Shown: positions 1 through 64,000 of the stretch, in pieces | Layout: each line of letters begins with the position of its first letter | Position numbering within the stretch: position 1 is the stretch's first letter | DNA from: Undaria pinnatifida | Taxonomy: Eukaryota; Sar; Phaeophyceae; Laminariales; Alariaceae | Assembly: GCA_012845835.1 (NCBI GenBank) | Contig: JABAKD010000006.1 | Coordinates: 5,882,318-5,946,317, forward strand | Length of the DNA stretch: 64,000 bases | Reading direction: 5' to 3' | Notes under the pieces: generated by a model | Database searches by the model: none | What the model was told of the DNA's origin: nothing | What the model saw: only the letters and a program-made list of their open reading frames with translations | Made by a program: the position numbers and the translations under genes

Positions 1-3000
1 AACCCCGAACTCACCTTTGTCCTAGCCCCAGTCAAGCTCCCGTCACAGCTTCACTCGTGCCCTACTCCGCGCCAAACCCCCAATCCTAGCCCCAAACTTG
101 CTCCTGCTTTAGTCCTAGCCCCAATGCCAGTCCTTGCCTCAGCCCTAGCCCTAGTCCAAGCCTCTGACCGAGGCCAAGCCTAAGTCTCCCGCTCACTCTT
201 AGCCCCAATTTCAGCTCTAGTCTTAGCCCTAGCCCCTGTCTCCGAGCCCAAGCCTAAGCTCCTCTCCCGCTCTAGCTTTAGCCCTAACCCCAACCCCAGC
301 CCCAGCCATAACCCCACGTTAGTCTTACGCCTAGCCTATGTCACAGCCTAAGTCCCCGTCAAAGCCAAAGTCCCAGTCCAAGTCCAAGAAAGTGCGGCAT
401 CCCCACACAGGTTCACGTCTTTGTCCTGGCCCCTATTCTAGCCCCAGCCCCGGCCTAAGCCTAAGCCAAAGCTTTTTTGCCAACTTAGTCATAGCACCAG
501 CCCAATCCCCAGCCCAAGCACCAACTGCAGTCGAGGTTAAAACACCCGTCCGAGAACCAGCCCCACCTTAAGCCCCTACCGTGCTCCCGCTCTGGTTGTA
601 GCCCCAGCCCCAGCCCCAGCCGATCCCTGAGAACCAGAAGATGTTGCAGTGTCTGCCGAAGTCTAAGCCCGAGTGCCTTTCTCATTTTAGCCCCCAACCC
701 CAGCCCCAACCCCAGCTCCCCAAAATTACCATTGTCCTAACCCCAGCCAAAGCTCACGCCCCAGCTTCACTCGCGCCCCACCCCAAGCTCTAACACCAGT
801 CGTAGCCCCTAACGTTTCAATCCCAGCCCTAGGCTCAGCTCTAGTCCCAGTACCAGCCTCTGGCCCCGCTCTTGTCCCAGTCCCAACCCTAATCCCGGCC
901 CCAGTCCAAGCACCAGCCGCTATCTCACCCTAGTCTTAGACCCAGCCCAACCTCCAGTTCCAGCCCCAGCCCCTGCTTCTCCTTAATCCTAGCCCCAGCC
1001 CCCGCCCAAGCCATAGGCTTAGCCCTGACGCCAGTTCCAGCCCAATGCAAGCTCAAGCCCCAGTCCCACTAGCCCGAGCTCCAGCCCAAGGCTTAGCCTT
1101 AGTCTCAGTCTCAGCCGTTTCCCAAGACCGAGCCCAACCCACTATCCCGCTCTACCTTTTGCCTCAGCTGCAGCACAAACTCCAGCCGGAGCCCAGCGCC
1201 GGCCCCACTCCCAGTCGCTGCGTAAGCTCGAGTCCGACCGTCTGTCCTGCTCTAGCGCTGGTCCCAGGCCCATCACGATCCCCAGCCCCAATCGCACTTT
1301 ACCCCGAGCTCACCCTCAGCCCCAACCTCATTCCCAACCCCAACACAGGCCCCTACATAACTCCCGGCCCCCCTCCCGTCCTATCCTTAGCATCAACACT
1401 GGCCTCAGTCCTGGCCCAAGGCTTACCCTAAACATTACGCCATAGCCGTAGCGCCAGATCTATCCCCAGCCGTAGCTTCGATCCTAGCCATACTCCCGAC
1501 TTTGTCGCAGCCCCATTTCCAGCCAAACGCTGAACCCTACTCTCACTCGAGTCCTGGCCTTAGCCTCAGACCCATCACTGGCTATGAGCTAACCCATCTC
1601 TCTGGCCTGTATCCAACACCATTACCCCACCCCTCTTGCGCTATAGCGCTTTCCCCAGCCCCAACTCCGGCCCAGGTTCCAGCCCCAGCCCCAATTGCAC
1701 CTTAGTCTCAGCCCCTGTCTCAGTAGCCTCTACCTCGGCGATAAGCCCGGACCCAGGTTTAGCCCAAGCCCAAGCCCAATACATTGTCTTGCTCTAGCTT
1801 CAGCACTAGCGCAAGCCCCATACCAGCATCAAAATTAATCTTAGCTCCATCCACAGATCCAGGCCGACACCCAGACCCAGCCAAAGCGAAAGCCCAAGCC
1901 CTAAGACCAACCCCTTGCACCTGCTCCTGCCCAACTTCGCTCCCGGCCTACCCTTATCCCTTGTCCTGGCTCGAGCTCCAGCCTAAACCTAAGCCCAAGC
2001 CCCTTACTTGCCTTATCCCGGGCCAGAGCCCTATACCCAGCCTCAGCCACAGCCTCTATCCCAATCCCGGCCACAGTTCGAAGCCCAGCCCAGGCAAAGC
2101 CCGAACGTGTACTCACGCTCTGGTCCTAGCTCTAGCCCAAAACATAGCGTTTCCCCTTGGGCCAGCCCCCGCTCCAGCCTCGGCCCAAACCCAAGCCCCA
2201 GTCTCCCTCCCACGCTAGCCCAAACGCCCGTCCTAACGCCACTACCAGCCACAGTCCCAACCCCAATTTCGTACCAGCCCTGGCCTCAGCTCTAATCCCT
2301 GCCCTAGCTTAGCCCTAGCCCCGGCTTTAGCTCCAGCCCCAGATGCATTCCTCAGTTGCACTCCGCCCTAGTCCGAGCTCCAGCCTCAGAACCAGCCCCA
2401 GCCGTCTGCCAAGCCTGACCGCAACCTCTTCTCTAGCTCTAGCGCCAGCCTCAGCACAAGCCCCAGTCTCACTTTTACCTTATTGCAGCCACAGCCTCAA
2501 CTTCAGCTCCAGCTAAATCACAGGCCCCTCTCCTAGTATCACCTTCTCTCCGGCCCGAACGGTAGCCTCGATCCTAGCCTCTGATCAAGCTTAGGCCTAA
2601 GCCCAAATTCTATTATTGCGATAGCCCTAGTACCAGTCCTGTCCCCAGCACCATCCCCAGCCTCGGACCAAATGCCGGTCATACCCCGACCTAGCCCTAG
2701 CCTCAACCATTACTCCCACTATAGATAAATCACTAGCCCGACACTCATATGTAGGCTCCAGCTCATCCTCCGTTCCAGTATCTGCGGAAGCCCGAACAAG
2801 CGCCACAGCCCGGCTCTAGCCCCAGCCTTACTTCCCGCTCAGGGTGCCCCTGTCACCATAGTCCTGTCCCCAGCCCCAATCCCAGCCCTAGATTTCGACC
2901 TAAACCCAGCCCCAGCCGGGCCCAAGCTCCTGACCCAGCCCCGGTTGCGCCCAAGTCCTGACCATAGCTCCAGCCCTAGCCTTAGCCACAGGACTGCCTT

Positions 3001-6000
3001 TAGATCCCAAGCCAAGCACACTGTCCCGCTCTAGTTCTAGCCCGAGCCCCAGTTCCAGCCACATACCCGGCCGCAATCCCGCGTTCGCCTTATCCCTCGC
3101 CTCATCTACAGCCACCGCCCAAGCCTCGGCCACAGTCCCGGTAATGCCCTGACCTACCCGTACCTCCAGCCTATCTCCAAACCCTTCACCTACTCCCGCT
3201 CTAGTCTTAGTTATATCCCCATATGCATCAGTAGCCTCACGCTCAACTCCCGTTCCAGTCTCTGCCCAAGTCCGAACACCAGCCCCTCTCCCGCTCTAGC
3301 TCTAGCCCCAGCTCTAGCCCCAGCCCGAACCCCTGCCCCACTTCTCCCATAGCTCTAGCCTCATCCCCAGTCTCAAGCTGGCCTTGGTCCTACCAACGCC
3401 AACCTGAGCCCAATCCCACGCCCCAGCTCCACTTGCGCCCTATCCCGAGCCCCAGGACTAGCCCTCAAAACCATATCCCGCCCTAGTCCTACCCTTAGCC
3501 TCAACTTTAGCCGAAGCCTCGACCCCGGGCCCAGTCCCAACACCTGCCTAAGTCCAAGCCTAAGCCACAGTCCCGCTCTTACTCTAGCCCCAGCCCCAGT
3601 TCAAGCCCTAAATCCAGTCGCAATCCAATAACAGTCCTGGCATTTGTCTCTGCCACAGCCTCACCCCAAGCCCAACCCAAATCCCCAACCCCAGCCGAAG
3701 CAACGGTCTCATCCTCAACACCTCTCGCGCCCTACTAATAGTCCTAGCTCGTGCTCAAGCCCCAGCCCTAGCCAAAACCGAAAAGCAAGGATATGTCCTG
3801 GCTTGACCACAAGCCCCAGCCTTAGCGCAAGCACCACCCCTAGTCTCAGCCCAATCCCAATCATACACCCGACTTAGTCCGAAGTCAAGCCCCACCCCAA
3901 GCCCCAACCCTACTCCGCCTCTATGCCTAGCCCTAGCCCCAGATCCATACTCGTTCCTGCCACCATTCCATTCTATGTCCAACCTAACCCCCAGCCCATC
4001 TCCCGCCCTAGCGCTATTTGCAGCCCGAACCCAATCCAAACCGCAGCCCCAATCTAACCTTAGTCGTAGTTCCAACCCCAGTCCCAGCCCCAGCCCCAGC
4101 CGAAGCCATACACCCAACTTAGTCCGAAGTCCGGCTCCAGCCCAAGCCCCAAGCCTCTCCCGCTTCCAGCCCTAGCCTTAGCCCCAGAACCATAACTTGT
4201 TTCAAGTTCAGCGGCTGTTCCAGCGGCCCAAGCCCAACTACCTGCTCCTCTACCGCTCTAGCGCCAACCGCAGCCCGAGCCAATATCCAGCCCCAGCCCC
4301 AATCTCCCTGTAGTCCTAGCTCCAGCCCCAGTCCCAGCCGTAGTAATACAGCCCTAGCTCCAGCCCCAGGCCAGGCTAAACCCCACGCTCCTCTCCCCCT
4401 CTAGCCCTAGCCCCGACACCAGTTCCAACCCCATCCCAACAGCGAAGTTAGTCCTAGCCCTACCCCCTGACCCAGACCCAGACCCAGCATCAGCACCAGT
4501 TCAAGCCCCAGTCCCACCCCAAGCGCAAGGCCGTGCTCCATTTCCAGCCGCTCTTCTGGCCTACCCTTATCCCCAGTCCCTGCTTCAGCCCCAGCCCAGG
4601 CCCAAGCCCCAGCCCCTCTCTTGCAGCAGTCCTAGTCTATGTCCCAGGCCAAGCCCCAGCCAGAGACCCAATCTCACTTAGTCCAGGCCCAGTCAAAGTT
4701 TACGCCCCAGCTTCACTCGTGCCCTAGTATGGACCCTATTTAATTGTCCCTGGTCCAGCCCCGATCGTACTCCTCCTGTCCAACACCCAGACCTAGGCCC
4801 ACCCCTAAGCCTAGCCCCAGCGCCAGCCCCAGCCCCAGCCCCAGCCCCAGCCCCAGTCCTAGCCCCGGTCTGCCCAAGCACAGCCCTAAGTCCGTATGAT
4901 GCTCTTGTTTAAGTCTCAGCCTCTGTTTCAGCCACATCAGGAACCGCAATCTCACAGTAGGTTTAGCTCTAGCCTTTCCCACAGCCCCAACCCCAGCAAG
5001 CCAAAGCCCCAACCCAAGCCTAAGAGACTGCCCCATCCCCACACCAGTTCGCGTCATAGTCCTGGCCCGTGCTCTAGCTCCAACCACGGCCCATGTATAA
5101 CGCGAAGCCCCTCTCCTGCCTTAGCCCGCGCCAGCCCTATTCCCACCCCAGCATCACCCCCAGTACCAACCACACGACCGCCCTAGAACGAGGCCCAGCC
5201 CCAGCCCTAGCGCCCACCCTCCTCTTGCTGTAGTGAGTGCCCTATACCCATCTCAGCGTTAGCATCAGCCCCAGACCCGGTATCAGCCTCTGTCCGAGCC
5301 CGAACCTATGCCCCTCTCCGGCCTTAGATCCAGTTCAAGTCCAAGCTCTGGCTCCAGCCCCAATCCCACGTTAGTATTTGACCTACGTTCAGCCACAGCC
5401 CCAACCTCAGCCAAGGTCTAAGCCCGAGCGTCTCTCCCGCTCTAGCATAAGCCCGCGCCTTATCCCAATGAAAACTTAGATATACCTACTCCCAGACACA
5501 TACCAAGACCCAGCCCGAATCCCAGCACCAGCCCGATTCTTAGCTCGAGCCCCGACCCCTGCACCAATATCACACCCTCGCTCCCGTTCAAGCCCTATCC
5601 GTAGCCCTAGCGCAAGACTCACTCCGCGCTAGGGGTGCAGTAGAAGTTTCTGAGCTCATAGCATATGGACCTCAATATCTCACCAGAAACATGACTTCAA
5701 AAACATTCGTTGGCGCAAGCCGATCAACGTTTCTATGAACTACTGCAGTACTGACACAAACATACTAAAAACACATTATCGTACTAACCGGTAGTTCCAT
5801 GCTTGAGGAGCTAAACAGGTGAAAACCGTTGGGCCCAAAACCGGAACCCAGTACCTTGGGATGACTCCTCAGTTCCAGCTCAAGACTGAGCTCAGACCCC
5901 CATCCTGCTGTAGCCCTAGCCCAAGTTCTAGCCACAGACCCAGTCTCATTCCCAGCTTCAGTCCTGGCCACACACATGCCACAGTCCGAGCTCCACCCCA

Positions 6001-9000
6001 GTCCAGGATCCAACCCTACTCCCGCACTAGTCATGGCTCCAACCTAAGCCCCAGCTCCAGCCACAATCTCGGCCCTGGCCCCAATCTCAGCTTTGTCCTA
6101 GCCCCAGCTCACGCCTCAGCCCCAAGGCCTAGTACGAGCCCAAGCCCCATCTCCAGCCCCAAACCTTATTCCGACCCTATAACTGTCCTAGCGCCAGCCC
6201 CAACCGCAATCCCGCACTAGTCTTAGCTCTAGCCTCGGACACAGACGCAGCCCCAACCCCAGCCAATTCCCAGCCCCAGCCTAGGCACAAGCACAAGCAC
6301 AAGCACAAGCACAAGCACAAGCACAAGCACAATCCCCAGTCCCGCTCGCGTCCTAGCCCCGGTCCCGTTTGTAGCCCCAGCTCCAACTCAATCCTACGAC
6401 TAAGCCCCTCTTTTGTCTGCCTCAGCTCTAGCCTCGCTCCCGTCCTATCCCTACCCCCGGCCCTAGCGCACGCCCTAGCCCAAGTCTGATACGAAGCCTT
6501 CTCCCGCTCTAGCCCTAGTGCCAGTACCAGCCCCAGCTCTGTCTCTCCAGCGCAAGACCAAGCTTAAGCCACTCTCCCGCTCCAGCCCTAGCCCCAGTGC
6601 CAGCTCCAGCCCCATCCCAATACAACTTTTGTCCTAGCCCTACCCCCTCCCATAGGCTCAAACCTAGACCCAGACTCAGACCCAGCTCAAGCCCCATCCC
6701 CGGCCCAAGCTCAGGCCCCTGCCGCAGCCCCAGCCTCTGTCCCGTCCTACTCCTATCCTCTGCCCCAGCCCATGCCCAAGTCACTCTCCCGCTCTAGCTC
6801 TAGCCCCAGCACCAGTTTTACCTCATCCCAATATAACCTTAGTCCTAGCCCTATCTTCAGCCACAGACTCAGACCCAGACCCAGACCCACACTCAGGTTC
6901 CACGAAAATGCCCCAGCAGAAGGCCAGATCCTTGCCCCAGCCCCCGCCCCGCTCCCCTCTTTCCCCTACCCCCAGTCCTAGGCCAAACCCAAACCTTACC
7001 TTACACTCAAGTCACAATCCTAGCCTCAGTCCTAAGCCCTGTCCCAATTCCAATCCCAGTCCCAGCCCAGGTCACACCCCGCCCTAGTTCGAGCCCAATC
7101 CCTACCCTGCTTTCGCTCTAGCGCTAGCCCCAGCCCTAGCCCCAGTCCCAGCCCCAGTGCCAGCCCCAATCTCCCCTTATTCCCAGCACCAGCCTAAGCC
7201 CACTCACCAGCCCCACTCGAACCCTCGTCTAAGCCCCAAACCCAACCTCAGTCCCAAACCTGCTCCGGCCTAGTCCCGGCCCTAGCCTCAGCCCCGTCCC
7301 TTGCTTCAGCGCCAGCCCGAGTCCCAAACCCTGCTCGAGCCCAAGCCCAAGCCTCTCGTCCGCTCTTCCCTTATTCCTAGCCCTAGCCCCAGCCCCAGCC
7401 TCATCCTCACTCGCAGTCTCACATCATTTTTCGTCCTAGCCTCAGCTACAGCCACAGCCCAAGTGCCCACCCCATCTCCTCACTTATTCGCGCCATAGTC
7501 CTGACCCCTGTCGTATTCCCACGTGCGGCTCAATCTCAGGAATAAACCCCTCTCTTTTATAATTCCAAACACCACCTCCATCCCCAGCACCAGCACCAGC
7601 ACCAGTATTCCGACTACCCCATTGTCCTAGCCCGAACCCTAGCCCCAACCATGCAGCCAACCCTCTTCCCGCTCTAATGCTTGCTCTAGCTTCAGCCCCA
7701 GCCGTAGCATCAGCCGTAGTCCAAGAATCTGTCTCAGTCTGTGCATCTGCCCGAGCACCAGCCTTACCCCCTGTTCCGCTCTAGCTCTAGCCCCCGTCCC
7801 AGTCCCAGCCCCGCCGTCAGCTCCAAGCCCACGCCAGTCTTAGCTCTACTCTCAGTCACAGGCCCATCCTCCGCACAGGCCCAAGCCCGAGCCCATTTCC
7901 AGCTCCAGCCCCGTCCCATCACAGGCACCAGCCCCATCCCAATACAGCATAGTCTTAGCCCTAGCCCCAGCCACAGACCCAGTCCCAGACCCAGACATGT
8001 TCCCAGCTCAAGTCTAGGCCCCTGCCCCAGCCCCAGCCCCATCCCCGCTCCCGTTTTACCCCTATAGCCAGCCCTAGCCCCAGCTCCAGCCGAAGCCTCT
8101 GCCGGAGTCCCTCTGCTGTCTTAGACCCAGCTCCAGTCTAAGCCTCGGCCCCAGCCCCAGTCCCGGTCACACCCCGGCCCTACGCCGAGTCCCAGCCCAG
8201 CCCAAACCCAACCCTTCTCCCACTCTAGTGCTAGCCTCAATCCTAGCGCTAGCCCTAACCCCACCCCCAATATCACCTTAATATTTGCCGCAGTCTAAGC
8301 TTATACACTAGTCCCAATCGTGTCATAGTCGTAGCCCGAATCCCAACCCCGGTCCCAAACCTGCTCCAGCCCTAATCCTAGTCCTAGCCCCAGCCCCAGC
8401 TCCAACTTCATCCCCAGACCCAATCCCAACCTCCGCCCAAGCTCAGCCTCAAGCCCGCCCCCGCTCTAGCCTTAGCCCAGCCCCAGCCCTAACAAAGCGC
8501 TTGTCCCAGCCCAGGTATCGGCCACAATCTCGCCTTAGTTCTAGCCCCAGCCTCGGTCCCAGCCCTAGCCTTCACCGCAACTCTAACCCGAGACTCAGCC
8601 CACGGGCATTCCCAAGTCCATGCTCCAATCACCCGCTAATTCGAGTCGCAGCGACAGCCCTATGCCAATAATATATACAATCCTTTCCCTACCGCCAGAC
8701 CCAGACTCAGATCCAAACCCAAACCAGGACCCAGACCACGACCCAAGCCCAAACCCAAATCCTGTCCCAGTCGAAGCCCTTCTCCCGCCGTTGTCTCAGC
8801 TCCAGCTATTGCTCCAGTCCAAGTGTCGGCCCGAGTCCCAACTCGAACGCTAGATGTAGATATAGCCCCATCCACAACACGAGCCTCATCCGCAGCCCCA
8901 GTCTCAATCGCAGCTCCATATCAACCTCAAGCTCCAACTTCAGCTCCATCCCAAGCGCCAGCCCGAGCACTTGAAGCAGTGAGTTATTCCAGTCATCCCA

Positions 9001-9090
9001 AACCCCAGCCCCACACTACCGCCCCAACCATAGCCCCAGCCCCATCCCAGTTTACGGTTCCATGCGATGCCCCCGCTCTAGGCTCGATCC
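1..9090. repeat. Degenerate C-rich hexanucleotide array
   Basis: The plus strand is a near-continuous run of six-base units of the type AGCCCC, AGCCCT, AGTCCC and CCAAGC, with nearly every unit different from the next. Because the unit is a multiple of three, all frames give long ORFs of dipeptide-like text: Pro-Ser, Pro-Ala or Pro-Lys on plus and Gly-Leu on minus. None has a credible start, domain or splice context, so I treat them as non-coding. A short pure run (CACAAG repeated) occurs at 6275-6330. The array is interrupted by non-repeat sequence at about 5625-5870 and fades out near 9050-9090. Confidence 0.9.
5788..5872 (+). repeat. Interspersed repeat with inverted ends, copy 1
   Basis: This non-repetitive island inside the hexamer array matches 44062-44152. 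Shared blocks are TAGTTCCA, TGAGGAGCT, AACNGGTNAAAA, GGCCCAA and TGGGATGACTCCTC. TGAGGAG near the left and CTCCTCA near the right are reverse complements, so the unit could fold into a hairpin. A divergent piece (GGGATGACGCC) also lies near 44400. Confidence 0.6.
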
Positions 9091-9390
9091 CACGGTCTGT
9101 TGAACGGCCGGAGGTGGGTGCTGGGGGCAGGCGAGGGGGAATAATACAGATAGGATACTTTCCGGTGTTTCGTTTGGATAGGTGCTACTATGTAGTTACG
9201 TCGTATTTGCTTTTTTCGTTTGTGTATCCTTACATTCAGCATTCTTCTCGTAACGTATGCCCACCAACATCTCAATCGCGCTTTATCTTAATGTGCATTT
9301 AGACACTATCTACACGCCTTTCGCCTTCCGTTCTAGGCCATCGACGCACTGAAGCGTACCCCGGTTCTCACAATTGGTCTACCTTTTACT

Positions 9391-9472
9391 TGAGCTCAGT
9401 GTGCATGTAGCCGTCACATTTGACGTCGCCGGCAGGACACGGAATCGAATTCCAATTCGAATGTTTTTTTTT
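9391..9472 (+). repeat. tRNA-like SINE head
   Basis: GAGCTCAGTGTGC at 9392-9404 resembles a pol III A box and GGAATCGAATTCC at 9441-9453 resembles a B box, about 50 bases apart as in a tRNA. A run of nine T residues follows at 9464. The block CGTCGCCGGCAGGACACGGA recurs almost unchanged at 20971-20990. It does not fold as a full tRNA, so it is read as a tRNA-derived repeat fragment. Confidence 0.45.
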
Positions 9473-9539
9473 CACAAACGATTGCGGGTGCGTCCAGTTA
9501 CCATGCTCCCCTGAGTTCCCACACACCAAGTTTGAGGTT

Positions 9540-10150
9540 GAATATTTATGCCCTTACGACTGGATAGGAAGATCTGCGACGAAACAAAGTCCTCAACAAA
9601 CAATAAATACTTGTCGCGCAGGATCAAGGAGAGCATCGACAAAACGACCTTGGGTAACATGCTGTCCCATGTTGGTCCAGGTGTCGTTTTCAGAGAGATA
9701 GTACCACCTCCACAACAACCCATAGGGAATCAGGGATACCATGATAAGGCGCGCTGCCACTTTCGTGACGACGGATGGCATGGGCAAGAAGGAGAAGGGC
9801 AAAAACTTTGCCAACGCCACAAAGCTTAGGGCAAAGAATGTTGCGCGCGTCAAACAATCGTATTGCGGCCAGTCGCAGCACGCCTACGGCAATGAACACG
9901 GCATTGAATAACATCGACGCGAGACACTTTTGGGCCAACGCTAACTTTTTTGTCGCCAAAAAACATTTTTTATTGTCAACCTTTCGACTATATAGCATTG
10001 AAACCTCTTGGTTTCTGTTTTTTCAGTACTTGCGGGTAGTTGCGAAGGTGCAGCAAAACGTACGCCTGGTACACACTTATCATGATACCAAACATGGACG
10101 AGCAAAAATATTGAGACGCACGCTTTACATGGTGGTGAGCTGGCTGCAAG
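9540..10150 (-). pseudogene. Decayed membrane-protein-like coding fragments
   Basis: Protein-like text appears on the minus strand in more than one frame. One segment (9593-9853) is strongly hydrophobic and includes GLLWRWYYLSENDTW. A segment in another frame just upstream (9840-9998) contains NAVFIAVGVLRLAAIRL. A third (about 9985-10145) contains SVYQAYVLLHLRNYPQVLKK and ends in TAG. The frame changes between them fit either small introns that I cannot place or frameshifts in a dead gene. No family was recognised. The shared strand and position suggest a link to the exons at 11.6-12.1 kb, which is unproven. Confidence 0.3.
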
Positions 10151-10555
10151 TCTTCTTCTTGTTATTTTTCTTCTTCCTCTTTCCGTTGGTCACCACCAAC
10201 ATGACAGCGCGTTTTCCGATGGCACCGCGGAACTCCCTGGATATTGATGCCCGCAAGCAAAGGTTCCAGGTGACCGCAATTTGACTCCTTGATTGACCCC
10301 CCTCCTAACACTAAACTTGCTACCAGTATAGTCTATATTAGCGGCGAAAAATATATTGACACGCCCAAAATTATCAGTCTTCTCACCTCTTTGCCCACAA
10401 GCTGATCGACCATCATGGCTGGGTGTGATTACTATGTTCCACTTTTCGTAGGTCACAGTAAATGCATCGTTCGTGTTCATGCGCACGGCTTTGTTGTCTC
10501 CTTGTGATGTTAGTACAGTAGACTAGTGTCCGTCTTTCGGTGTCATTTTGTTTGG

Positions 10556-10644
10556 AAGCGGCTGTATTGCTTTTTACGTGGTATCAAAACGGTTACGAAC
10601 ACACCCAACTGAAGTCCCAGATATCCAGCGGTTTTACTATTTAA
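10556..10644 (+). pseudogene. Paralogous coding fragment, left arm
   Basis: Read from GAAGCGGCTG, this gives a peptide starting LFTWYQNGYEHTQLK that aligns with LTWYYKHYEESKLKK from the opposite strand at 11611-11749. The two differ by a three-base gap and many substitutions. The left copy hits TAA at 10642-10644, where the right copy continues. After the stop the similarity goes on (EHM in both). This is a dead copy of the gene fragment in the right arm. Confidence 0.5.
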
Positions 10645-11610
10645 AGAGAAGACGAACATATGGCCACCAAACGGAGCTTGTCAAGGTAAAAACGTCCTCT
10701 GTCATCAATGAAGGGCAGCCCTCAATGAATACGGGCAGCCTGCGCGCTGGGCTTGGATATGTCGACGAGGCTTGTTTCTCCAATCTGCAAAAATAAATGA
10801 ATTCGCTACCCCAGCTGGGATCGACATGAAACCTTTCGGCGATTCCGGTCGCGTGTCCCGGTTTTTTCTTCCAGACGCAGCACAATAACTCCCCGGGGAC
10901 AAAGATCGCTTTCAACGGTCGTAGCGTCGATACGCCTGACCCAGGCTACGGTAGGGGGGTCCCCTTTTGGGCCTTTTATTTCAGTGGCTAGGGGTCACTC
11001 GCGGGAGTAACCCCTTTGTTCCTATGCAATCGTATGTTTTCTTTATGTTTTACATAGACGAAATCAATCCGCAATGCAAAGGTGATCTAAGCTGCGGCAA
11101 ACCAAGTTCCTAAACCATCTTCATCCGTAGGGTACAGAGCTACTCGTGCGAGTGGCTCAAACACACCAGTGAAAATGGGGGTACCCCCCCTACCGTAGCC
11201 TTGGTCGCCTGGTGTTCCGTACTCGGTCCTGCGAAAAAACTCGTCAAAATACACTCGATCGCCGCATTGCTACCACCTGTAAAAACGTTTCCACAGAATG
11301 CCCATAGAACCCCCGCATTCTTGGTAGGACAGAGCACAGAACACCTCCGACGCTTTGAGCCTGAAAATCAAACTCTGTTCCATGGAACTCCTGACACTGG
11401 GTTTTGGAGCGTGCCCGAGCCCGGATTTAAGGGCTGAGAGACGGGACAGGAGCAGCCGAAAGGTTTCCTGCTCAACGCAGCTGGGGCAGTGAATTTAAAC
11501 ACGTTTTTCAGATTAGAGGAACAAGACTCGTCGACCAATCCAAGCCCAGTGCGCCAGCCAAGCACATTCAATGATGGGGCTGTCATTGGTCATAGAGCAC
11601 CCCTTCGATG

Positions 11611-11749
11611 TTATTTTGTTTCGCTCTCGTTCATGGTCATATGCTCGCCAATTGTTTTAACCGCAAACTCGGTGGAGACCTGGGTCTTCTTCAGTTTACT
11701 CTCTTCGTAGTGTTTGTAATACCACGTTAGAGACGAGTAAAGCCGCTTC
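11611..11749 (-). CDS. Putative terminal exon, unknown protein (right arm)
   Basis: An acceptor-like TTTGGTTCTCAG precedes the exon on the minus strand. The frame reads 45 codons to TAA at 11613-11611, with a lysine- and glutamate-rich helical peptide (LTWYYKHYEESKLKKTQVS, ending NESETK). Support for coding comes from the left-arm copy, whose only gap against it is a multiple of three. The next exons upstream may be 11934-11978 and 12052-12114, but their phase 0 end does not match the phase this frame needs, so the chain is unresolved. No family recognised. Confidence 0.4.
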
Positions 11750-11933
11750 CTGAGAACCAAAATGACATCGAGAAAAGAACACCAATGCTTTTAATCAAAA
11801 TATCATCCCGTGCACACGGCATTATGAACGTTTTTTGTTGATCCAAACTCTGTTACCATCCTGTATCGACTTCCCGTGCTCGCTGCCTGCCTAGTCTGGA
11901 CAACCTAGATCATAACACCTCCACAACACATAC

Positions 11934-12114
11934 CAGCTTTCTTCGGGACGGGTTGTGATTTTTGCGCAACATTCGCGGCTACACAACAAGAATACAGAGA
12001 CATCCTGTTGCAAAAATCGTCGCCCCCAGGTCCAGCTTGACCATCACTCACCATGCTGTGTTCACGTGAAGGCATAGCCTGCCAGAGCCTATCGTTCAGC
12101 ATACTGAGCCAGCG
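11934..12114 (-). CDS. Two putative small exons, unknown protein
   Basis: On the minus strand 12114-12052 reads RWLSMLNDRLWQAMPSREHS then M, between an acceptor-like AGTTAG and a GTGAGT donor. 11978-11934 reads PRMLRKNHNPSRRKL between TTCTTGTTGTGTAG and a GTATGT donor. Both are whole codons (63 and 45 bases), so they join in phase 0. Further up, 12216-12260 gives FGKYDHSIDYANQRE in a protein-like frame. The pieces may be one gene with the fragments at 9.5-11.75 kb. The function is unknown and the call rests on splice signals and residue composition only. Confidence 0.3.
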
Positions 12115-12509
12115 CTAACTATGGCTAAACGTTTGTAATCCAAAATGCCGCGACAGAAACAATCGAGGTACGCAGCCTTACCAACCGTCTGTCATTATCA
12201 GCAATCCAGCACCTCGCGTTGGTTGGCGTAGTCAATGCTGTGATCATACTTTCCCAAAAGGCATCAACAGACAACAGTTGGAGTCATCAGATCGTCTACG
12301 TACCAAGGTAGACAGATGCTCGCCGCCAACATGATGTGGCACAGAAAGTTTGGCTACAGCATGTACTGCCGGTGTGGATGCCAACGATTGTATGTCGGAG
12401 ACCGGGGATTAATCATTCGACTGATCGCCCATACCTGGTACATAATACTACTATGGGATTATTATATCGAAAGAGGCCTTATCACACGTGATTGTGCTGC
12501 TCCGTGGAG

Positions 12510-13095
12510 GAAGTAAATGGAAGTTCCCACTACTTCCGATGAAGGTTCGACTTCTCCGACGGAAGCCTCCACTACTTCCACCACTTCCATGCAAGCTTCC
12601 ACGTAATTTCAATGCGATGGATTGCATCACTTTCAGGGACGTTTAGATACCCTACTTCCACGGAAACTTCCAAAAGATACTCAAATAGAGGCTTCCAAAA
12701 GATACTTCAGCGGAAGCTTTCATGAAAATAGTGAAAGCTCCCATGAAGGAATGTCCCAAGGAAGAAGTAGATGCTTCCATGGAAGTGGTGGAAACTTCAA
12801 CGGAAGAAGCATTCGCACTTCCACGGAAGATCCCATAGACGCAGCGGAAGTCGGAAATAGATGCCATGGAAACAGTGGAAGTTTCCATGCAAGTAGTAGA
12901 ACCTCCCTTGGAAGTGGCGGAAATGTACTGCTCCCAAAGAGGTGTTTTCTTATTTCATGACAGTACACGGAATCTCCAATGGAAGCACACGGAGATAGTA
13001 GAAGCTTCCGTGGAAGTATCGGAGGTTTTCACGGAAGTCGTGGAGGCTCCACTCCCATGGAAGCTTCCCCATTTCCATGGAATTTTCCAGGTTAT
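12510..13095. repeat. Degenerate TTCC/GGAAG repeat
   Basis: Irregular repeats of ACTTCCA, TGGAAG and CGGAAG fill this stretch on both strands. A related short piece lies at 16055-16130, beside the gap. No convincing gene is present. Confidence 0.7.
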
Positions 13096-13129
13096 GTTCT
13101 GTAGGGGGTATATTCTGGGTAAGGGTATA

Positions 13130-13495
13130 GGAGTCTTACAAAACTTCCATAAATTTTGGGTACGGGTATGAAAGTGTTACAGAACTTCCAGAAGTTCAAG
13201 TTATTGTGGCACCAGCGTACAGAACTCACAGACGTCCCGGGCGGGTAGAAAAGTTGCTGTCCCCGTACCCCGGGGATCTGGCACGGGTTGTACAGAACTC
13301 ACAGAAGTTCCGGGTACGGGTATGAATGTCCTACAGAACTCACAGAAGTTCGGGTACGGGTATGAAAGTCTTACAGAACTTCCAAAAGTTCCGGGAATCG
13401 TGGCACGGGCATATAGAAATCACAGAGGTTCCGGGTGCGGGTATGAATGTCCTGCAAAACTTACAGAAGTTCCGGGTACGGGTAATACCCGGGAA
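13130..13495 (+). repeat. Minisatellite A (GAAGTTCCGGGTACGGGT)
   Basis: Tandem units of roughly 45 bases contain ACAGAACT(C/T)(A/C)CA, GAAGTTCCGGG and TACGGGTATGAA. The same unit forms a second array at 14280-14640. The half sites GAACTTC and GAAGTTC face each other within units. Confidence 0.85.
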
Positions 13496-13504
13496 AATAC
13501 CTAC

Positions 13505-14270
13505 CCCTCGGGGGGGAGCTCGATTCGATGTGTAGGATTTAACCCAACCTGTAGATGGAATGTTCTCACTGGGCCAATGTCCCCGAGGCAATCTGTCGTC
13601 GCTTCAAGGGAACTACGAATTGTCGACAAAACCACCACCGAGAGAAGCGACAAATCGTGAACCTCAATGAGTAGCGAACGGGGCAACAGTCGCGCTCACG
13701 GCTACTATACTGCGCTGTAGCAGTTCATACCATAGCGTACCCCCGCTGTGGCGCTTCAAAATAAATAATGGCGGTCGCAAGCCCATATGTGCCGCCAGCT
13801 CGATAAACCAAGTGCGGCGACAAAGAAGCGAAACTACTGAAAACACAGAGAGATAGTTCAAGACGTCGATGGCAGCTGCATCGTCGTCCCCGCAGATCTG
13901 TGTGTTATTCTAAGTTGTGTTATTCCGATAGGAAACAATCGACAATACGCAACACGTGGTTTCCCGATAGGAGCCAAATTCGTATGTTTCCACCAGACAG
14001 AATTCGATTCATAAAATATTAAAGTTTTCGATTCAAAACTGTCCTTCGTTAATATAATACGTGCCGACGGGTTAGAAACAATAGAAACATGAACAGGACC
14101 CACAGTACGTGCTGCCATCATACACGATACGTAATGCTACAGCTGCACATTCATTCTGTGTTCGGTTGGTGTCATTGATTAGATCTGACGTCATAATAAA
14201 ATGCATATTAACACACTCTTTGGGTTATTAAACCTGAATTAATCCATGTGGGCTCCCCAGGAACTGTAAC
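13505..14270. other. Unique spacer between minisatellites, no gene seen
   Basis: Ordinary-complexity sequence lies between the two related arrays. Short ORFs of 60-90 codons occur on both strands, but none shows splice signals, motifs or a family I recognise. Confidence 0.5.
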
Positions 14271-14279
14271 AAAGGTATA

Positions 14280-14640
14280 CCCGTAACCGGGGATTATGCC
14301 ACAGTCTTACAGGAGCCACAGAAGTTCCGGGCTAGGGTATGGGGATGTCACAGAAGTTACAGAAATTCCGGGTGCGGTACTGAAGTGTTACAGAACTCAC
14401 AAAAGTTCCGGGTATGGTGGCACGGGCGTAGAGAACTCACATAAGTTATGAAAGTTATATACCCGTACCCCGGGTATTTGTGGCACTCGCGTACAGAACT
14501 TCCAGAAGTTCCGGGTACTGGTATGAATGTCGTACAGAACTGCCAGAAGTTCCGGGTACGGGTATGAATGTCCTACAGAACTCACAGAAGTCCTTTGTAG
14601 GGTAATACCTGGGGTAAATACCCCGGTATGTTTTGTGTGT
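14280..14640 (+). repeat. Minisatellite B, same unit as 13130-13495
   Basis: The same unit (CAGAACTCACAGAAGTTCCG and variants, with GGGTA and TATGAATGTC) recurs in the same orientation, 0.8 kb from the first array. Confidence 0.85.
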
Positions 14641-14699
14641 ACCCTACCGAACACAACCTTGGAATATTCCACCACTTCTATAGAAGCCACTACTTATTA

Positions 14700-16050
14700 T
14701 AAAAATTAAAATACACTCCAGGTGTGAGATCGAAGATTTCGTCGAAACTCATCTTTTCAAGCTGTGTGTGATACTCCGATCGCGCGCATTACGAGTTGTG
14801 TGTCCTCATGAAGGATATAGGTCGGCGACTCCCCTTACAACTACAGTGTAGCTATCAGGGTCAACAGTATGATTTTAGTCAGTCTGTGCGCGGAAACTAT
14901 AAAACCCGTTTCTGAGGGGGGCAAAATCTGACAGCTGTGAAGGAAAAGGGGGCCTGGTTTTGATCAAAAGCGAGCGGGTTTGGAGGGGGGCGGGGGGGGG
15001 GGGGGGGGAAGGGGCAATTTGTGCATGTAAGCTATAAATCCTTTCGAGGGGATAAATCTGACGGTTTTGGCACCTGTATACTATTGGGGGCGGGGGGGGG
15101 GGGGGGGGGGTTGGGGCGGGGGGGGGGGGGAGGGGGGGCGGGGGGGGGGGGGGGGGGGGGGGCGGGGGGGGCAGCTCAAAATGTGCCTGGAAACTATACA
15201 TTATTTTGAGGGGATAAATGTGACAGTTTTGGAAATAATACATCAGTTTATCATGTATATCCTGGGGTAAGTCGTACAATCAGTGAGTAAAGAGAGGGTG
15301 GAGTGTTCGACGGGGTGGGGTTGGGATGGGTTGGGGGGGAAAGGTGGGGGGTAGGGGCGGGGGGGGGGGGGGGGGGGGGGGGGAGGGCTTCAGGTGAGGG
15401 GTTTTGCTATACGTGTTGTGCTAGGTCTAGGCGATGGTGCGGGTGATGGGGAAGAAGGGGGCGTTCGAGGCGGGGGGGGGGGGAGGGGGGGAACACAGCG
15501 GCATGGATGGCTCTCGAAAGATAATGAGGTGGTATCCTGTGCGTGAAGTGTTTATTAATGTGGCGGATTTCGATATTTGGTGGGGCGTTTGAGTAAGGGA
15601 GAGCAAGAGGGGGGGGGGGGGGGGATTTTCAAGGAGGTTTAGGTCACAAATAATATTGAAATACACGTCGGCTGTGAGATCAAAGATATGTAGCAGCTTG
15701 TTATACGCGTGGTGCTAGGTCTAGGCGATCGTGCAGGTGGTCGGAAAAGAGGGGGGCGTTGGAGGGGGGGGGGGGGGGGGGGGGGGGGATATTCGAAAAC
15801 TACGTCATGGATGGTCAGAAAGATAATGACGTGATATCAACTGCGTATAGGTGTTTAATACTCAGGCCGATTTTGATTGTGAGTGGGGCGTTTGGACAGA
15901 CTAGGCGGAAGGGGGAGGGGGGGGGGAATCGGGGGACGGAGGGGCGGGGGGGGGGGGGGGGGTTGGGGGTTTTTATGAAAAAGAGGGGTCAGTGGAGGGG
16001 GAGGGAGGGGGGGGGGGGGGGGGCGGGGGGCGGGACATTTCACTACTTAT
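14700..16050 (-). mobile_element. G-tract element, copy 1 (reverse)
   Basis: Its reverse complement matches 23105-24570 along its whole length. Anchors include AGTCTGTGCGCGGAAACTAT, GCGATCGGAGTATCACACAC (as complement) and CGCCTAGACCTAGCACCAC. Between anchors are G-runs of 10-25 bases. One end carries a sequence like TCTCACAGCTGGAGTGTATTTT, which is also found alone elsewhere in the window. No transposase or reverse transcriptase was seen, so it is probably non-autonomous; I cannot assign a class. Run lengths in the G tracts may be unreliable. Confidence 0.7.
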
Positions 16051-16161
16051 ATCGTAGCTTCCAACGCTCCCGTGGTACATTAGGTTCCACTACTTCCATG
16101 GGAGCTGGCAGTGTACTACCATGGGAGCATCAATCTTCTCTGGCTGAGAACCCTCTTAGTT

Positions 16162-16661
16162 NNNNNNNNNNNNNNNNNNNNNNNNNNNNNNNNNNNNNNN
16201 NNNNNNNNNNNNNNNNNNNNNNNNNNNNNNNNNNNNNNNNNNNNNNNNNNNNNNNNNNNNNNNNNNNNNNNNNNNNNNNNNNNNNNNNNNNNNNNNNNNN
16301 NNNNNNNNNNNNNNNNNNNNNNNNNNNNNNNNNNNNNNNNNNNNNNNNNNNNNNNNNNNNNNNNNNNNNNNNNNNNNNNNNNNNNNNNNNNNNNNNNNNN
16401 NNNNNNNNNNNNNNNNNNNNNNNNNNNNNNNNNNNNNNNNNNNNNNNNNNNNNNNNNNNNNNNNNNNNNNNNNNNNNNNNNNNNNNNNNNNNNNNNNNNN
16501 NNNNNNNNNNNNNNNNNNNNNNNNNNNNNNNNNNNNNNNNNNNNNNNNNNNNNNNNNNNNNNNNNNNNNNNNNNNNNNNNNNNNNNNNNNNNNNNNNNNN
16601 NNNNNNNNNNNNNNNNNNNNNNNNNNNNNNNNNNNNNNNNNNNNNNNNNNNNNNNNNNNNN
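16162..16661. other. Assembly gap (500 N)
   Basis: Exactly 500 unknown bases. It lies between the two inverted copies of the G-tract element. ORFs that cross it are artefacts. Confidence 1.
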
Positions 16662-16663
16662 TC

Positions 16664-17460
16664 AACGCACCCCCCAGTGCGATAACTCCGATGGGTGCGA
16701 TTCTGAAAAGTATCAGAGCCGCTAATAATGGTGCTAAAGTGATGTAAAACAGGCACACCCCTGTGCGATAAATCCGATAGGTGCGATATTGAATAATAAT
16801 GCTATCTTCGTGCTGTCGACCATTGAGTGAGCAGCACGATAACGAAGAGTACGAAGCGGCTTGGCAACTTGCAGCGAGATCTAAGCGGCGGAGTCGAGTG
16901 GGAGTTTGGTATACGGTCGCCAAGGATGAAAAGGATGCGGTCCCCTGCTGGGAATGGTGTTTCAATTTGTCTTCCAGCTTCTTGTTGGTTTGTTTCCCTG
17001 TGTCGTTTTTATATTCTTCAGCGAATACGTACGGTGGTGCCATCTGGTTGCAGGTTGCAGCATGTATGTGTGTGTTTTGTGCTTGGTGGAGCTACGATAC
17101 ATTGTAACGGTATGTTTAGGCTAATAAATTTACCGGGTAGTAAAAAACCGACTCGTATCTACACATGCACCACGAAAGAGCGCCCAAAAAGGCGTGCTTC
17201 CCGATGATACCGCAATTCGCCTGTTAAAGCACTGAGAGTACTCTTCTACCTGTAACAACTGAAACGCGGCCAGCAGCCACTCATAGTAGCACGCAACACC
17301 GTACCCCAGAAGTGGATTTTTTATCGGGGTTATCGCACCCAGGGTGCGATGACCCCGATAGGGGTGAGAAAATCGAATTGAATAATATCAATCTCGTTTT
17401 TCTTACGCACGCACCCCGGTGCCATGACTCCGATGAGCGCGACAACCCCGATAGGTGCCA
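16664..17460. repeat. Short dispersed GTGCGATAACTCCGAT repeats
   Basis: A 40-50 base unit with GCACCCC, GTGCGAT(A/G)A, CCGAT(A/G)GG and TTGAATAATA occurs near 16668-16715, 16752-16797, 17325-17395 and 17410-17460. The sequence between them (16800-17310) shows no supported gene. Confidence 0.55.
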
Positions 17461-17469
17461 CCACACGCA

Positions 17470-18090
17470 TTTTTACGATACGAGGGGGCTGCGAAAGTCG
17501 GATCGTTCGCAATACCTCTCTCTTATACATGAGACTCGCCTTGTTGGTCAGCGCTGGTCAGCATCGTTGCCTTCATGACTTTCACACACACGCCAACAGC
17601 AACTCTAACGATGGACGCAACGGCAGCGGCAGCGTGCTGTAGCAATATATCTTGGCGCTACTCTGTGAAAGGTCAAGATAATATTTTGAAACATCTCGTA
17701 TCATACGGCGGGTACAGTATCTACCACATCATATGGGGCTGCGGCTTTCGGATCGTGCGTCGATACCTCTCTCTCTCACGCCCAACTCTCACCTACGTCA
17801 GTAAGCGTCGTTGCTGATCTTGACAAGTAGTTGCACACACCCCAGAAACAATAATACCAGCTACAACAAACCTCAGCCCAACATGCCGCATGCAGCAGTA
17901 TCTTAGCACCGGGAGAGGTGGAGATGATACTTCAAAACAGCTCGTACGTGGGGTAGATACCACAACCACAAACCATTGCGTAGCTTGTAGAGCGCGCGTG
18001 GACTGTGGCCTTCGGATCGCGCGTCGATTTATCTCTCGTATTATCTAGGCTCACCTTTATCAGTCAGCAATGTTGCTGATAGGGATGAGG
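17470..18090 (+). repeat. Tandem repeat, ~260 bp x 3
   Basis: The block TCGGATCGTGCGTCGATACC with CTCTCTC and GTTGCTGAT recurs with drift near 17490-17575, 17735-17820 and 17998-18085. The sequence before each block is also related (ACATCTCGTA and ACAGCTCGTA). Confidence 0.6.
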
Positions 18091-18094
18091 TTTG

Positions 18095-18790
18095 CACCCA
18101 TGCCAGCAACGGCACCGAACGACAGCAGCACCGGCGTCAGAACTGGCAGCACCAGCAGCACCAGCATACCGTAGCAGTATGACTGAGGCCTCCTGCCCCA
18201 ACTGATGGTCCCACCATTGCTTGTTGTCAGTTTTCTGGTACTCTCAATGACCACCTGTCTGGCGATGGATTGTCTCGCACAAACTTGCCATGGGGAGAGG
18301 TCACGAGTGTATTTCGAAACAGGGTTCGCTCGAAATCTCCAGCACGGCGCGTCCGTGAAATAATCCACCACGCACGGCAGTACGCCCGTACAGCCTTCCC
18401 GGGTGTTGCAAGAAGCTGTGCGCTCTCTGGATGAACCCCACGAGGCACGGGTTAGGCAGGCCGCCACATGGCGGAAGCAGATTCTAAAAATGAAAACAGA
18501 TACCACAGGATACCGGTCGGTGCGCGATGTTCACATTTCAACGATGCTTCTGAATCGGTTTCTCGATCGGTTTCCGAATTATCGATCCGGTTTGAGAATC
18601 GGAATCATCCGAATTTCTGAAATGTTTAGATAGCGGTCATTGCAGGGTGGTGCTGTCCGGCATCAATGTGGGGGCGATGCCCCTAGCAGGTCCTCTCTTG
18701 TGCGGTTGTGGGGTGGAGGACACACCGGGGTCGGATCTACACGGAACGGAGTGAGGGACCTTGGACCTTGAACATGTGTTCCTACAAAAT
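18095..18790. other. No supported gene
   Basis: A 148-codon minus-strand ORF (18060-18506) exists, with a hydrophobic tail, but an overlapping frame is also open and there are no splice or family signals. 18540-18620 holds a few CGGTTTC/CGATCGG near-repeats. Confidence 0.4.
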
Positions 18791-18794
18791 TTGA

Positions 18795-20165
18795 TGAAAA
18801 TCGACGAGCATCATATATAGAAACCAAATATCGAAATCCGCCATATTAATAAACACTTCACGCACAGGATATCACCTCATTATCTTTCGAGAGCCATCCA
18901 TGCCGCTGTGTCCCCCCCCCCCCCCCCGCCTCGAACGCCCCCTTCTTCCCCATCACCCGCACCATCGCCTAGGCCTAGCACCACTCGTATAACAAACCCC
19001 TCACCTAAAGCCCTTCCTCCCCCCCCCCCCACCCCCCCAACCCCCCCCCCTCCAACGCCCCCTCTTTTCCGACCACCTGCACGATCGCCTAGACCTAGCA
19101 CCACGCGTATAACAAGCTGCTACATATCTTTGATCTCACAGCCGAAGTGTATTTGAATATTATTTGTGACCTAAATCTCCTAAAACCCTCCCCCCCCCCC
19201 CCCCCCCCCCCCCCCTTCTTGCTCTCCCTTACTCAAACGCCCCACCAAATATAGAAATCCGCCACATTAATAAACACTTCACGCACAGGATATCACCTCA
19301 TTATCTTTCGAGAGCCATCCATGCCGCTGTGTTCCCCCCCCCCCCCCCCCCGCCTCGAACGCCCCCTTCTTCCCCATCACCCGCACCATCGCCTAGACCT
19401 AGCACCACACGTATAACAAACCCCTCACCTAAAGCCCTTCCTCCCCCCCGCCCCCCCCCCGCCCCCACAACCCCCACCTCCCCCCCAACCCATCCCAACC
19501 CCACCCCCTCGAACACTCCACCCTCTCTTTACTCACTGATTGTACGACTTACCCCAGGATATACATGATAAACTGATGTATTATTTCCAAAACCGTCACA
19601 TTTATCCCCTCAAAATAATGTATAGTGTTTCCAGGCACATATTGAGCTGCCCCCCCCGCCCCTCCCCCCCCCCCCCCCCGCCCCCCCCCCCCCCCCCCCC
19701 GCCCCCAATAATATACTGGTGCCAAAACCGTCAGATTTATCCCCTCGAAAGGATTTATAGCTTACATGCACAAATTGCCCCCTTTCCTCCCCCCCCCCCC
19801 CCCTCCAAACCCGCTCGCTTTTGATCAAAACCAGGCCCCCACGTCCTTCAAAACTCCGCCCCACCCCCCTCACCGGTTGTTCGACTTACAAGATTCACTT
19901 GATAAAAGGATACATTTCCCTTCACAGCTGTCAGATTTTGTCCCCCTCAGAAACGGGTTTTATAGTTTCCGCGCACAGACTGACTAAAATCATCCTGTTG
20001 ACCCTGATAGCTACACTGTAGTTGTAAGGGGAGTCGCCGACCTATATCCTTAATGAGGACACACAACTCGTAATGCGCGCGATCGGAGTATCACACACAG
20101 CTTGCAAAGATGAGTTTCGACGAAATCTTCGATCTCACAGCTGGAGTGTATTTTCATTTTTATAA
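18795..20165 (+). mobile_element. G-tract element, copy 2
   Basis: This copy is in the opposite orientation to 14700-16050 and the same as 23105-24570. Its left end differs from the others: the module with TAATAAACACTTCACGCACA and GAGAGCCATCCATGCCGC is present twice (about 18815-19075 and 19235-19460), which suggests internal rearrangement. The right end reads AGCTTGCAAAGATGAG, then CTCACAGCTGGAGTGTATTT. Confidence 0.7.
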
Positions 20166-20204
20166 ATATAGAAACTGAGCAGTTAGTCTACAGTAGTAGT
20201 AGTC

Positions 20205-20400
20205 CGTAGTAGTAGTGGGAATGAACCCTATGCACCATGAAGGAATAATGCTGAACCCTACGATGCGCGATAAAAAATAAAGCACGCGCCGGGGGGGAGA
20301 AGGGAAGACACCACCTGTGACCACGGCACGGCTTGTCCAGAAGGTCGCCGAGGGTAAAAGTTATGACGAGTTCAGCTGGAGCGTGTACGAGTGATAATAA
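20205..20400 (+). mobile_element. tRNA-derived SINE copy, 5' truncated
   Basis: The core GAACCCTA...GCGCGATAA, then GGGGGGAGAAGGGAAGACACC, CTGTGACCACGG, CTTGTCCAGAAGGTCGC and GGGTAAAAG, matches copies at 34883, 39790 (reverse), 50135 and 61014. The 5' tRNA-like head is not recognisable here. Confidence 0.65.
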
Positions 20401-20934
20401 TGAATAATGACGCAGTACTAGGGGGGCTAGTATCCACATCATGCCAGTACGATACCTGGTATCCAGTCTAGTCTATAAAAAAAAAAAAAAAAAACGTTGC
20501 TGATCTTACCCCTCTGTAGACTATGGTCTAGACTATTTGTGTACAAATACTGCTTGAGATTGTTTGTATCCCAGTCGATGCTCGTGGCCAAAACCGGACA
20601 ACAAAGCTGGCCTTCATTGCTCATGCTGCAAGCTCTCATTCCGCACGGATTCCTTCACTCTCCATGATTACCATCTGTGTTTCCCGCAACCTAGATTTCA
20701 AGTTCAGGGCAAAACAGCAGGGAAAGCGACCCAGGATGGGCTTCTTGTTTGAAACCCAAGGTACGTTCGGTTCTAAACTCGGCATGATGGTTCCTGGATT
20801 TCTTATTTTCCTGCAAATATCACCGTAGCTTTCTTATTGCGCTGTTTCTTGTTATGTGCCCAGCAATGTGCAGCACACTATCGATAAACCTTTTCCCAGG
20901 TTACTTACAACTATGGACCTGTGACTTTCGTGAG

Positions 20935-21005
20935 AGGCTATAGTATCGACTGACAATATAGCGCGTGTAGCGTCGTCGGCAAGACACGGATTCAAATACC
21001 ACCGC
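20935..21005 (+). repeat. tRNA-like SINE fragment
   Basis: It shares CGTCGTCGGCAAGACACGGA with the tRNA-like fragment at 9391-9472 and ends with the B-box-like GGATTCAAATACC (20988-21000). The A box is weak. Confidence 0.4.
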
Positions 21006-21296
21006 GTACAACGTGTGTTTTACCTTTACCTGCCTCCGCTCGAAAGACTGCGCCTCCTGGCTGTGTGGATGAGCCTTTGGGGTCCGCGCACGGCGATATA
21101 TATAATGAATTAATGGCAACTGCGCACGGTCTTACGCTAATGTTTGCATAGAGCAAGCGATAAATCGAGCTACACGCGCGGCCTACAACTGTATCATACT
21201 TCATTCGGATTGGGAAATGACATGCAATCGTCATTCCCGAATCTAGCAGCCGCCGTTGCTCCGTGTTGTTGACGCTGATGCAATGTAATCGGTTAG

Positions 21297-21599
21297 TCTA
21301 TATTATTCGTCGTTTTTCTCATCTGAATCCACGAAAAGGTGGCCGGTGTTTGGGGTTCATCAAGGCCTGTGGCAATTAATTCTAAAACACGTCGGCTCTT
21401 CGGAAATCTCGACCCATCCGGGTGGTCCTTGTTTGTTGTGGTCCTAGTTATATTCGTCGTTTTCCCCCTCTGAATCCACAAAAAGGGGACCGGTTTTGTG
21501 GGTTCATCAAGGCCTGGGGCAATTCTAAAGCACGTCGGCTCTTCGGAAACCTCGACCCATCATCCGGATGGTCCTTGTTTGTTGCAGTCCCGATTAACA
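21297..21599 (+). repeat. Tandem duplication, ~151 bp x 2
   Basis: Two adjacent copies each contain ATTCGTCGTTTT, CTGAATCCAC, GGTTCATCAAGGCCTG, CACGTCGGCTCTTCGGAAA and TGGTCCTTGTTTGTTG, with few differences. Confidence 0.85.
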
Positions 21600-22134
21600 T
21601 TCATATTGTAGCAGTTTTCTTAAAATATGGAGAAAGCCGTTCCGTGCTTTTAACTATAGGCTATGACTCTTACGAGGCGAAATTCCGACTTTCCCTAGCG
21701 TCTTTAATGGTGAGCTAAATATTGTGGCCTGCGGGTGCTCTTCCTAAAAATCATCATGGGGGCGCTCTGAAATAGCAAAAACAATCGGCTACGAGGCGAC
21801 ACGCACCTTCGGTCATTATGTATTAGCGCAAGAGTTTCCATATGTAGGAGTGCAGGGGTCTGGCGTTTTGGACCCACGCTTTAGTTTTTGTATTCCCTGG
21901 TACTGTGTGAGATAGGCGTTCGAGGAGCTTTAGGATTAAGTGTGCACCGTCCGACGCCTGATGCAGAAAGCCAGATCTCACACGTCGGTCTTCGTTCGAT
22001 CAATACAGGTGTGCGAGCGTGCGTTTTCATTACATCAAGAGCAGAAGAAAGATCACTTCGGAACAGTAGCGATCGACGTCCACCGCATGTTGCTTCATGA
22101 CTCGACAGCACTAACAACCCGAGCATCAGGCCTG

Positions 22135-22940
22135 GGCTGGACCTCAGCTGGCCTGCCGCATATGTATCTCTGTCTTAGAATTGGCGACCTCAGAGCCCCA
22201 CAGCGGCACGGTAAAAATCATGGACGTGAAATCGTACATTTGAGACAATAATAATAAGTTGAAAAGGAAGCACAAGCAGACCTGATAAAATTGCGATAAA
22301 CCACACTGCCGACCCATCGCATACCCTCCTGAGACGACCTCTACGAAACACAGTGCCATTTACCTCACGAAGTAAAATCACCCTTGCGATCAATAGTGAT
22401 GACATCGCATATATATGACATCACATACCCACCTCGCCTGATGTATTTGTAGGACGTATCTCTGACTTAAAATTGACGACCGCAGAGCCCCACATCGACA
22501 AGGTTAAAATTGCGGTAAACTACCTTACCAACCCATTACGTAGGGTATTTCGTGCATACCGTCTGCATGATCGCCTTCCAACGTACGCCAAGCGAAGTAT
22601 TACTAACGAGGTAACGTAATTGAGCGCGTGTATACCAAGTATGACTAACGAGGTAACGTAATTGAGCACATGTATACCAAGCGTTCCTTTAAAACTGACG
22701 ATTCGCATCCCTCCCTCTAATGCTCAATGGCGGAGACAGTACATGGCCACATGCATCACCTCGCATGCTGTATTTGGAAATACGTATCTCTTTCGTATAA
22801 TTAGCGATGTCAGAAAATAATGGTAACTATATGATGATGGTGACAAACAGTGCATGACCACATCACCTCGCCTGTTGTATTTGACAATACGTATCTCTTT
22901 CTTATAATTAGCGATGTCAGAAAATAATGGTACCTACAAA
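22135..22940 (+). repeat. Clustered repeats incl. 42-bp tandem
   Basis: A unit with CACCTCGCCTG, TGTATTTG, ACGTATCTCT and AATTAGCGATGTCAGAAAAT occurs near 22150, 22432, 22770 and 22866. The last two differ at few sites. Inside lies a 42-bp tandem duplication (TGACTAACGAGGTAACGTAA, 22599-22683). Confidence 0.7.
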
Positions 22941-23104
22941 TGTTCTATAAAATATTCTAGCTTTCGATCCATGTATCATACAACAACAAATTATGAAGAT
23001 TTAACACGTTATTTACTACACTTAAATACTGGGTTGCATGCTGCATCTAACATCAAACCTTCTAGAATAGTAAACATTACAAGCCAGATGATATAAGGGG
23101 ATGT

Positions 23105-24570
23105 CTTATTGCTTCAATCGTCAGGTTTGTCCCCTTTGAGGATTTATAGTTTCCGCGCACATATTGAAATGTCCCGCCCCCCGCCCCCCCCCCCCCCCCT
23201 CCCCTCCCCCTCCACTGACCCCTCTTGTTCTTAAAAAAACCCAACCCTCCCCCCCCGCCCCCCCGTCCCCCGATTCCCCCCCCCTTCCGCCTAGTTTGTC
23301 CAAACGCCCCACTCACAATCAAAATCGGCCCGAGTAATAAACACCTATACGCAGTTGATATCACGTCATTATCTTTCCGACCATCCATGACGTAGTTTTC
23401 AATTCTCCCCCCCCTCCCCCCCCCCTCCAACGCCCCCTCTTTTCCAACCACCTGCACGATCGCCTAGACCTAGCACCACGCGTATAACAAGCTGCTACAT
23501 ATCTTTGATCTCACAGCCGAAGTGTATTTGAATATTTTTTGTGACCTAAACCTCCTAAAAAATCTCCCCCCCCCCCCCCCCCCCCCTCTTGCTCTCCCTT
23601 ACTCAAACGCCCCACCAAATATCGAAATCCGCCACATTAGTAAACACTTCACGCACAGGATATCACCTCATTATCTTTCGAGAGCCATCCATGCCGCTGT
23701 CCCCCCTCCCCCCCCCCCGCCTCGAACGCCTCCTTCTTCCCCATCACCCGCACCATCGCCTAGACCTAGCACCACACGTAGAACAAACACTCACCTAAAG
23801 CCCTTCCTCCCCCCCCCCCCCCCGCCCCCCCCCCTTTCCCCCCCCCCCCCCCCCCCGCCCCCACCCCCCACCTCCCTCCCAACCCATCCCAACCCCACCC
23901 CCTCGAAACCACCCTCTCTTTACTCACTGATTGTACGACTTACCCCAGGATATACTGATAAACTGATGCATTATTTCCAAAACCGTCACATTTATCCCCT
24001 CAAAATAATGTATAGTTTCCAGGCACATATTGAGCTGCCCCCCCCGCCCCCCGCCCCCCCCGCCCCAACCCCCCCCCCCCCCCCCCCCCCGCCCCAACCC
24101 CCCCCCCCCCCAATAATAAACTGGTGCCAAAACCGTCAGATTTATCCCCTCGAAAGGATTTATAGCTTACATGCACAAATTGCCCCCTTTCCCCCCCCCC
24201 CCCCCCCCCCTCCAAACCCGCTCGCTTTTGATCAAAACCAGGCCCCCACGTCCTTCAAAACTCCGCCCCACCCCCCTCACCGGTTATTCGACTTACAAGA
24301 TTCACTTGATAAAGGGATACATTTCCCTACACAGCTGTCAGATTTTGTCCCCCTCAGAAACGGGTTTAATTTTATAGTTTCCGCGCACAGACTGACTAAA
24401 ATCATCCTGTTGACCCTGATAGCCACACTGTAGTTGTAAGGGGAGTCGCCGACCTATATCCTTAATGAGGACACACAACTCGTAATGCGCGCGATCGGAG
24501 TATCACACACAGCTTGCAAAGATGAGTTTCGACGAAATCTTCGATCTCACAGCTGGAGTGTATTTTTTTT
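23105..24570 (+). mobile_element. G-tract element, copy 3 (most complete)
   Basis: C-runs separate conserved anchors in the same order as the complement of 14700-16050. It begins near GTCAGGTTTGTCCCCTTTGA and ends at the CTCACAGCTGGAGTGTATTT motif. A 303-codon Pro-rich ORF (23522-24433) is just a translation of the C tracts and is not a gene. Confidence 0.7.
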
Positions 24571-24684
24571 ATAATATACAGGGAGTACACAGGAACTTGC
24601 GTACAAAGCCAGTAGACCCGAGTAGCCCACTCCAATAATTATCCAACAGTATGATTAATTGTTTTATGCATACAAGTGTTGAAC

Positions 24685-24935
24685 TCTACAGATAGATGTC
24701 TGGTTTTGTCCCCCTCAATGCGGGTTATGCAGCTTCCGTGAGCAGAAAAAGGCTAGACGTCTTAGTCCTGTTGACCCTGCCATTAGCAGGGGAGTCACCG
24801 ACCCGTATCCTTCGCGAGGGTATACAAACCCCGTAACACGCGCGATCGAAGTATTACACGGAGCTTGCAAAGCTGAGTTTTGATCATTGTCGTTATTGGT
24901 CGATCTCACAGCTGAAGTCTATTTTTTTCATTTTT
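24685..24935 (+). repeat. Diverged end of the G-tract element
   Basis: TTTTGTCCCCCTCA, CTGTTGACCCTG, GGGGAGTC(A/G)CCGACC, TATCCTT, CGCGCGATCGAAGTAT, AGCTTGCAAAG and CTCACAGCTGAAGT occur in the order found at the right end of copies 2 and 3. Only the end is present. Confidence 0.65.
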
Positions 24936-24954
24936 AATGTCTACTGCTTTGGTT

Positions 24955-26350
24955 CTCGCCTTTTCGTTATACCTTAAACTGACTTAAAAAATACTTCTCG
25001 CATTTTCGTTATACCTTGAACTGACTTAGAAAATACCGGTATACCGTTTGATGGCATTCGGTTTTCCGGGCGGTCATACAGACGGACAGAGAGCCCTACG
25101 GCGTAGGCGACAACCTCCCTAAAAAGACGAATCGTTATCCCCCTTTGCATTGATTGTAGTACCGCGACCAAAAAGCGACTGCAGTGCGTGGAGTGCGATC
25201 TAATCGACCTTCTAGGAAGAGCGTGCAACAGCAGTACAACAACGACCATACTGAGCGCTGGGTCGTGCATCTCCTTCCGGTGCGATTCGGACACGTTCGC
25301 TGTCCCAGCAGTCCGGGCTGAGTCGTGAAGCCGACGCCGAAAGTATTCACTGTTTGCAGTCTTGTTTCCCCTCTCAAGACCCAAAAAAGGGTAATACGTA
25401 CAGTCGCGGTCCCGATATATGGTGCCGTGATTAGCGAAATGCTCTGGATCGCAATTCCAAAATCGATTGGCACAACTTCGACCCGAGATAGCGAGGTCAC
25501 CCCGCTGTATCACAGATCCTTCCCACTAGAGCGGTTTTCGCGGCCGGAATAACCTTGGGAATAGCGGCGGATAGGCCGCATGGCACACTGCGCTTGTTCG
25601 GGCGTATCATACTCTTGTATCGTGTGCCATTAAGCATGGTATTTTTGAGGCACGAGAGAATACAAGTTTTACACGTACGGAAGAAGCTTGGCCAAACCTA
25701 TCAGATCTACGCAGTTTACTTGTACGTCACAATTGGATAGTCTTGAGACACGCGTTGTCTAGTTCGTACTAATAGTTGCTGACCTGCGAGCGAAGCACGT
25801 AATCAAGGAAAGTCGGCGCTACAGGTTCAAGGTGTGATACACACTACTTTAAAGCTACCGTGGGGTTGCTGTGGGAGCAACCTGAGGGCTTTCCCTGCTT
25901 TCCGCCCCGCCTGTGTCCGAGCGGGGGGGGGGGGCGAAACATTATACAACTTCAAAAGCAAAGTGCAAAACTTCTACTTCACATACTGCTGGTAGTTGCT
26001 ACGGTATCCCCTTCCCCCCATCTATTTATTGTGGAGGCGTTACTACTCCTCTGGAAGAGGGATCCCTTGCTCTCCCCGCCAGAATTTCCGACGTCATGTG
26101 AGCACGCAAGAACTATGAAAAATACCAACAATACGTGTGATCAAGTATAACCAGACACGGAAACCTGTACAGTAGTCTGGCATGCCCCATACTGCTCCTT
26201 TGCAACCAGGAAACCGCGAGAGTAGTATATTAACATAAAACTTGCTGTAGTACTCCGACGACGATATGGCACACTTGAAATGTCGAATATAGTTTGATGA
26301 TAACGACCACCAGTAGCGGCGCATTCCCCGAATTAGCGGGTGGCATCGTT
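24955..26350. other. No supported gene
   Basis: It begins with a 46-bp duplication (CATTTTCGTTATACCTTGAACTGACTT). A 179-codon minus ORF (24974-25513) is overlapped by another open frame of 121 codons and shows no motif. I see nothing else supportable. Confidence 0.4.
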
Positions 26351-26359
26351 GTTAAGGCC

Positions 26360-28660
26360 TCCTAAATAGCAGTGGCACCCGCTATATTGGATAAGCGTGG
26401 GTCCCTTGAATAGCGGTTCCAGAATATATTGGCACTATGGACCTCTATACCGTGACCACGACTGTACTGCGTGAACGACCCAATTATAAACCAAACAAAT
26501 CATATTTAATCGAAACGGGGCTTGCGATCGTAAAAGACTTGAGCCAATCCGTCCACCCAACGACAACCCGATCGCCATCCGTTCTGGATGCGGGATTATT
26601 CTATTGACCTCTTGACGAACATTACAAGGGTATGCTCGATAGGGTACGTACCAAAGTATACCGGGTGTATTTTACTCCAAAAACACCCTACCGAAGTGGT
26701 CGGTAAGGTTCGGTACAGCCTCAATACCGGCGCCCAACAGTTCGTTCGATAAGTTCGGTGCGACCTCAGCACCGGTACGCCACACTTGGGTGAGTTTGGC
26801 AAGCCCATCAAAAACGACCTAGGTGTCGGTATACCGTAGTATCGAACATGCCCATCAAAAACGTCACGATAGAATAGTGGTCCCTCTATAGTGTCGGTGT
26901 ACGCCAGCCGGAAATACTGGCATCTCAGCGGCAACCGGCACTGCTCCGCATACTGCCACTACCCCTTGTTCCCATCTATGGCGAGCGATTTCACATGTCA
27001 TGCACTACAGCGGGCAACCGGCACTACTCAAGCGGCTTTATAGAGACACCACTACTACTATATCACATACTGGGTTCTGTTCAAGCCCGTTCGGTAGTCG
27101 CGATACGCTAGGTAGGAGACGGCGAAGACAGCCAAAATCTGCCAAAAAAACACGGAAACACGGAAATATAATAAAAACAATATAGACCTAGTACGTAAAC
27201 ACAAAAAGTCAACGTCAGTACGTGTCACCAACTAATAGCTACGACTCAAACCTAACCGATTAATTACTAACGTTACACCCAATTTGCTTGACTTACCTCA
27301 ACCTCGCCAAAATATAATCTACTCAACTGGGCTCAAAATTGTTAAATTCTCAGGACGTTGCTCAAATTTCCTCGAGTTTGGTCTGCTTCGCTTACGTTTG
27401 CGCACATTTGCTCAATTTTGCTCCACTAACAGTAGCTCATTTTTGCTCAATATATTTTGCCGAATTTTGATCAAATTCGCTCTCGTGTTGCCCCGTTATG
27501 TTAATATTTGCCCGAGCTTAGCCCAACTTCACCCCAGTTGCTGCGCTCCGCATGACGTTGCTCAACCTTGCTCGGTCATCTGTGCCTAATCAGGTTTGCC
27601 CAAAATTTCAAAATAAGCGCGGCGATAACTTACGATGGGCATTCCAACCAGTCGACACATGAATATGTCAACAAAAAACATGGTACAGCAGAGGTCCTTC
27701 TATAGTGCCGGTTGAGCAGCGCCCGTTGCCTGTTATAGCACCTGCGAAATCACTTAGCGCCTGTCGGAACAACCAGTAGTGGCAGCATGTGTAGTAGTGC
27801 CGGTGTCCTCTACAGTGCCGGTAGTTCCGGCTGGCACAAATCAGCACTATCTAGAGGGACTACTACTGTACTTAGGAAAACAAAACCAAAATATTCCAAG
27901 AGTGTGCTTAATAAGGTATGTATATACTCTGAGGTATCCGGGTACCAAACCTGGCCACGGTCATACTCGGGTAGACACCCGGGTACCTCCAGAGAATATA
28001 CGTAATCGGGAAAATACCCCAGTGTCTTCGGAGTATACATACCCTACCCAACACACCCCGAAAAACAAACGCATCGTCCATTCGCCCGCCAAAGCACCGA
28101 TCCATGTGTGTCTTCGACGGCGCCTCCAAACAACGCGCAAACGACGCACGCCACGTTAGGGGTGCCTCCTTACCGGGCTGCTCACTTGAGAAACTCCGTC
28201 CCTCACCAATAGGCCGACTCTAAGAAACAACAAAACGCATACCGATGAATCTATTCCCTTGGCCGGGCCACAGAACGAACAAAAGTGTAAAACAGAAATA
28301 CCATCTCAACGATACTGTGCGTTTCCTCCCCAGGTGAGGAGCCCCGCTAGTCAGAGGCGTTTCGGCCAGAACGTGTTCCAGTGGGAAGGGGGGCGGGGGG
28401 GTGTACTCAGTTTGTGCATGGCCGTAGTCGCATGGTCATAGACCCGCCAGTGGGGGGGGGGGGCAATAGTGCCGGTATGTGCCAGCCCAATATACCGGCA
28501 CTATTCAGGGCACCGGCACTATTGGGAATAGGCGTGCTATAGTTACAAAAGAGAGTTCCGGTCGTACCAAGTGATTACACCGGCACCATGTAGAGCAGCG
28601 CCACTATTCTACCGCCACTATATGAGACCTCCGCACTGTGCCCCTACTGCAGCACGCGTC
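26360..28660. repeat. Dispersed TAGTGCCGGT repeats, TTGCTCAA tract
   Basis: Pieces with ATAGTGCCGGT and CCGGCACTAT lie near 26385-26430, 26875-26960, 27695-27830 and 28470-28620. The 27695-27830 piece matches the minisatellite at 41276-41640 inside the farnesyltransferase gene. 27270-27610 is a degenerate TTTGCTCAA repeat. 28395-28450 has GTGTACTCAGTTTGTGCATG, shared with repeats at 33600, 37325, 38375 and 39487. Confidence 0.55.
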
Positions 28661-28675
28661 AAACTCCTACTGAAA

Positions 28676-29175
28676 CGCAGTCGGTAACTGCCTAATCTGC
28701 ATTGGCGAACAGGGCATCGCGATCGAAGGGTAGCAGTTCGAATAAGACAATAGCCCCCTCAACCGCGTGTGCCCGTTCGATGGGGGCTTCCATGCACTAT
28801 GGAAACCCTTTGTGCAACGTGACTAGTAACCGAAACGTAACCTGCAACTGTCGAACATGCATCGGCGAACAGGGTGTCGTGATCGAACGGTAGCAGTCCG
28901 AAGGAAGAGATTGCCTTCTAAACCGCGTGTGCCCGTTCGACGGGCGCTTCCATACTACATGAAAACCCTTTCTGATTCATAACCACTAACCGAAACGTGG
29001 CCGGTAACTACCGAATGGCATCGGCGAACAAGTTATCGTGATCAGACAGTACTACGACATCGCCCTCCGAACCTCGTGCTTGTTCGACCGGTGCCTCCAA
29101 ACAACATAGAGACCCTTTCTCACACTTGAGATTTACTGAAACGTCCCCTGTAACCGAAACGTAACCTGCAGCTGC
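28676..29175. repeat. Tandem array derived from terminal exon of FTB
   Basis: Three units of about 155 bp (28676-28830, 28831-28990, 28991-29150) continue directly from the real terminal exon. Shared blocks on plus are CGAAACGTAACCTGCA, GGCGAACAGG, GTGATCGAACGGTAGCAGT and GTGCCCGTTCGA. On minus, the unit at 28676 reads FELLPFDRDALFANAD then stop, against FELLPSDHNTLLADAK then stop in the gene. The extra units lack the good acceptor of the real exon. Confidence 0.8.
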
Positions 29176-32100
29176 CTATTTTGCGTCAGCGAGGAGAGTG
29201 TTGTGATCGGACGGTAGCAGTTCGAAGTGAGACATCGCCCTCGCAACTCTGTCTTCGGCAATGTTGTACGCCGGATTGGTGCGTTTCTGCAACAAGGAAA
29301 AAAACGAAGAGGGGTATGAGGGCGAGGTGGGTTGTGTGAGGATAGGTTAGGTTGGGTTCGGTTAGGTGAGGTTGGATTGGGTTGGGATGTGTAGGGTGGG
29401 GTGGGGTGGGGTGGAGTTGGGGGCGGGGGGTGAGGTGGGATGGGTTGGAGTGAGCAACAATTTCACACTATGGACAGATCAGATCGCTGTTTCCTTTTGC
29501 GTTCGTTTGTTTTTGCTCGTCCCATCTAGTATCTTCGCACTTTTTCTTTCTCCTTCTCCCTCCCTAGAACTACAGTAACTCAAATCCGGGGTCACTAAGC
29601 AGGCTCTCCCCCCCCCCTCTACTACGGTACGCGCCTTCGTTTATATCGCGACAATAATTCAGCACTTTCTTCCCTCATCGACTTGCGTCGAATTGTGCGT
29701 ACCCACGCTGTGAAAAGCTCTCGGCAGTTGGCGTCTGGAAAAAAAAACTTCATACGTACCGAGATTTAAACCCTTGACTCCAACCTTAGCATCAACAGTG
29801 TTCGAGGTTAATCCCTAGCCCACCGGGGGCGACCGGCCACTAGACACATTACAAAGTCAGCATTCACGTATAATCTGAGTTTTGGAATTATAATTGCAAA
29901 TACCGAATTCGTCGACGAAGCGCCAAATTCGATAAATTGTTCGAAAGACATTCATGGAAAACAAAATGCCGTAAAATTCAATCCATGGGAAGAGTCCTTT
30001 CGGCCCGCTGCCTCCAGCTGCGGACGAACTTACACTTGCAAGCTTGCGGCTGGATTGCTCCCGGCAAAAAACGAGGCACGAGTAACAGGACAGGCGATCT
30101 CCACGGGGACAGGGGTGCTACCGGCCGAGAAACGTGGGAGATTGCGTAATGCAATTGCCTTGCAAAAAAGCACTTGAAAAGCTCAGGAGGATATATCCAA
30201 TGCCCAAGGTTTGATTTGCCTAAGCAATGCTAAATACACGATGAAAACGAAGGCGGAAACTGGCATAATAACCCAAAGAAGGCTCTTCAATCGCGTACCC
30301 CGCCCTGCCTTAATCGTCAACTACGTGTTTTTTACTGCTGCCTGCTGCTCTTTCCACCAATATTTCAGTACAGTATACATATAGTACTAGGGGGCAAGCG
30401 GTCTCTCTTGGCGGGCGGCCCCACCTGGCCTACGTCGATGGAGCTGGAGAGGCACTGTCCGTTTTGGGCGTGTTCTGTTCAGGGTACCTACTGCTGTTTT
30501 GGTCAAGGTCAACGAGAGGGGAGGGGGACCCTTCGCTCAGATGATAGACCGCATCGAGGCAGCCGCGGGGTCAATCACACCGCCTCCTCGAATGCCCGAC
30601 CCTTTGCACTGGGTGCCGGGCTGCCAACTCGGGGGAGCTCGGTCATAGTTGGGGTATCCAGGGCGATGAGAGATGCGGCTCGATCAGAGAGTATACGGGC
30701 AACTCCAATTTGAATTTCCTTCGCGCATTTTTTACGTGAGGGCAGGTTTCTGCTCTCACATAAAAAAGTGCGTGAATGGCTCTTCCACAAAGATCCAAGG
30801 AGTAGAAAAGCCATGATTATCAAAAATGGAGGAGACTCGTTTCAAAGTCAATCACACATGCTTTTGTGGGAAAAAAATCAAATATGCCGTGAATGCTGAC
30901 TTTGAAATATGTCTACTGTACAGATCATGTAGATTGTTTCACGAATCTGCATAACCTGGACAAGTCTCTACGGGACTGGTCTACATTATCTGAACTACCT
31001 GTACATGTTTCTGCAGTACTTGTGAACCTTAGTATTGATCGTGTTCGAGGTTCATCCCTAGACCATCGGGGGCGACCGGTCACTGTACAGATAATGTATG
31101 TTGTCTCACGAATCTGCATAACCTGTACAAGTCTCTGCGGGGCTGATCTACATTATTTGAACTACCTGTGTTTCTGCGGTACTTGCGCACAGTGTGCAGG
31201 GTGCGGTGACTTAGCACAATTTGTTTTAAACCACAACGGGTAAAAGTTGCCGGATGACCGTCGACAGTTTCCGAAGATGCGACAGCGGGCGCTTACTTTC
31301 TGTCAGAGAAAAACTAAACAAAAAAGGGACAAAAAACAAACAAACAAACAAACAAAACAAAACACAACAGGCGAACAAACAAGCCCGTACCGGCCAACCC
31401 CACCCCCATACCCAGCTAGTCCTGCCCGCCTGCTCGCTCACCAGCTGGTTGGACGCATCCCCCACGACGACCGGGCTGTCAGCCAGGCAGTGCTGTGCCA
31501 CCGACAGGCCACTCAAGGTGTAGCACGTATGGTAGAAATCCCTCCCCCTGCTCGGCAGCAAAAAAATTAGAGACAACACGTATTAACCCCTCCATAACTG
31601 CGAAACCCCCGTCTGGGGGGAGTTTTACGTGGAATAAAACAGGGAAGCTGTCATGCAGTGGTAGAAGGGCTAAAGGGGCTTCAGATCGAGGGGGGCAATT
31701 AACGAAAAACGCGTGCTGTGGCAAGGGTGCGCCTAAATCAGTTACGGCTCCTGACGAGCGCTGCAATAGAGGCGTACACCCGAAATGAAAAAAACTGAGG
31801 TTCTTCATTTGAGGAGGCCCATACGAAACCCATCTATCCACCAACCTATCCACCCACCCACCTAACCAACCACCGACCCACCCACCCACCCACCCACCCC
31901 ACCCACCCCACCCACCCACCCACCCACCCCACCCATCCACCCACCAACTGCGATAGATGTTCACCCTGGCAACATCCATGACGGGAGTCACATATCTTCA
32001 AATACAAATACATCTTTAAAAAACGAGCGGCCGGTGTATCACGCAGCTTGCAAAGATTAGTACCGACCCTTAAAGCGTTCGTGCTCACAGCCGGCGTATC

Positions 32101-35100
32101 TAAAGTACTTCTACAAAATGCGAATGTGCAACCTGGTGAGCATACGAATGTGCAACCTGGTGTACAACTCCCTGGCCTCGGTATTTCAGCGGACGAGATT
32201 GCTGGTACACATCCACAACAAACATCGGGTGATTTCTCAGTCGAGGGAGCCCGTTGGCCAGAGATAGTGCCACCTAAAGGTGCCGCCCTTACTTATCATA
32301 GCCCGTGACTCCTCCTTTGAGAGGCCCTACTCCTGACCCGTGAAACGAGTTTGAGAATAGAATGGACGAGTAAACCCGATGAATGATGCCGTTGCCGGGG
32401 TGACTTGGAAAATGAGTAATACGACTAGGAAAAACACACTACCCCTGATTCGTGAAACGAGTTTGAGAACAAACCGACGAGTAAACCCTGTGAACGATGA
32501 ACGATGAACGATGAACCATGAACCATGACCCATGAACCATGAACCATGAACCATGAACCATGAACGATTTTTGGGCAAACCACACTTCTTATCATATCAT
32601 TATTTCAATATGGTGGCGAAGAGGGGAAGGGGCCAAAACATTTTTGGAGTCAATGCTGCTTTGTACAGTCTGGATTGTTTCGTTCTGTTCTCGCACCCGG
32701 GCGGTACGCTAGCATTGCTTTACCTTGATTAAAGGCGGGTTGTTTTTGGTTTTCTCTTGTCTTACAGTCTGTAACCACATAATTTGTATATCTCTAAGGA
32801 TGAAGAATCAGCAGGGACACTGGGTGTACTGATGTCGTTGGGTAGAAAGAACGGTTTAACGTGCAGACAACACACAGTGGTTTCGGTGTTACTCCTTAGA
32901 TACTTTGGCAGGGTGATGTTTAACCGTAACCCTAACCTTGGCATCCCCCAACAACATTGAAACCGGCATAAAAAAAAAGGAATCCCGTTTTATCCCGCAA
33001 CCTGGAACTACAACCAGGCAGATCAAGGGAAAAGCGGTGGCGGCACATAACGAGGGAGGGGGTCCACTCACTTTCCAGGCTTATCCCTCAAGCCGCCATC
33101 CGACTGCTGCGAACACATCAGCACGTACTCCTGCAGTCTTTCTCTCGCGAAGTCCAGCCCGTCCCCTCCCCTCCCCGCACCCAGTAGCACCACATCTTCA
33201 ATCTCTGTAGGGGTTTCTATAGTTTTGGCCTCCCCAATAACTTCCATGTCTTCCGCCCTCTTACGGGTTTCCAAATTTGCGGTCTCCTCCGCCAAGGTTC
33301 TCACATTTGTTTCCCCCTCGACAATAGCGGTTGCGCTTTCACCACCGCCATCACCAACACCACCACCAACACCGACACTGCCAACATCAACAACACTACC
33401 ATCACCACCAGCACCGCCACCGGCATCGCCACCAATGCCGTCATCGAGTACTACCTCCTCCCCTCCCTGTCTCTGCGCACAGGCGGTGCTTGATAGATGC
33501 TCCTTTGACAATATGAAACGTCCCTCCGCGTCTCGGTGGCTGACCTATAAGTTTTGCATCATCGGGGAGGAGGCCGGGAGGGGGGGGCGGGGGGCGGGGG
33601 GGGGTATACTCATTATCATGCATAGCCGTAGTCTTAATATCATAGACGCTGGCACTCCTATGACTGGACGGAGCACGTCGAGTTTTCACCGACCGGGGGG
33701 AGGGGAGCTACATTGTGCTAGTCTAGCGTGGTCAAGGCATCACTCCCAGTACCTTTGTTTTCGGTTTATTTACAACAACCAGTGTTGTATCTTCCGGAAG
33801 GGGGGGAGGGGGGCAATCATGGCGGGGGCGGGCGGGGGTGGTTGGAGTCAAAGTGTTGGCATTCACGCGCGCCACCGAGTTACAGAAAAACCAACTACCT
33901 GGTAGCATTTTCGCGAGAGTGGGGGGCGGGGACGAGGTACGTGTAACAACAAAAACCAACAACAACAGCAACAAAAATACACATAACACAAAATAACGCC
34001 TACAACACCAACAACGCCGAAAACACACACAAGGCAATGAGTGCCAACGCCTTAATAATATCCTAGTGACCCGTCCTCCCCACACCGACGACGGCAACGA
34101 CATACAACGGCACAAACACCAAACACGACAACGACAACACCACCAACACCAACACCTATATCACCACCACCCCTAACCGCGACCACCCCCATCCATTTCC
34201 ACCACCCCCAACGACAAAAACAACGTTCGCACCTCGCTCCCACGGCCAGCTTCCACGTAGTCGAGCATGGCAACCGCCCCGCCCTGCCAGAAAGAGTAGC
34301 AACCATCCACAAGCTTGTTGGTGCGGCCTTGGAACCTGCGTGTTACCGCATTGTCATGTTACCGTGTTGCTGCTGTGCTACCGCATGGTCATGATACCGT
34401 GCTACTGCCGTGTTACCGCATTGTTATGTTACCGTGTTGCTGCTGTGTTGTCGTGTTATCTTGTTACTGCTGCGTCACCGTAGTGTCATGTTGACATATT
34501 TTCTGCTGTGCTACCGTGTTGCTGCCGTGTTACCGCATTGTCATGTTACCGTGTTACAGCTGTGCTACCGCATTGTCATGCTACCGTGTTATTGCCGTGG
34601 TACAGCATAGTCATGTCGCGTGTTACTGCTGTGTTACCGCATGGCCATGATATCGTGTTAGTGCAGTGTTACCGTGTTACTGCTATGTTACCGCATGGCC
34701 ATGATATCGTGTTAGTACAGTGTTACCGTGTTACTGCTGTGTTACCGCATTGTCATGTCACCGTGTTACTGCTGTGTTACCGTTTTGTTATGTCACCGTG
34801 TTACTGCTATGTTACCGTGCTGCTGCTGTGTTACCGCATGGTGATGATACCATGTTACTGCTGCGTTAGCTCATTGGCATGTTACTACTTTGACTAGGGG
34901 TTGACGCTAGGCTGTCATCATTGCTGACGGTCAGGCAGGGGTTCGAATCTAGGCTGGTGCATTTAATTACGCACAGAGTGTTGTTCCGATTACTCTTCCG
35001 TCGCCGAAAGCGCGAGAGGATGATTTGGCAAAATTCGATGCAAACCGACGAGCACTGGGGATATTCAGGCCTCCGCGGGATAGAAATGGACGCATGTACC

Positions 35101-38100
35101 AGGGGGAGAAGGGGAGACACCTGTGACCGCGGTTTGTCCAGAAAAGAAAGCAACAAGAAAAAAAATAATAACAAGTCGTGTTGTGTTGTCGTGTTACTGC
35201 TGTGTTACGTACTGTCGCGCTACCGTGTTACCGTGTTGTCGTTCGTGTTACTGTTGTGTTACCGTGATGTCGTTGGGTTTAGTTTCATGTTCCTTTTCAT
35301 TTCCCTTTTCCAGTGAACTATTGTGATACCGTGATATCGTTTTACCTAGTTTTATGTTCCTTTTCACTCTCATTTTAAAGTTAATGCGTGTTGCTACTGT
35401 CATCTTCATTTTCATTTTCTTCGTACTCGTATTCAGTTTCACGTTTATTTTCAGTTTCCATTTTCAGAATACGCTTTATTTCTAATGTCAACTTTCATTT
35501 TCATTTTATATTCACATCTGCGCTCACCCTCCCTCTGCCCTCATCTGGCGACCGCTCAGCCACCGGCGGAGGGTCCTAAGGTCCGCCTTGTCGCACGCTC
35601 CGAGGATGACAAGAGAAGCAAACGCACAGAACGTGTAGCCTCCGTGTGCCTGTGCAAGTTCAAGTTGCAGTTACAGTAAGTAGCAGTTTCAGTTTCAGTT
35701 GAATTTGAAGTTTCAGTTTCAGTTGATTGTGCAGTTGGAATTTTTCAAGTTGAGTTCGAAGTTTCAGTGGAGAATGGAGTTAAAGTTGCCGCTGAAGTTG
35801 CGGATGAACGTGAAATAGCAGTTGAAGTTGAATTTGCGGCTGACTTTGCAGTTGAAGTGTAATTTTCAGCTGAGATTAAACTTGATGTTACGTTTGCATT
35901 AGACGTGGAAGTGTGGTGAGCTAAAGCTTTATTTTTCCCCATCCGCCGGAGGATAAAAAAAAAAAAAAAAAAAAAAAAAAAGTTGTTGGACATTTAGTTG
36001 AAGATGGAGCTGAAGTTAACGTTGATGTTCCAGTTGAAATTACATTCGAATTTGGATCTTCAGTTGAAATTGAGTTTGTGTTTGAAGTTGAAGTTGAGTT
36101 TGATATTAAATTTCAACTGAATTAGAAATATCGGTCGACTTGGAATCTGCTGTTGAAAATTGAGTTTGCGTTCGACTTTGAAGTTGCAGCCAAAGCTGCA
36201 GCTGAAGTTGCAGTTGACTTTCCAGTTGAATTGGACTTTTCAGTTGAAGTTGAAGTTGAAGTGATTTTGAATTTCAATCTTAAGTGTAGTTGAGCACGGA
36301 GTTGAATATTCAGTCGAATTTGAAATTTCAGTTTATATCGTAACTGATGTCGAAGTTGTCGTTGTCACCGATGGGTATTATGGTCCGATGAAGAGCAGAA
36401 AACACACGAAAAAAAAGCAAAAGGGGGGCAAACGTTTGGTGGAAAGGATGGGAGGAGGAAAAGACGGGGAATTTGGATGGAAAAGGAGATTGGGGATAAA
36501 GTACAAAAGCATACGAAATTAGAGAAAAAAGGAGTTGCAACCGGCGGGAACGGAGAGGGGTAGAGAACGAAGGGAGACGGAGATAGGATGGGATTGGAAG
36601 GGATGTGGGGATATGGAGAGGCACAGAGGACGGGGGGGGAATGGAGGGTGAGGGGAATTTATGCCAACATACCAACCCATCAAGACGCACCAAATAACAA
36701 AGCTGGGGGCTGTAGAGACTTAGCGAGGCTGGGGAGTGAGGGCTTGGGGGGGGGGGGGGGGGGGTAGCAGATACCTGGTACTTCGGGACGAGAGGCTACG
36801 CCGCTAATCACGATGTAAACACCTACACACATCTGTCTCCCTCTGCCTCGGGCGACCCTCCCATTGCACAGAACTTCTAGGAGTACGCAGCGACAACCTC
36901 AACAAAACCAACAACACAACCTTCACGATCACTACCTTCCTCTGCCTGTCCCAACAACAGCACAACAACTACCTCCATCAACAGCACCCCCCCCTTCCCC
37001 CCTTGCTATATATTGGAGTTGGCCTCGGTTGGCATCGACGCTGTAAAACATGCCAATCACTGCGTGAGCTAGACAACCAGGGTATCGCTTTTCGTTTTTT
37101 GTTTTTTTGGCGGTCACCATGATGGTTATCGAGTTAGATCATGTTGTGCGGGGTGGAGAGCCCTAACTCCGCATTAAGGGAATGATCGCATCACGTAGTG
37201 CAAATAGGGTAAGGCTCCCACGAGGCAGTTACATAGTAATACCCATTGCTGTCTCTGCGGTGGCCACACCACAAAACAAAGTAACTCATTGGCGCTGTCA
37301 TCTTTAAGCAAGAAAGTAGGCACAAGGTGCAAAAGCCCGTCTTACGAGCGGTTCTTGGAAGGATGCAGCTCGCCCTTCCTGCGACTCGTCGAACACCTCA
37401 CGGCGCTTCGCGCCTCGTGCAAGCAATGCCTGCCTAGTTGATAAAAACCCGACGTGCTCCGTCCCGGCATAGTAGGGATGCGCGGATCTATGGTCATACG
37501 ACTACGGCCATGTACAAACTGAGTACACCCCCCCCCCCCCCCCGATCACTCCCGCCACCATCACCAACATCACCACCACCACCACCACCGCCATGACGCC
37601 ATGACCACCACCACTACTACCGACCCCGCTACCATTGCCAACCCCCACCAACACCAATACACTCAGCACCAACACCACCACCAACACTACCCCCTAACGC
37701 TAACCCCACCCCCCAAACCCCCCCCACCCCTCACCCCCCGGCAACCGCCACCATCACCAAAAACAAAACCAAATGAAAAGCACTGACGTACCTCGTTCCA
37801 CGGCTCGCCACCGAAGCCTCCTTCGAAGGTCTGACATCGGACCTGCTTGCAGTGGCACAAAAATGGGACAAGTTAAATCTAGGAAGAAACTCCAGCAACG
37901 CGTCGGGGCGAAAAAACTCATGGAATTTAGAGCAGGGTGCTTTCGTTTAGTAAAGTCGTCGTCCCTTCGTAGTTACTGCGTTGCCATGCCAGACGACAAT
38001 ACCCGCATTGTAAGGGCCCCCCGAATTATCCCCGGAGAGTGCGATATGATATTATGTAGGACATAGTACTGGCGAGCGGTTCCCAACGCACTAAACCGGA

Positions 38101-41100
38101 GGGGCGCACTAGAGGGTGCTGCACTGGCGCGGGACCACGAAAGCACGAAGAACCGCACCCACGGCTCGGAGACACACGTCGGAAATTAAAACGGGGCATG
38201 TTTTTAAGTGAACAGTAGTGGTAGTGGTACCTGGTATAGTAGTATTAGTAGTAATACCAACAGCAGTAGCAGCAGCAATAGTAGCAATAGTAGCAGCAGG
38301 AGTGCAGGCAGCGAGCTAAATATTTTTCGAGCGAATGCGAGCCTCTAATCTACACCGTGCCAAATGATAGGGAAGGGGAGCGCAAGGGGTGGCCGTAGTC
38401 TTGAGACCATAGACCGTCGCATCCCCGCAATGCCGGGCCGGAGCAAGTCGGGTTTTCACCGACCATGGCAGACATCGCGTGTATCAAGCGGAATCGCCGT
38501 GAGGTGTTCGGCGAGTCGCGTGAAGCGTGAGCTGCATGCTACTAAGAACCACTTGTAAGGCGGACTTTCCGCACCTTGTGGAAGGGGGTGGGGGGTGGGG
38601 GGGGGGGTACGGTTTGCTGTTCGAGCTCATACATTGAATTCAGCAAAGCCCTCGGCTTAGCTCCAGCGTGACCCACGGCGTCAGCATGTTCCACTCATTG
38701 TTTTAGTTGTTCCTTCTTCACGTATACCTACCATTGTACTGTAAATATTCCTTTCAACGCGGGTGTGCTGGACGCGTGTGTTGTCCACATTTCATTTTAC
38801 CATAAGTTTTGTTTCTTAGTCCTTCCACCAATGACAAAAAGAGGGTGATTCCACGCAAGTTATTACTTTGTCGCCAAAAAGGAGGGTGCAGCTTTTGTCT
38901 TCGGTTTGTTTTCGTTTAGGAAAGGGGGATTCTGTTTGCAGTCTCACGGTGAATTCGGCGACGCCCTCGGCCAGCTCCGGCGTAAGCATGTTCAGCAGGG
39001 AGGCTATCGCGATGACGGTGTAGGTGCCCCGAGCATCCACCTCCCCATCGTCATGCATTCGAAACCCCCCGGAGGCGTGTTTGAGCGACAGGAAAAGTCT
39101 GTACAGCGCATGTCTGCAACGGCGGCGGTCGCAGCAGGCGAGGGGGGGGTGGGGGGGTACTCATATCAGAGGGGACAGGGAGCGGGGTGTAATCAAAGGG
39201 ACCAAAGGGACCAAAGGGGGTGGGGGGGGAGGGGGGCCCAATACTAGCTACTTCCCCATCATCGAGCATTCGAAATCCCCGGAGGCATGTTTAAGCGACC
39301 CGAAAAGTCGGTACAACGATGCCAAGCAGCGGCGGCAGCAGGGGGGGGGTTAGTGTAACAGCTTTTTTCCAATCGTCGTGCATTCAAAACCCCTCGGAGG
39401 CTCGATTAAGCAACACGAATATCCCGTACAGCGCATGCCTTGAACGGCGATTATCGGTGGCGGTTGCGACAGCAGAGCAGAGGGGGGTTTGCACTCAGTT
39501 TGTGCATGACCGAAGTCGTATGACCACAGACCCTCGCAGCAGAAGCAGATGGGGGGGTACCAATAGGTCGGCGAAGGAGACAAGCACCAGAGTACCACAA
39601 ATACTAGGACTGCGAGTTGGATGACTGAAGGTAGCTCACTAGTCTAGTTATTACTTATTAGTTGGCTAGGTAGCATGTAGTGTCTGACCTGTAAATATCT
39701 CCAAGAGGGTGGCGTCTACAACCAATTTGGCCCAACAGCAGCCCTCCCCCCCTTCCCTCCCGTCTTGGTCATACTACAATCGGTTTTACTTTTCAGCCCA
39801 ACTCGTGGGAGGTTTTTACCATCAGCCCCAGCGGCCTTCTCGACAAGCCGAGGTCACAGGAGTCTTCCCTTTATCCCCCGCTGGTGCTTGCCCTCATTGT
39901 AATCGCACACAGGGTTCTTCCAGCATTGTCATTGCTCGTCGGTATTCATCGATTCTCGCTATTAAGACCTATGACAATGGGAAGCCGATAGTTTGGCCAA
40001 AAAGTTTGCAAAGTTTTTTTGGGGGTTATTTGCTGAAAGATTCCGGGTAACGTCGCTATGGGGAAAATATGACGAAAATGTTTCTTTTTCTGGCTCTTTC
40101 TTAGGTGCTGCGGTCCAACAGGCCAATTTGTCTATTTTCATCAAGCCTTGATCAACACTGCCCACTAAACACGATTGACCTTCGATCTCGAGATGGAAAC
40201 AACCCATGGCCACTCCTCTTCGTTCCGGACAAGGCCACATGAGTGTAGGTGACAGCGCTGAAGAGTTCATCTCGATCCATGCCCTAGGGCGTGAGAGGTT
40301 GCTTTTTTGTCCTGTGGTCTTCCGTCACATCCTCTAAAAATTATGTTTTTCGCCCGTTGGGAGACGATATAGAACTTTTGTCTCAGCTTCCTTCACACCA
40401 GCCGCCAAATGTGTGTTTAACAGAAGCCTGATCGGCACCCGCCACAAATCACCGGCCGTAGAGTGAGCGTTGTACACCAAGGGGGGGTCGGAGCCCCTAA
40501 CGAGCTCGCCACGTTCAGAGTTGATGACGCTGTCGTTGATTTCGTCGAACGAAGTGCGTGGAGAACGCGAAATTGCGCCGGGTCTAATCCAAGATCTTCT
40601 TGAGAATTTCTCAGGCCGGTGTGGGCCAAGATCGCCGTGAGAAATCGTTTTTTTCCGGAATACTGGAGAGTTTCAAAAAATAGTTCTACCAAAATCGGTC
40701 CATAGACGACCGTTTAGGCAAAGTTTGGCTGGGATCTTCGGGAATTTCAAACTTTTGGCCGTCCATTGTCACCGGTCTAACTCAGATTGACGATGATAAC
40801 GTTCTCACATTACCTCGTAGCTCATCTTCCTGAAACCTAGCCCATCGTCACCAAAAAATACCTTGAAAACAACCGATATGGGACAAACAACAAGTACCAA
40901 ATAGTACGTGCACCACGGCAGTATGCAAGAAACGGGAACCGCACAACGGGCTGCAGTACACCATGTCCAATCGCTCTGCAAACCAAACAATACCGCGAAT
41001 CATGGCCCACCTGTTTATGATGGAGTATGCCTCGGGAGTTCCAATGATCAAGAGGGATAAGACGGAGGCGTACATGGGGGCACAATGTGGCAACTGTTTG

Positions 41101-44100
41101 GGCCCCCCGCCGAAACCGCCCTTTATTGGGTCCTGCAAAACGTGGGATATCGATGGCAGCCCAAAGAAAGGGGGAAGGAGCGAGGGAGGGAGGGGGCGGC
41201 AAGGCTGAGCAGCGTCGACAAGGTTGAAGTAGTAGTAGCAGTGGTAGCAGTAGTAGTAATAGAACAATGGGGGCCCCTAGAGTGCCGGGTGACTAGTGCT
41301 TATATCCGGTATAGTGCCCGTTGAGTAGTGCCTATTTCCGCTATAGTGCCGATTGAATAGTGTATATTTCCGGTATAATGTCGGCTGAATAATGCCTATT
41401 TCCGGTTTAGTGCCCATTGAACAGTTCCTATTTCTGGTATAGTGCCGGTTGAACAGTGCCTATATCCGGTATAGTGCCGGTGAAATCGCTTGGCACGACA
41501 GGAATCCGCCACACCACTGAAGTACAAAGCATCGGTATTATACACAATAGTGCCGGTGTCCAGTATAGTGCCGATATTGTTGGCTGGCACATACCGGCAC
41601 TACAGGGAGACCACCACCGCTGTAGTAATACTCGTGGCAGGCAGCAGCTGCAGGAAGAGAAACAGTAGTATAGTAACAACCGTAAAATGTAATATCAATA
41701 ATAAAACCGGCAGCAACAGAAAATAGCGCTGTATCAGTCACAATAGCAGTAGAAGTAGAAGAATAGCACTGGCATCAGTAGCAGACCGAAAACAATACAA
41801 GTAGAAGTGCGCCAGTAGTAGTAGCAATTGCTGCAGCAGAGTAGGGCCATAGCATAAATTGTAGTAGCAGCAGCGGAATACGATGACACCAGCTCAACGT
41901 GTAGAACCATACCTGGCACGAATCTATGGTTTCTATGATCCGCTGTGGCAAGTCCCCCCCAGGAAAAGCGTCGAGAAGGTCAAGGGAATGGATTATCCAG
42001 TACACGATCCAAGGCCGGCTGGCATCGAGAGGGACGAACCTGGCGTGGAGTAGTGACGAGGTGGGGAAGGTTACATCTAACGCCGTAAACAGGTGTTGAC
42101 AATGGGTTGAAAATATTTCCCATGGCATTTGTTACGATGCGGGTTTCAAACGTACACCGCGCCAAAAAAAAATATCCCTTCCAGATCGCTTGAGTCGGAC
42201 GACAACACACAGTACCTAACAAAAAACAGGGTAACAAAAAAGCCACGCTGACATTTGCAGGAAAATGAGAAATTCGGGAGCGGTTGTACTAAAGTTAGTG
42301 AGGAACGCAGCCTTCGTGACGTAACAAATCCAGCCTGAGCCAGCATTCCTGTTTGTTAGGTGTCCTGGACTGTACAAAAACTTGCCGCCGCCAACCACCA
42401 AACCACACAAGTTGACAAAGGGTTACAACTACGCTGCTGCGAAAATTCCTGGCGACAGATAAACGATCATAAAACAAATATGGAGAAGGGTGGGGCGGGG
42501 CACTCGGGTAAGCAAGCAAGCTTATTCCAACAGGTCTATACATGTCGACACTTTGAAGACGATACCCAACACCAGCATGCTCACCCGGGCCCAAGACCGT
42601 TCAATCCCCGCATCAGATACGCCTGGTGCTTCGCCCGCATCAGCACCGCCTGCCGGGGGCAAACAAAAAAAAGTCGGTCTGAGTCAAAAAAGAGGAAGGT
42701 GTTTTAGACATCAGGGTCAAAACTGGGGCATGGGGAAAGGCGTGAGTGGAAAAAACGAGGCTTTTCCACAATAGATACTGCATGGTTTTCCATGTACCAA
42801 ATACGGAATGGGCCAACGTTAGGCTTATGCCCATTATGGTGGCAATTATTTCGGCAAAATTTGGGATTTTGCCTTGCCGTAGAATATCAAGAAATGTTTT
42901 CGGGTATAGCGAACGTAACTACGGGGAATCACGGTACTTTAAACAACTTGATTATTAATCCTTACCCATCATCACGCATACAATCGAGGGGAAAAGCACA
43001 ATGGATGTCAGCCCAACAGTACAGTGTCTTAGCTGGCCTGTGCTCTCTCCGGCAGAAAATATTTCGTACATAGTGTTCCGTAGTCTCTCCGTGTGTTTGT
43101 GTTGACAGCTCACGTGAAATGGCTGTCAGTGCCGACATCTCGAGTGGACGACTTGTCGTACTGTCGTTGCCAGATATAGGTACAGGCCTAGCCATTTGTA
43201 GGTACAACTGAAGACGGAAAAAGGCGAAGACCAACTTGAGCAGACGCAGAGAGGTGCACCTTGAACCTTTCAACCAACCATGGATACGATCGGGGCGCTG
43301 GCCAATCAGAGACGGCCAAGAAGCCTTTTCCCGAATGCTACAGCTAGTGTGCCTACAAACGGCTCAAAAACCCTACTATCACATATTGCTTTTGCTTGTG
43401 TCCAGCCTGAAGTTCTGCAAGAGGCGTTGTATCAATTAACACAACAGGCATGGGGATACCCCCATTTGGGTTTTCCGCCTTAAAAAACTGCCTAAAATTG
43501 TGCAAGGGGTACCGTATAAGACAAAAAAAAAGGGGGGGGGGAAAGCGAAAAATAAAAAACGTTAAAAGCCGTCTTCTTGCCTTTCCGTCCGCGTTGATAA
43601 TTCCTTCTTCGAGGAACTCCGCCATGTCTTCCTCTTCCAACGCTCCCGGTCTCAGCGGCAGAAAATTCAGCTCGCACATACGCTCGCATTCCAGCTGGTT
43701 TTCCAGGAAAAAATCGGCCGATCAAAGTAGGGGATAGGAGAGAGAGGTAAACGGCACAAAAAGGTGGACATACATGGAGAGGACCCATGCTACGGATAGG
43801 AGGGTATTTTAAAAATATATTTTTTGGGGTCAAACATTTTCTGCCTGACGGGGTCCCTAAACTGAGGAAGTAACGCTCAACATTCGATATATCTTAGCAA
43901 CCCCAGCTGTGTTTTACAAAAAATGTCGCTGGATGTCTAGACTCAGCCCATGGAATATTCCGTCGGGTTACGCATACAGCGTTTCACACATCCGGCCGAT
44001 CACGATCCAGATTATCTACAGCGGACAGATCACGATCTCGTAATTTTGTCACGCCAACCCATAGTTCCACACCTGAGGAGCTCAACCGGTCAAAAGGTAT

Positions 44101-45102
44101 ACCTTTTTTCGGCCCAATACCAATAGTGCAAACCCTACCGTGGGATGACTCCTCGGTGGGTTCTGTTTGATGTTATACGGGGCTTGCATACATAGAACCT
44201 CATAACGACAAATACGAAGTATAGGATCTAGATTATCTAGATCGTGATCTGTCTGAAGCATAGGATCTAGAATAGATGTTTTAGGACTAGCGCATACAAC
44301 TGTTGGTCGGGTTGCGCGCGAACGACTGTGTTCAAAGGCGTGTTTCAGGCAAGATATTCCCATGATGGAAGCTCAGAAACTTTCGTGGCACCCCTGCGGT
44401 GGGATGACGCCAAATCATCAATCATATGTTCAAGAGCCGTGTCACCACAGATCACACCGAATAGACATGATCTAGATCGTACAGATCATACAAATCAGGG
44501 GCAGCTCTGCCCCGAAAGATCAAGACCATACGATGGGAATCTGAGTTGTCCTGCGTTCTCAAATTCGTTTTTGGAGTGGGGTACACGTTGAACTCCAAAT
44601 GCTTTAGGAACCTGAGAAAAAAACCATAAACAGTAAAAGTTTTTGCAACTTGCGGGTTACAAAAATGGGCGCTCTCCTTCTCTGCCGCGGCACAACTCAG
44701 GGATACGTTCAGAGACAGAGAGGTCGAAGGACGGAGACCCACAACATAAGTACACGAAATAGAAATGATCCCTAAAACAAGTCCGGCTCGCTTTGGGGGA
44801 TGCTACGAAAGCTGGAATTAGAAATCATGCTCAGCGCCGAGCCGTGCACTAAACCTTATACAGCGGCCTATGCCCAAGGTTGCTCGAGGCAGGTGTGACA
44901 CAAAGGATTCGATCAAGCCTTGCTCAGATTTGCGTTAACTTGCTGGTGGACGCATATCGTATGTGAAGAGATGGAAACATGGAGATGTGGAGGCGTGCCG
45001 TACCTGTTGCTGAGACGTTGCCGTGTTGACCCCGTCCGTCTCCATGGTAGGGTACAGGTATGTCTCCTCTTCTTCCGCCGCAAACCCTGAAAATACGTCC
45101 AT
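29176..45102 (-). CDS. FNTB: Protein farnesyltransferase subunit beta
   Basis: Catalytic beta subunit of CaaX farnesyltransferase, which with the alpha subunit transfers farnesyl from FPP to the CaaX cysteine in the cytosol. Exons on minus: 45102-45004, 43694-43581, 43406-43357, 42039-41913, 41132-41011, 39113-38948, 37842-37792, 35649-35528, 34335-34233, 33472-33072, 31547-31442, 29286-29176 (TAG). All junction phases agree, giving 523 residues. Motifs: LDASRPW (92-98), GGFGGGP (135-141), EGGFGGEP (233-240), AHGGYTFC (244-251), KLVDGCYSFWQ with zinc ligands D294 and C296, LQEYVLMC (431-438), RDFYHTCYTLSG with zinc ligand H458, NPAYNI (491-496). Exon 2-3 assumes a GC-AG intron (AAAG|GCAAGA), the least certain junction. 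Residues 319-430 are a Gly/Asp/Glu-rich insertion. The start ATG follows an in-frame TAG. Confidence 0.93.
29752..29845 (-). repeat. tRNA-derived repeat in FTB intron 11
   Basis: Reverse complement: TGGGCTAGGGATTA (A box) and GGGTTTAAATCTC (B box) 49 bases apart, with GGTCGCCCCCGG before the A box like a tRNA 5' end. The A-box half recurs at 31029-31083 on the same strand. Confidence 0.5.
30724..30772. other. Short hairpin in FTB intron 11
   Basis: CGCATTTTTTACGTGAG and CTCACATAAAAAAGTGCG form a stem of about 17 bp around a 14-base loop. Role unknown. Confidence 0.5.
30918..31190 (+). repeat. Tandem duplication around a SINE fragment
   Basis: 30918-31026 and 31082-31190 are near copies (CACGAATCTGCATAACCTG, ACAAGTCTCT, TCTACATTAT, TGAACTACCTGT). 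Between them sits the half tRNA-like repeat 31029-31083. Both lie in FTB intron 11. Confidence 0.8.
31840..31950 (+). repeat. CCCA microsatellite in FTB intron 10
   Basis: Tetranucleotide CCCA/CCAC repeats with small variants (CCACCCACCCACCC). The minus-strand VGGWVGGW ORF here is an artefact of the repeat. Confidence 0.9.
31985..32110 (+). repeat. Fragment of the G-tract element end
   Basis: GTGTATCACGCAGCTTGCAA, then GCTCACAGCCGGCGTAT, matches the right end of the elements at 20.1 and 24.5 kb. It lies in FTB intron 10. Confidence 0.5.
32330..32572 (+). repeat. 118-bp duplication and GAACCAT microsatellite
   Basis: CGTGAAACGAGTTTGAGAA with GACGAGTAAACCC occurs at 32338 and 32452. From 32495 a seven-base repeat (GAACGAT then GAACCAT) runs for about 75 bases. 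Confidence 0.8.
33600..33705 (+). repeat. Partial copy of CCGTAGTC repeat
   Basis: TACTCATTATCATGCATAGC, CGTAGTCTTA, CATAGAC and GGAGCACGTCGAGTTTTCAC match the ~210-bp repeat at 38375-38582. It lies in FTB intron 9. Confidence 0.55.
34350..34882 (+). repeat. Minisatellite in FTB intron 8
   Basis: Units of TACCGTGTTACTGCTGTGT and TACCGCATTGTCATG repeat about 15 times. A shorter related stretch is at 35170-35340. The array begins only some 15 bases upstream of exon 9's acceptor, so the acceptor itself (TAACACGCAG) is built from a repeat unit. Confidence 0.9.
34883..35160 (+). mobile_element. tRNA-derived SINE, most complete copy
   Basis: TGACTAGGGGTTGA (34891-34904) is an A box and GGTTCGAATCT (34940-34950) a B box, 49 bases apart. 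The body follows (GAAAGCGCGAGAGGATGATT, CGACGAGCACTGGGG, GAGAAGGGGAGACACCTGTG, TTTGTCCAGAAA) and an A-rich end. Four other copies in the window share the body. It is inserted in FTB intron 8, antisense to the gene. Confidence 0.7.
35660..36340 (+). repeat. Degenerate GTTGAAGTT repeat with poly(A)
   Basis: Irregular six-base units such as GTTGAA, GTTTCA and GTTGCA fill FTB intron 7 next to exon 8. Inserted at about 35905-35981 is a half MITE (GTGTGGTGAGCTAAAGCTTT, CCGGAGGATAAA) ending in about 27 A residues. 35280-35520 is a related TTTTCATTTT stretch in intron 8. Confidence 0.75.
36340..37320. other. FTB intron 7 interior, nothing recognised
   Basis: An A/G-rich stretch (36370-36650), a run of G at 36748-36765 and a small AAC/CCA-rich piece (36895-36990). 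No exon-like sequence was found here. Confidence 0.5.
37325..37535 (-). repeat. ~210-bp repeat, reverse copy beside FTB exon 7
   Basis: The reverse complement reads GTGTACTCAGTTTGTACATG, GCCGTAGTCGTATG, GGACGGAGCACGTCGGGTTTT, CGCCGTGAGGTGTTCG, GAGCTGCAT and CACCTTGTG. It is in opposite orientation to 38375-38582. Exon 7 (37792-37842) lies between them. Confidence 0.7.
38375..38582 (+). repeat. ~210-bp repeat, forward copy beside FTB exon 7
   Basis: GGCCGTAGTCTTGAGACCAT, CCGGAGCAAGTCGGGTTTTC, CGCCGTGAGGTGTTCGGCGA, GAGCTGCATGCTACTAAGAA and GCACCTTGTGG match the reverse copy. Partial copies are at 28395, 33600 and 39487. A trinucleotide-rich stretch (AGTAGT, AGCAGC) lies at 38210-38305. Confidence 0.7.
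39240..39480 (-). pseudogene. Two decayed tandem copies of FTB exon 6
   Basis: On minus, copy 2 (39330-39245) reads LYRLFGSLKHASGDFE then shifts frame and stops, against LYRLFLSLKHASGGFRMHDD in exon 6. Copy 3 (39450-39365) starts GCATGCGCTGTACGG and has TGA where exon 6 has CGA. Each copy covers the 5' half of the exon and the GCGGC-rich end of intron 5, and is separated by a G-run. Copy 2 has lost the acceptor AG. They sit just upstream of the real exon. Confidence 0.75.
39790..39965 (-). mobile_element. tRNA-derived SINE copy, reverse
   Basis: The reverse complement gives ATCGATGAATACCGACGAGC, GGGAAGACTCCTGTGACC, GGCTTGTCGAGAAGGCCGCT, GGTAAAAACCTC and GAGTTGGGCT, collinear with 61076-61225. 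It is in FTB intron 5 and has the same strand as the gene. Confidence 0.65.
39966..40850. other. FTB intron 5 interior with a 91-codon ORF
   Basis: The minus ORF 40417-40692 starts VELFFETLQYSGKKRFLTAI and has ordinary amino acid composition, but I recognise no family and it has no place in the farnesyltransferase fold. It could be a relic of an inserted element. Confidence 0.3.
41276..41640 (+). repeat. TATTTCCGGTATAGTGCCGG minisatellite in FTB intron 4
   Basis: About eight units of 38-42 bases (ATTTCCGGTATAGTGCCGGT, TGAATAGTGCCT). The right half matches 27695-27830 (TGAAATC(G/A)CTT, AGTGCCGGTGTCC, GGCTGGCACA). Confidence 0.85.
42040..43356. other. FTB intron 3, no exon recognised
   Basis: A 103-codon minus ORF (42962-43273) and a 115-codon plus ORF (42360-42707) occur without conserved motifs. 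The phase-matched join of exon 3 to exon 4 leaves no need for a further exon here. Confidence 0.5.
44062..44152 (+). repeat. Interspersed repeat with inverted ends, copy 2
   Basis: Matches 5788-5872 (TAGTTCCACACCTGAGGAGC, GGCCCAATACC, GTGGGATGACTCCTCGG). It lies in FTB intron 1, where AGATCGTGATCT-type motifs also recur (43990-44490). Confidence 0.6.
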
Positions 45103-45107
45103 TTTTT

Positions 45108-45346
45108 TTTGCTGCCGCAGCTGCTATTGTTGTTGCTGCAGTTGCTGCCGTTGCTACCGCTGCTGCTGCCGCTGCTGCTGCTGCTGCAGCCGCCGAGGGT
45201 ACCACTCCTAATGCTTAGCACTTACGGTAGTGCCTGGACGAGTTTCTGCTACCGCTGCCGCTCCACCGCCGGCGGAGCTGCAGCTGCTGTTGCCGACCCC
45301 CCCCCGTCCTGCTGCTACTGCTGACCCCCACGCCTGCCTCTGATCC

Positions 45347-45384
<38 letters not shown>

Positions 45385-45440
45385 CTGCTGCTGCTTGCTG
45401 CTGCTGCCGCTGCTGCTTGCTGCTGCTGCTGCCTGGATGC
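45108..45440 (+). repeat. CTG/CAG tract upstream of the FTB start
   Basis: Imperfect (CTG)n with CCG and TTG variants begins six bases upstream of the FTB ATG; the purest run is at 45340-45400. On the FTB strand it is CAG/GCA. Three frames give poly-Ser, poly-Ala or poly-Gln ORFs, all broken or out of frame with the FTB start, so it is more likely leader or promoter than coding. Confidence 0.85.
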
Positions 45441-45444
45441 TACG

Positions 45445-47030
45445 TAAGACTTTCAGAGCTCTCTTGCGGCGGGCTGCGACGCGTTCCTTTTTTGCCGAGA
45501 CTGATCGCTTACTCTCGCTTCGATCAGCTCCGCTCTGCTCCGCCGCGCGGCTTCACGGTTTATCTATCGAGGTGATTCGGTCGATAGACCGATCACACCC
45601 GGTCTATAAACCGACCCAATTAGGTCAACGAAACGATCTGGTTCGGTTTCGATGTCGCTCCGACGCAGTCTCGAAGCACCGGGGCTCCCGCCAATCCGGC
45701 CCTGTCCGCGACGAGGGGGGGAATGTTTTACGGCAAATGTACCCATTGTTAATATCGATGGGTTTTCTATCCGCGGGGTATGATGGGCGTTGCCGTAGGC
45801 ATGGGCACGTGCCCTGCAGGGGCGAAATATAAGGTGTTGAACCATTTCCAACTCCTAAAAATATCCTATTCCAATTCCAAGTGTTTCGTTCCCATGTCGG
45901 GGGTGCGACGCTAAAAATGCTAAATGGGTTACCCCTTTTGGGGCTTCAGCGGAAAAAACAAACGCATGGAACTGACGACTGCAGCATCCTTCAAACGAAG
46001 AGAGCAACCCGGGCCGCTGGAATAGCGGGCGACGATGTTACTGCTGTCGAATTCCAATTCAGGTACCTGTAAGACACGCGCACAGCTTGCACTGCCGTGT
46101 GCCGCATGCTCCCACCCTGATAAGACCGCGCTTGTATTTTGTCTTGTCGCTGTATGATATGATGTATGGTATAGTTTAGTATAGTATGACATAGTATGAT
46201 ATAGTATGGTATAGTATGGTATAGTACGATATAGTATGGTATAGTACGATATAGTACGGTATAGTACGATATAGTATGATACAGTATGATAAAGTACATG
46301 GGCCCAAATTGGTTAATAGGTGGGGTTAATCTACGCCGCCGAGATAGAAACACGTACGTACTCGTAGCGCATGCATCTCGAAACGAACCGAAAAAAATCG
46401 AATATACATGCTACGACTTCTATCTATAATAAGGCGCCCGAGGTCGAAGCGCGGGCCTTCCTCTCCTGGTTTTACAAGGAAGAAAACAATCTTCACATCG
46501 GATCGCATACGAGGGTAGGGTGCCTTGAAATAGTTTACCAGTACCAGGTATCTTTTTGTGTGGATGTGTGCGTGCGTGTGTGTGAGTAAAAAAAAAATCG
46601 GTCACGTTTGTCCACTGCACTCAACGTACGCGGCACCAATGCCACTCCCGACGCGCACGCACACATACTCACGAACCCCTCTCCTGCTGGTGTTGCTGTA
46701 ACTCGTTAAGAAATGGTCGAGCCCAGGTGCCACAGTGTGCGTCTGCAGAGGCATGGCTGGTCCGTGATTTTTGTTTAATTCCAGAAACGTAAAAAATACG
46801 CAACGGTTTTGTTGTTCCAAAACTCAGAGGAGTTGAGATAGCTCCGCCGAACGATATACCCAAGCACGGGGGCGTAGAGCGGCGATGCCCTTTGCGTCGA
46901 GAACAACAGAAGCTCGCGGTCATACCCTTTCCGTTCGGAATACCAGAAGCAGTGACGTCGAACCTACCGGTACACTTCGAGTCGAGGTAGAGCGCGCTCG
47001 GCGACTTATCCACTCTAGGCGCGTGGCTGC
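45445..47030. other. Intergenic; (TATAGTATGG) microsatellite
   Basis: 46150-46290 is a ten-base repeat (GATATAGTAT, GGTATAGTAC). Elsewhere ORFs of 60-145 codons occur on both strands. The minus ORF 46669-47013 ends LNELQQHQQERGS but has no recognisable domain. Confidence 0.5.
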
Positions 47031-47108
47031 GTCGCGCAAATGTTTAGGAGAGCAGCTTCAACAGAACGAAGAACGAATCCGGAGCCGACCTATCGCAGGA
47101 ACAACTGA

Positions 47109-47375
47109 TTGTCGGACGCGCTTGGCATCACCACACGTGACGGTGGAAGTTCACTCTGGCGCGAGATAACGTTGGCAGCTACGTCCCCGCACGCGGTCGC
47201 AGAGGCGCACATCCTCGGCCTACCTGCGAAGTCATCATGCCTGTTCCACACCAACGCCACTGGAAAGGCCTGCGGACTGTACAAACGTGTCAACCGCGGC
47301 GCTATGGACGGCACCTCCATCGGCACAACACCGAAGGAACTTGCCGCCAGGCAGTGGTGGTCCACGCAGTGCTAA
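47109..47375 (+). CDS. Unknown protein fragment, left palindrome arm
   Basis: The open frame runs from just after TGA (47106-47108) to TAA at 47373-47375, in the loop. It reads SSLWREITLAATSPHAVAEA, HILGLPAKSSCLFHTNATGK, ACGLYKRVNRGAMDGT. No ATG opens it, so it is either an exon or a truncated gene. Against the other arm the differences are largely conservative (K/R, M/V, I/V), which suggests that both were once under coding constraint. I recognise no family. Confidence 0.45.
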   Translation: MSDALGITTRDGGSSLWREITLAATSPHAVAEAHILGLPAKSSCLFHTNATGKACGLYKRVNRGAMDGTSIGTTPKELAARQWWSTQC

Positions 47376-47646
47376 CGACTGCCGAGCACTTCGTGGACAA
47401 CCACTGCCTGGTGACAAGTTTTTCGATTTTACGCCGACAAAGGTGCCGTCCACAGCGCCGCGGTTGACGCGTTTGTACAGTCCGCAGGCCTTGCCAGTGG
47501 CGTTGGTGTTGAAGAGGCATGAGTGCCTCGCAGGTAGGCCGAGGATGTGCGCCCCTGCTACAGCGTGCGGGGAGGTGGCCGCCAACGCTATCTCGCGCCA
47601 GAGTGAACTTCCATCACCACGTGGGGTAATGCCAAGCGCGAGACAA
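47112..47646. repeat. Large near-perfect palindrome
   Basis: Arms 47112-47373 and 47385-47646 are reverse complements over about 260 bases, with substitutions and few gaps, around an 11-base loop (47374-47384). Both arms encode the same peptide inward (see the two arm entries). Confidence 0.9.
47385..47646 (-). CDS. Unknown protein fragment, right palindrome arm
   Basis: The frame reads GDGSSLWREIALAATSPHAV, AGAHILGLPARHSCLFNTNA, TGKACGLYKRVNRGAVDGT, close to the left arm. The frame stays open through the loop into the antisense of the left arm (to 47235), which is a by-product of the palindrome. Upstream it remains open for a short distance without a clear start. Unknown function. Confidence 0.45.
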
Positions 47647-47649
47647 CTG

Positions 47650-49430
47650 TAAGACCACTTATTATATACACCCGCGAAAAAATGCAGGAGTTGCTGATGA
47701 ATTTGAACGAAGACGCAACGCAGACCATCACGGATTTGATTGCTCGACTACGGCAATCACGTGATGCCACCGGTTCCACAGCCGAGCGCAAACTTTGAGC
47801 AACGACGTTACGGGGGGCGTCGGGCGCTTGGGGTTAGATGTTTACGGGGAATGTGGACGTCGGAGCTTTGGTGTTACGGGCGGGAGTGGGGGGTTCTTGA
47901 CCTTTCCAAAGCAGAACGGTTATTATACACAGCGTTCCGGTGCACAGCGTTACGGAAAGGATACCTCCAAAAGCTTTGGGTCCGCGACACCTGTTTCATG
48001 GGCGTAGTATCTAGATGGTAAAGCCAACATAAAGCCCAAGACACCGACAACGCCAATCAATACCCGATACATCACAAGCAACTTTGTACGATGCATCGCA
48101 GATATGACTACTACTGCAGGAATTGAGGTCGCGCCTCATTGCCACCAATCACTAGCACCAGCAGTGATGGTTCAGTTACGTACTGCGGACTGCTGACTCC
48201 TGAAGTCTGCGGCTCCCCGTACATGTGTATATGAACAGGACCCCAGGTCCTCAGAAGCGGATGCCAGCCGAGAGGGTGCAAGTAGCTGTACCCGTGTAGC
48301 CGTACAAAGTATGGGCTTCGTGCGTGCAAGCGGTACGAGATAAAAAAATGGATTCCCCAGGGGTACAAAGCAGTGCAAAAATAATTTGATATCGAAAGTG
48401 ATAAGTTGACGTGTCTGCTATCGTCGTGTTGTTCGTTTTCTCTGTCCACAGACACGCCCCAGGGCCCCTTCCCGGTGACTTTGCCGGCGGTCTAGGCTAC
48501 TATCGATCTAGTGGGTGGCAGCCAATCGCTGCTATTGAACCACCTGGTGCCTGGTGTAGGTGCCTGGTCTGTTGAGGCTGCCCATAGAACGAACAAAACT
48601 ATAAAACTCTCACCTGCTCCTTGCAGAACAATGTGAAAGGCGCAGTTCAACAAAGCCGACCAAGGATTGCACCTTCTCTGGCTCCGCTGAGTACAACCAC
48701 CCGCGAAATCCTCTCCGAATCAACCTAAAGCAAGGTGATGTAACGCTTGGACCTTCTGGCTTTTCTATGACAGCAGCTAAGACGTGATTCTCGCGTACAA
48801 GCTCTGCTGAATATCAATGACAACAACATTTCTGAAAGTGGTCGATTTCGAATCGCATGGGTTTCATTGTTATGATTCGGCGTTTATTGCAGGGGCTGAT
48901 ATAGCGTGCGACTTCTGGGAGCCTAGCCTTGGCGCAGCAGTTCGCCCTTGAGAGTTAAACCCATGCCAGGAGCCCCGACACCAGGAACCCAGCAAGGAAG
49001 CAAGGACTGGTTAAAGGGGAGGATCCCTCTGTTTACATTTACAAGCGCGAAGTTTGCCCTCCTTGGAGGATTTATTCCGTCAAGGTGCGCTTCCTAATGG
49101 GGTTGTGTTGATCTGTATATCATGTCCCCTCGGTCGTTATGTGACTTGCTTTAACACTGGTGCTGTCACCTAACGTCCCCACTCTTAATATTTTTAGGCG
49201 ATGGGCTTGGCTATCTACGCTGCTTGTTCTGCTGACGACCCCGTGACTTGCGCAGGCGTATGCCCCAGTTCGGCATGGTTGACCCCTAGCCCCGGTATAC
49301 AGCCGAGGCTCAAGTTATGCATGCTGCTTCAGCAGAAGTAGTGTTGTACCAGGTAGTTGTTTGTGTTTGCACGATGCAGACTTTGATGAGCATGTGACTA
49401 TTTGGCAGCATGGTGAGCGGTTCGTGGGTT
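47650..49430. other. Intergenic, no supported gene
   Basis: Unremarkable sequence. The 114-codon minus ORF at 48111-48455 has no motif or splice context. Confidence 0.5.
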
Positions 49431-50045
49431 GGCAACAAGCATGCAGCATAACGTGGCAGTAGCACCAGCACCAGCAGCACCAACAGCATGAAACAGCAAC
49501 AGCGACAGCAACGCCAGTGACATAAACGGCGGTGGCAGCAGCCGCAGCAGAAACAGCACATACAGCAAATGGAGTAATTGCCCTTGTCACTACAGCAGCG
49601 TTGTTAGCAGCACCAGCGCCAACAACACTATTAACACTACAAATAGCACTATTAATAGTAATTGGTAATAATGAGGCGCGCTGCCTCTATACCTGCATGC
49701 AGTAGTCCAAGCTGCGATACTGGGTGCATACGGAAAACATTACCAGGTAGAAAACACAGGGAAGACCAGCAATCGAAAGAACAGCACAAGCGGCATACCT
49801 GGTCATTTCGTAGACAGCAGTAGAAGATGCGAACTGAACAAACCATTACGAACGAACATCTACGCTGTTTGACATTCACGTTCTGCTTTCAGCAGAGTTC
49901 AGAGAAAAAAAAGTCTGTACTCGTAAGACTGGTGCTGTACTCGTAGCAGGGGCAGCATTAGAATCATCCTCACCAGCAGCAGCAGCGGCGGCAGCGGCAG
50001 CGGCAGCAGCAGCAGCAGCAGAAGGTGTGGCAGCGGTAGTAACAG
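49430..50045 (+). repeat. GCA/CAG-rich tracts
   Basis: 49455-49570 and 49970-50045 are imperfect CAG/GCA repeats (CAGCAGCAGCGGCGGCAGCG). ORFs over them are poly-Ala, poly-Ser or poly-Gln. Between them is unique sequence with no gene recognised. Confidence 0.75.
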
Positions 50046-50134
50046 TAGCACGGCACACGAGACCAGAGCCGGGTCAGTGTCGCTGTGCGTGGGTCTCGTC
50101 GATCAACCTCCTGAAAATAGGTACTCGTACAGCA

Positions 50135-50285
50135 GCAGCATAGCGAGAGCGTGAGTTAGCAACACTCGATGGTTAATGGACGAGCAGTGGGATTGCTGAA
50201 CCCTATGCGCGATAATGATTGACGGCAAGAACCGAGGGGAAGAAGGGACGACACCTGTGACCACGGCTTGTCCAGAAGTTGGAAA
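50135..50285 (+). mobile_element. tRNA-derived SINE copy
   Basis: AGCGAGAGCGTGAGTTAGCA, ATGGACGAGCAGTGGGATTG, CTGAACCCTATGCGCGATAA, GACACCTGTGACCACGGCTT and GTCCAGAAG match the body of 34883-35160. The 5' head is missing. Confidence 0.7.
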
Positions 50286-51100
50286 ATAGAAGTGTGCAAT
50301 GAAGAAAAGAAGAAAGCATAGATACTTCTCCCGTTTTTTTCGGTTGAACTCTTGAAAGGACGATCTGCATCTCCATTTACCAAAACACACAACACCGGAG
50401 AAACCCATACTCTGTAGTCGTATACTACGTAGCCCAGCAATGCCTGTGAAATCCCACGTTGCCGCACACAGTTTTTAGGTGCCTGTGAAAACACACGTTG
50501 CCGCACCTGCCTCGACGAACTCTCCACGAATTACAGCGAAACCAGCTCGAGAAGAGTTGCCTGTCGTTTGTGCATGCACAGGACCCGTTGGGACTGGCCT
50601 TGGTGCCGTGTACGTCGAGTGCGATGGACAAACGTGACCCAAAAAAATGTTGACTTACACAAACATACACACAGAACCAGAGAAACTAATTCGAGGCACC
50701 CTGCCCTCGTTTGCGATCCGGTATGAATGAGCTTTTTTTTCCTTGGAAAATCAAGAAAAAAAGGCTCGGCGCTGCGCGCTTCGCGCGCCTCATTAGTATA
50801 TTGCTGTGATACGGCAGTACAGCAGTAACACTAAAACTGCTGTACCTGTTAAAAAATACCTGGTACCAGATACGAACGTACGGGCGATCGGAAAATTAGA
50901 ATAATTGAACTTTTTTTTATATTGTATTCTCCGTCGGATGGGGAAAATAAAGGTGAACCCCTTCAGTGCTGCAGTGCATATAAACCGGTAGTAACGAGGA
51001 CCACCGATAGGGACAGTCACGCTATCGCTGTAGTGGGAACCGAAGGACATGCCACCTAGCGCTGAATTGCGAAGGCAATTGAGTTAAATCGACGCACGAC

Positions 51101-51269
51101 GTGTATGAAAATACATGGAAGTGTGGTGAGCTTAAGCTTTATTTTTCCCTATCCCCCGGAGGATAAAAAACAACTATATCTGCGTCTATTTTCAAGCGAG
51201 TTGTCCCCATGTTGGGACTGTAGTCCTAAAGGGGTTAAGCTCACCACGCTTCCACGCATTTTCATACAC
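51101..51269. mobile_element. MITE with ~35-bp terminal inverted repeats
   Basis: The left end starts GTGTATGAAAATACATGGAA and continues GTGTGGTGAGCTTAA. The right end, reverse complemented, starts GTGTATGAAAATGCGTGGAA and continues GCGTGGTGAGCTTAA. The inside contains GCTTTATTTTTCCCTATCCC and CGGAGGATAAAA, a motif also found at 35926 and 62255 and reversed near 50930. No coding capacity, and no clear target-site duplication. Confidence 0.8.
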
Positions 51270-51483
51270 AGTGTGTGTCTATTTAACATTAACTCAATCG
51301 CATTCGCTATCCGGCATTAGCTGGCGTGTCCTTCAATTCCCATGTTAGACTTGTTAGCGATAGCGCGAGCTCTCCCTACCGGCGGTCCCCGTAACTACTC
51401 CGGCAGCGCAAGCTGCCGTTGTATACGGATGCGTGAGTATGACGACCCGACCTTAACCCTCGCTTAATTGAATCGTACCAGGT

Positions 51484-51715
51484 CGGTATCATATACGATG
51501 GTGTATATCTCACCCTATATATTGTATACCACACGGCCAGAGTATATACCACTCGGGTGATGATAAAAACAACCAGAATAACAACACGATTTAGCACCGG
51601 GGGTACGTTTTATACCACACCCCCTGCGGTGGCATGCCTCATAATCATTGTAACACCCCCAAGATACCACCTGGGTGATATCGTGATGTGAGCGGAGACT
51701 CGAGAAAGGAAAAAG
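51484..51715 (+). repeat. Direct repeat, left copy
   Basis: Matches 52487-52705 over about 220 bases: GTATA(C/T)CTCACCC, AATAACAACACGAT, CACCGGGGGTAC, ATACCACACCCC and CACCCCCAAGATAC. The two copies are about 1 kb apart. Confidence 0.8.
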
Positions 51716-52214
51716 TTGCCTTACAGCAGTAGCGACAACCTGGTGTTTGAGTGGTAACGGGAAGAAAACCAAGTCAGTTCTACTGGAGTCTGAAGTAAGT
51801 CGTTATTAGATTTGAGATGTTTGGCATGGTGAAATAGGAGATGGTGACATATGGTTAACCAACAACACGGTACGGCGGAATACGGTAATCAATAGAGAGA
51901 GGGTGTAGTTCCAGCTTGGGGTAGGGTGCTCACAGAGCGGGGGACAGCCTCTCGCTTATCGTTGGCATGTGTAATAAAAATAACAAGCGATGTATACAGC
52001 GGTACCATCAGCAGCAAGAGAAGCGAGTTTGATAACCACCTACAGACGCGTTGATGGCACGAGATAGAGAGCCGCGCGGATAGCGAAGGCAGGAAATTGT
52101 CCAGAATAGAGAGCCAACGGGCGAGGGTGTACGAGCTACTGAGAGCCGAGAGCTGGGAAAGAAACTTCATCGAGTCATCTGGGTTGGGTTTTGTCTTTTT
52201 ACTGATGCCCGCAC

Positions 52215-52435
52215 GGGGAAGAAAACGCAGTGGTGGATTAGTGATGGCATAATCCCGATCGCGCTGGCCGTGAGAAACGAAATAATTACATTGACTAATC
52301 GTTTAGCATTCGTGGTGGGCTCCCGGTACGAGTGCGCCGTCAGAAACGGAACTACCAGAAAGCACGAGCTCACTGTGGTCGATTGTGGTGGCATAATCCC
52401 GATCGCACGGGCCGTTAGAAACGGAATGACTCGCA
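52215..52435 (+). repeat. Short tandem duplication
   Basis: GATGGCATAATCCCGATCGC with GGCCGTGAGAAACG at 52240-52280 recurs at 52388-52425 (GGTGGCATAATCCCGATCGC, GGCCGTTAGAAACG). A third piece (GCCGTCAGAAACGGAACT) is at 52336. Confidence 0.65.
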
Positions 52436-52486
52436 CACATTATGATCGTTTGGCAAGGGGGTCGTCAGGGTTCGTCTTTTTCGACT

Positions 52487-52705
52487 CGTGTACGACGATG
52501 TATACCTCACCCCATACGTTGCATACCCCACCGCCGGAGTATACCACCCAGGTGTTGAAAAAACATCTCAAAATAACAACACGATGTATCACCGGGGGTA
52601 CTTTGTATACCACACCCCTTGCGGTGTCATGCCTCATACTCACTATGACACCCCCAAGATACGACCTGGGTGGCACCTTGGTGTGATCAGAGACGAGAGG
52701 AAGCA
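52487..52705 (+). repeat. Direct repeat, right copy
   Basis: Second copy of 51484-51715. ACCACCCAGGT (52544) and ACCTGGGTGGC (52666) inside it are inverted. The 0.77 kb between the copies has no recognisable ORF, so this could be a small LTR-type element or a simple segmental duplication. Confidence 0.75.
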
Positions 52706-52714
52706 CGCAGCTGG

Positions 52715-53440
52715 GGCGGAAACGGAAGCGGAATAGGAGATGAAAATGGAAGCGGTGTCTAGGTGGGGATCGAATTTGGAAACGGAATCGGAGGCGTAAA
52801 GTTAAATGTAATCGGGAGTGGAAAAATAAACTTAAAACAAGGACACGGAAATGGAAATAGAAATGGAGGCGGAACCTATATATCAAAATCGGAAACGGAA
52901 ATGGGAGCAGAAACGTAAGGGCAAACGGAGGCAGAAGACGGAGACAAGACGGAGACGGAAGCTAAGGCAGAAACGGAGACAGGGATGGAATTGGACACGA
53001 AAATGAAAGTGAAAACTAAACGGGATTTGGAAATGGAAACAGAAGTGGAGACACACCTGAAACTGAAATGAAAACGGGAAGGAGATGGAAATTAAATCGG
53101 AAATATAAACCAAAGCCGAAAGAGTAGGCGGACCTGGCACGGAAACGGGACGAGAACCGGAGGACACGTAATGCGAATGATGGAAGCCGAGGCGGAAACG
53201 GTAGTGGAACCTAAATTGGAATCGGGGAACACCAGCGGGGAAAAATAAACGGAAATAGAGATGGAAATGAAATCGGAATCGAATTAGAAACAGAAGCGAA
53301 GGCGGAAACGGAACGCAAACAAAGACAGAAACGGAAACCGAAATAGAGGCGTAGTCGTAAGCAAATTAGGAAAACGGACACGTGACGGCAGCGAAGAACG
53401 GAGATCGATATGGAAGCTGAGACATAACCAGAAACGTAGA
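52715..53440 (+). repeat. Degenerate GGAAAC/GGAAGC polypurine tract
   Basis: Six-base units such as CGGAAA, TGGAAA and CGAAAC dominate one strand for about 0.7 kb. It ends close to the first recognised exon at 53694. Confidence 0.85.
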
Positions 53441-53693
53441 CTGATGCAGAGTCGGAGGTGGAAATGGTGTTTTTGTTTTTGCAAAAGTAATTGCCTCTAC
53501 ATGTATCATCGGTTGACGGTTAATCGCACCAACCGGTTAGACGAGAACGGTTCTATAACAAGACCGTGGAGATCGAAGATCTGCCTCGGAAACATTTATT
53601 TGATGTTCGTACGTCGTGGTGTCACTCGTCATTTTGTTAAAACATACTTACGCCGTGCACTACCCTTGCCCTCACCCCCTCCCGTTCTCTCAG

Positions 53694-56600
53694 GAAAATT
53701 AGCCGGCCTCCATGCCGTGACTAATCCGCGCGCCGAAGAGCCACACTCTGAAATTTACGACGTCGCCGTCGCATCGATGGAGTTGCCAATGGACCGGCCG
53801 GCTGACCACCACTACCGCCATCGACAACCGCCACCGTCACCACCAGCATCAACAGCACGAACACTACAGCCACCCGCAACACTACCACCACCACCAGCAT
53901 CACCACCAACAAAATCAACACTGCCAGCACTATCAACAACGCCACCGACAACATCGACAGCGTCGACACTGCTATCATTATCACCACCAACTCCACCACC
54001 AATATTGCCGACGACACCATCACCACCCACACCGACACCAACACCACCGACACCACTCCCGACAACACTAACGCCACCAACACCACCAACACCAACACCA
54101 CCAACACCGACACCAACACCAACACCATCACTAACACCAACAACAACAGCGACACCAGCACAAACACCACCAACACCAAAACCAACACCACCAACACCAC
54201 CAACACCACCAACACCAACACCACCAACACCAACACCACCAACACCACCAACGCCAGCGATAGCAGTGGCGGCGGAGACGTTGGCATTGATGAACGCCAA
54301 TGACGCAGAGCAGCAAGGCGAGGTCACCGGCGTGACGGAGTGTGGGGCGGAGTGGTTCGATCATTCGCTCATCCCTCCGCCGCTTCCACCACCGTCAGCA
54401 GCAGCGGCGGGCCTGTCTCCGGCGGTAAGTTACACGCAGTACGATTAACCGTTTTATTATTGCGAACGTTGTCTCACACGAATGCCATAGTACTTTGTCC
54501 CGAACGCGTTGGTGGAGTTCTCAAAGGGGTTAAGCTTGCGCCGCTATATTCTCTTGTCGGACCTACTGCTTGTTTGTTTGTTTAGTTGAATGATTGGTTG
54601 GTTGTTTGTCTCTTTGTCTGTGTGTTTATTTTTTTGTCTGTTTGTGTGCTTGTGCTCGTTTGTATGTTTGTTTAGTTGTTTTGTTTTGTTTTGTTTGCGG
54701 ATGAACTTGTCGCTGCGGTCGCGGTTGCGGTTGGGCATCATAGATTATCGCTTCCGCCGTGTTAACCCTCTCCCCCGCCATCGCTTTCGACGCGCTTTTC
54801 CGCACACCAGGCGGCACCTCCGCCTTCGGACCAAATAGGGTTTCCTACCCTCTTGCCTCTATTGTTCCTTGTGGCCCTTGCTGGGGTTATGCTGGCACGT
54901 ACCGCTATAGGCATGGGTAAAAGCAAAGCTATAGGTAGGGGTAAAGGAACCCCTAAAGGCGCCGCCGAAGGCTATAGTCGAGGCCCCACTAAAAGTGCTG
55001 CTACAAGGGATACAAAAGGCACCGCTGAAGACACCGTTGACGACACCGCTCAAAATCGCGGCAGCAGTAGCGGTAGTCATACTAGTGTTGGTAGCGGCGG
55101 CGGTGGCGGTGGTGGTTGTGATGTCGGTGTTTGTGGCGCTGGGTTTGGTACTGGTATTGAAGCGAGTGTTGGTGCTGGAGCTAGGGCTGCGGTAGAGGAA
55201 GGATCGAGGAAACTATCGGCAGCAGATACTGCTTCGATGGCTGCAGCGGGAATCAAGGGAAGAGAGCGGGACCAGATGAAAGGTCATGAAAAGGAGGGCG
55301 AGGAAGTAGAACCAAAACCAGAAGAACAAGGCCCAGGGCAAGCACCAAAACCCCAACTAGAATCAGCACCGAAAGCGGAAACGGAAGTGGAGGTGGATAC
55401 CAAAATTGAAAATGCTGACAACGACAACGATAACGTCGACGGTGAACCGAATTCTGAAGGCGAGAATGATGACGGCGACAACGACAATGGCTATGGTAGC
55501 GACGGAGAATCGCTCTTGGCCGCCAGCTCAGCTCTTCTCCGAGAGCTGGAGCGAGACCTAGACGCGGCGCGGGTGCTGCTGCCCGAGTGTCATCGATTCC
55601 GTAAGGTTGTCAGCTGCGTGGCGGAGGCGATTGTTTCGGATATGCGGGTGCATCCTCGACAGGTAGGGGGAGGGGATCGAGGGGATGGATCGGGGCTAGG
55701 GGGGGAGTGGGGGGGGGACACATCATGCTTCGTGATATGTTTGACCAGTGTAATCTGCCTGATTGATGTGATGTGTCCGATGTGTCTGATCAGCGTGGTT
55801 TTTTTACGTGTCCTATCTGTCTGATCTATACGATGTGCCTTGATCTATGTGAACTATGTAATACATTTCGATCTGTCTGATCTACCGGGTATATCTCATA
55901 CATATTTTCACTTCTTGATCTGACAAGTCTGCCGGATTTGTCTGAACGTCTATTGACATGGATTGATCTGTTTTTGATCTATCTTGTGTGTCTGACCTAT
56001 CTATCTGATATATCTGATCTGTTTGAGCTGCCTGGTGTATCTGATCTGTTCGAGCTGTCTGATCTATCCGATCTGTTTGAATGACAGGTGATGGATGTGA
56101 CGGAGGCCCTGCGGGAAGCAACCAACTTCACCCGGTCCTTGTCGTCGCCGGAGGCGTTTCTCGTCGTCATGGCGGAGCTGCTAGCGGACGGTTTCGAGGT
56201 GATAACTGTAAAATAAAAACATAGCTGACGATGGCAATATCGGCCACACGAAGATTACCGGGCTGCTGGGGTGAGGGCTGTGCCCGCCGTCTGAACTTGA
56301 CCGCAAGGAGGTGTGCGACACAGCGTGATGCCACTCGCACTGGTTCGCGCTCACTCGACAGCAGTACTGCTATTGTGAACGGTTTTACAAGTCTGCTCTT
56401 GCCATGTTTTTGTAGCTGTACCCGTTTGTTGCGGTTTGATTATTAATCCGCGCTTGCCCATAAGCCATGTTTTTGTCAGCGTACCCTAACCGAAGCCAAC
56501 CTTTTCATGTTTTGGTGCAAGGTTGTGTAACACGACGCCTTCTTCTTTTTCGCCCTTCTCCGCGCCTACAGGACCCGTCCGCGATGCTGGGGCACTGCAC

Positions 56601-59600
56601 ACGACGCATCAGCCACGCAATATCGTCTCTGCCGGAAATGTCTTCCTCCTCTTTCACCTCCTCGTCTTCGTTGTCTTCCCCCTCCTCTTCCTCAAGGACC
56701 ACCCGTTCGACCGCCACTGCTGCTGCTGCCGCTAGCGCTGCTACCGCCGGTGCAGGTGCAGGCGCAGCCGCTGCTACTGCCTCCGCTGCTGCTGCTGCCA
56801 CTGCCGCTCGCGCGCGGCTCCGCTCCATCGCAGCTGTCGCTACGGCTACTGTTGCCACCACTGCTGCAGCTGATGCCACTGCTACTGCTGTCGCTGCTAG
56901 TACTACGAATACGGGTACCCTTGCTCCCCTGCCCACGTCGACCGCGCCACCCCCCACCCCTTCATCCACCACCACTTCGGCGGCGACACCTATGTCCGCC
57001 ATAGCGGAATCGGATGCGAGCCTTGGTTCGAGGTTAGGTGTGGGTTCGTCGGCATTTTCGACGCGAACCGTCGATTTTGCTGGATATGCGGCGGCGGTAG
57101 AGGAGGGGGGGGGGGGGGGAGCCGTCGGTGTTCTTGTGCGTCCTCGTGTGGAAGGTTTGGGCGCGTCTGGAAATGGTGGCAACGTCGGCGGTAATACGAG
57201 TGACTACAACGAAAACGAGGACCACGTCAACGGCAATAGCATTGACAACGTCGGTGACAACAGCAGCAACAACAATATCACCTCCACCAACAACAGCCGC
57301 AACAACAGCAGCCACAACAATAACAACACCACCACCACCACCACCACCACCATCAGCGATAACGGCGGCCGTGTGGAGCGCGCGGATCTTCAAAGCGGCA
57401 GCGGCTGCGGCGGTGACAACGGCGGAGCCCCAGAAGGCGCCCCCCGGCGCATGGGCCCCGCCCTGACCAGCGAGGCCGCGGGGCTCAGCGACCTTATCCG
57501 ACGGAGGGGGGGGCTAACAGCGCTATCGGATGCCCGCACAGTGGCGGCCGTATTACGAGCAGCGGCCCCGCGGCGACAAAGCTCCTTCCACCCCCCGCGC
57601 CCCAGGGGTTTCTTCGAGATGGAAGCTGACTCAACCTCGGCAGCAGCAGGTGAGGCAGCAGCAGCGGTGGCTCTGATGAGGGGGCAGGATAATTCTGGGT
57701 GGAGAGTGCCGCGGCTGTTGACACCCCCGACCCGGCGCGGCAGAGGCGGTGGCAGTGGTGGGGATAGGGATGGTGTTGGTGGTAGCGGTGGTGGTGTCGG
57801 TGGAGGGGAGGGCGATCCCTCGCGATCCAGTGTGGACGGGAGGGGCGGGGGTGCGAGCGGATCGAGTGGTGGCGGTGAGCCAGAGGGAGGGGGGGGGCGG
57901 GGGGGAGGAGGAGCCGGCAGGGTCTGCGTCGATGTATGTGTCGACGACGTGCAGTTTTTTCGGCAGCGCTAAGTCGCCGGAGGTGAGGTTGGACGAAATT
58001 GGTAGCTTTGACCCCTTTTCGGACCCTTGTACGTATATGTCGGTTGACGGCACTCTTGCACCTTGACGAACTTGATGGAAAGCCGTCAAGGAACTCCACA
58101 CACTAAAACTAACATGATAAGTCCAAACATGCCTTGACGCGTCATAACTAGATCGTCAACCGGCCGTCAAGGAACTACACATACTAAAAATTGTATGATA
58201 ACTCCAAAGGCGCCTCGACAGGTCTAAGCTATACCGTCATCCGACATCTTCTGTGTGTCTCCACCCAAAAAGCGACGAGCACGAAATTATCAAGCTTCTA
58301 GGTACATCTTGCAGTGTTTACGAATGTCACGATACGGCGCGCGTGGCGTGTTGCTCCTTATAGTGCCCTTCGGGCGCGCATCCAATCTCAAAGCGAGATG
58401 CCTTTGCACAGTAGTGTCGACTATGTACTTGCTTGCCCCCCCCCCCTTCCCCCCCTCCCCTCCTCCCCACCCCTTAACCTTCTGTCTCATGATGACCCCG
58501 ATTGACTGTCCCCTCCCCTTACCGATGTTATTACGATTGCAGAACGCCGCCACCATTGCTAAGACTAAAACCTCATGTCTTTTTTGTTGTTAACAGCTAT
58601 TGCTTTTGGCACAATTGGGCGTTTTCAAGTGATAAAAGTACCATTCTCAGGCTTTTTTGCGAGATTTTGGAGAATAATTGGCGCAAAACGTAGTGGTAGC
58701 GTGTTTCGATTTCATGCTTTCTCTCTGATCCGGCTGAAAGCACGATGAAAGCATGGATATCAGCCTAACCACCGCCACCACTACCGCCACGACACCGCCG
58801 CCACCGTTACAGCTGGACTACGTGTCAGGCAACGAGGTTTTGTCGTGGCCGTCCCCGCAAGACGCCGGAGGGGTTTGCCAGAGACTTGCGAAGCGAGTCG
58901 AGGCTCGGGTAAGAGTGTGGCCGACGGTCGGGGATGGGGTTGGGATAGAGGCACGGGGTTAGGGTGGAGTAGGCATAAGGGTAGGGATTAGGGTAGGGGT
59001 TCAGGGGGTGGGGGTAGGGTACGAGTTGAGGTAAGGAGAATGAAGGGATGGCGATGAGGGTAAAGGGTGAAGGGGTAGAGGTTTGGGAGGACGTGGTTCA
59101 GGTTAGGGGTTTGAGGGGGTGGTTGCAGGGTCATAAGTAGGGTAATAGGTAGGGGGGGAGGAGGGATAGGGGCGCGAGTAGGGGTGTACAGGTAAGGGAG
59201 TGAGTTGGGGTAAGGGTAGCGCGGAGGGTGGGGGTGGGGGGTGGGGGGAGAGGAGTAGTAGGGGTAGAGGTGGGGGTGGGGGAAGAGAGGGCTTCAGAGG
59301 TGGGGGTAGTGGTGCATAGAACGATATGAAGGCATGTTTCGTGCTGGACACCCGTGTTGGCAAACGTATCTGTATTGAAATCTGGGCGCACCCGTGTTGT
59401 ATAACCTTTCTTGCGTCGAAATCTAAAGGACGCTACATTTATCGTCCCCGCAATTCTTCAAAAGGTCCGAAGACGTTTTCGATGTATTTTTTGTTTTTCG
59501 GACGTTCTACGCCAGGTGGAGGCGATGGTGCCCTTCGCCGTCCGCCACCCATACCCGGCCAGCGAGCGCCGTCGCTTGAGAACCGCCACCTGCGTGTTCT

Positions 59601-61009
59601 TCTCCATAACGGCGGGAGGAAACAGTGATGTCTTAGACGTATTCGGCTTCAGCAATACTGGTAGAGGTAGCGGCGGCGGTGGTGGGAATAGGGATGGGGG
59701 TGGTGGTGGGGTTCGTGGTGATGGCGGCGGTGGGAATTGGGGTGGCGTCGTGCGAAGAGGGGTCTCCAGCAGCAGACACGAACAAGGCAAGCGGCGCAGC
59801 AACAGAGAAGGGGGAGGAGGGGTTGAGGTCCAGGGAGGGAGGGCGGCGGATCGACCCGTATCAAAGACGGAAGAGCAGCTGTACGCTGTGCTGGGGGCCC
59901 TGCTGGAGGTGGGTAATTGGATTTGGATTTTAAGACACCCACTGCTTGTTTGGCTTACCTTGTTTTCTTCCAACCTCTATCTTGGCCGGGCCTTTTTTTT
60001 TCGACGGAACGATTCATTATTACCGACCGTGTTTTTAACCGACGTTTTTTTTTTTTCGCCTAATAGATATTACATGGCCCCGACATTTTTTTTCAAAACC
60101 GGCGGTGGTGGTGCACGGCCGTTTGTGGACAGGCAGTTCCGTTCCGTTTTCGGTTACGAGAAAACGCGAGTGTTTCTAATTTTACTACGAAGGAGCTAAA
60201 ATACATAGAGATCCTCTTCGAACGATGGCTATTTCGATGGCCGATTGCGCCGACCGAAAATAACGCCTATGATTTAACAACAGCTGCAAAAAATATCCTG
60301 TCGTACAAATTCCCAACGACAGCCATACTATCTTATTCGCTAAAAAACAAAATTGCCAGGTGTACACTTGGTACCTAATGTTTTCGAAGCGGGTGGTATC
60401 GTTTCCGGGCGCGGTATGGTCACGTAATATGTAGGCTGAAAGTCCTGTCAAATTAGTCCCGCTGATCCTGGTGCCAGCAGGGGAGTCACCGGCCTGTATC
60501 CTTCACGGAGGACATGCACCTCCCGTAGAGCGCGCGATCGGAGTATCACACGCAGCTTGCAAAGAAAGATCAGTTTCGGAGAATTCCTCGACCCCGCAAC
60601 TGGGGTGTCATTTTTTGTAGAAAAATATACCACCGTTTATTTGGCTGTGGCCGTTTTTTTCGTTTTTTCGGCGCGATTTCCCTTGCAGGCAGCAAAGGAA
60701 TTATTGCCAGGTGCCCGGGACGGGGGCGCGGCGGTGAACGCCGTGGGCGAGACCGCGGTCTTGACGCTCAAGGGGGCGTGTGCCCTTAACCGGTGAGAGC
60801 GTGCGTGCCGGGTTTCCACGAAAATTGCAAGGCATTTTTTGTTGTGTTTTGTACGCCAAAGAGGTGGGTATATGATAGGTTTATTACGGGTACCAATTTT
60901 CTCGCAATTTTTTTGGGCTTGGTTAAGAGCGTAAACGCATACTTTTGGTTCCAGGTTCACCGAGTGCGCGCTCGTGCTCGTCAGGGATGCTTTCATGCGG
61001 AAAGATTGA
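53694..61009 (+). CDS. Large multi-exon protein, unrecognised, 5' end not found
   Basis: Exons with matching phases: 53694-54424 (acceptor CCCGTTCTCTCAG, donor GTAAGT), 54811-55662, 56088-56198, 56572-57933, 58813-58908, 59516-59908, 60689-60792, 60955-61009 (TGA). About 1,230 residues without the unknown start. In order: Thr/Pro-repeat segment, one hydrophobic stretch (FPTLLPLLFLVALAGVMLA), an acidic Asp/Asn run, then a helical block (LLRELERDLDAARVLLPECH, VMDVTEALREATNFTRSL), a long Ser/Ala/Asn/Gly-rich region, and helical C-terminal exons (TEEQLYAVLGALLE, AAKELLPGARDGG, FTECALVLVRDAFMRKD). No family recognised. Low-complexity parts of exons 2, 4 and 6 may hold unseen introns. The last exon may instead be skipped, joining this gene to the GAF exons. 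Confidence 0.6.
55733..56085 (+). repeat. CTGATCTGTCTGATCTA minisatellite in intron
   Basis: Repeats of TGATCTGTCTGATC, TATCTGAT and TGTTTGA fill the intron between the second and third exons of the unrecognised gene. Confidence 0.8.
58083..58243 (+). repeat. 80-bp tandem duplication in intron
   Basis: CCGTCAAGGAACTCCACACA...CATGATAAGTCCAAA and CCGTCAAGGAACTACACATA...TATGATAACTCCAAA are adjacent copies. CGTCAAGG and CCTTGACG within the unit are inverted. Confidence 0.75.
58915..59320 (+). repeat. G-rich GGGTTAGGG-like tract in intron
   Basis: Irregular GGGGTAGGG, GGGTTAGGG and GGTGGGGG runs lie between the exons at 58813-58908 and 59516-59908. The minus-strand Pro-rich ORFs here are artefacts. 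Confidence 0.7.
60430..60625 (+). repeat. Diverged end of the G-tract element in intron
   Basis: CCAGCAGGGGAGTCACCGGC, CTGTATCCTT, GCGCGCGATCGGAGTATCAC, GCAGCTTGCAAAG and CCGCAACTGGGGTGTCAT follow the order of the element ends at 20.1, 24.5 and 24.9 kb. It sits just before the exon at 60689. Confidence 0.65.
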
Positions 61010-61013
61010 CCAG

Positions 61014-61230
61014 AGGAAAGCGCGAGATCGTGTTCGCAAAATTATGCGACAAAGTTGACCAGCGTAAAAAACTGAGAAGTGGGAATGCTGAACCCTATGC
61101 GCGATAAAAATGAAGGCATGTGCCGGGGGGGGGAAGGGAAGACGCCTGTGATGACGGCTTGTCGACCCAGAAGGTCGCTGGGGGTAAACCTCTTACGGGT
61201 TGAGCCGCAGAGTAAAAGTGATGACACAAA
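61014..61230 (+). mobile_element. tRNA-derived SINE copy next to an exon
   Basis: GGAAAGCGCGAGATCGTG, TGGGAATGCTGAACCCTATG, GGGAAGACGCCTGTGATGAC, CAGAAGGTCGCTGGGGGTAA and GGGTTGAGCCGCAGAGTAAA match the SINE body. Its recognisable left end is within ten bases of the TGA that ends the exon 60955-61009. Confidence 0.7.
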
Positions 61231-61239
61231 TTTATGCGT

Positions 61240-62586
61240 CCGTAGGGCGATGGAAATCGATTGGCGTGACTGCAACTCTGAACACAACCGCCTGTACGAA
61301 TAGGCCGGCCTCTCGGTGTAGGGCGGCCAAAATTCCTTCGCACTACAGCACACCTGGTACCGCCTGTATACTTTGTACAGACCCCGCTACTGTTCCAAGG
61401 GATTTGTCTATTGCAGTGGCGAAAGGGCTGGCCCTTTCGGGAATAAGTCTACGGTATGGCTATGAAAGGCATGACATTTGCAATGTTTAGGCACTTTCTC
61501 CGCCAGGGCGCGGCAGTACCTGAATGGGATTATGCCGTGCATCTTTTTTTTATGTAGTGCTGCAGCTCGGGCACGAAATGTATCACCAATGTCCCGAGCG
61601 GCCCGCGTTGCTTTGAATGGCCGATGCTATAACGTCAGTTTCATTGGTCAGTTTTTACCTCTGAAGTTCCAACGGGGCTTTTGGCACACAACACAGTACG
61701 TAAAATTGTGGTGGGCGTAACCGTTTTTTACTTGATTAAAGTATAGCACCAAAAAGCGACGATTGCGATATGTTTTTTAAGCGTCTACGCCGGTAGTGTG
61801 AACGCGCAGCCGTACGAGTCCAAGATGCCAGGAGACGGCACCATTAACCCTTTGACCGACGGCAATTTTCCAATAATTTGCTTTGACTGACACCAAACTA
61901 CTAGGTTTTAGTGTGGAACGATCGCTTTGACATCCTTGACAGTTGGACGTTTTCCTTTGACTGACCGTCTCCTGATGACATCTTTAGTACAAGTAGCATG
62001 CTGCGCCCGTCCCGTACGAGTGTTTGCATTGTTGGCGTCGTCGTTCGGACACCAATTTTCGTAATCGCCAACCACCAGTGGCCGATGCCGTAATCGTCGA
62101 TTTTCCGTCGCCTTTTTTTCCCGACACTATATTCGAGTCTCGAAGGAGTTAACCCCTTTAGACTTGCACCCCAATGCTTTTCGGGACAAACTACTTTGAA
62201 ACAGTGTGGAATGATTTTTTGGGGTGACAAGAGGGTTAAGCTTCTTTTCTACATGTTTATCCGTCCGCCAGAGGATAAAAGAAAAGGCAGCAGAGCTCTC
62301 GCTCGGAACTCGCGCAGCAAGAAACTTGCAGCTGTCGTCAAATTTTGTGCGTGCTATTAATAAGCAACTCTTACTCTTTAAAAAGGCGATCTGGAACGGT
62401 CGTAAGGAGGCTCGGGAACGATATACCAAGGGATACCAGTACGCGAGACCTGGCGGCCCTCCCCCGCAGGCAGCAGAAGCAGAACTAGACGAGTCGTGGT
62501 CGGCGGTCTACATAAAACCAGCACACAACACCAGACTTGAACCACCTCGAAAGGGGTTTCCTTTTTTTTGCTGCGGTGTCATTCAG
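61240..62586. other. No exon recognised; MITE-like pieces
   Basis: 62135-62285 holds GGAGTTAACCCCTTT, GGGTTAAGCTTCTTTT and TCCGCCAGAGGATAAAAG, related to the inside and ends of the MITE at 51101-51269. A 127-codon plus ORF (62224-62607) covers part of it, without family signal. Confidence 0.5.
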
Positions 62587-63825
62587 AGACTCGCACTCGC
62601 CTCGTAAAGGTGGAACCAAAAAGTCAACATCTGCCCCCGCACCGTTTCTGTTGCTGCGTGTTGTTGTATTGCCGCCGCTGTGGGAGATCAGGGCGCCGAG
62701 CACGAGCGATACGAGCTTTGCAAGGATCCCACGGAGAACGAGCATGTGTCAGGTATGTGGCATAGTGTTACGTGTGGTGTGGCGTTGTGTAGTGTGTAGT
62801 AGGGCGGGGTGGGGTGGGGTGGGGTGGGGTGGAGTGTGGTGTTGTACCAGACTGCATGGTATGATTTGGGGTCGCATGGCAGTGTATGGCGTGATACAAC
62901 GATACAAATGAGCATCCTCCCCCCCCTCCCTCCCCCCCTCCCTCCCTCCCTCCCTTTCCCTTCCCCTCTCAGCACGCCGTGTGCGCCCCGCGATCAGGGC
63001 GCAAGACTCTCGAAAATGGCGCCCGCTACGAGGATGGGGTGGTGCTAGTCCCGGACTGCCGCAAGCTGAGGCAGGAAATCGTCCGAAGCACATGCATGGA
63101 CCCTATGGGTAGCATCCGACCGGACTACCATGCCTATGTCGGTGCGTGCGTTATGTCGTGGAGGTCGAAGGGACGCCTCTGACCGGGGGCGTGCCCATTC
63201 GCTTTTCTTCCGTCGCCGGCCCGTGGAGGGGGTGTTGCTCTGTATGGATGTGATGGTGGTGGTTGGGGGGGGGGGGCTGATCGGGGGGTGAATATGGTGG
63301 TGACGGTGGTATTGGTGCTGGTATTGGTGTTTGTGTTTGTGATGGCGTTGGTTGTGGTGGTGGGAGCGCCCTGGAGGCGGGACGACATTATCGACGGGTA
63401 TTTACGCGGCGAGAAAGTGCATAGAACGCTTTCTCGAAGGCTTTGCGGATAGATGTGGTTGCAATCGAAGCTGGACTGCCGCATCCATGGGTCGTTCCGA
63501 CCGCAGTCGCCTAGCATCCCTGCCACACCCCCTCCGTGCGCATTCCCCCGTCCACTTTCCGCTTTTGCCTCACACCCTCCCGCCCTGCCTCCCCCTTCCA
63601 TCCCCCACCCTTCCCCTTGCCCCCCGTTCCCCGTCCCCCGCGCGACCAACGTCATTTTGTTGGCTCTGTCTCCCTTTTCCTCGACTCACAGGAGCACCCA
63701 TCTTTGTCGACGGGGCCCCTCTGGGGACATTTTGCGTCTACCTACGGCGGACTTTGAAAGATGTCGGCTGGGGCACACACCACACGGCAATCCTCAGAGG
63801 CCTCGGCGACGCGGCCTCGACCGAG
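62587..63825 (+). CDS. GAF-domain protein, 3' end beyond the window
   Basis: Exons 62587-62752 (donor GTATGT), 62973-63141 (acceptor CCCCTCTCAG, donor GTGCGT) and 63692-63825 (acceptor CGACTCACAG, donor GTTAGT), with agreeing phases. The joined text shows a GAF fold of the bacterial sensor type: SFARIPRRTSMCQHAV, corresponding to the TPR-SFCAHA segment; VVLVPDCRKLRQ, corresponding to VVPDxxxDxR; and YHAYVGAPIFVDGAPLGTFC then VYL, the core GAF strands. Such domains bind small ligands or act as sensors; the ligand here is unknown. The first exon's start is uncertain (an alternative acceptor is at 62691). Both starts need an upstream exon ending in phase 2, which the exon 60689-60792 of the preceding gene has. 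So this may be the 3' part of that gene. Confidence 0.7.
62800..62965 (+). repeat. GGGGT and CCCT microsatellites in GAF intron
   Basis: (GGGGT)n at 62803-62835 and (CCCT)n at 62918-62960. The second doubles as the pyrimidine tract of the acceptor at 62972. Confidence 0.9.
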
Positions 63826-64000
63826 GTTAGTCGTGTCAACGTGCAATAGTTGGGTCCCCCGCCGTTTCCCTCCACCTGCGCCCGACAATGAATGGGGGGG
63901 TTGGAATAATGCGGGAGGCGTTTTCCTTGCGGAGATTCTTCTTATTTGTCTGAACATTTTACCGAAAAATGCCTGCCTCAGCGGGGGTGACGAGGGCGGC

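Follow-up and report, generated by a model that had tools for sequence, protein, structure and literature searches.

What does the 3′ end of a gene become when it lies in a tandem array? In the window (the whole 64,000-nt stretch of DNA analysed here), the last coding exon of a farnesyltransferase beta (FTB) gene is followed by DNA that resembles it. The copies might supply the gene with alternative ends, might act as a structured 3′ untranslated region, or might be duplicates decaying beside their source. We asked where the array begins and ends, in which direction it grew, and whether its copies bear the marks of use.

The FTB gene and its last exon

On the minus strand we located nine FTB exons, A to I, at 42039-29176, the search extending upstream as far as exon A (42039-41913). 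Joining them places a GT donor after each of the first eight and an AG acceptor before all nine. The start of exon G is uncertain, as the first acceptor tried breaks the frame, and in the protein used here this exon begins two bases downstream, a position chosen to keep the frame. Near this start, at 33071-33544, the upstream open frame is long and glycine-rich and may hold a protein insertion. The joined protein (345 aa) matched mammalian FTB over query residues 4-333 (phmmer, E 2.8e-104) and Pfam PF00432 (E 6.1e-98). By this long similarity over the alpha-alpha toroid, we predict that the host gene encodes the beta subunit of protein farnesyltransferase. Exon H (31547-31442) is the penultimate located exon. 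The last, exon I (29286-29176, 111 nt), has the acceptor TTGCAG in phase 0 and reads KRTNPAYNIAEDRVARAMSHFELLPSDHNTLLADAK, then TAG; the protein ends in ...SHFELLPSDHNTLLADAK, with its stop at 29178-29176.

The window holds 0 tRNA genes, and six other long ORFs compared with Pfam at E up to 0.01 yielded a single match, which fell below its cut-off. A search pattern for FTB picked out 2 stretches in a viral contig collection and 24 in a prokaryotic one, none of which was confirmed; an algal gene is hardly expected in either collection. GC content of the window averages 0.52 over 32 rows (range 0.38-0.61), and the lowest row includes a run of N. At about 16160-16661 there is a run of N (X in the six-frame translations), which marks an assembly gap or a masked stretch.

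A tandem array with a period of about 160 bp

From about 29247 to 28640 on the minus strand, the DNA forms a tandem repeat with direct-repeat spacings of 160, 159 and 165. Tandem Repeats Finder reported a period of 160 over 28698-29043 with 78% matches (score 413), and self-blastn of the region gave E 5e-43. Among autocorrelation lags of 20-399, the strongest were 160 (0.43) and 324 (0.47), compared to a maximum of 0.36 in 200 mononucleotide shuffles. When the four units were combined into a profile, it recovered those four at E 1e-39 to 1e-50, and all other matches had E of at least 0.087. The array is a minisatellite-like tandem repeat of head-to-tail copies, with a regular period above chance. 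A sequence-only reading of this DNA had proposed a periodicity on the scale of 155 bp at 28.6-29.3 kb, with three further units after the FTB stop. The periodicity is present and the three units are there, at a period closer to 160 than to 155.

Unit 1 (U1, 29119-29247), recovered by self-blastn, repeat families and the profile, consists of the last ~72 nt of the FTB exon and the post-stop flank. The other three units lie on the same strand and were all recovered by the profile. U2 (28972-29118) holds LSDHDNLFADAIR followed by TAG (29010-29008) and has a 10-nt gap relative to the other units. U3 (28812-28971) has lost its stop; in this unit, an in-frame TAG precedes the shared coding text. U4 (28640-28811) has an ORF, CMEAPIERAHAVEGAIVLFELLPFDRDALFANAD (28796-28695), that ends in its own TAG (28694-28692). 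As had been proposed, two of the spare units therefore have their own in-frame stop and the third does not. Part of a further, fifth post-stop segment, which the sequence-only reading had not described, continues the array at the end of the interval given for U4.

The frame after the FTB TAG is open at 29175-29011, for 55 codons up to the U2 stop. Were translation to continue past the FTB stop into U2, the protein would gain a tail whose end is another version of its C-terminus. We considered such read-through and set it aside, judging by estimate that a 55-codon open stretch is not rare.

Extent of the copied segment

The self-alignment begins inside the FTB exon, at 29247 (29242 in another alignment), so that of the exon's 111 nt just the final ~72 belong to the array, along with the 3′ flank. 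We compared a 60-nt piece, made up of 24 intronic nt and the 36 nt that open the exon, with the leading parts of U2, U3 and U4 and found no clear match. Against 1000 shuffles, the local p values were 0.35, 0.84 and 0.39 and the semi-global p values 0.05 (0.051), 0.20 and 0.08, respectively, with U2 borderline. By eye, the units seemed homologous to the entire exon with its acceptor; we rejected this reading because the match did not clearly exceed 1000 shuffles. Because the first part of the exon and the acceptor have no clear match in the units, the copied segment most likely began with the ~72 nt at the end of the exon, included the stop and reached about 29075. The earlier description of the last exon as one unit of the array thus applies to the coding text of the C-terminus together with the stop and the 3′ flank, which form the first unit, and not to the first ~39 nt of the exon and its acceptor.

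Splice acceptors in the spare units

The units could in principle be alternative terminal exons of FTB, with exon H spliced to U4, and formerly to U2 or U3, to give a different C-terminus. The last intron is in phase 0, and in U4 a TAG at 28799-28797 is followed by an open phase-0 frame that runs to the unit's own stop, as this reading would predict. It would also predict a compatible-phase acceptor in each copy, and the copies do not each have one. At the site equivalent to the exon's acceptor, U2 has TTG and no AG, U3 has a TAG that is out of frame (and the unit has an internal stop), and U4 has a TAG in frame; no unit carries at this place an acceptor like FTB's own.

Pyrimidine fractions at these sites are 0.40 (U2), 0.40 (U3) and 0.50 (U4), compared to 0.85 at the real acceptor of the last exon, 0.50 at exon E and 0.40 at exon F. 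Since exons E and F are as pyrimidine-poor as the units, pyrimidines alone do not tell against U4. Its trinucleotide and its score do. Each of the 8 FTB acceptors in the comparison, from which exon G was omitted, ends in CAG, whereas the units have TAG or TTG. The U4 TAG falls outside the ten best AGs of the array and hence scores below 1.9, against at least 4.5 for the real sites, whose scores are not independent, the matrix having been trained on them. The best acceptor-like AG of the array does lie in U4, before 28696 at the end of the unit, and ranks at the 99.7th percentile among the window's AGs, but an exon spliced there would lack the shared coding text altogether.

Coding constraint on the copies

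If the copies had been translated, their coding text might be expected to show it. Variable columns number 11, 9 and 13 of 22 each at codon positions 1, 2 and 3, and differences summed over unit pairs number 33, 28 and 42, the third position being the most frequently changed. In 6/6 pairs, amino-acid differences are slightly under the random-placement mean, as use of the units as exons would predict, with P of 0.25-0.48 in five pairs and 0.047 for U1-U2. Nei-Gojobori dN/dS, computed over only 17-22 codons, is 0.24-0.59 and below 1 in all six pairs, which counts mildly against decay of the copies; the open frame and stop retained in U4 count in the same direction. Pairs that include U1 would show some constraint in any case because U1 is in the gene.

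In three of the six pairs, the coding part is more strongly preserved than the post-stop part. Among U2-U4, the 3′ coding part (42/64, 47/64 and 56/75 identical) shows no better preservation than the leading flank (31/43, 33/43 and 38/45). The U4 peptide had no match in Pfam at E up to 1. Any coding signal in the copies is weak at best, and the lack of clear constraint weighs against their use as exons. Taking acceptors and constraint together, we regard it as unlikely that the units are alternative terminal exons. A narrower version, in which U4 would be a working alternative last exon of a minor FTB isoform with a different tail at its C-terminus, having outlived U2 and U3 in a former set of terminal-exon copies, seems to us very unlikely.

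Direction of growth

Across the 511,146,479-b assembly (68 contigs), the unit DNA was found only at the FTB locus. A 601-b query gave one match and a 160-b query gave 3, all at this locus; the search scores the best candidates only, and U2 was not among the three. The shared text opens at roughly the V codon of VARAMSHF, and this short stretch can still be aligned to the end of mammalian FTB. Short as this stretch is, the fact that the shared coding text opens with residues aligning to mammalian FTB favours growth from the exon to the array, and outward growth appears better supported than the reverse.

The reverse course would have the repeat come first, with the FTB exon capturing one unit as a C-terminal tail and losing an older stop. 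The position of the array boundary inside the exon would suit such a capture, as would the last ~14 residues (from LLPSDHN on), which lie outside or at the edge of the mammalian FTB alignment. Against it, the shared text starts before the VARAMSHF residues that align with mammalian FTB, and the genome search found the unit nowhere else. We consider capture of a pre-existing repeat improbable and favour growth outward from the exon. The sequence-only reading had ranked array growth from the exon above simple alternative terminal exons, pointing to the lack of a clear acceptor in the spare units. The analysis agrees, given the mammalian FTB alignment, the single locus and acceptor-equivalent sites that have no AG in U2, are out of frame in U3 and score low in U4.

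A probable fifth copy and the surrounding repeats

About 490 bp past U4, a 45-nt segment on the minus strand (28142-28098) resembles the leading part of a unit. Its nhmmer match had E 0.087 in the whole window and 0.00049 in a chosen 741-b stretch, self-blastn gave E 6e-4 in 1.6 kb, and 0/583 control stretches scored as high against the leading 47 nt of U2. This weak remnant suggests that the array was once longer, and the segment is probably part of a fifth copy that was split by an insertion.

The stretch between U4 and the remnant contains the 9-mer AGTGCCGGT three times. In the window this 9-mer occurs 12 times, compared to 0.36 expected, in two clusters: one behind FTB (26934-28520) and the other in the intron that separates exons A and B (41441-41601), the latter adjoining a 32-bp tandem array at 41281-41481. 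Two arms at 27795-27850 and 28466-28521 form an inverted repeat of 80%. Our guess is that the 9-mer clusters and the inverted repeat belong to a mobile element.

A hairpin in the flank

The post-stop flank offers a different possible role for the array, that of a structured element of the FTB 3′ UTR in which a hairpin (GGGTTTCCAT...ATGGAAGCCC) in U2, U3 and U4 could steer 3′ end formation or stability. In the three units, 29/30 cells are paired, compared to 37-60% in six slid versions, and one pair is changed on both sides. Folding z-scores are -1.25 (U2), -3.21 (U3) and -2.68 (U4). However, 158 of 500 shuffles attain the observed covariation score and pairing, as three related copies hold little information, and pairing may simply be inherited in copies that share descent. 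No Rfam family reached its gathering threshold within the window. We think a regulatory role for this hairpin highly unlikely.

Age and formation of the array

Likeness among the units is 64-78% when long stretches are compared, and they also differ by indels. The array therefore looks old, and in this one assembly the divergence speaks against recent turnover of the kind seen in variable-number repeats. The proposal that the C-terminus, stop and 3′ flank of the gene lie within a minisatellite holds in that all three are in the first unit of the array; the divergence and indels speak against a live minisatellite. It had also been suggested that gain or loss of units could change the protein end. 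Judging from the same likeness and indels, present-day slippage or unequal exchange of this kind is improbable.

We consider it likely that the array is an old partial duplication of the terminal exon together with its flank, now decaying in the 3′ UTR or in intergenic DNA, and that the extra copies are most likely without function. In an old local event, a stretch of ~160 bp that started within the last FTB exon, spanned the stop and extended into the 3′ flank would have been duplicated in tandem. Further rounds of duplication would then have raised the number of copies to four or more, probably five. The mechanism may have been replication slippage or unequal exchange, perhaps favoured by the flank hairpin. 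With the first copy alone joined to the gene's acceptor, it would have remained the sole supplier of the FTB protein end. The others, in the 3′ UTR or beyond, would have diverged without clear constraint, through indels, the loss of one stop, the gain of another and probably the insertion that split the last copy.

Relation to known systems

The observation is real and its explanation is ordinary. On a small scale, it clearly illustrates how the 3′ end of a gene can seed a tandem array next to it. If the copies were used, the organism would have alternative C-termini of farnesyltransferase beta; the sequence evidence points elsewhere. At the level of titles and abstract openings, the literature searched does not name this array.

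Tandem exon duplication is a described process, and a survey of it finds copies outside annotated exons and among UTR exons (PMC9013439). The FTB array resembles the cases in that survey in that part of an exon recurs beside its source, within the extended locus of the gene. It differs in that only the 3′ part of the terminal exon and the downstream flank are copied, without the acceptor, and in that the copies have no apparent coding role. With coding minisatellites such as that of Prdm9 (PMC3890296), the array shares head-to-tail units that include coding text. Unlike that system, it comprises about four units that are 64-78% alike, with indels and no sign of recent homogenisation, and only its first unit is joined to the frame of the gene.
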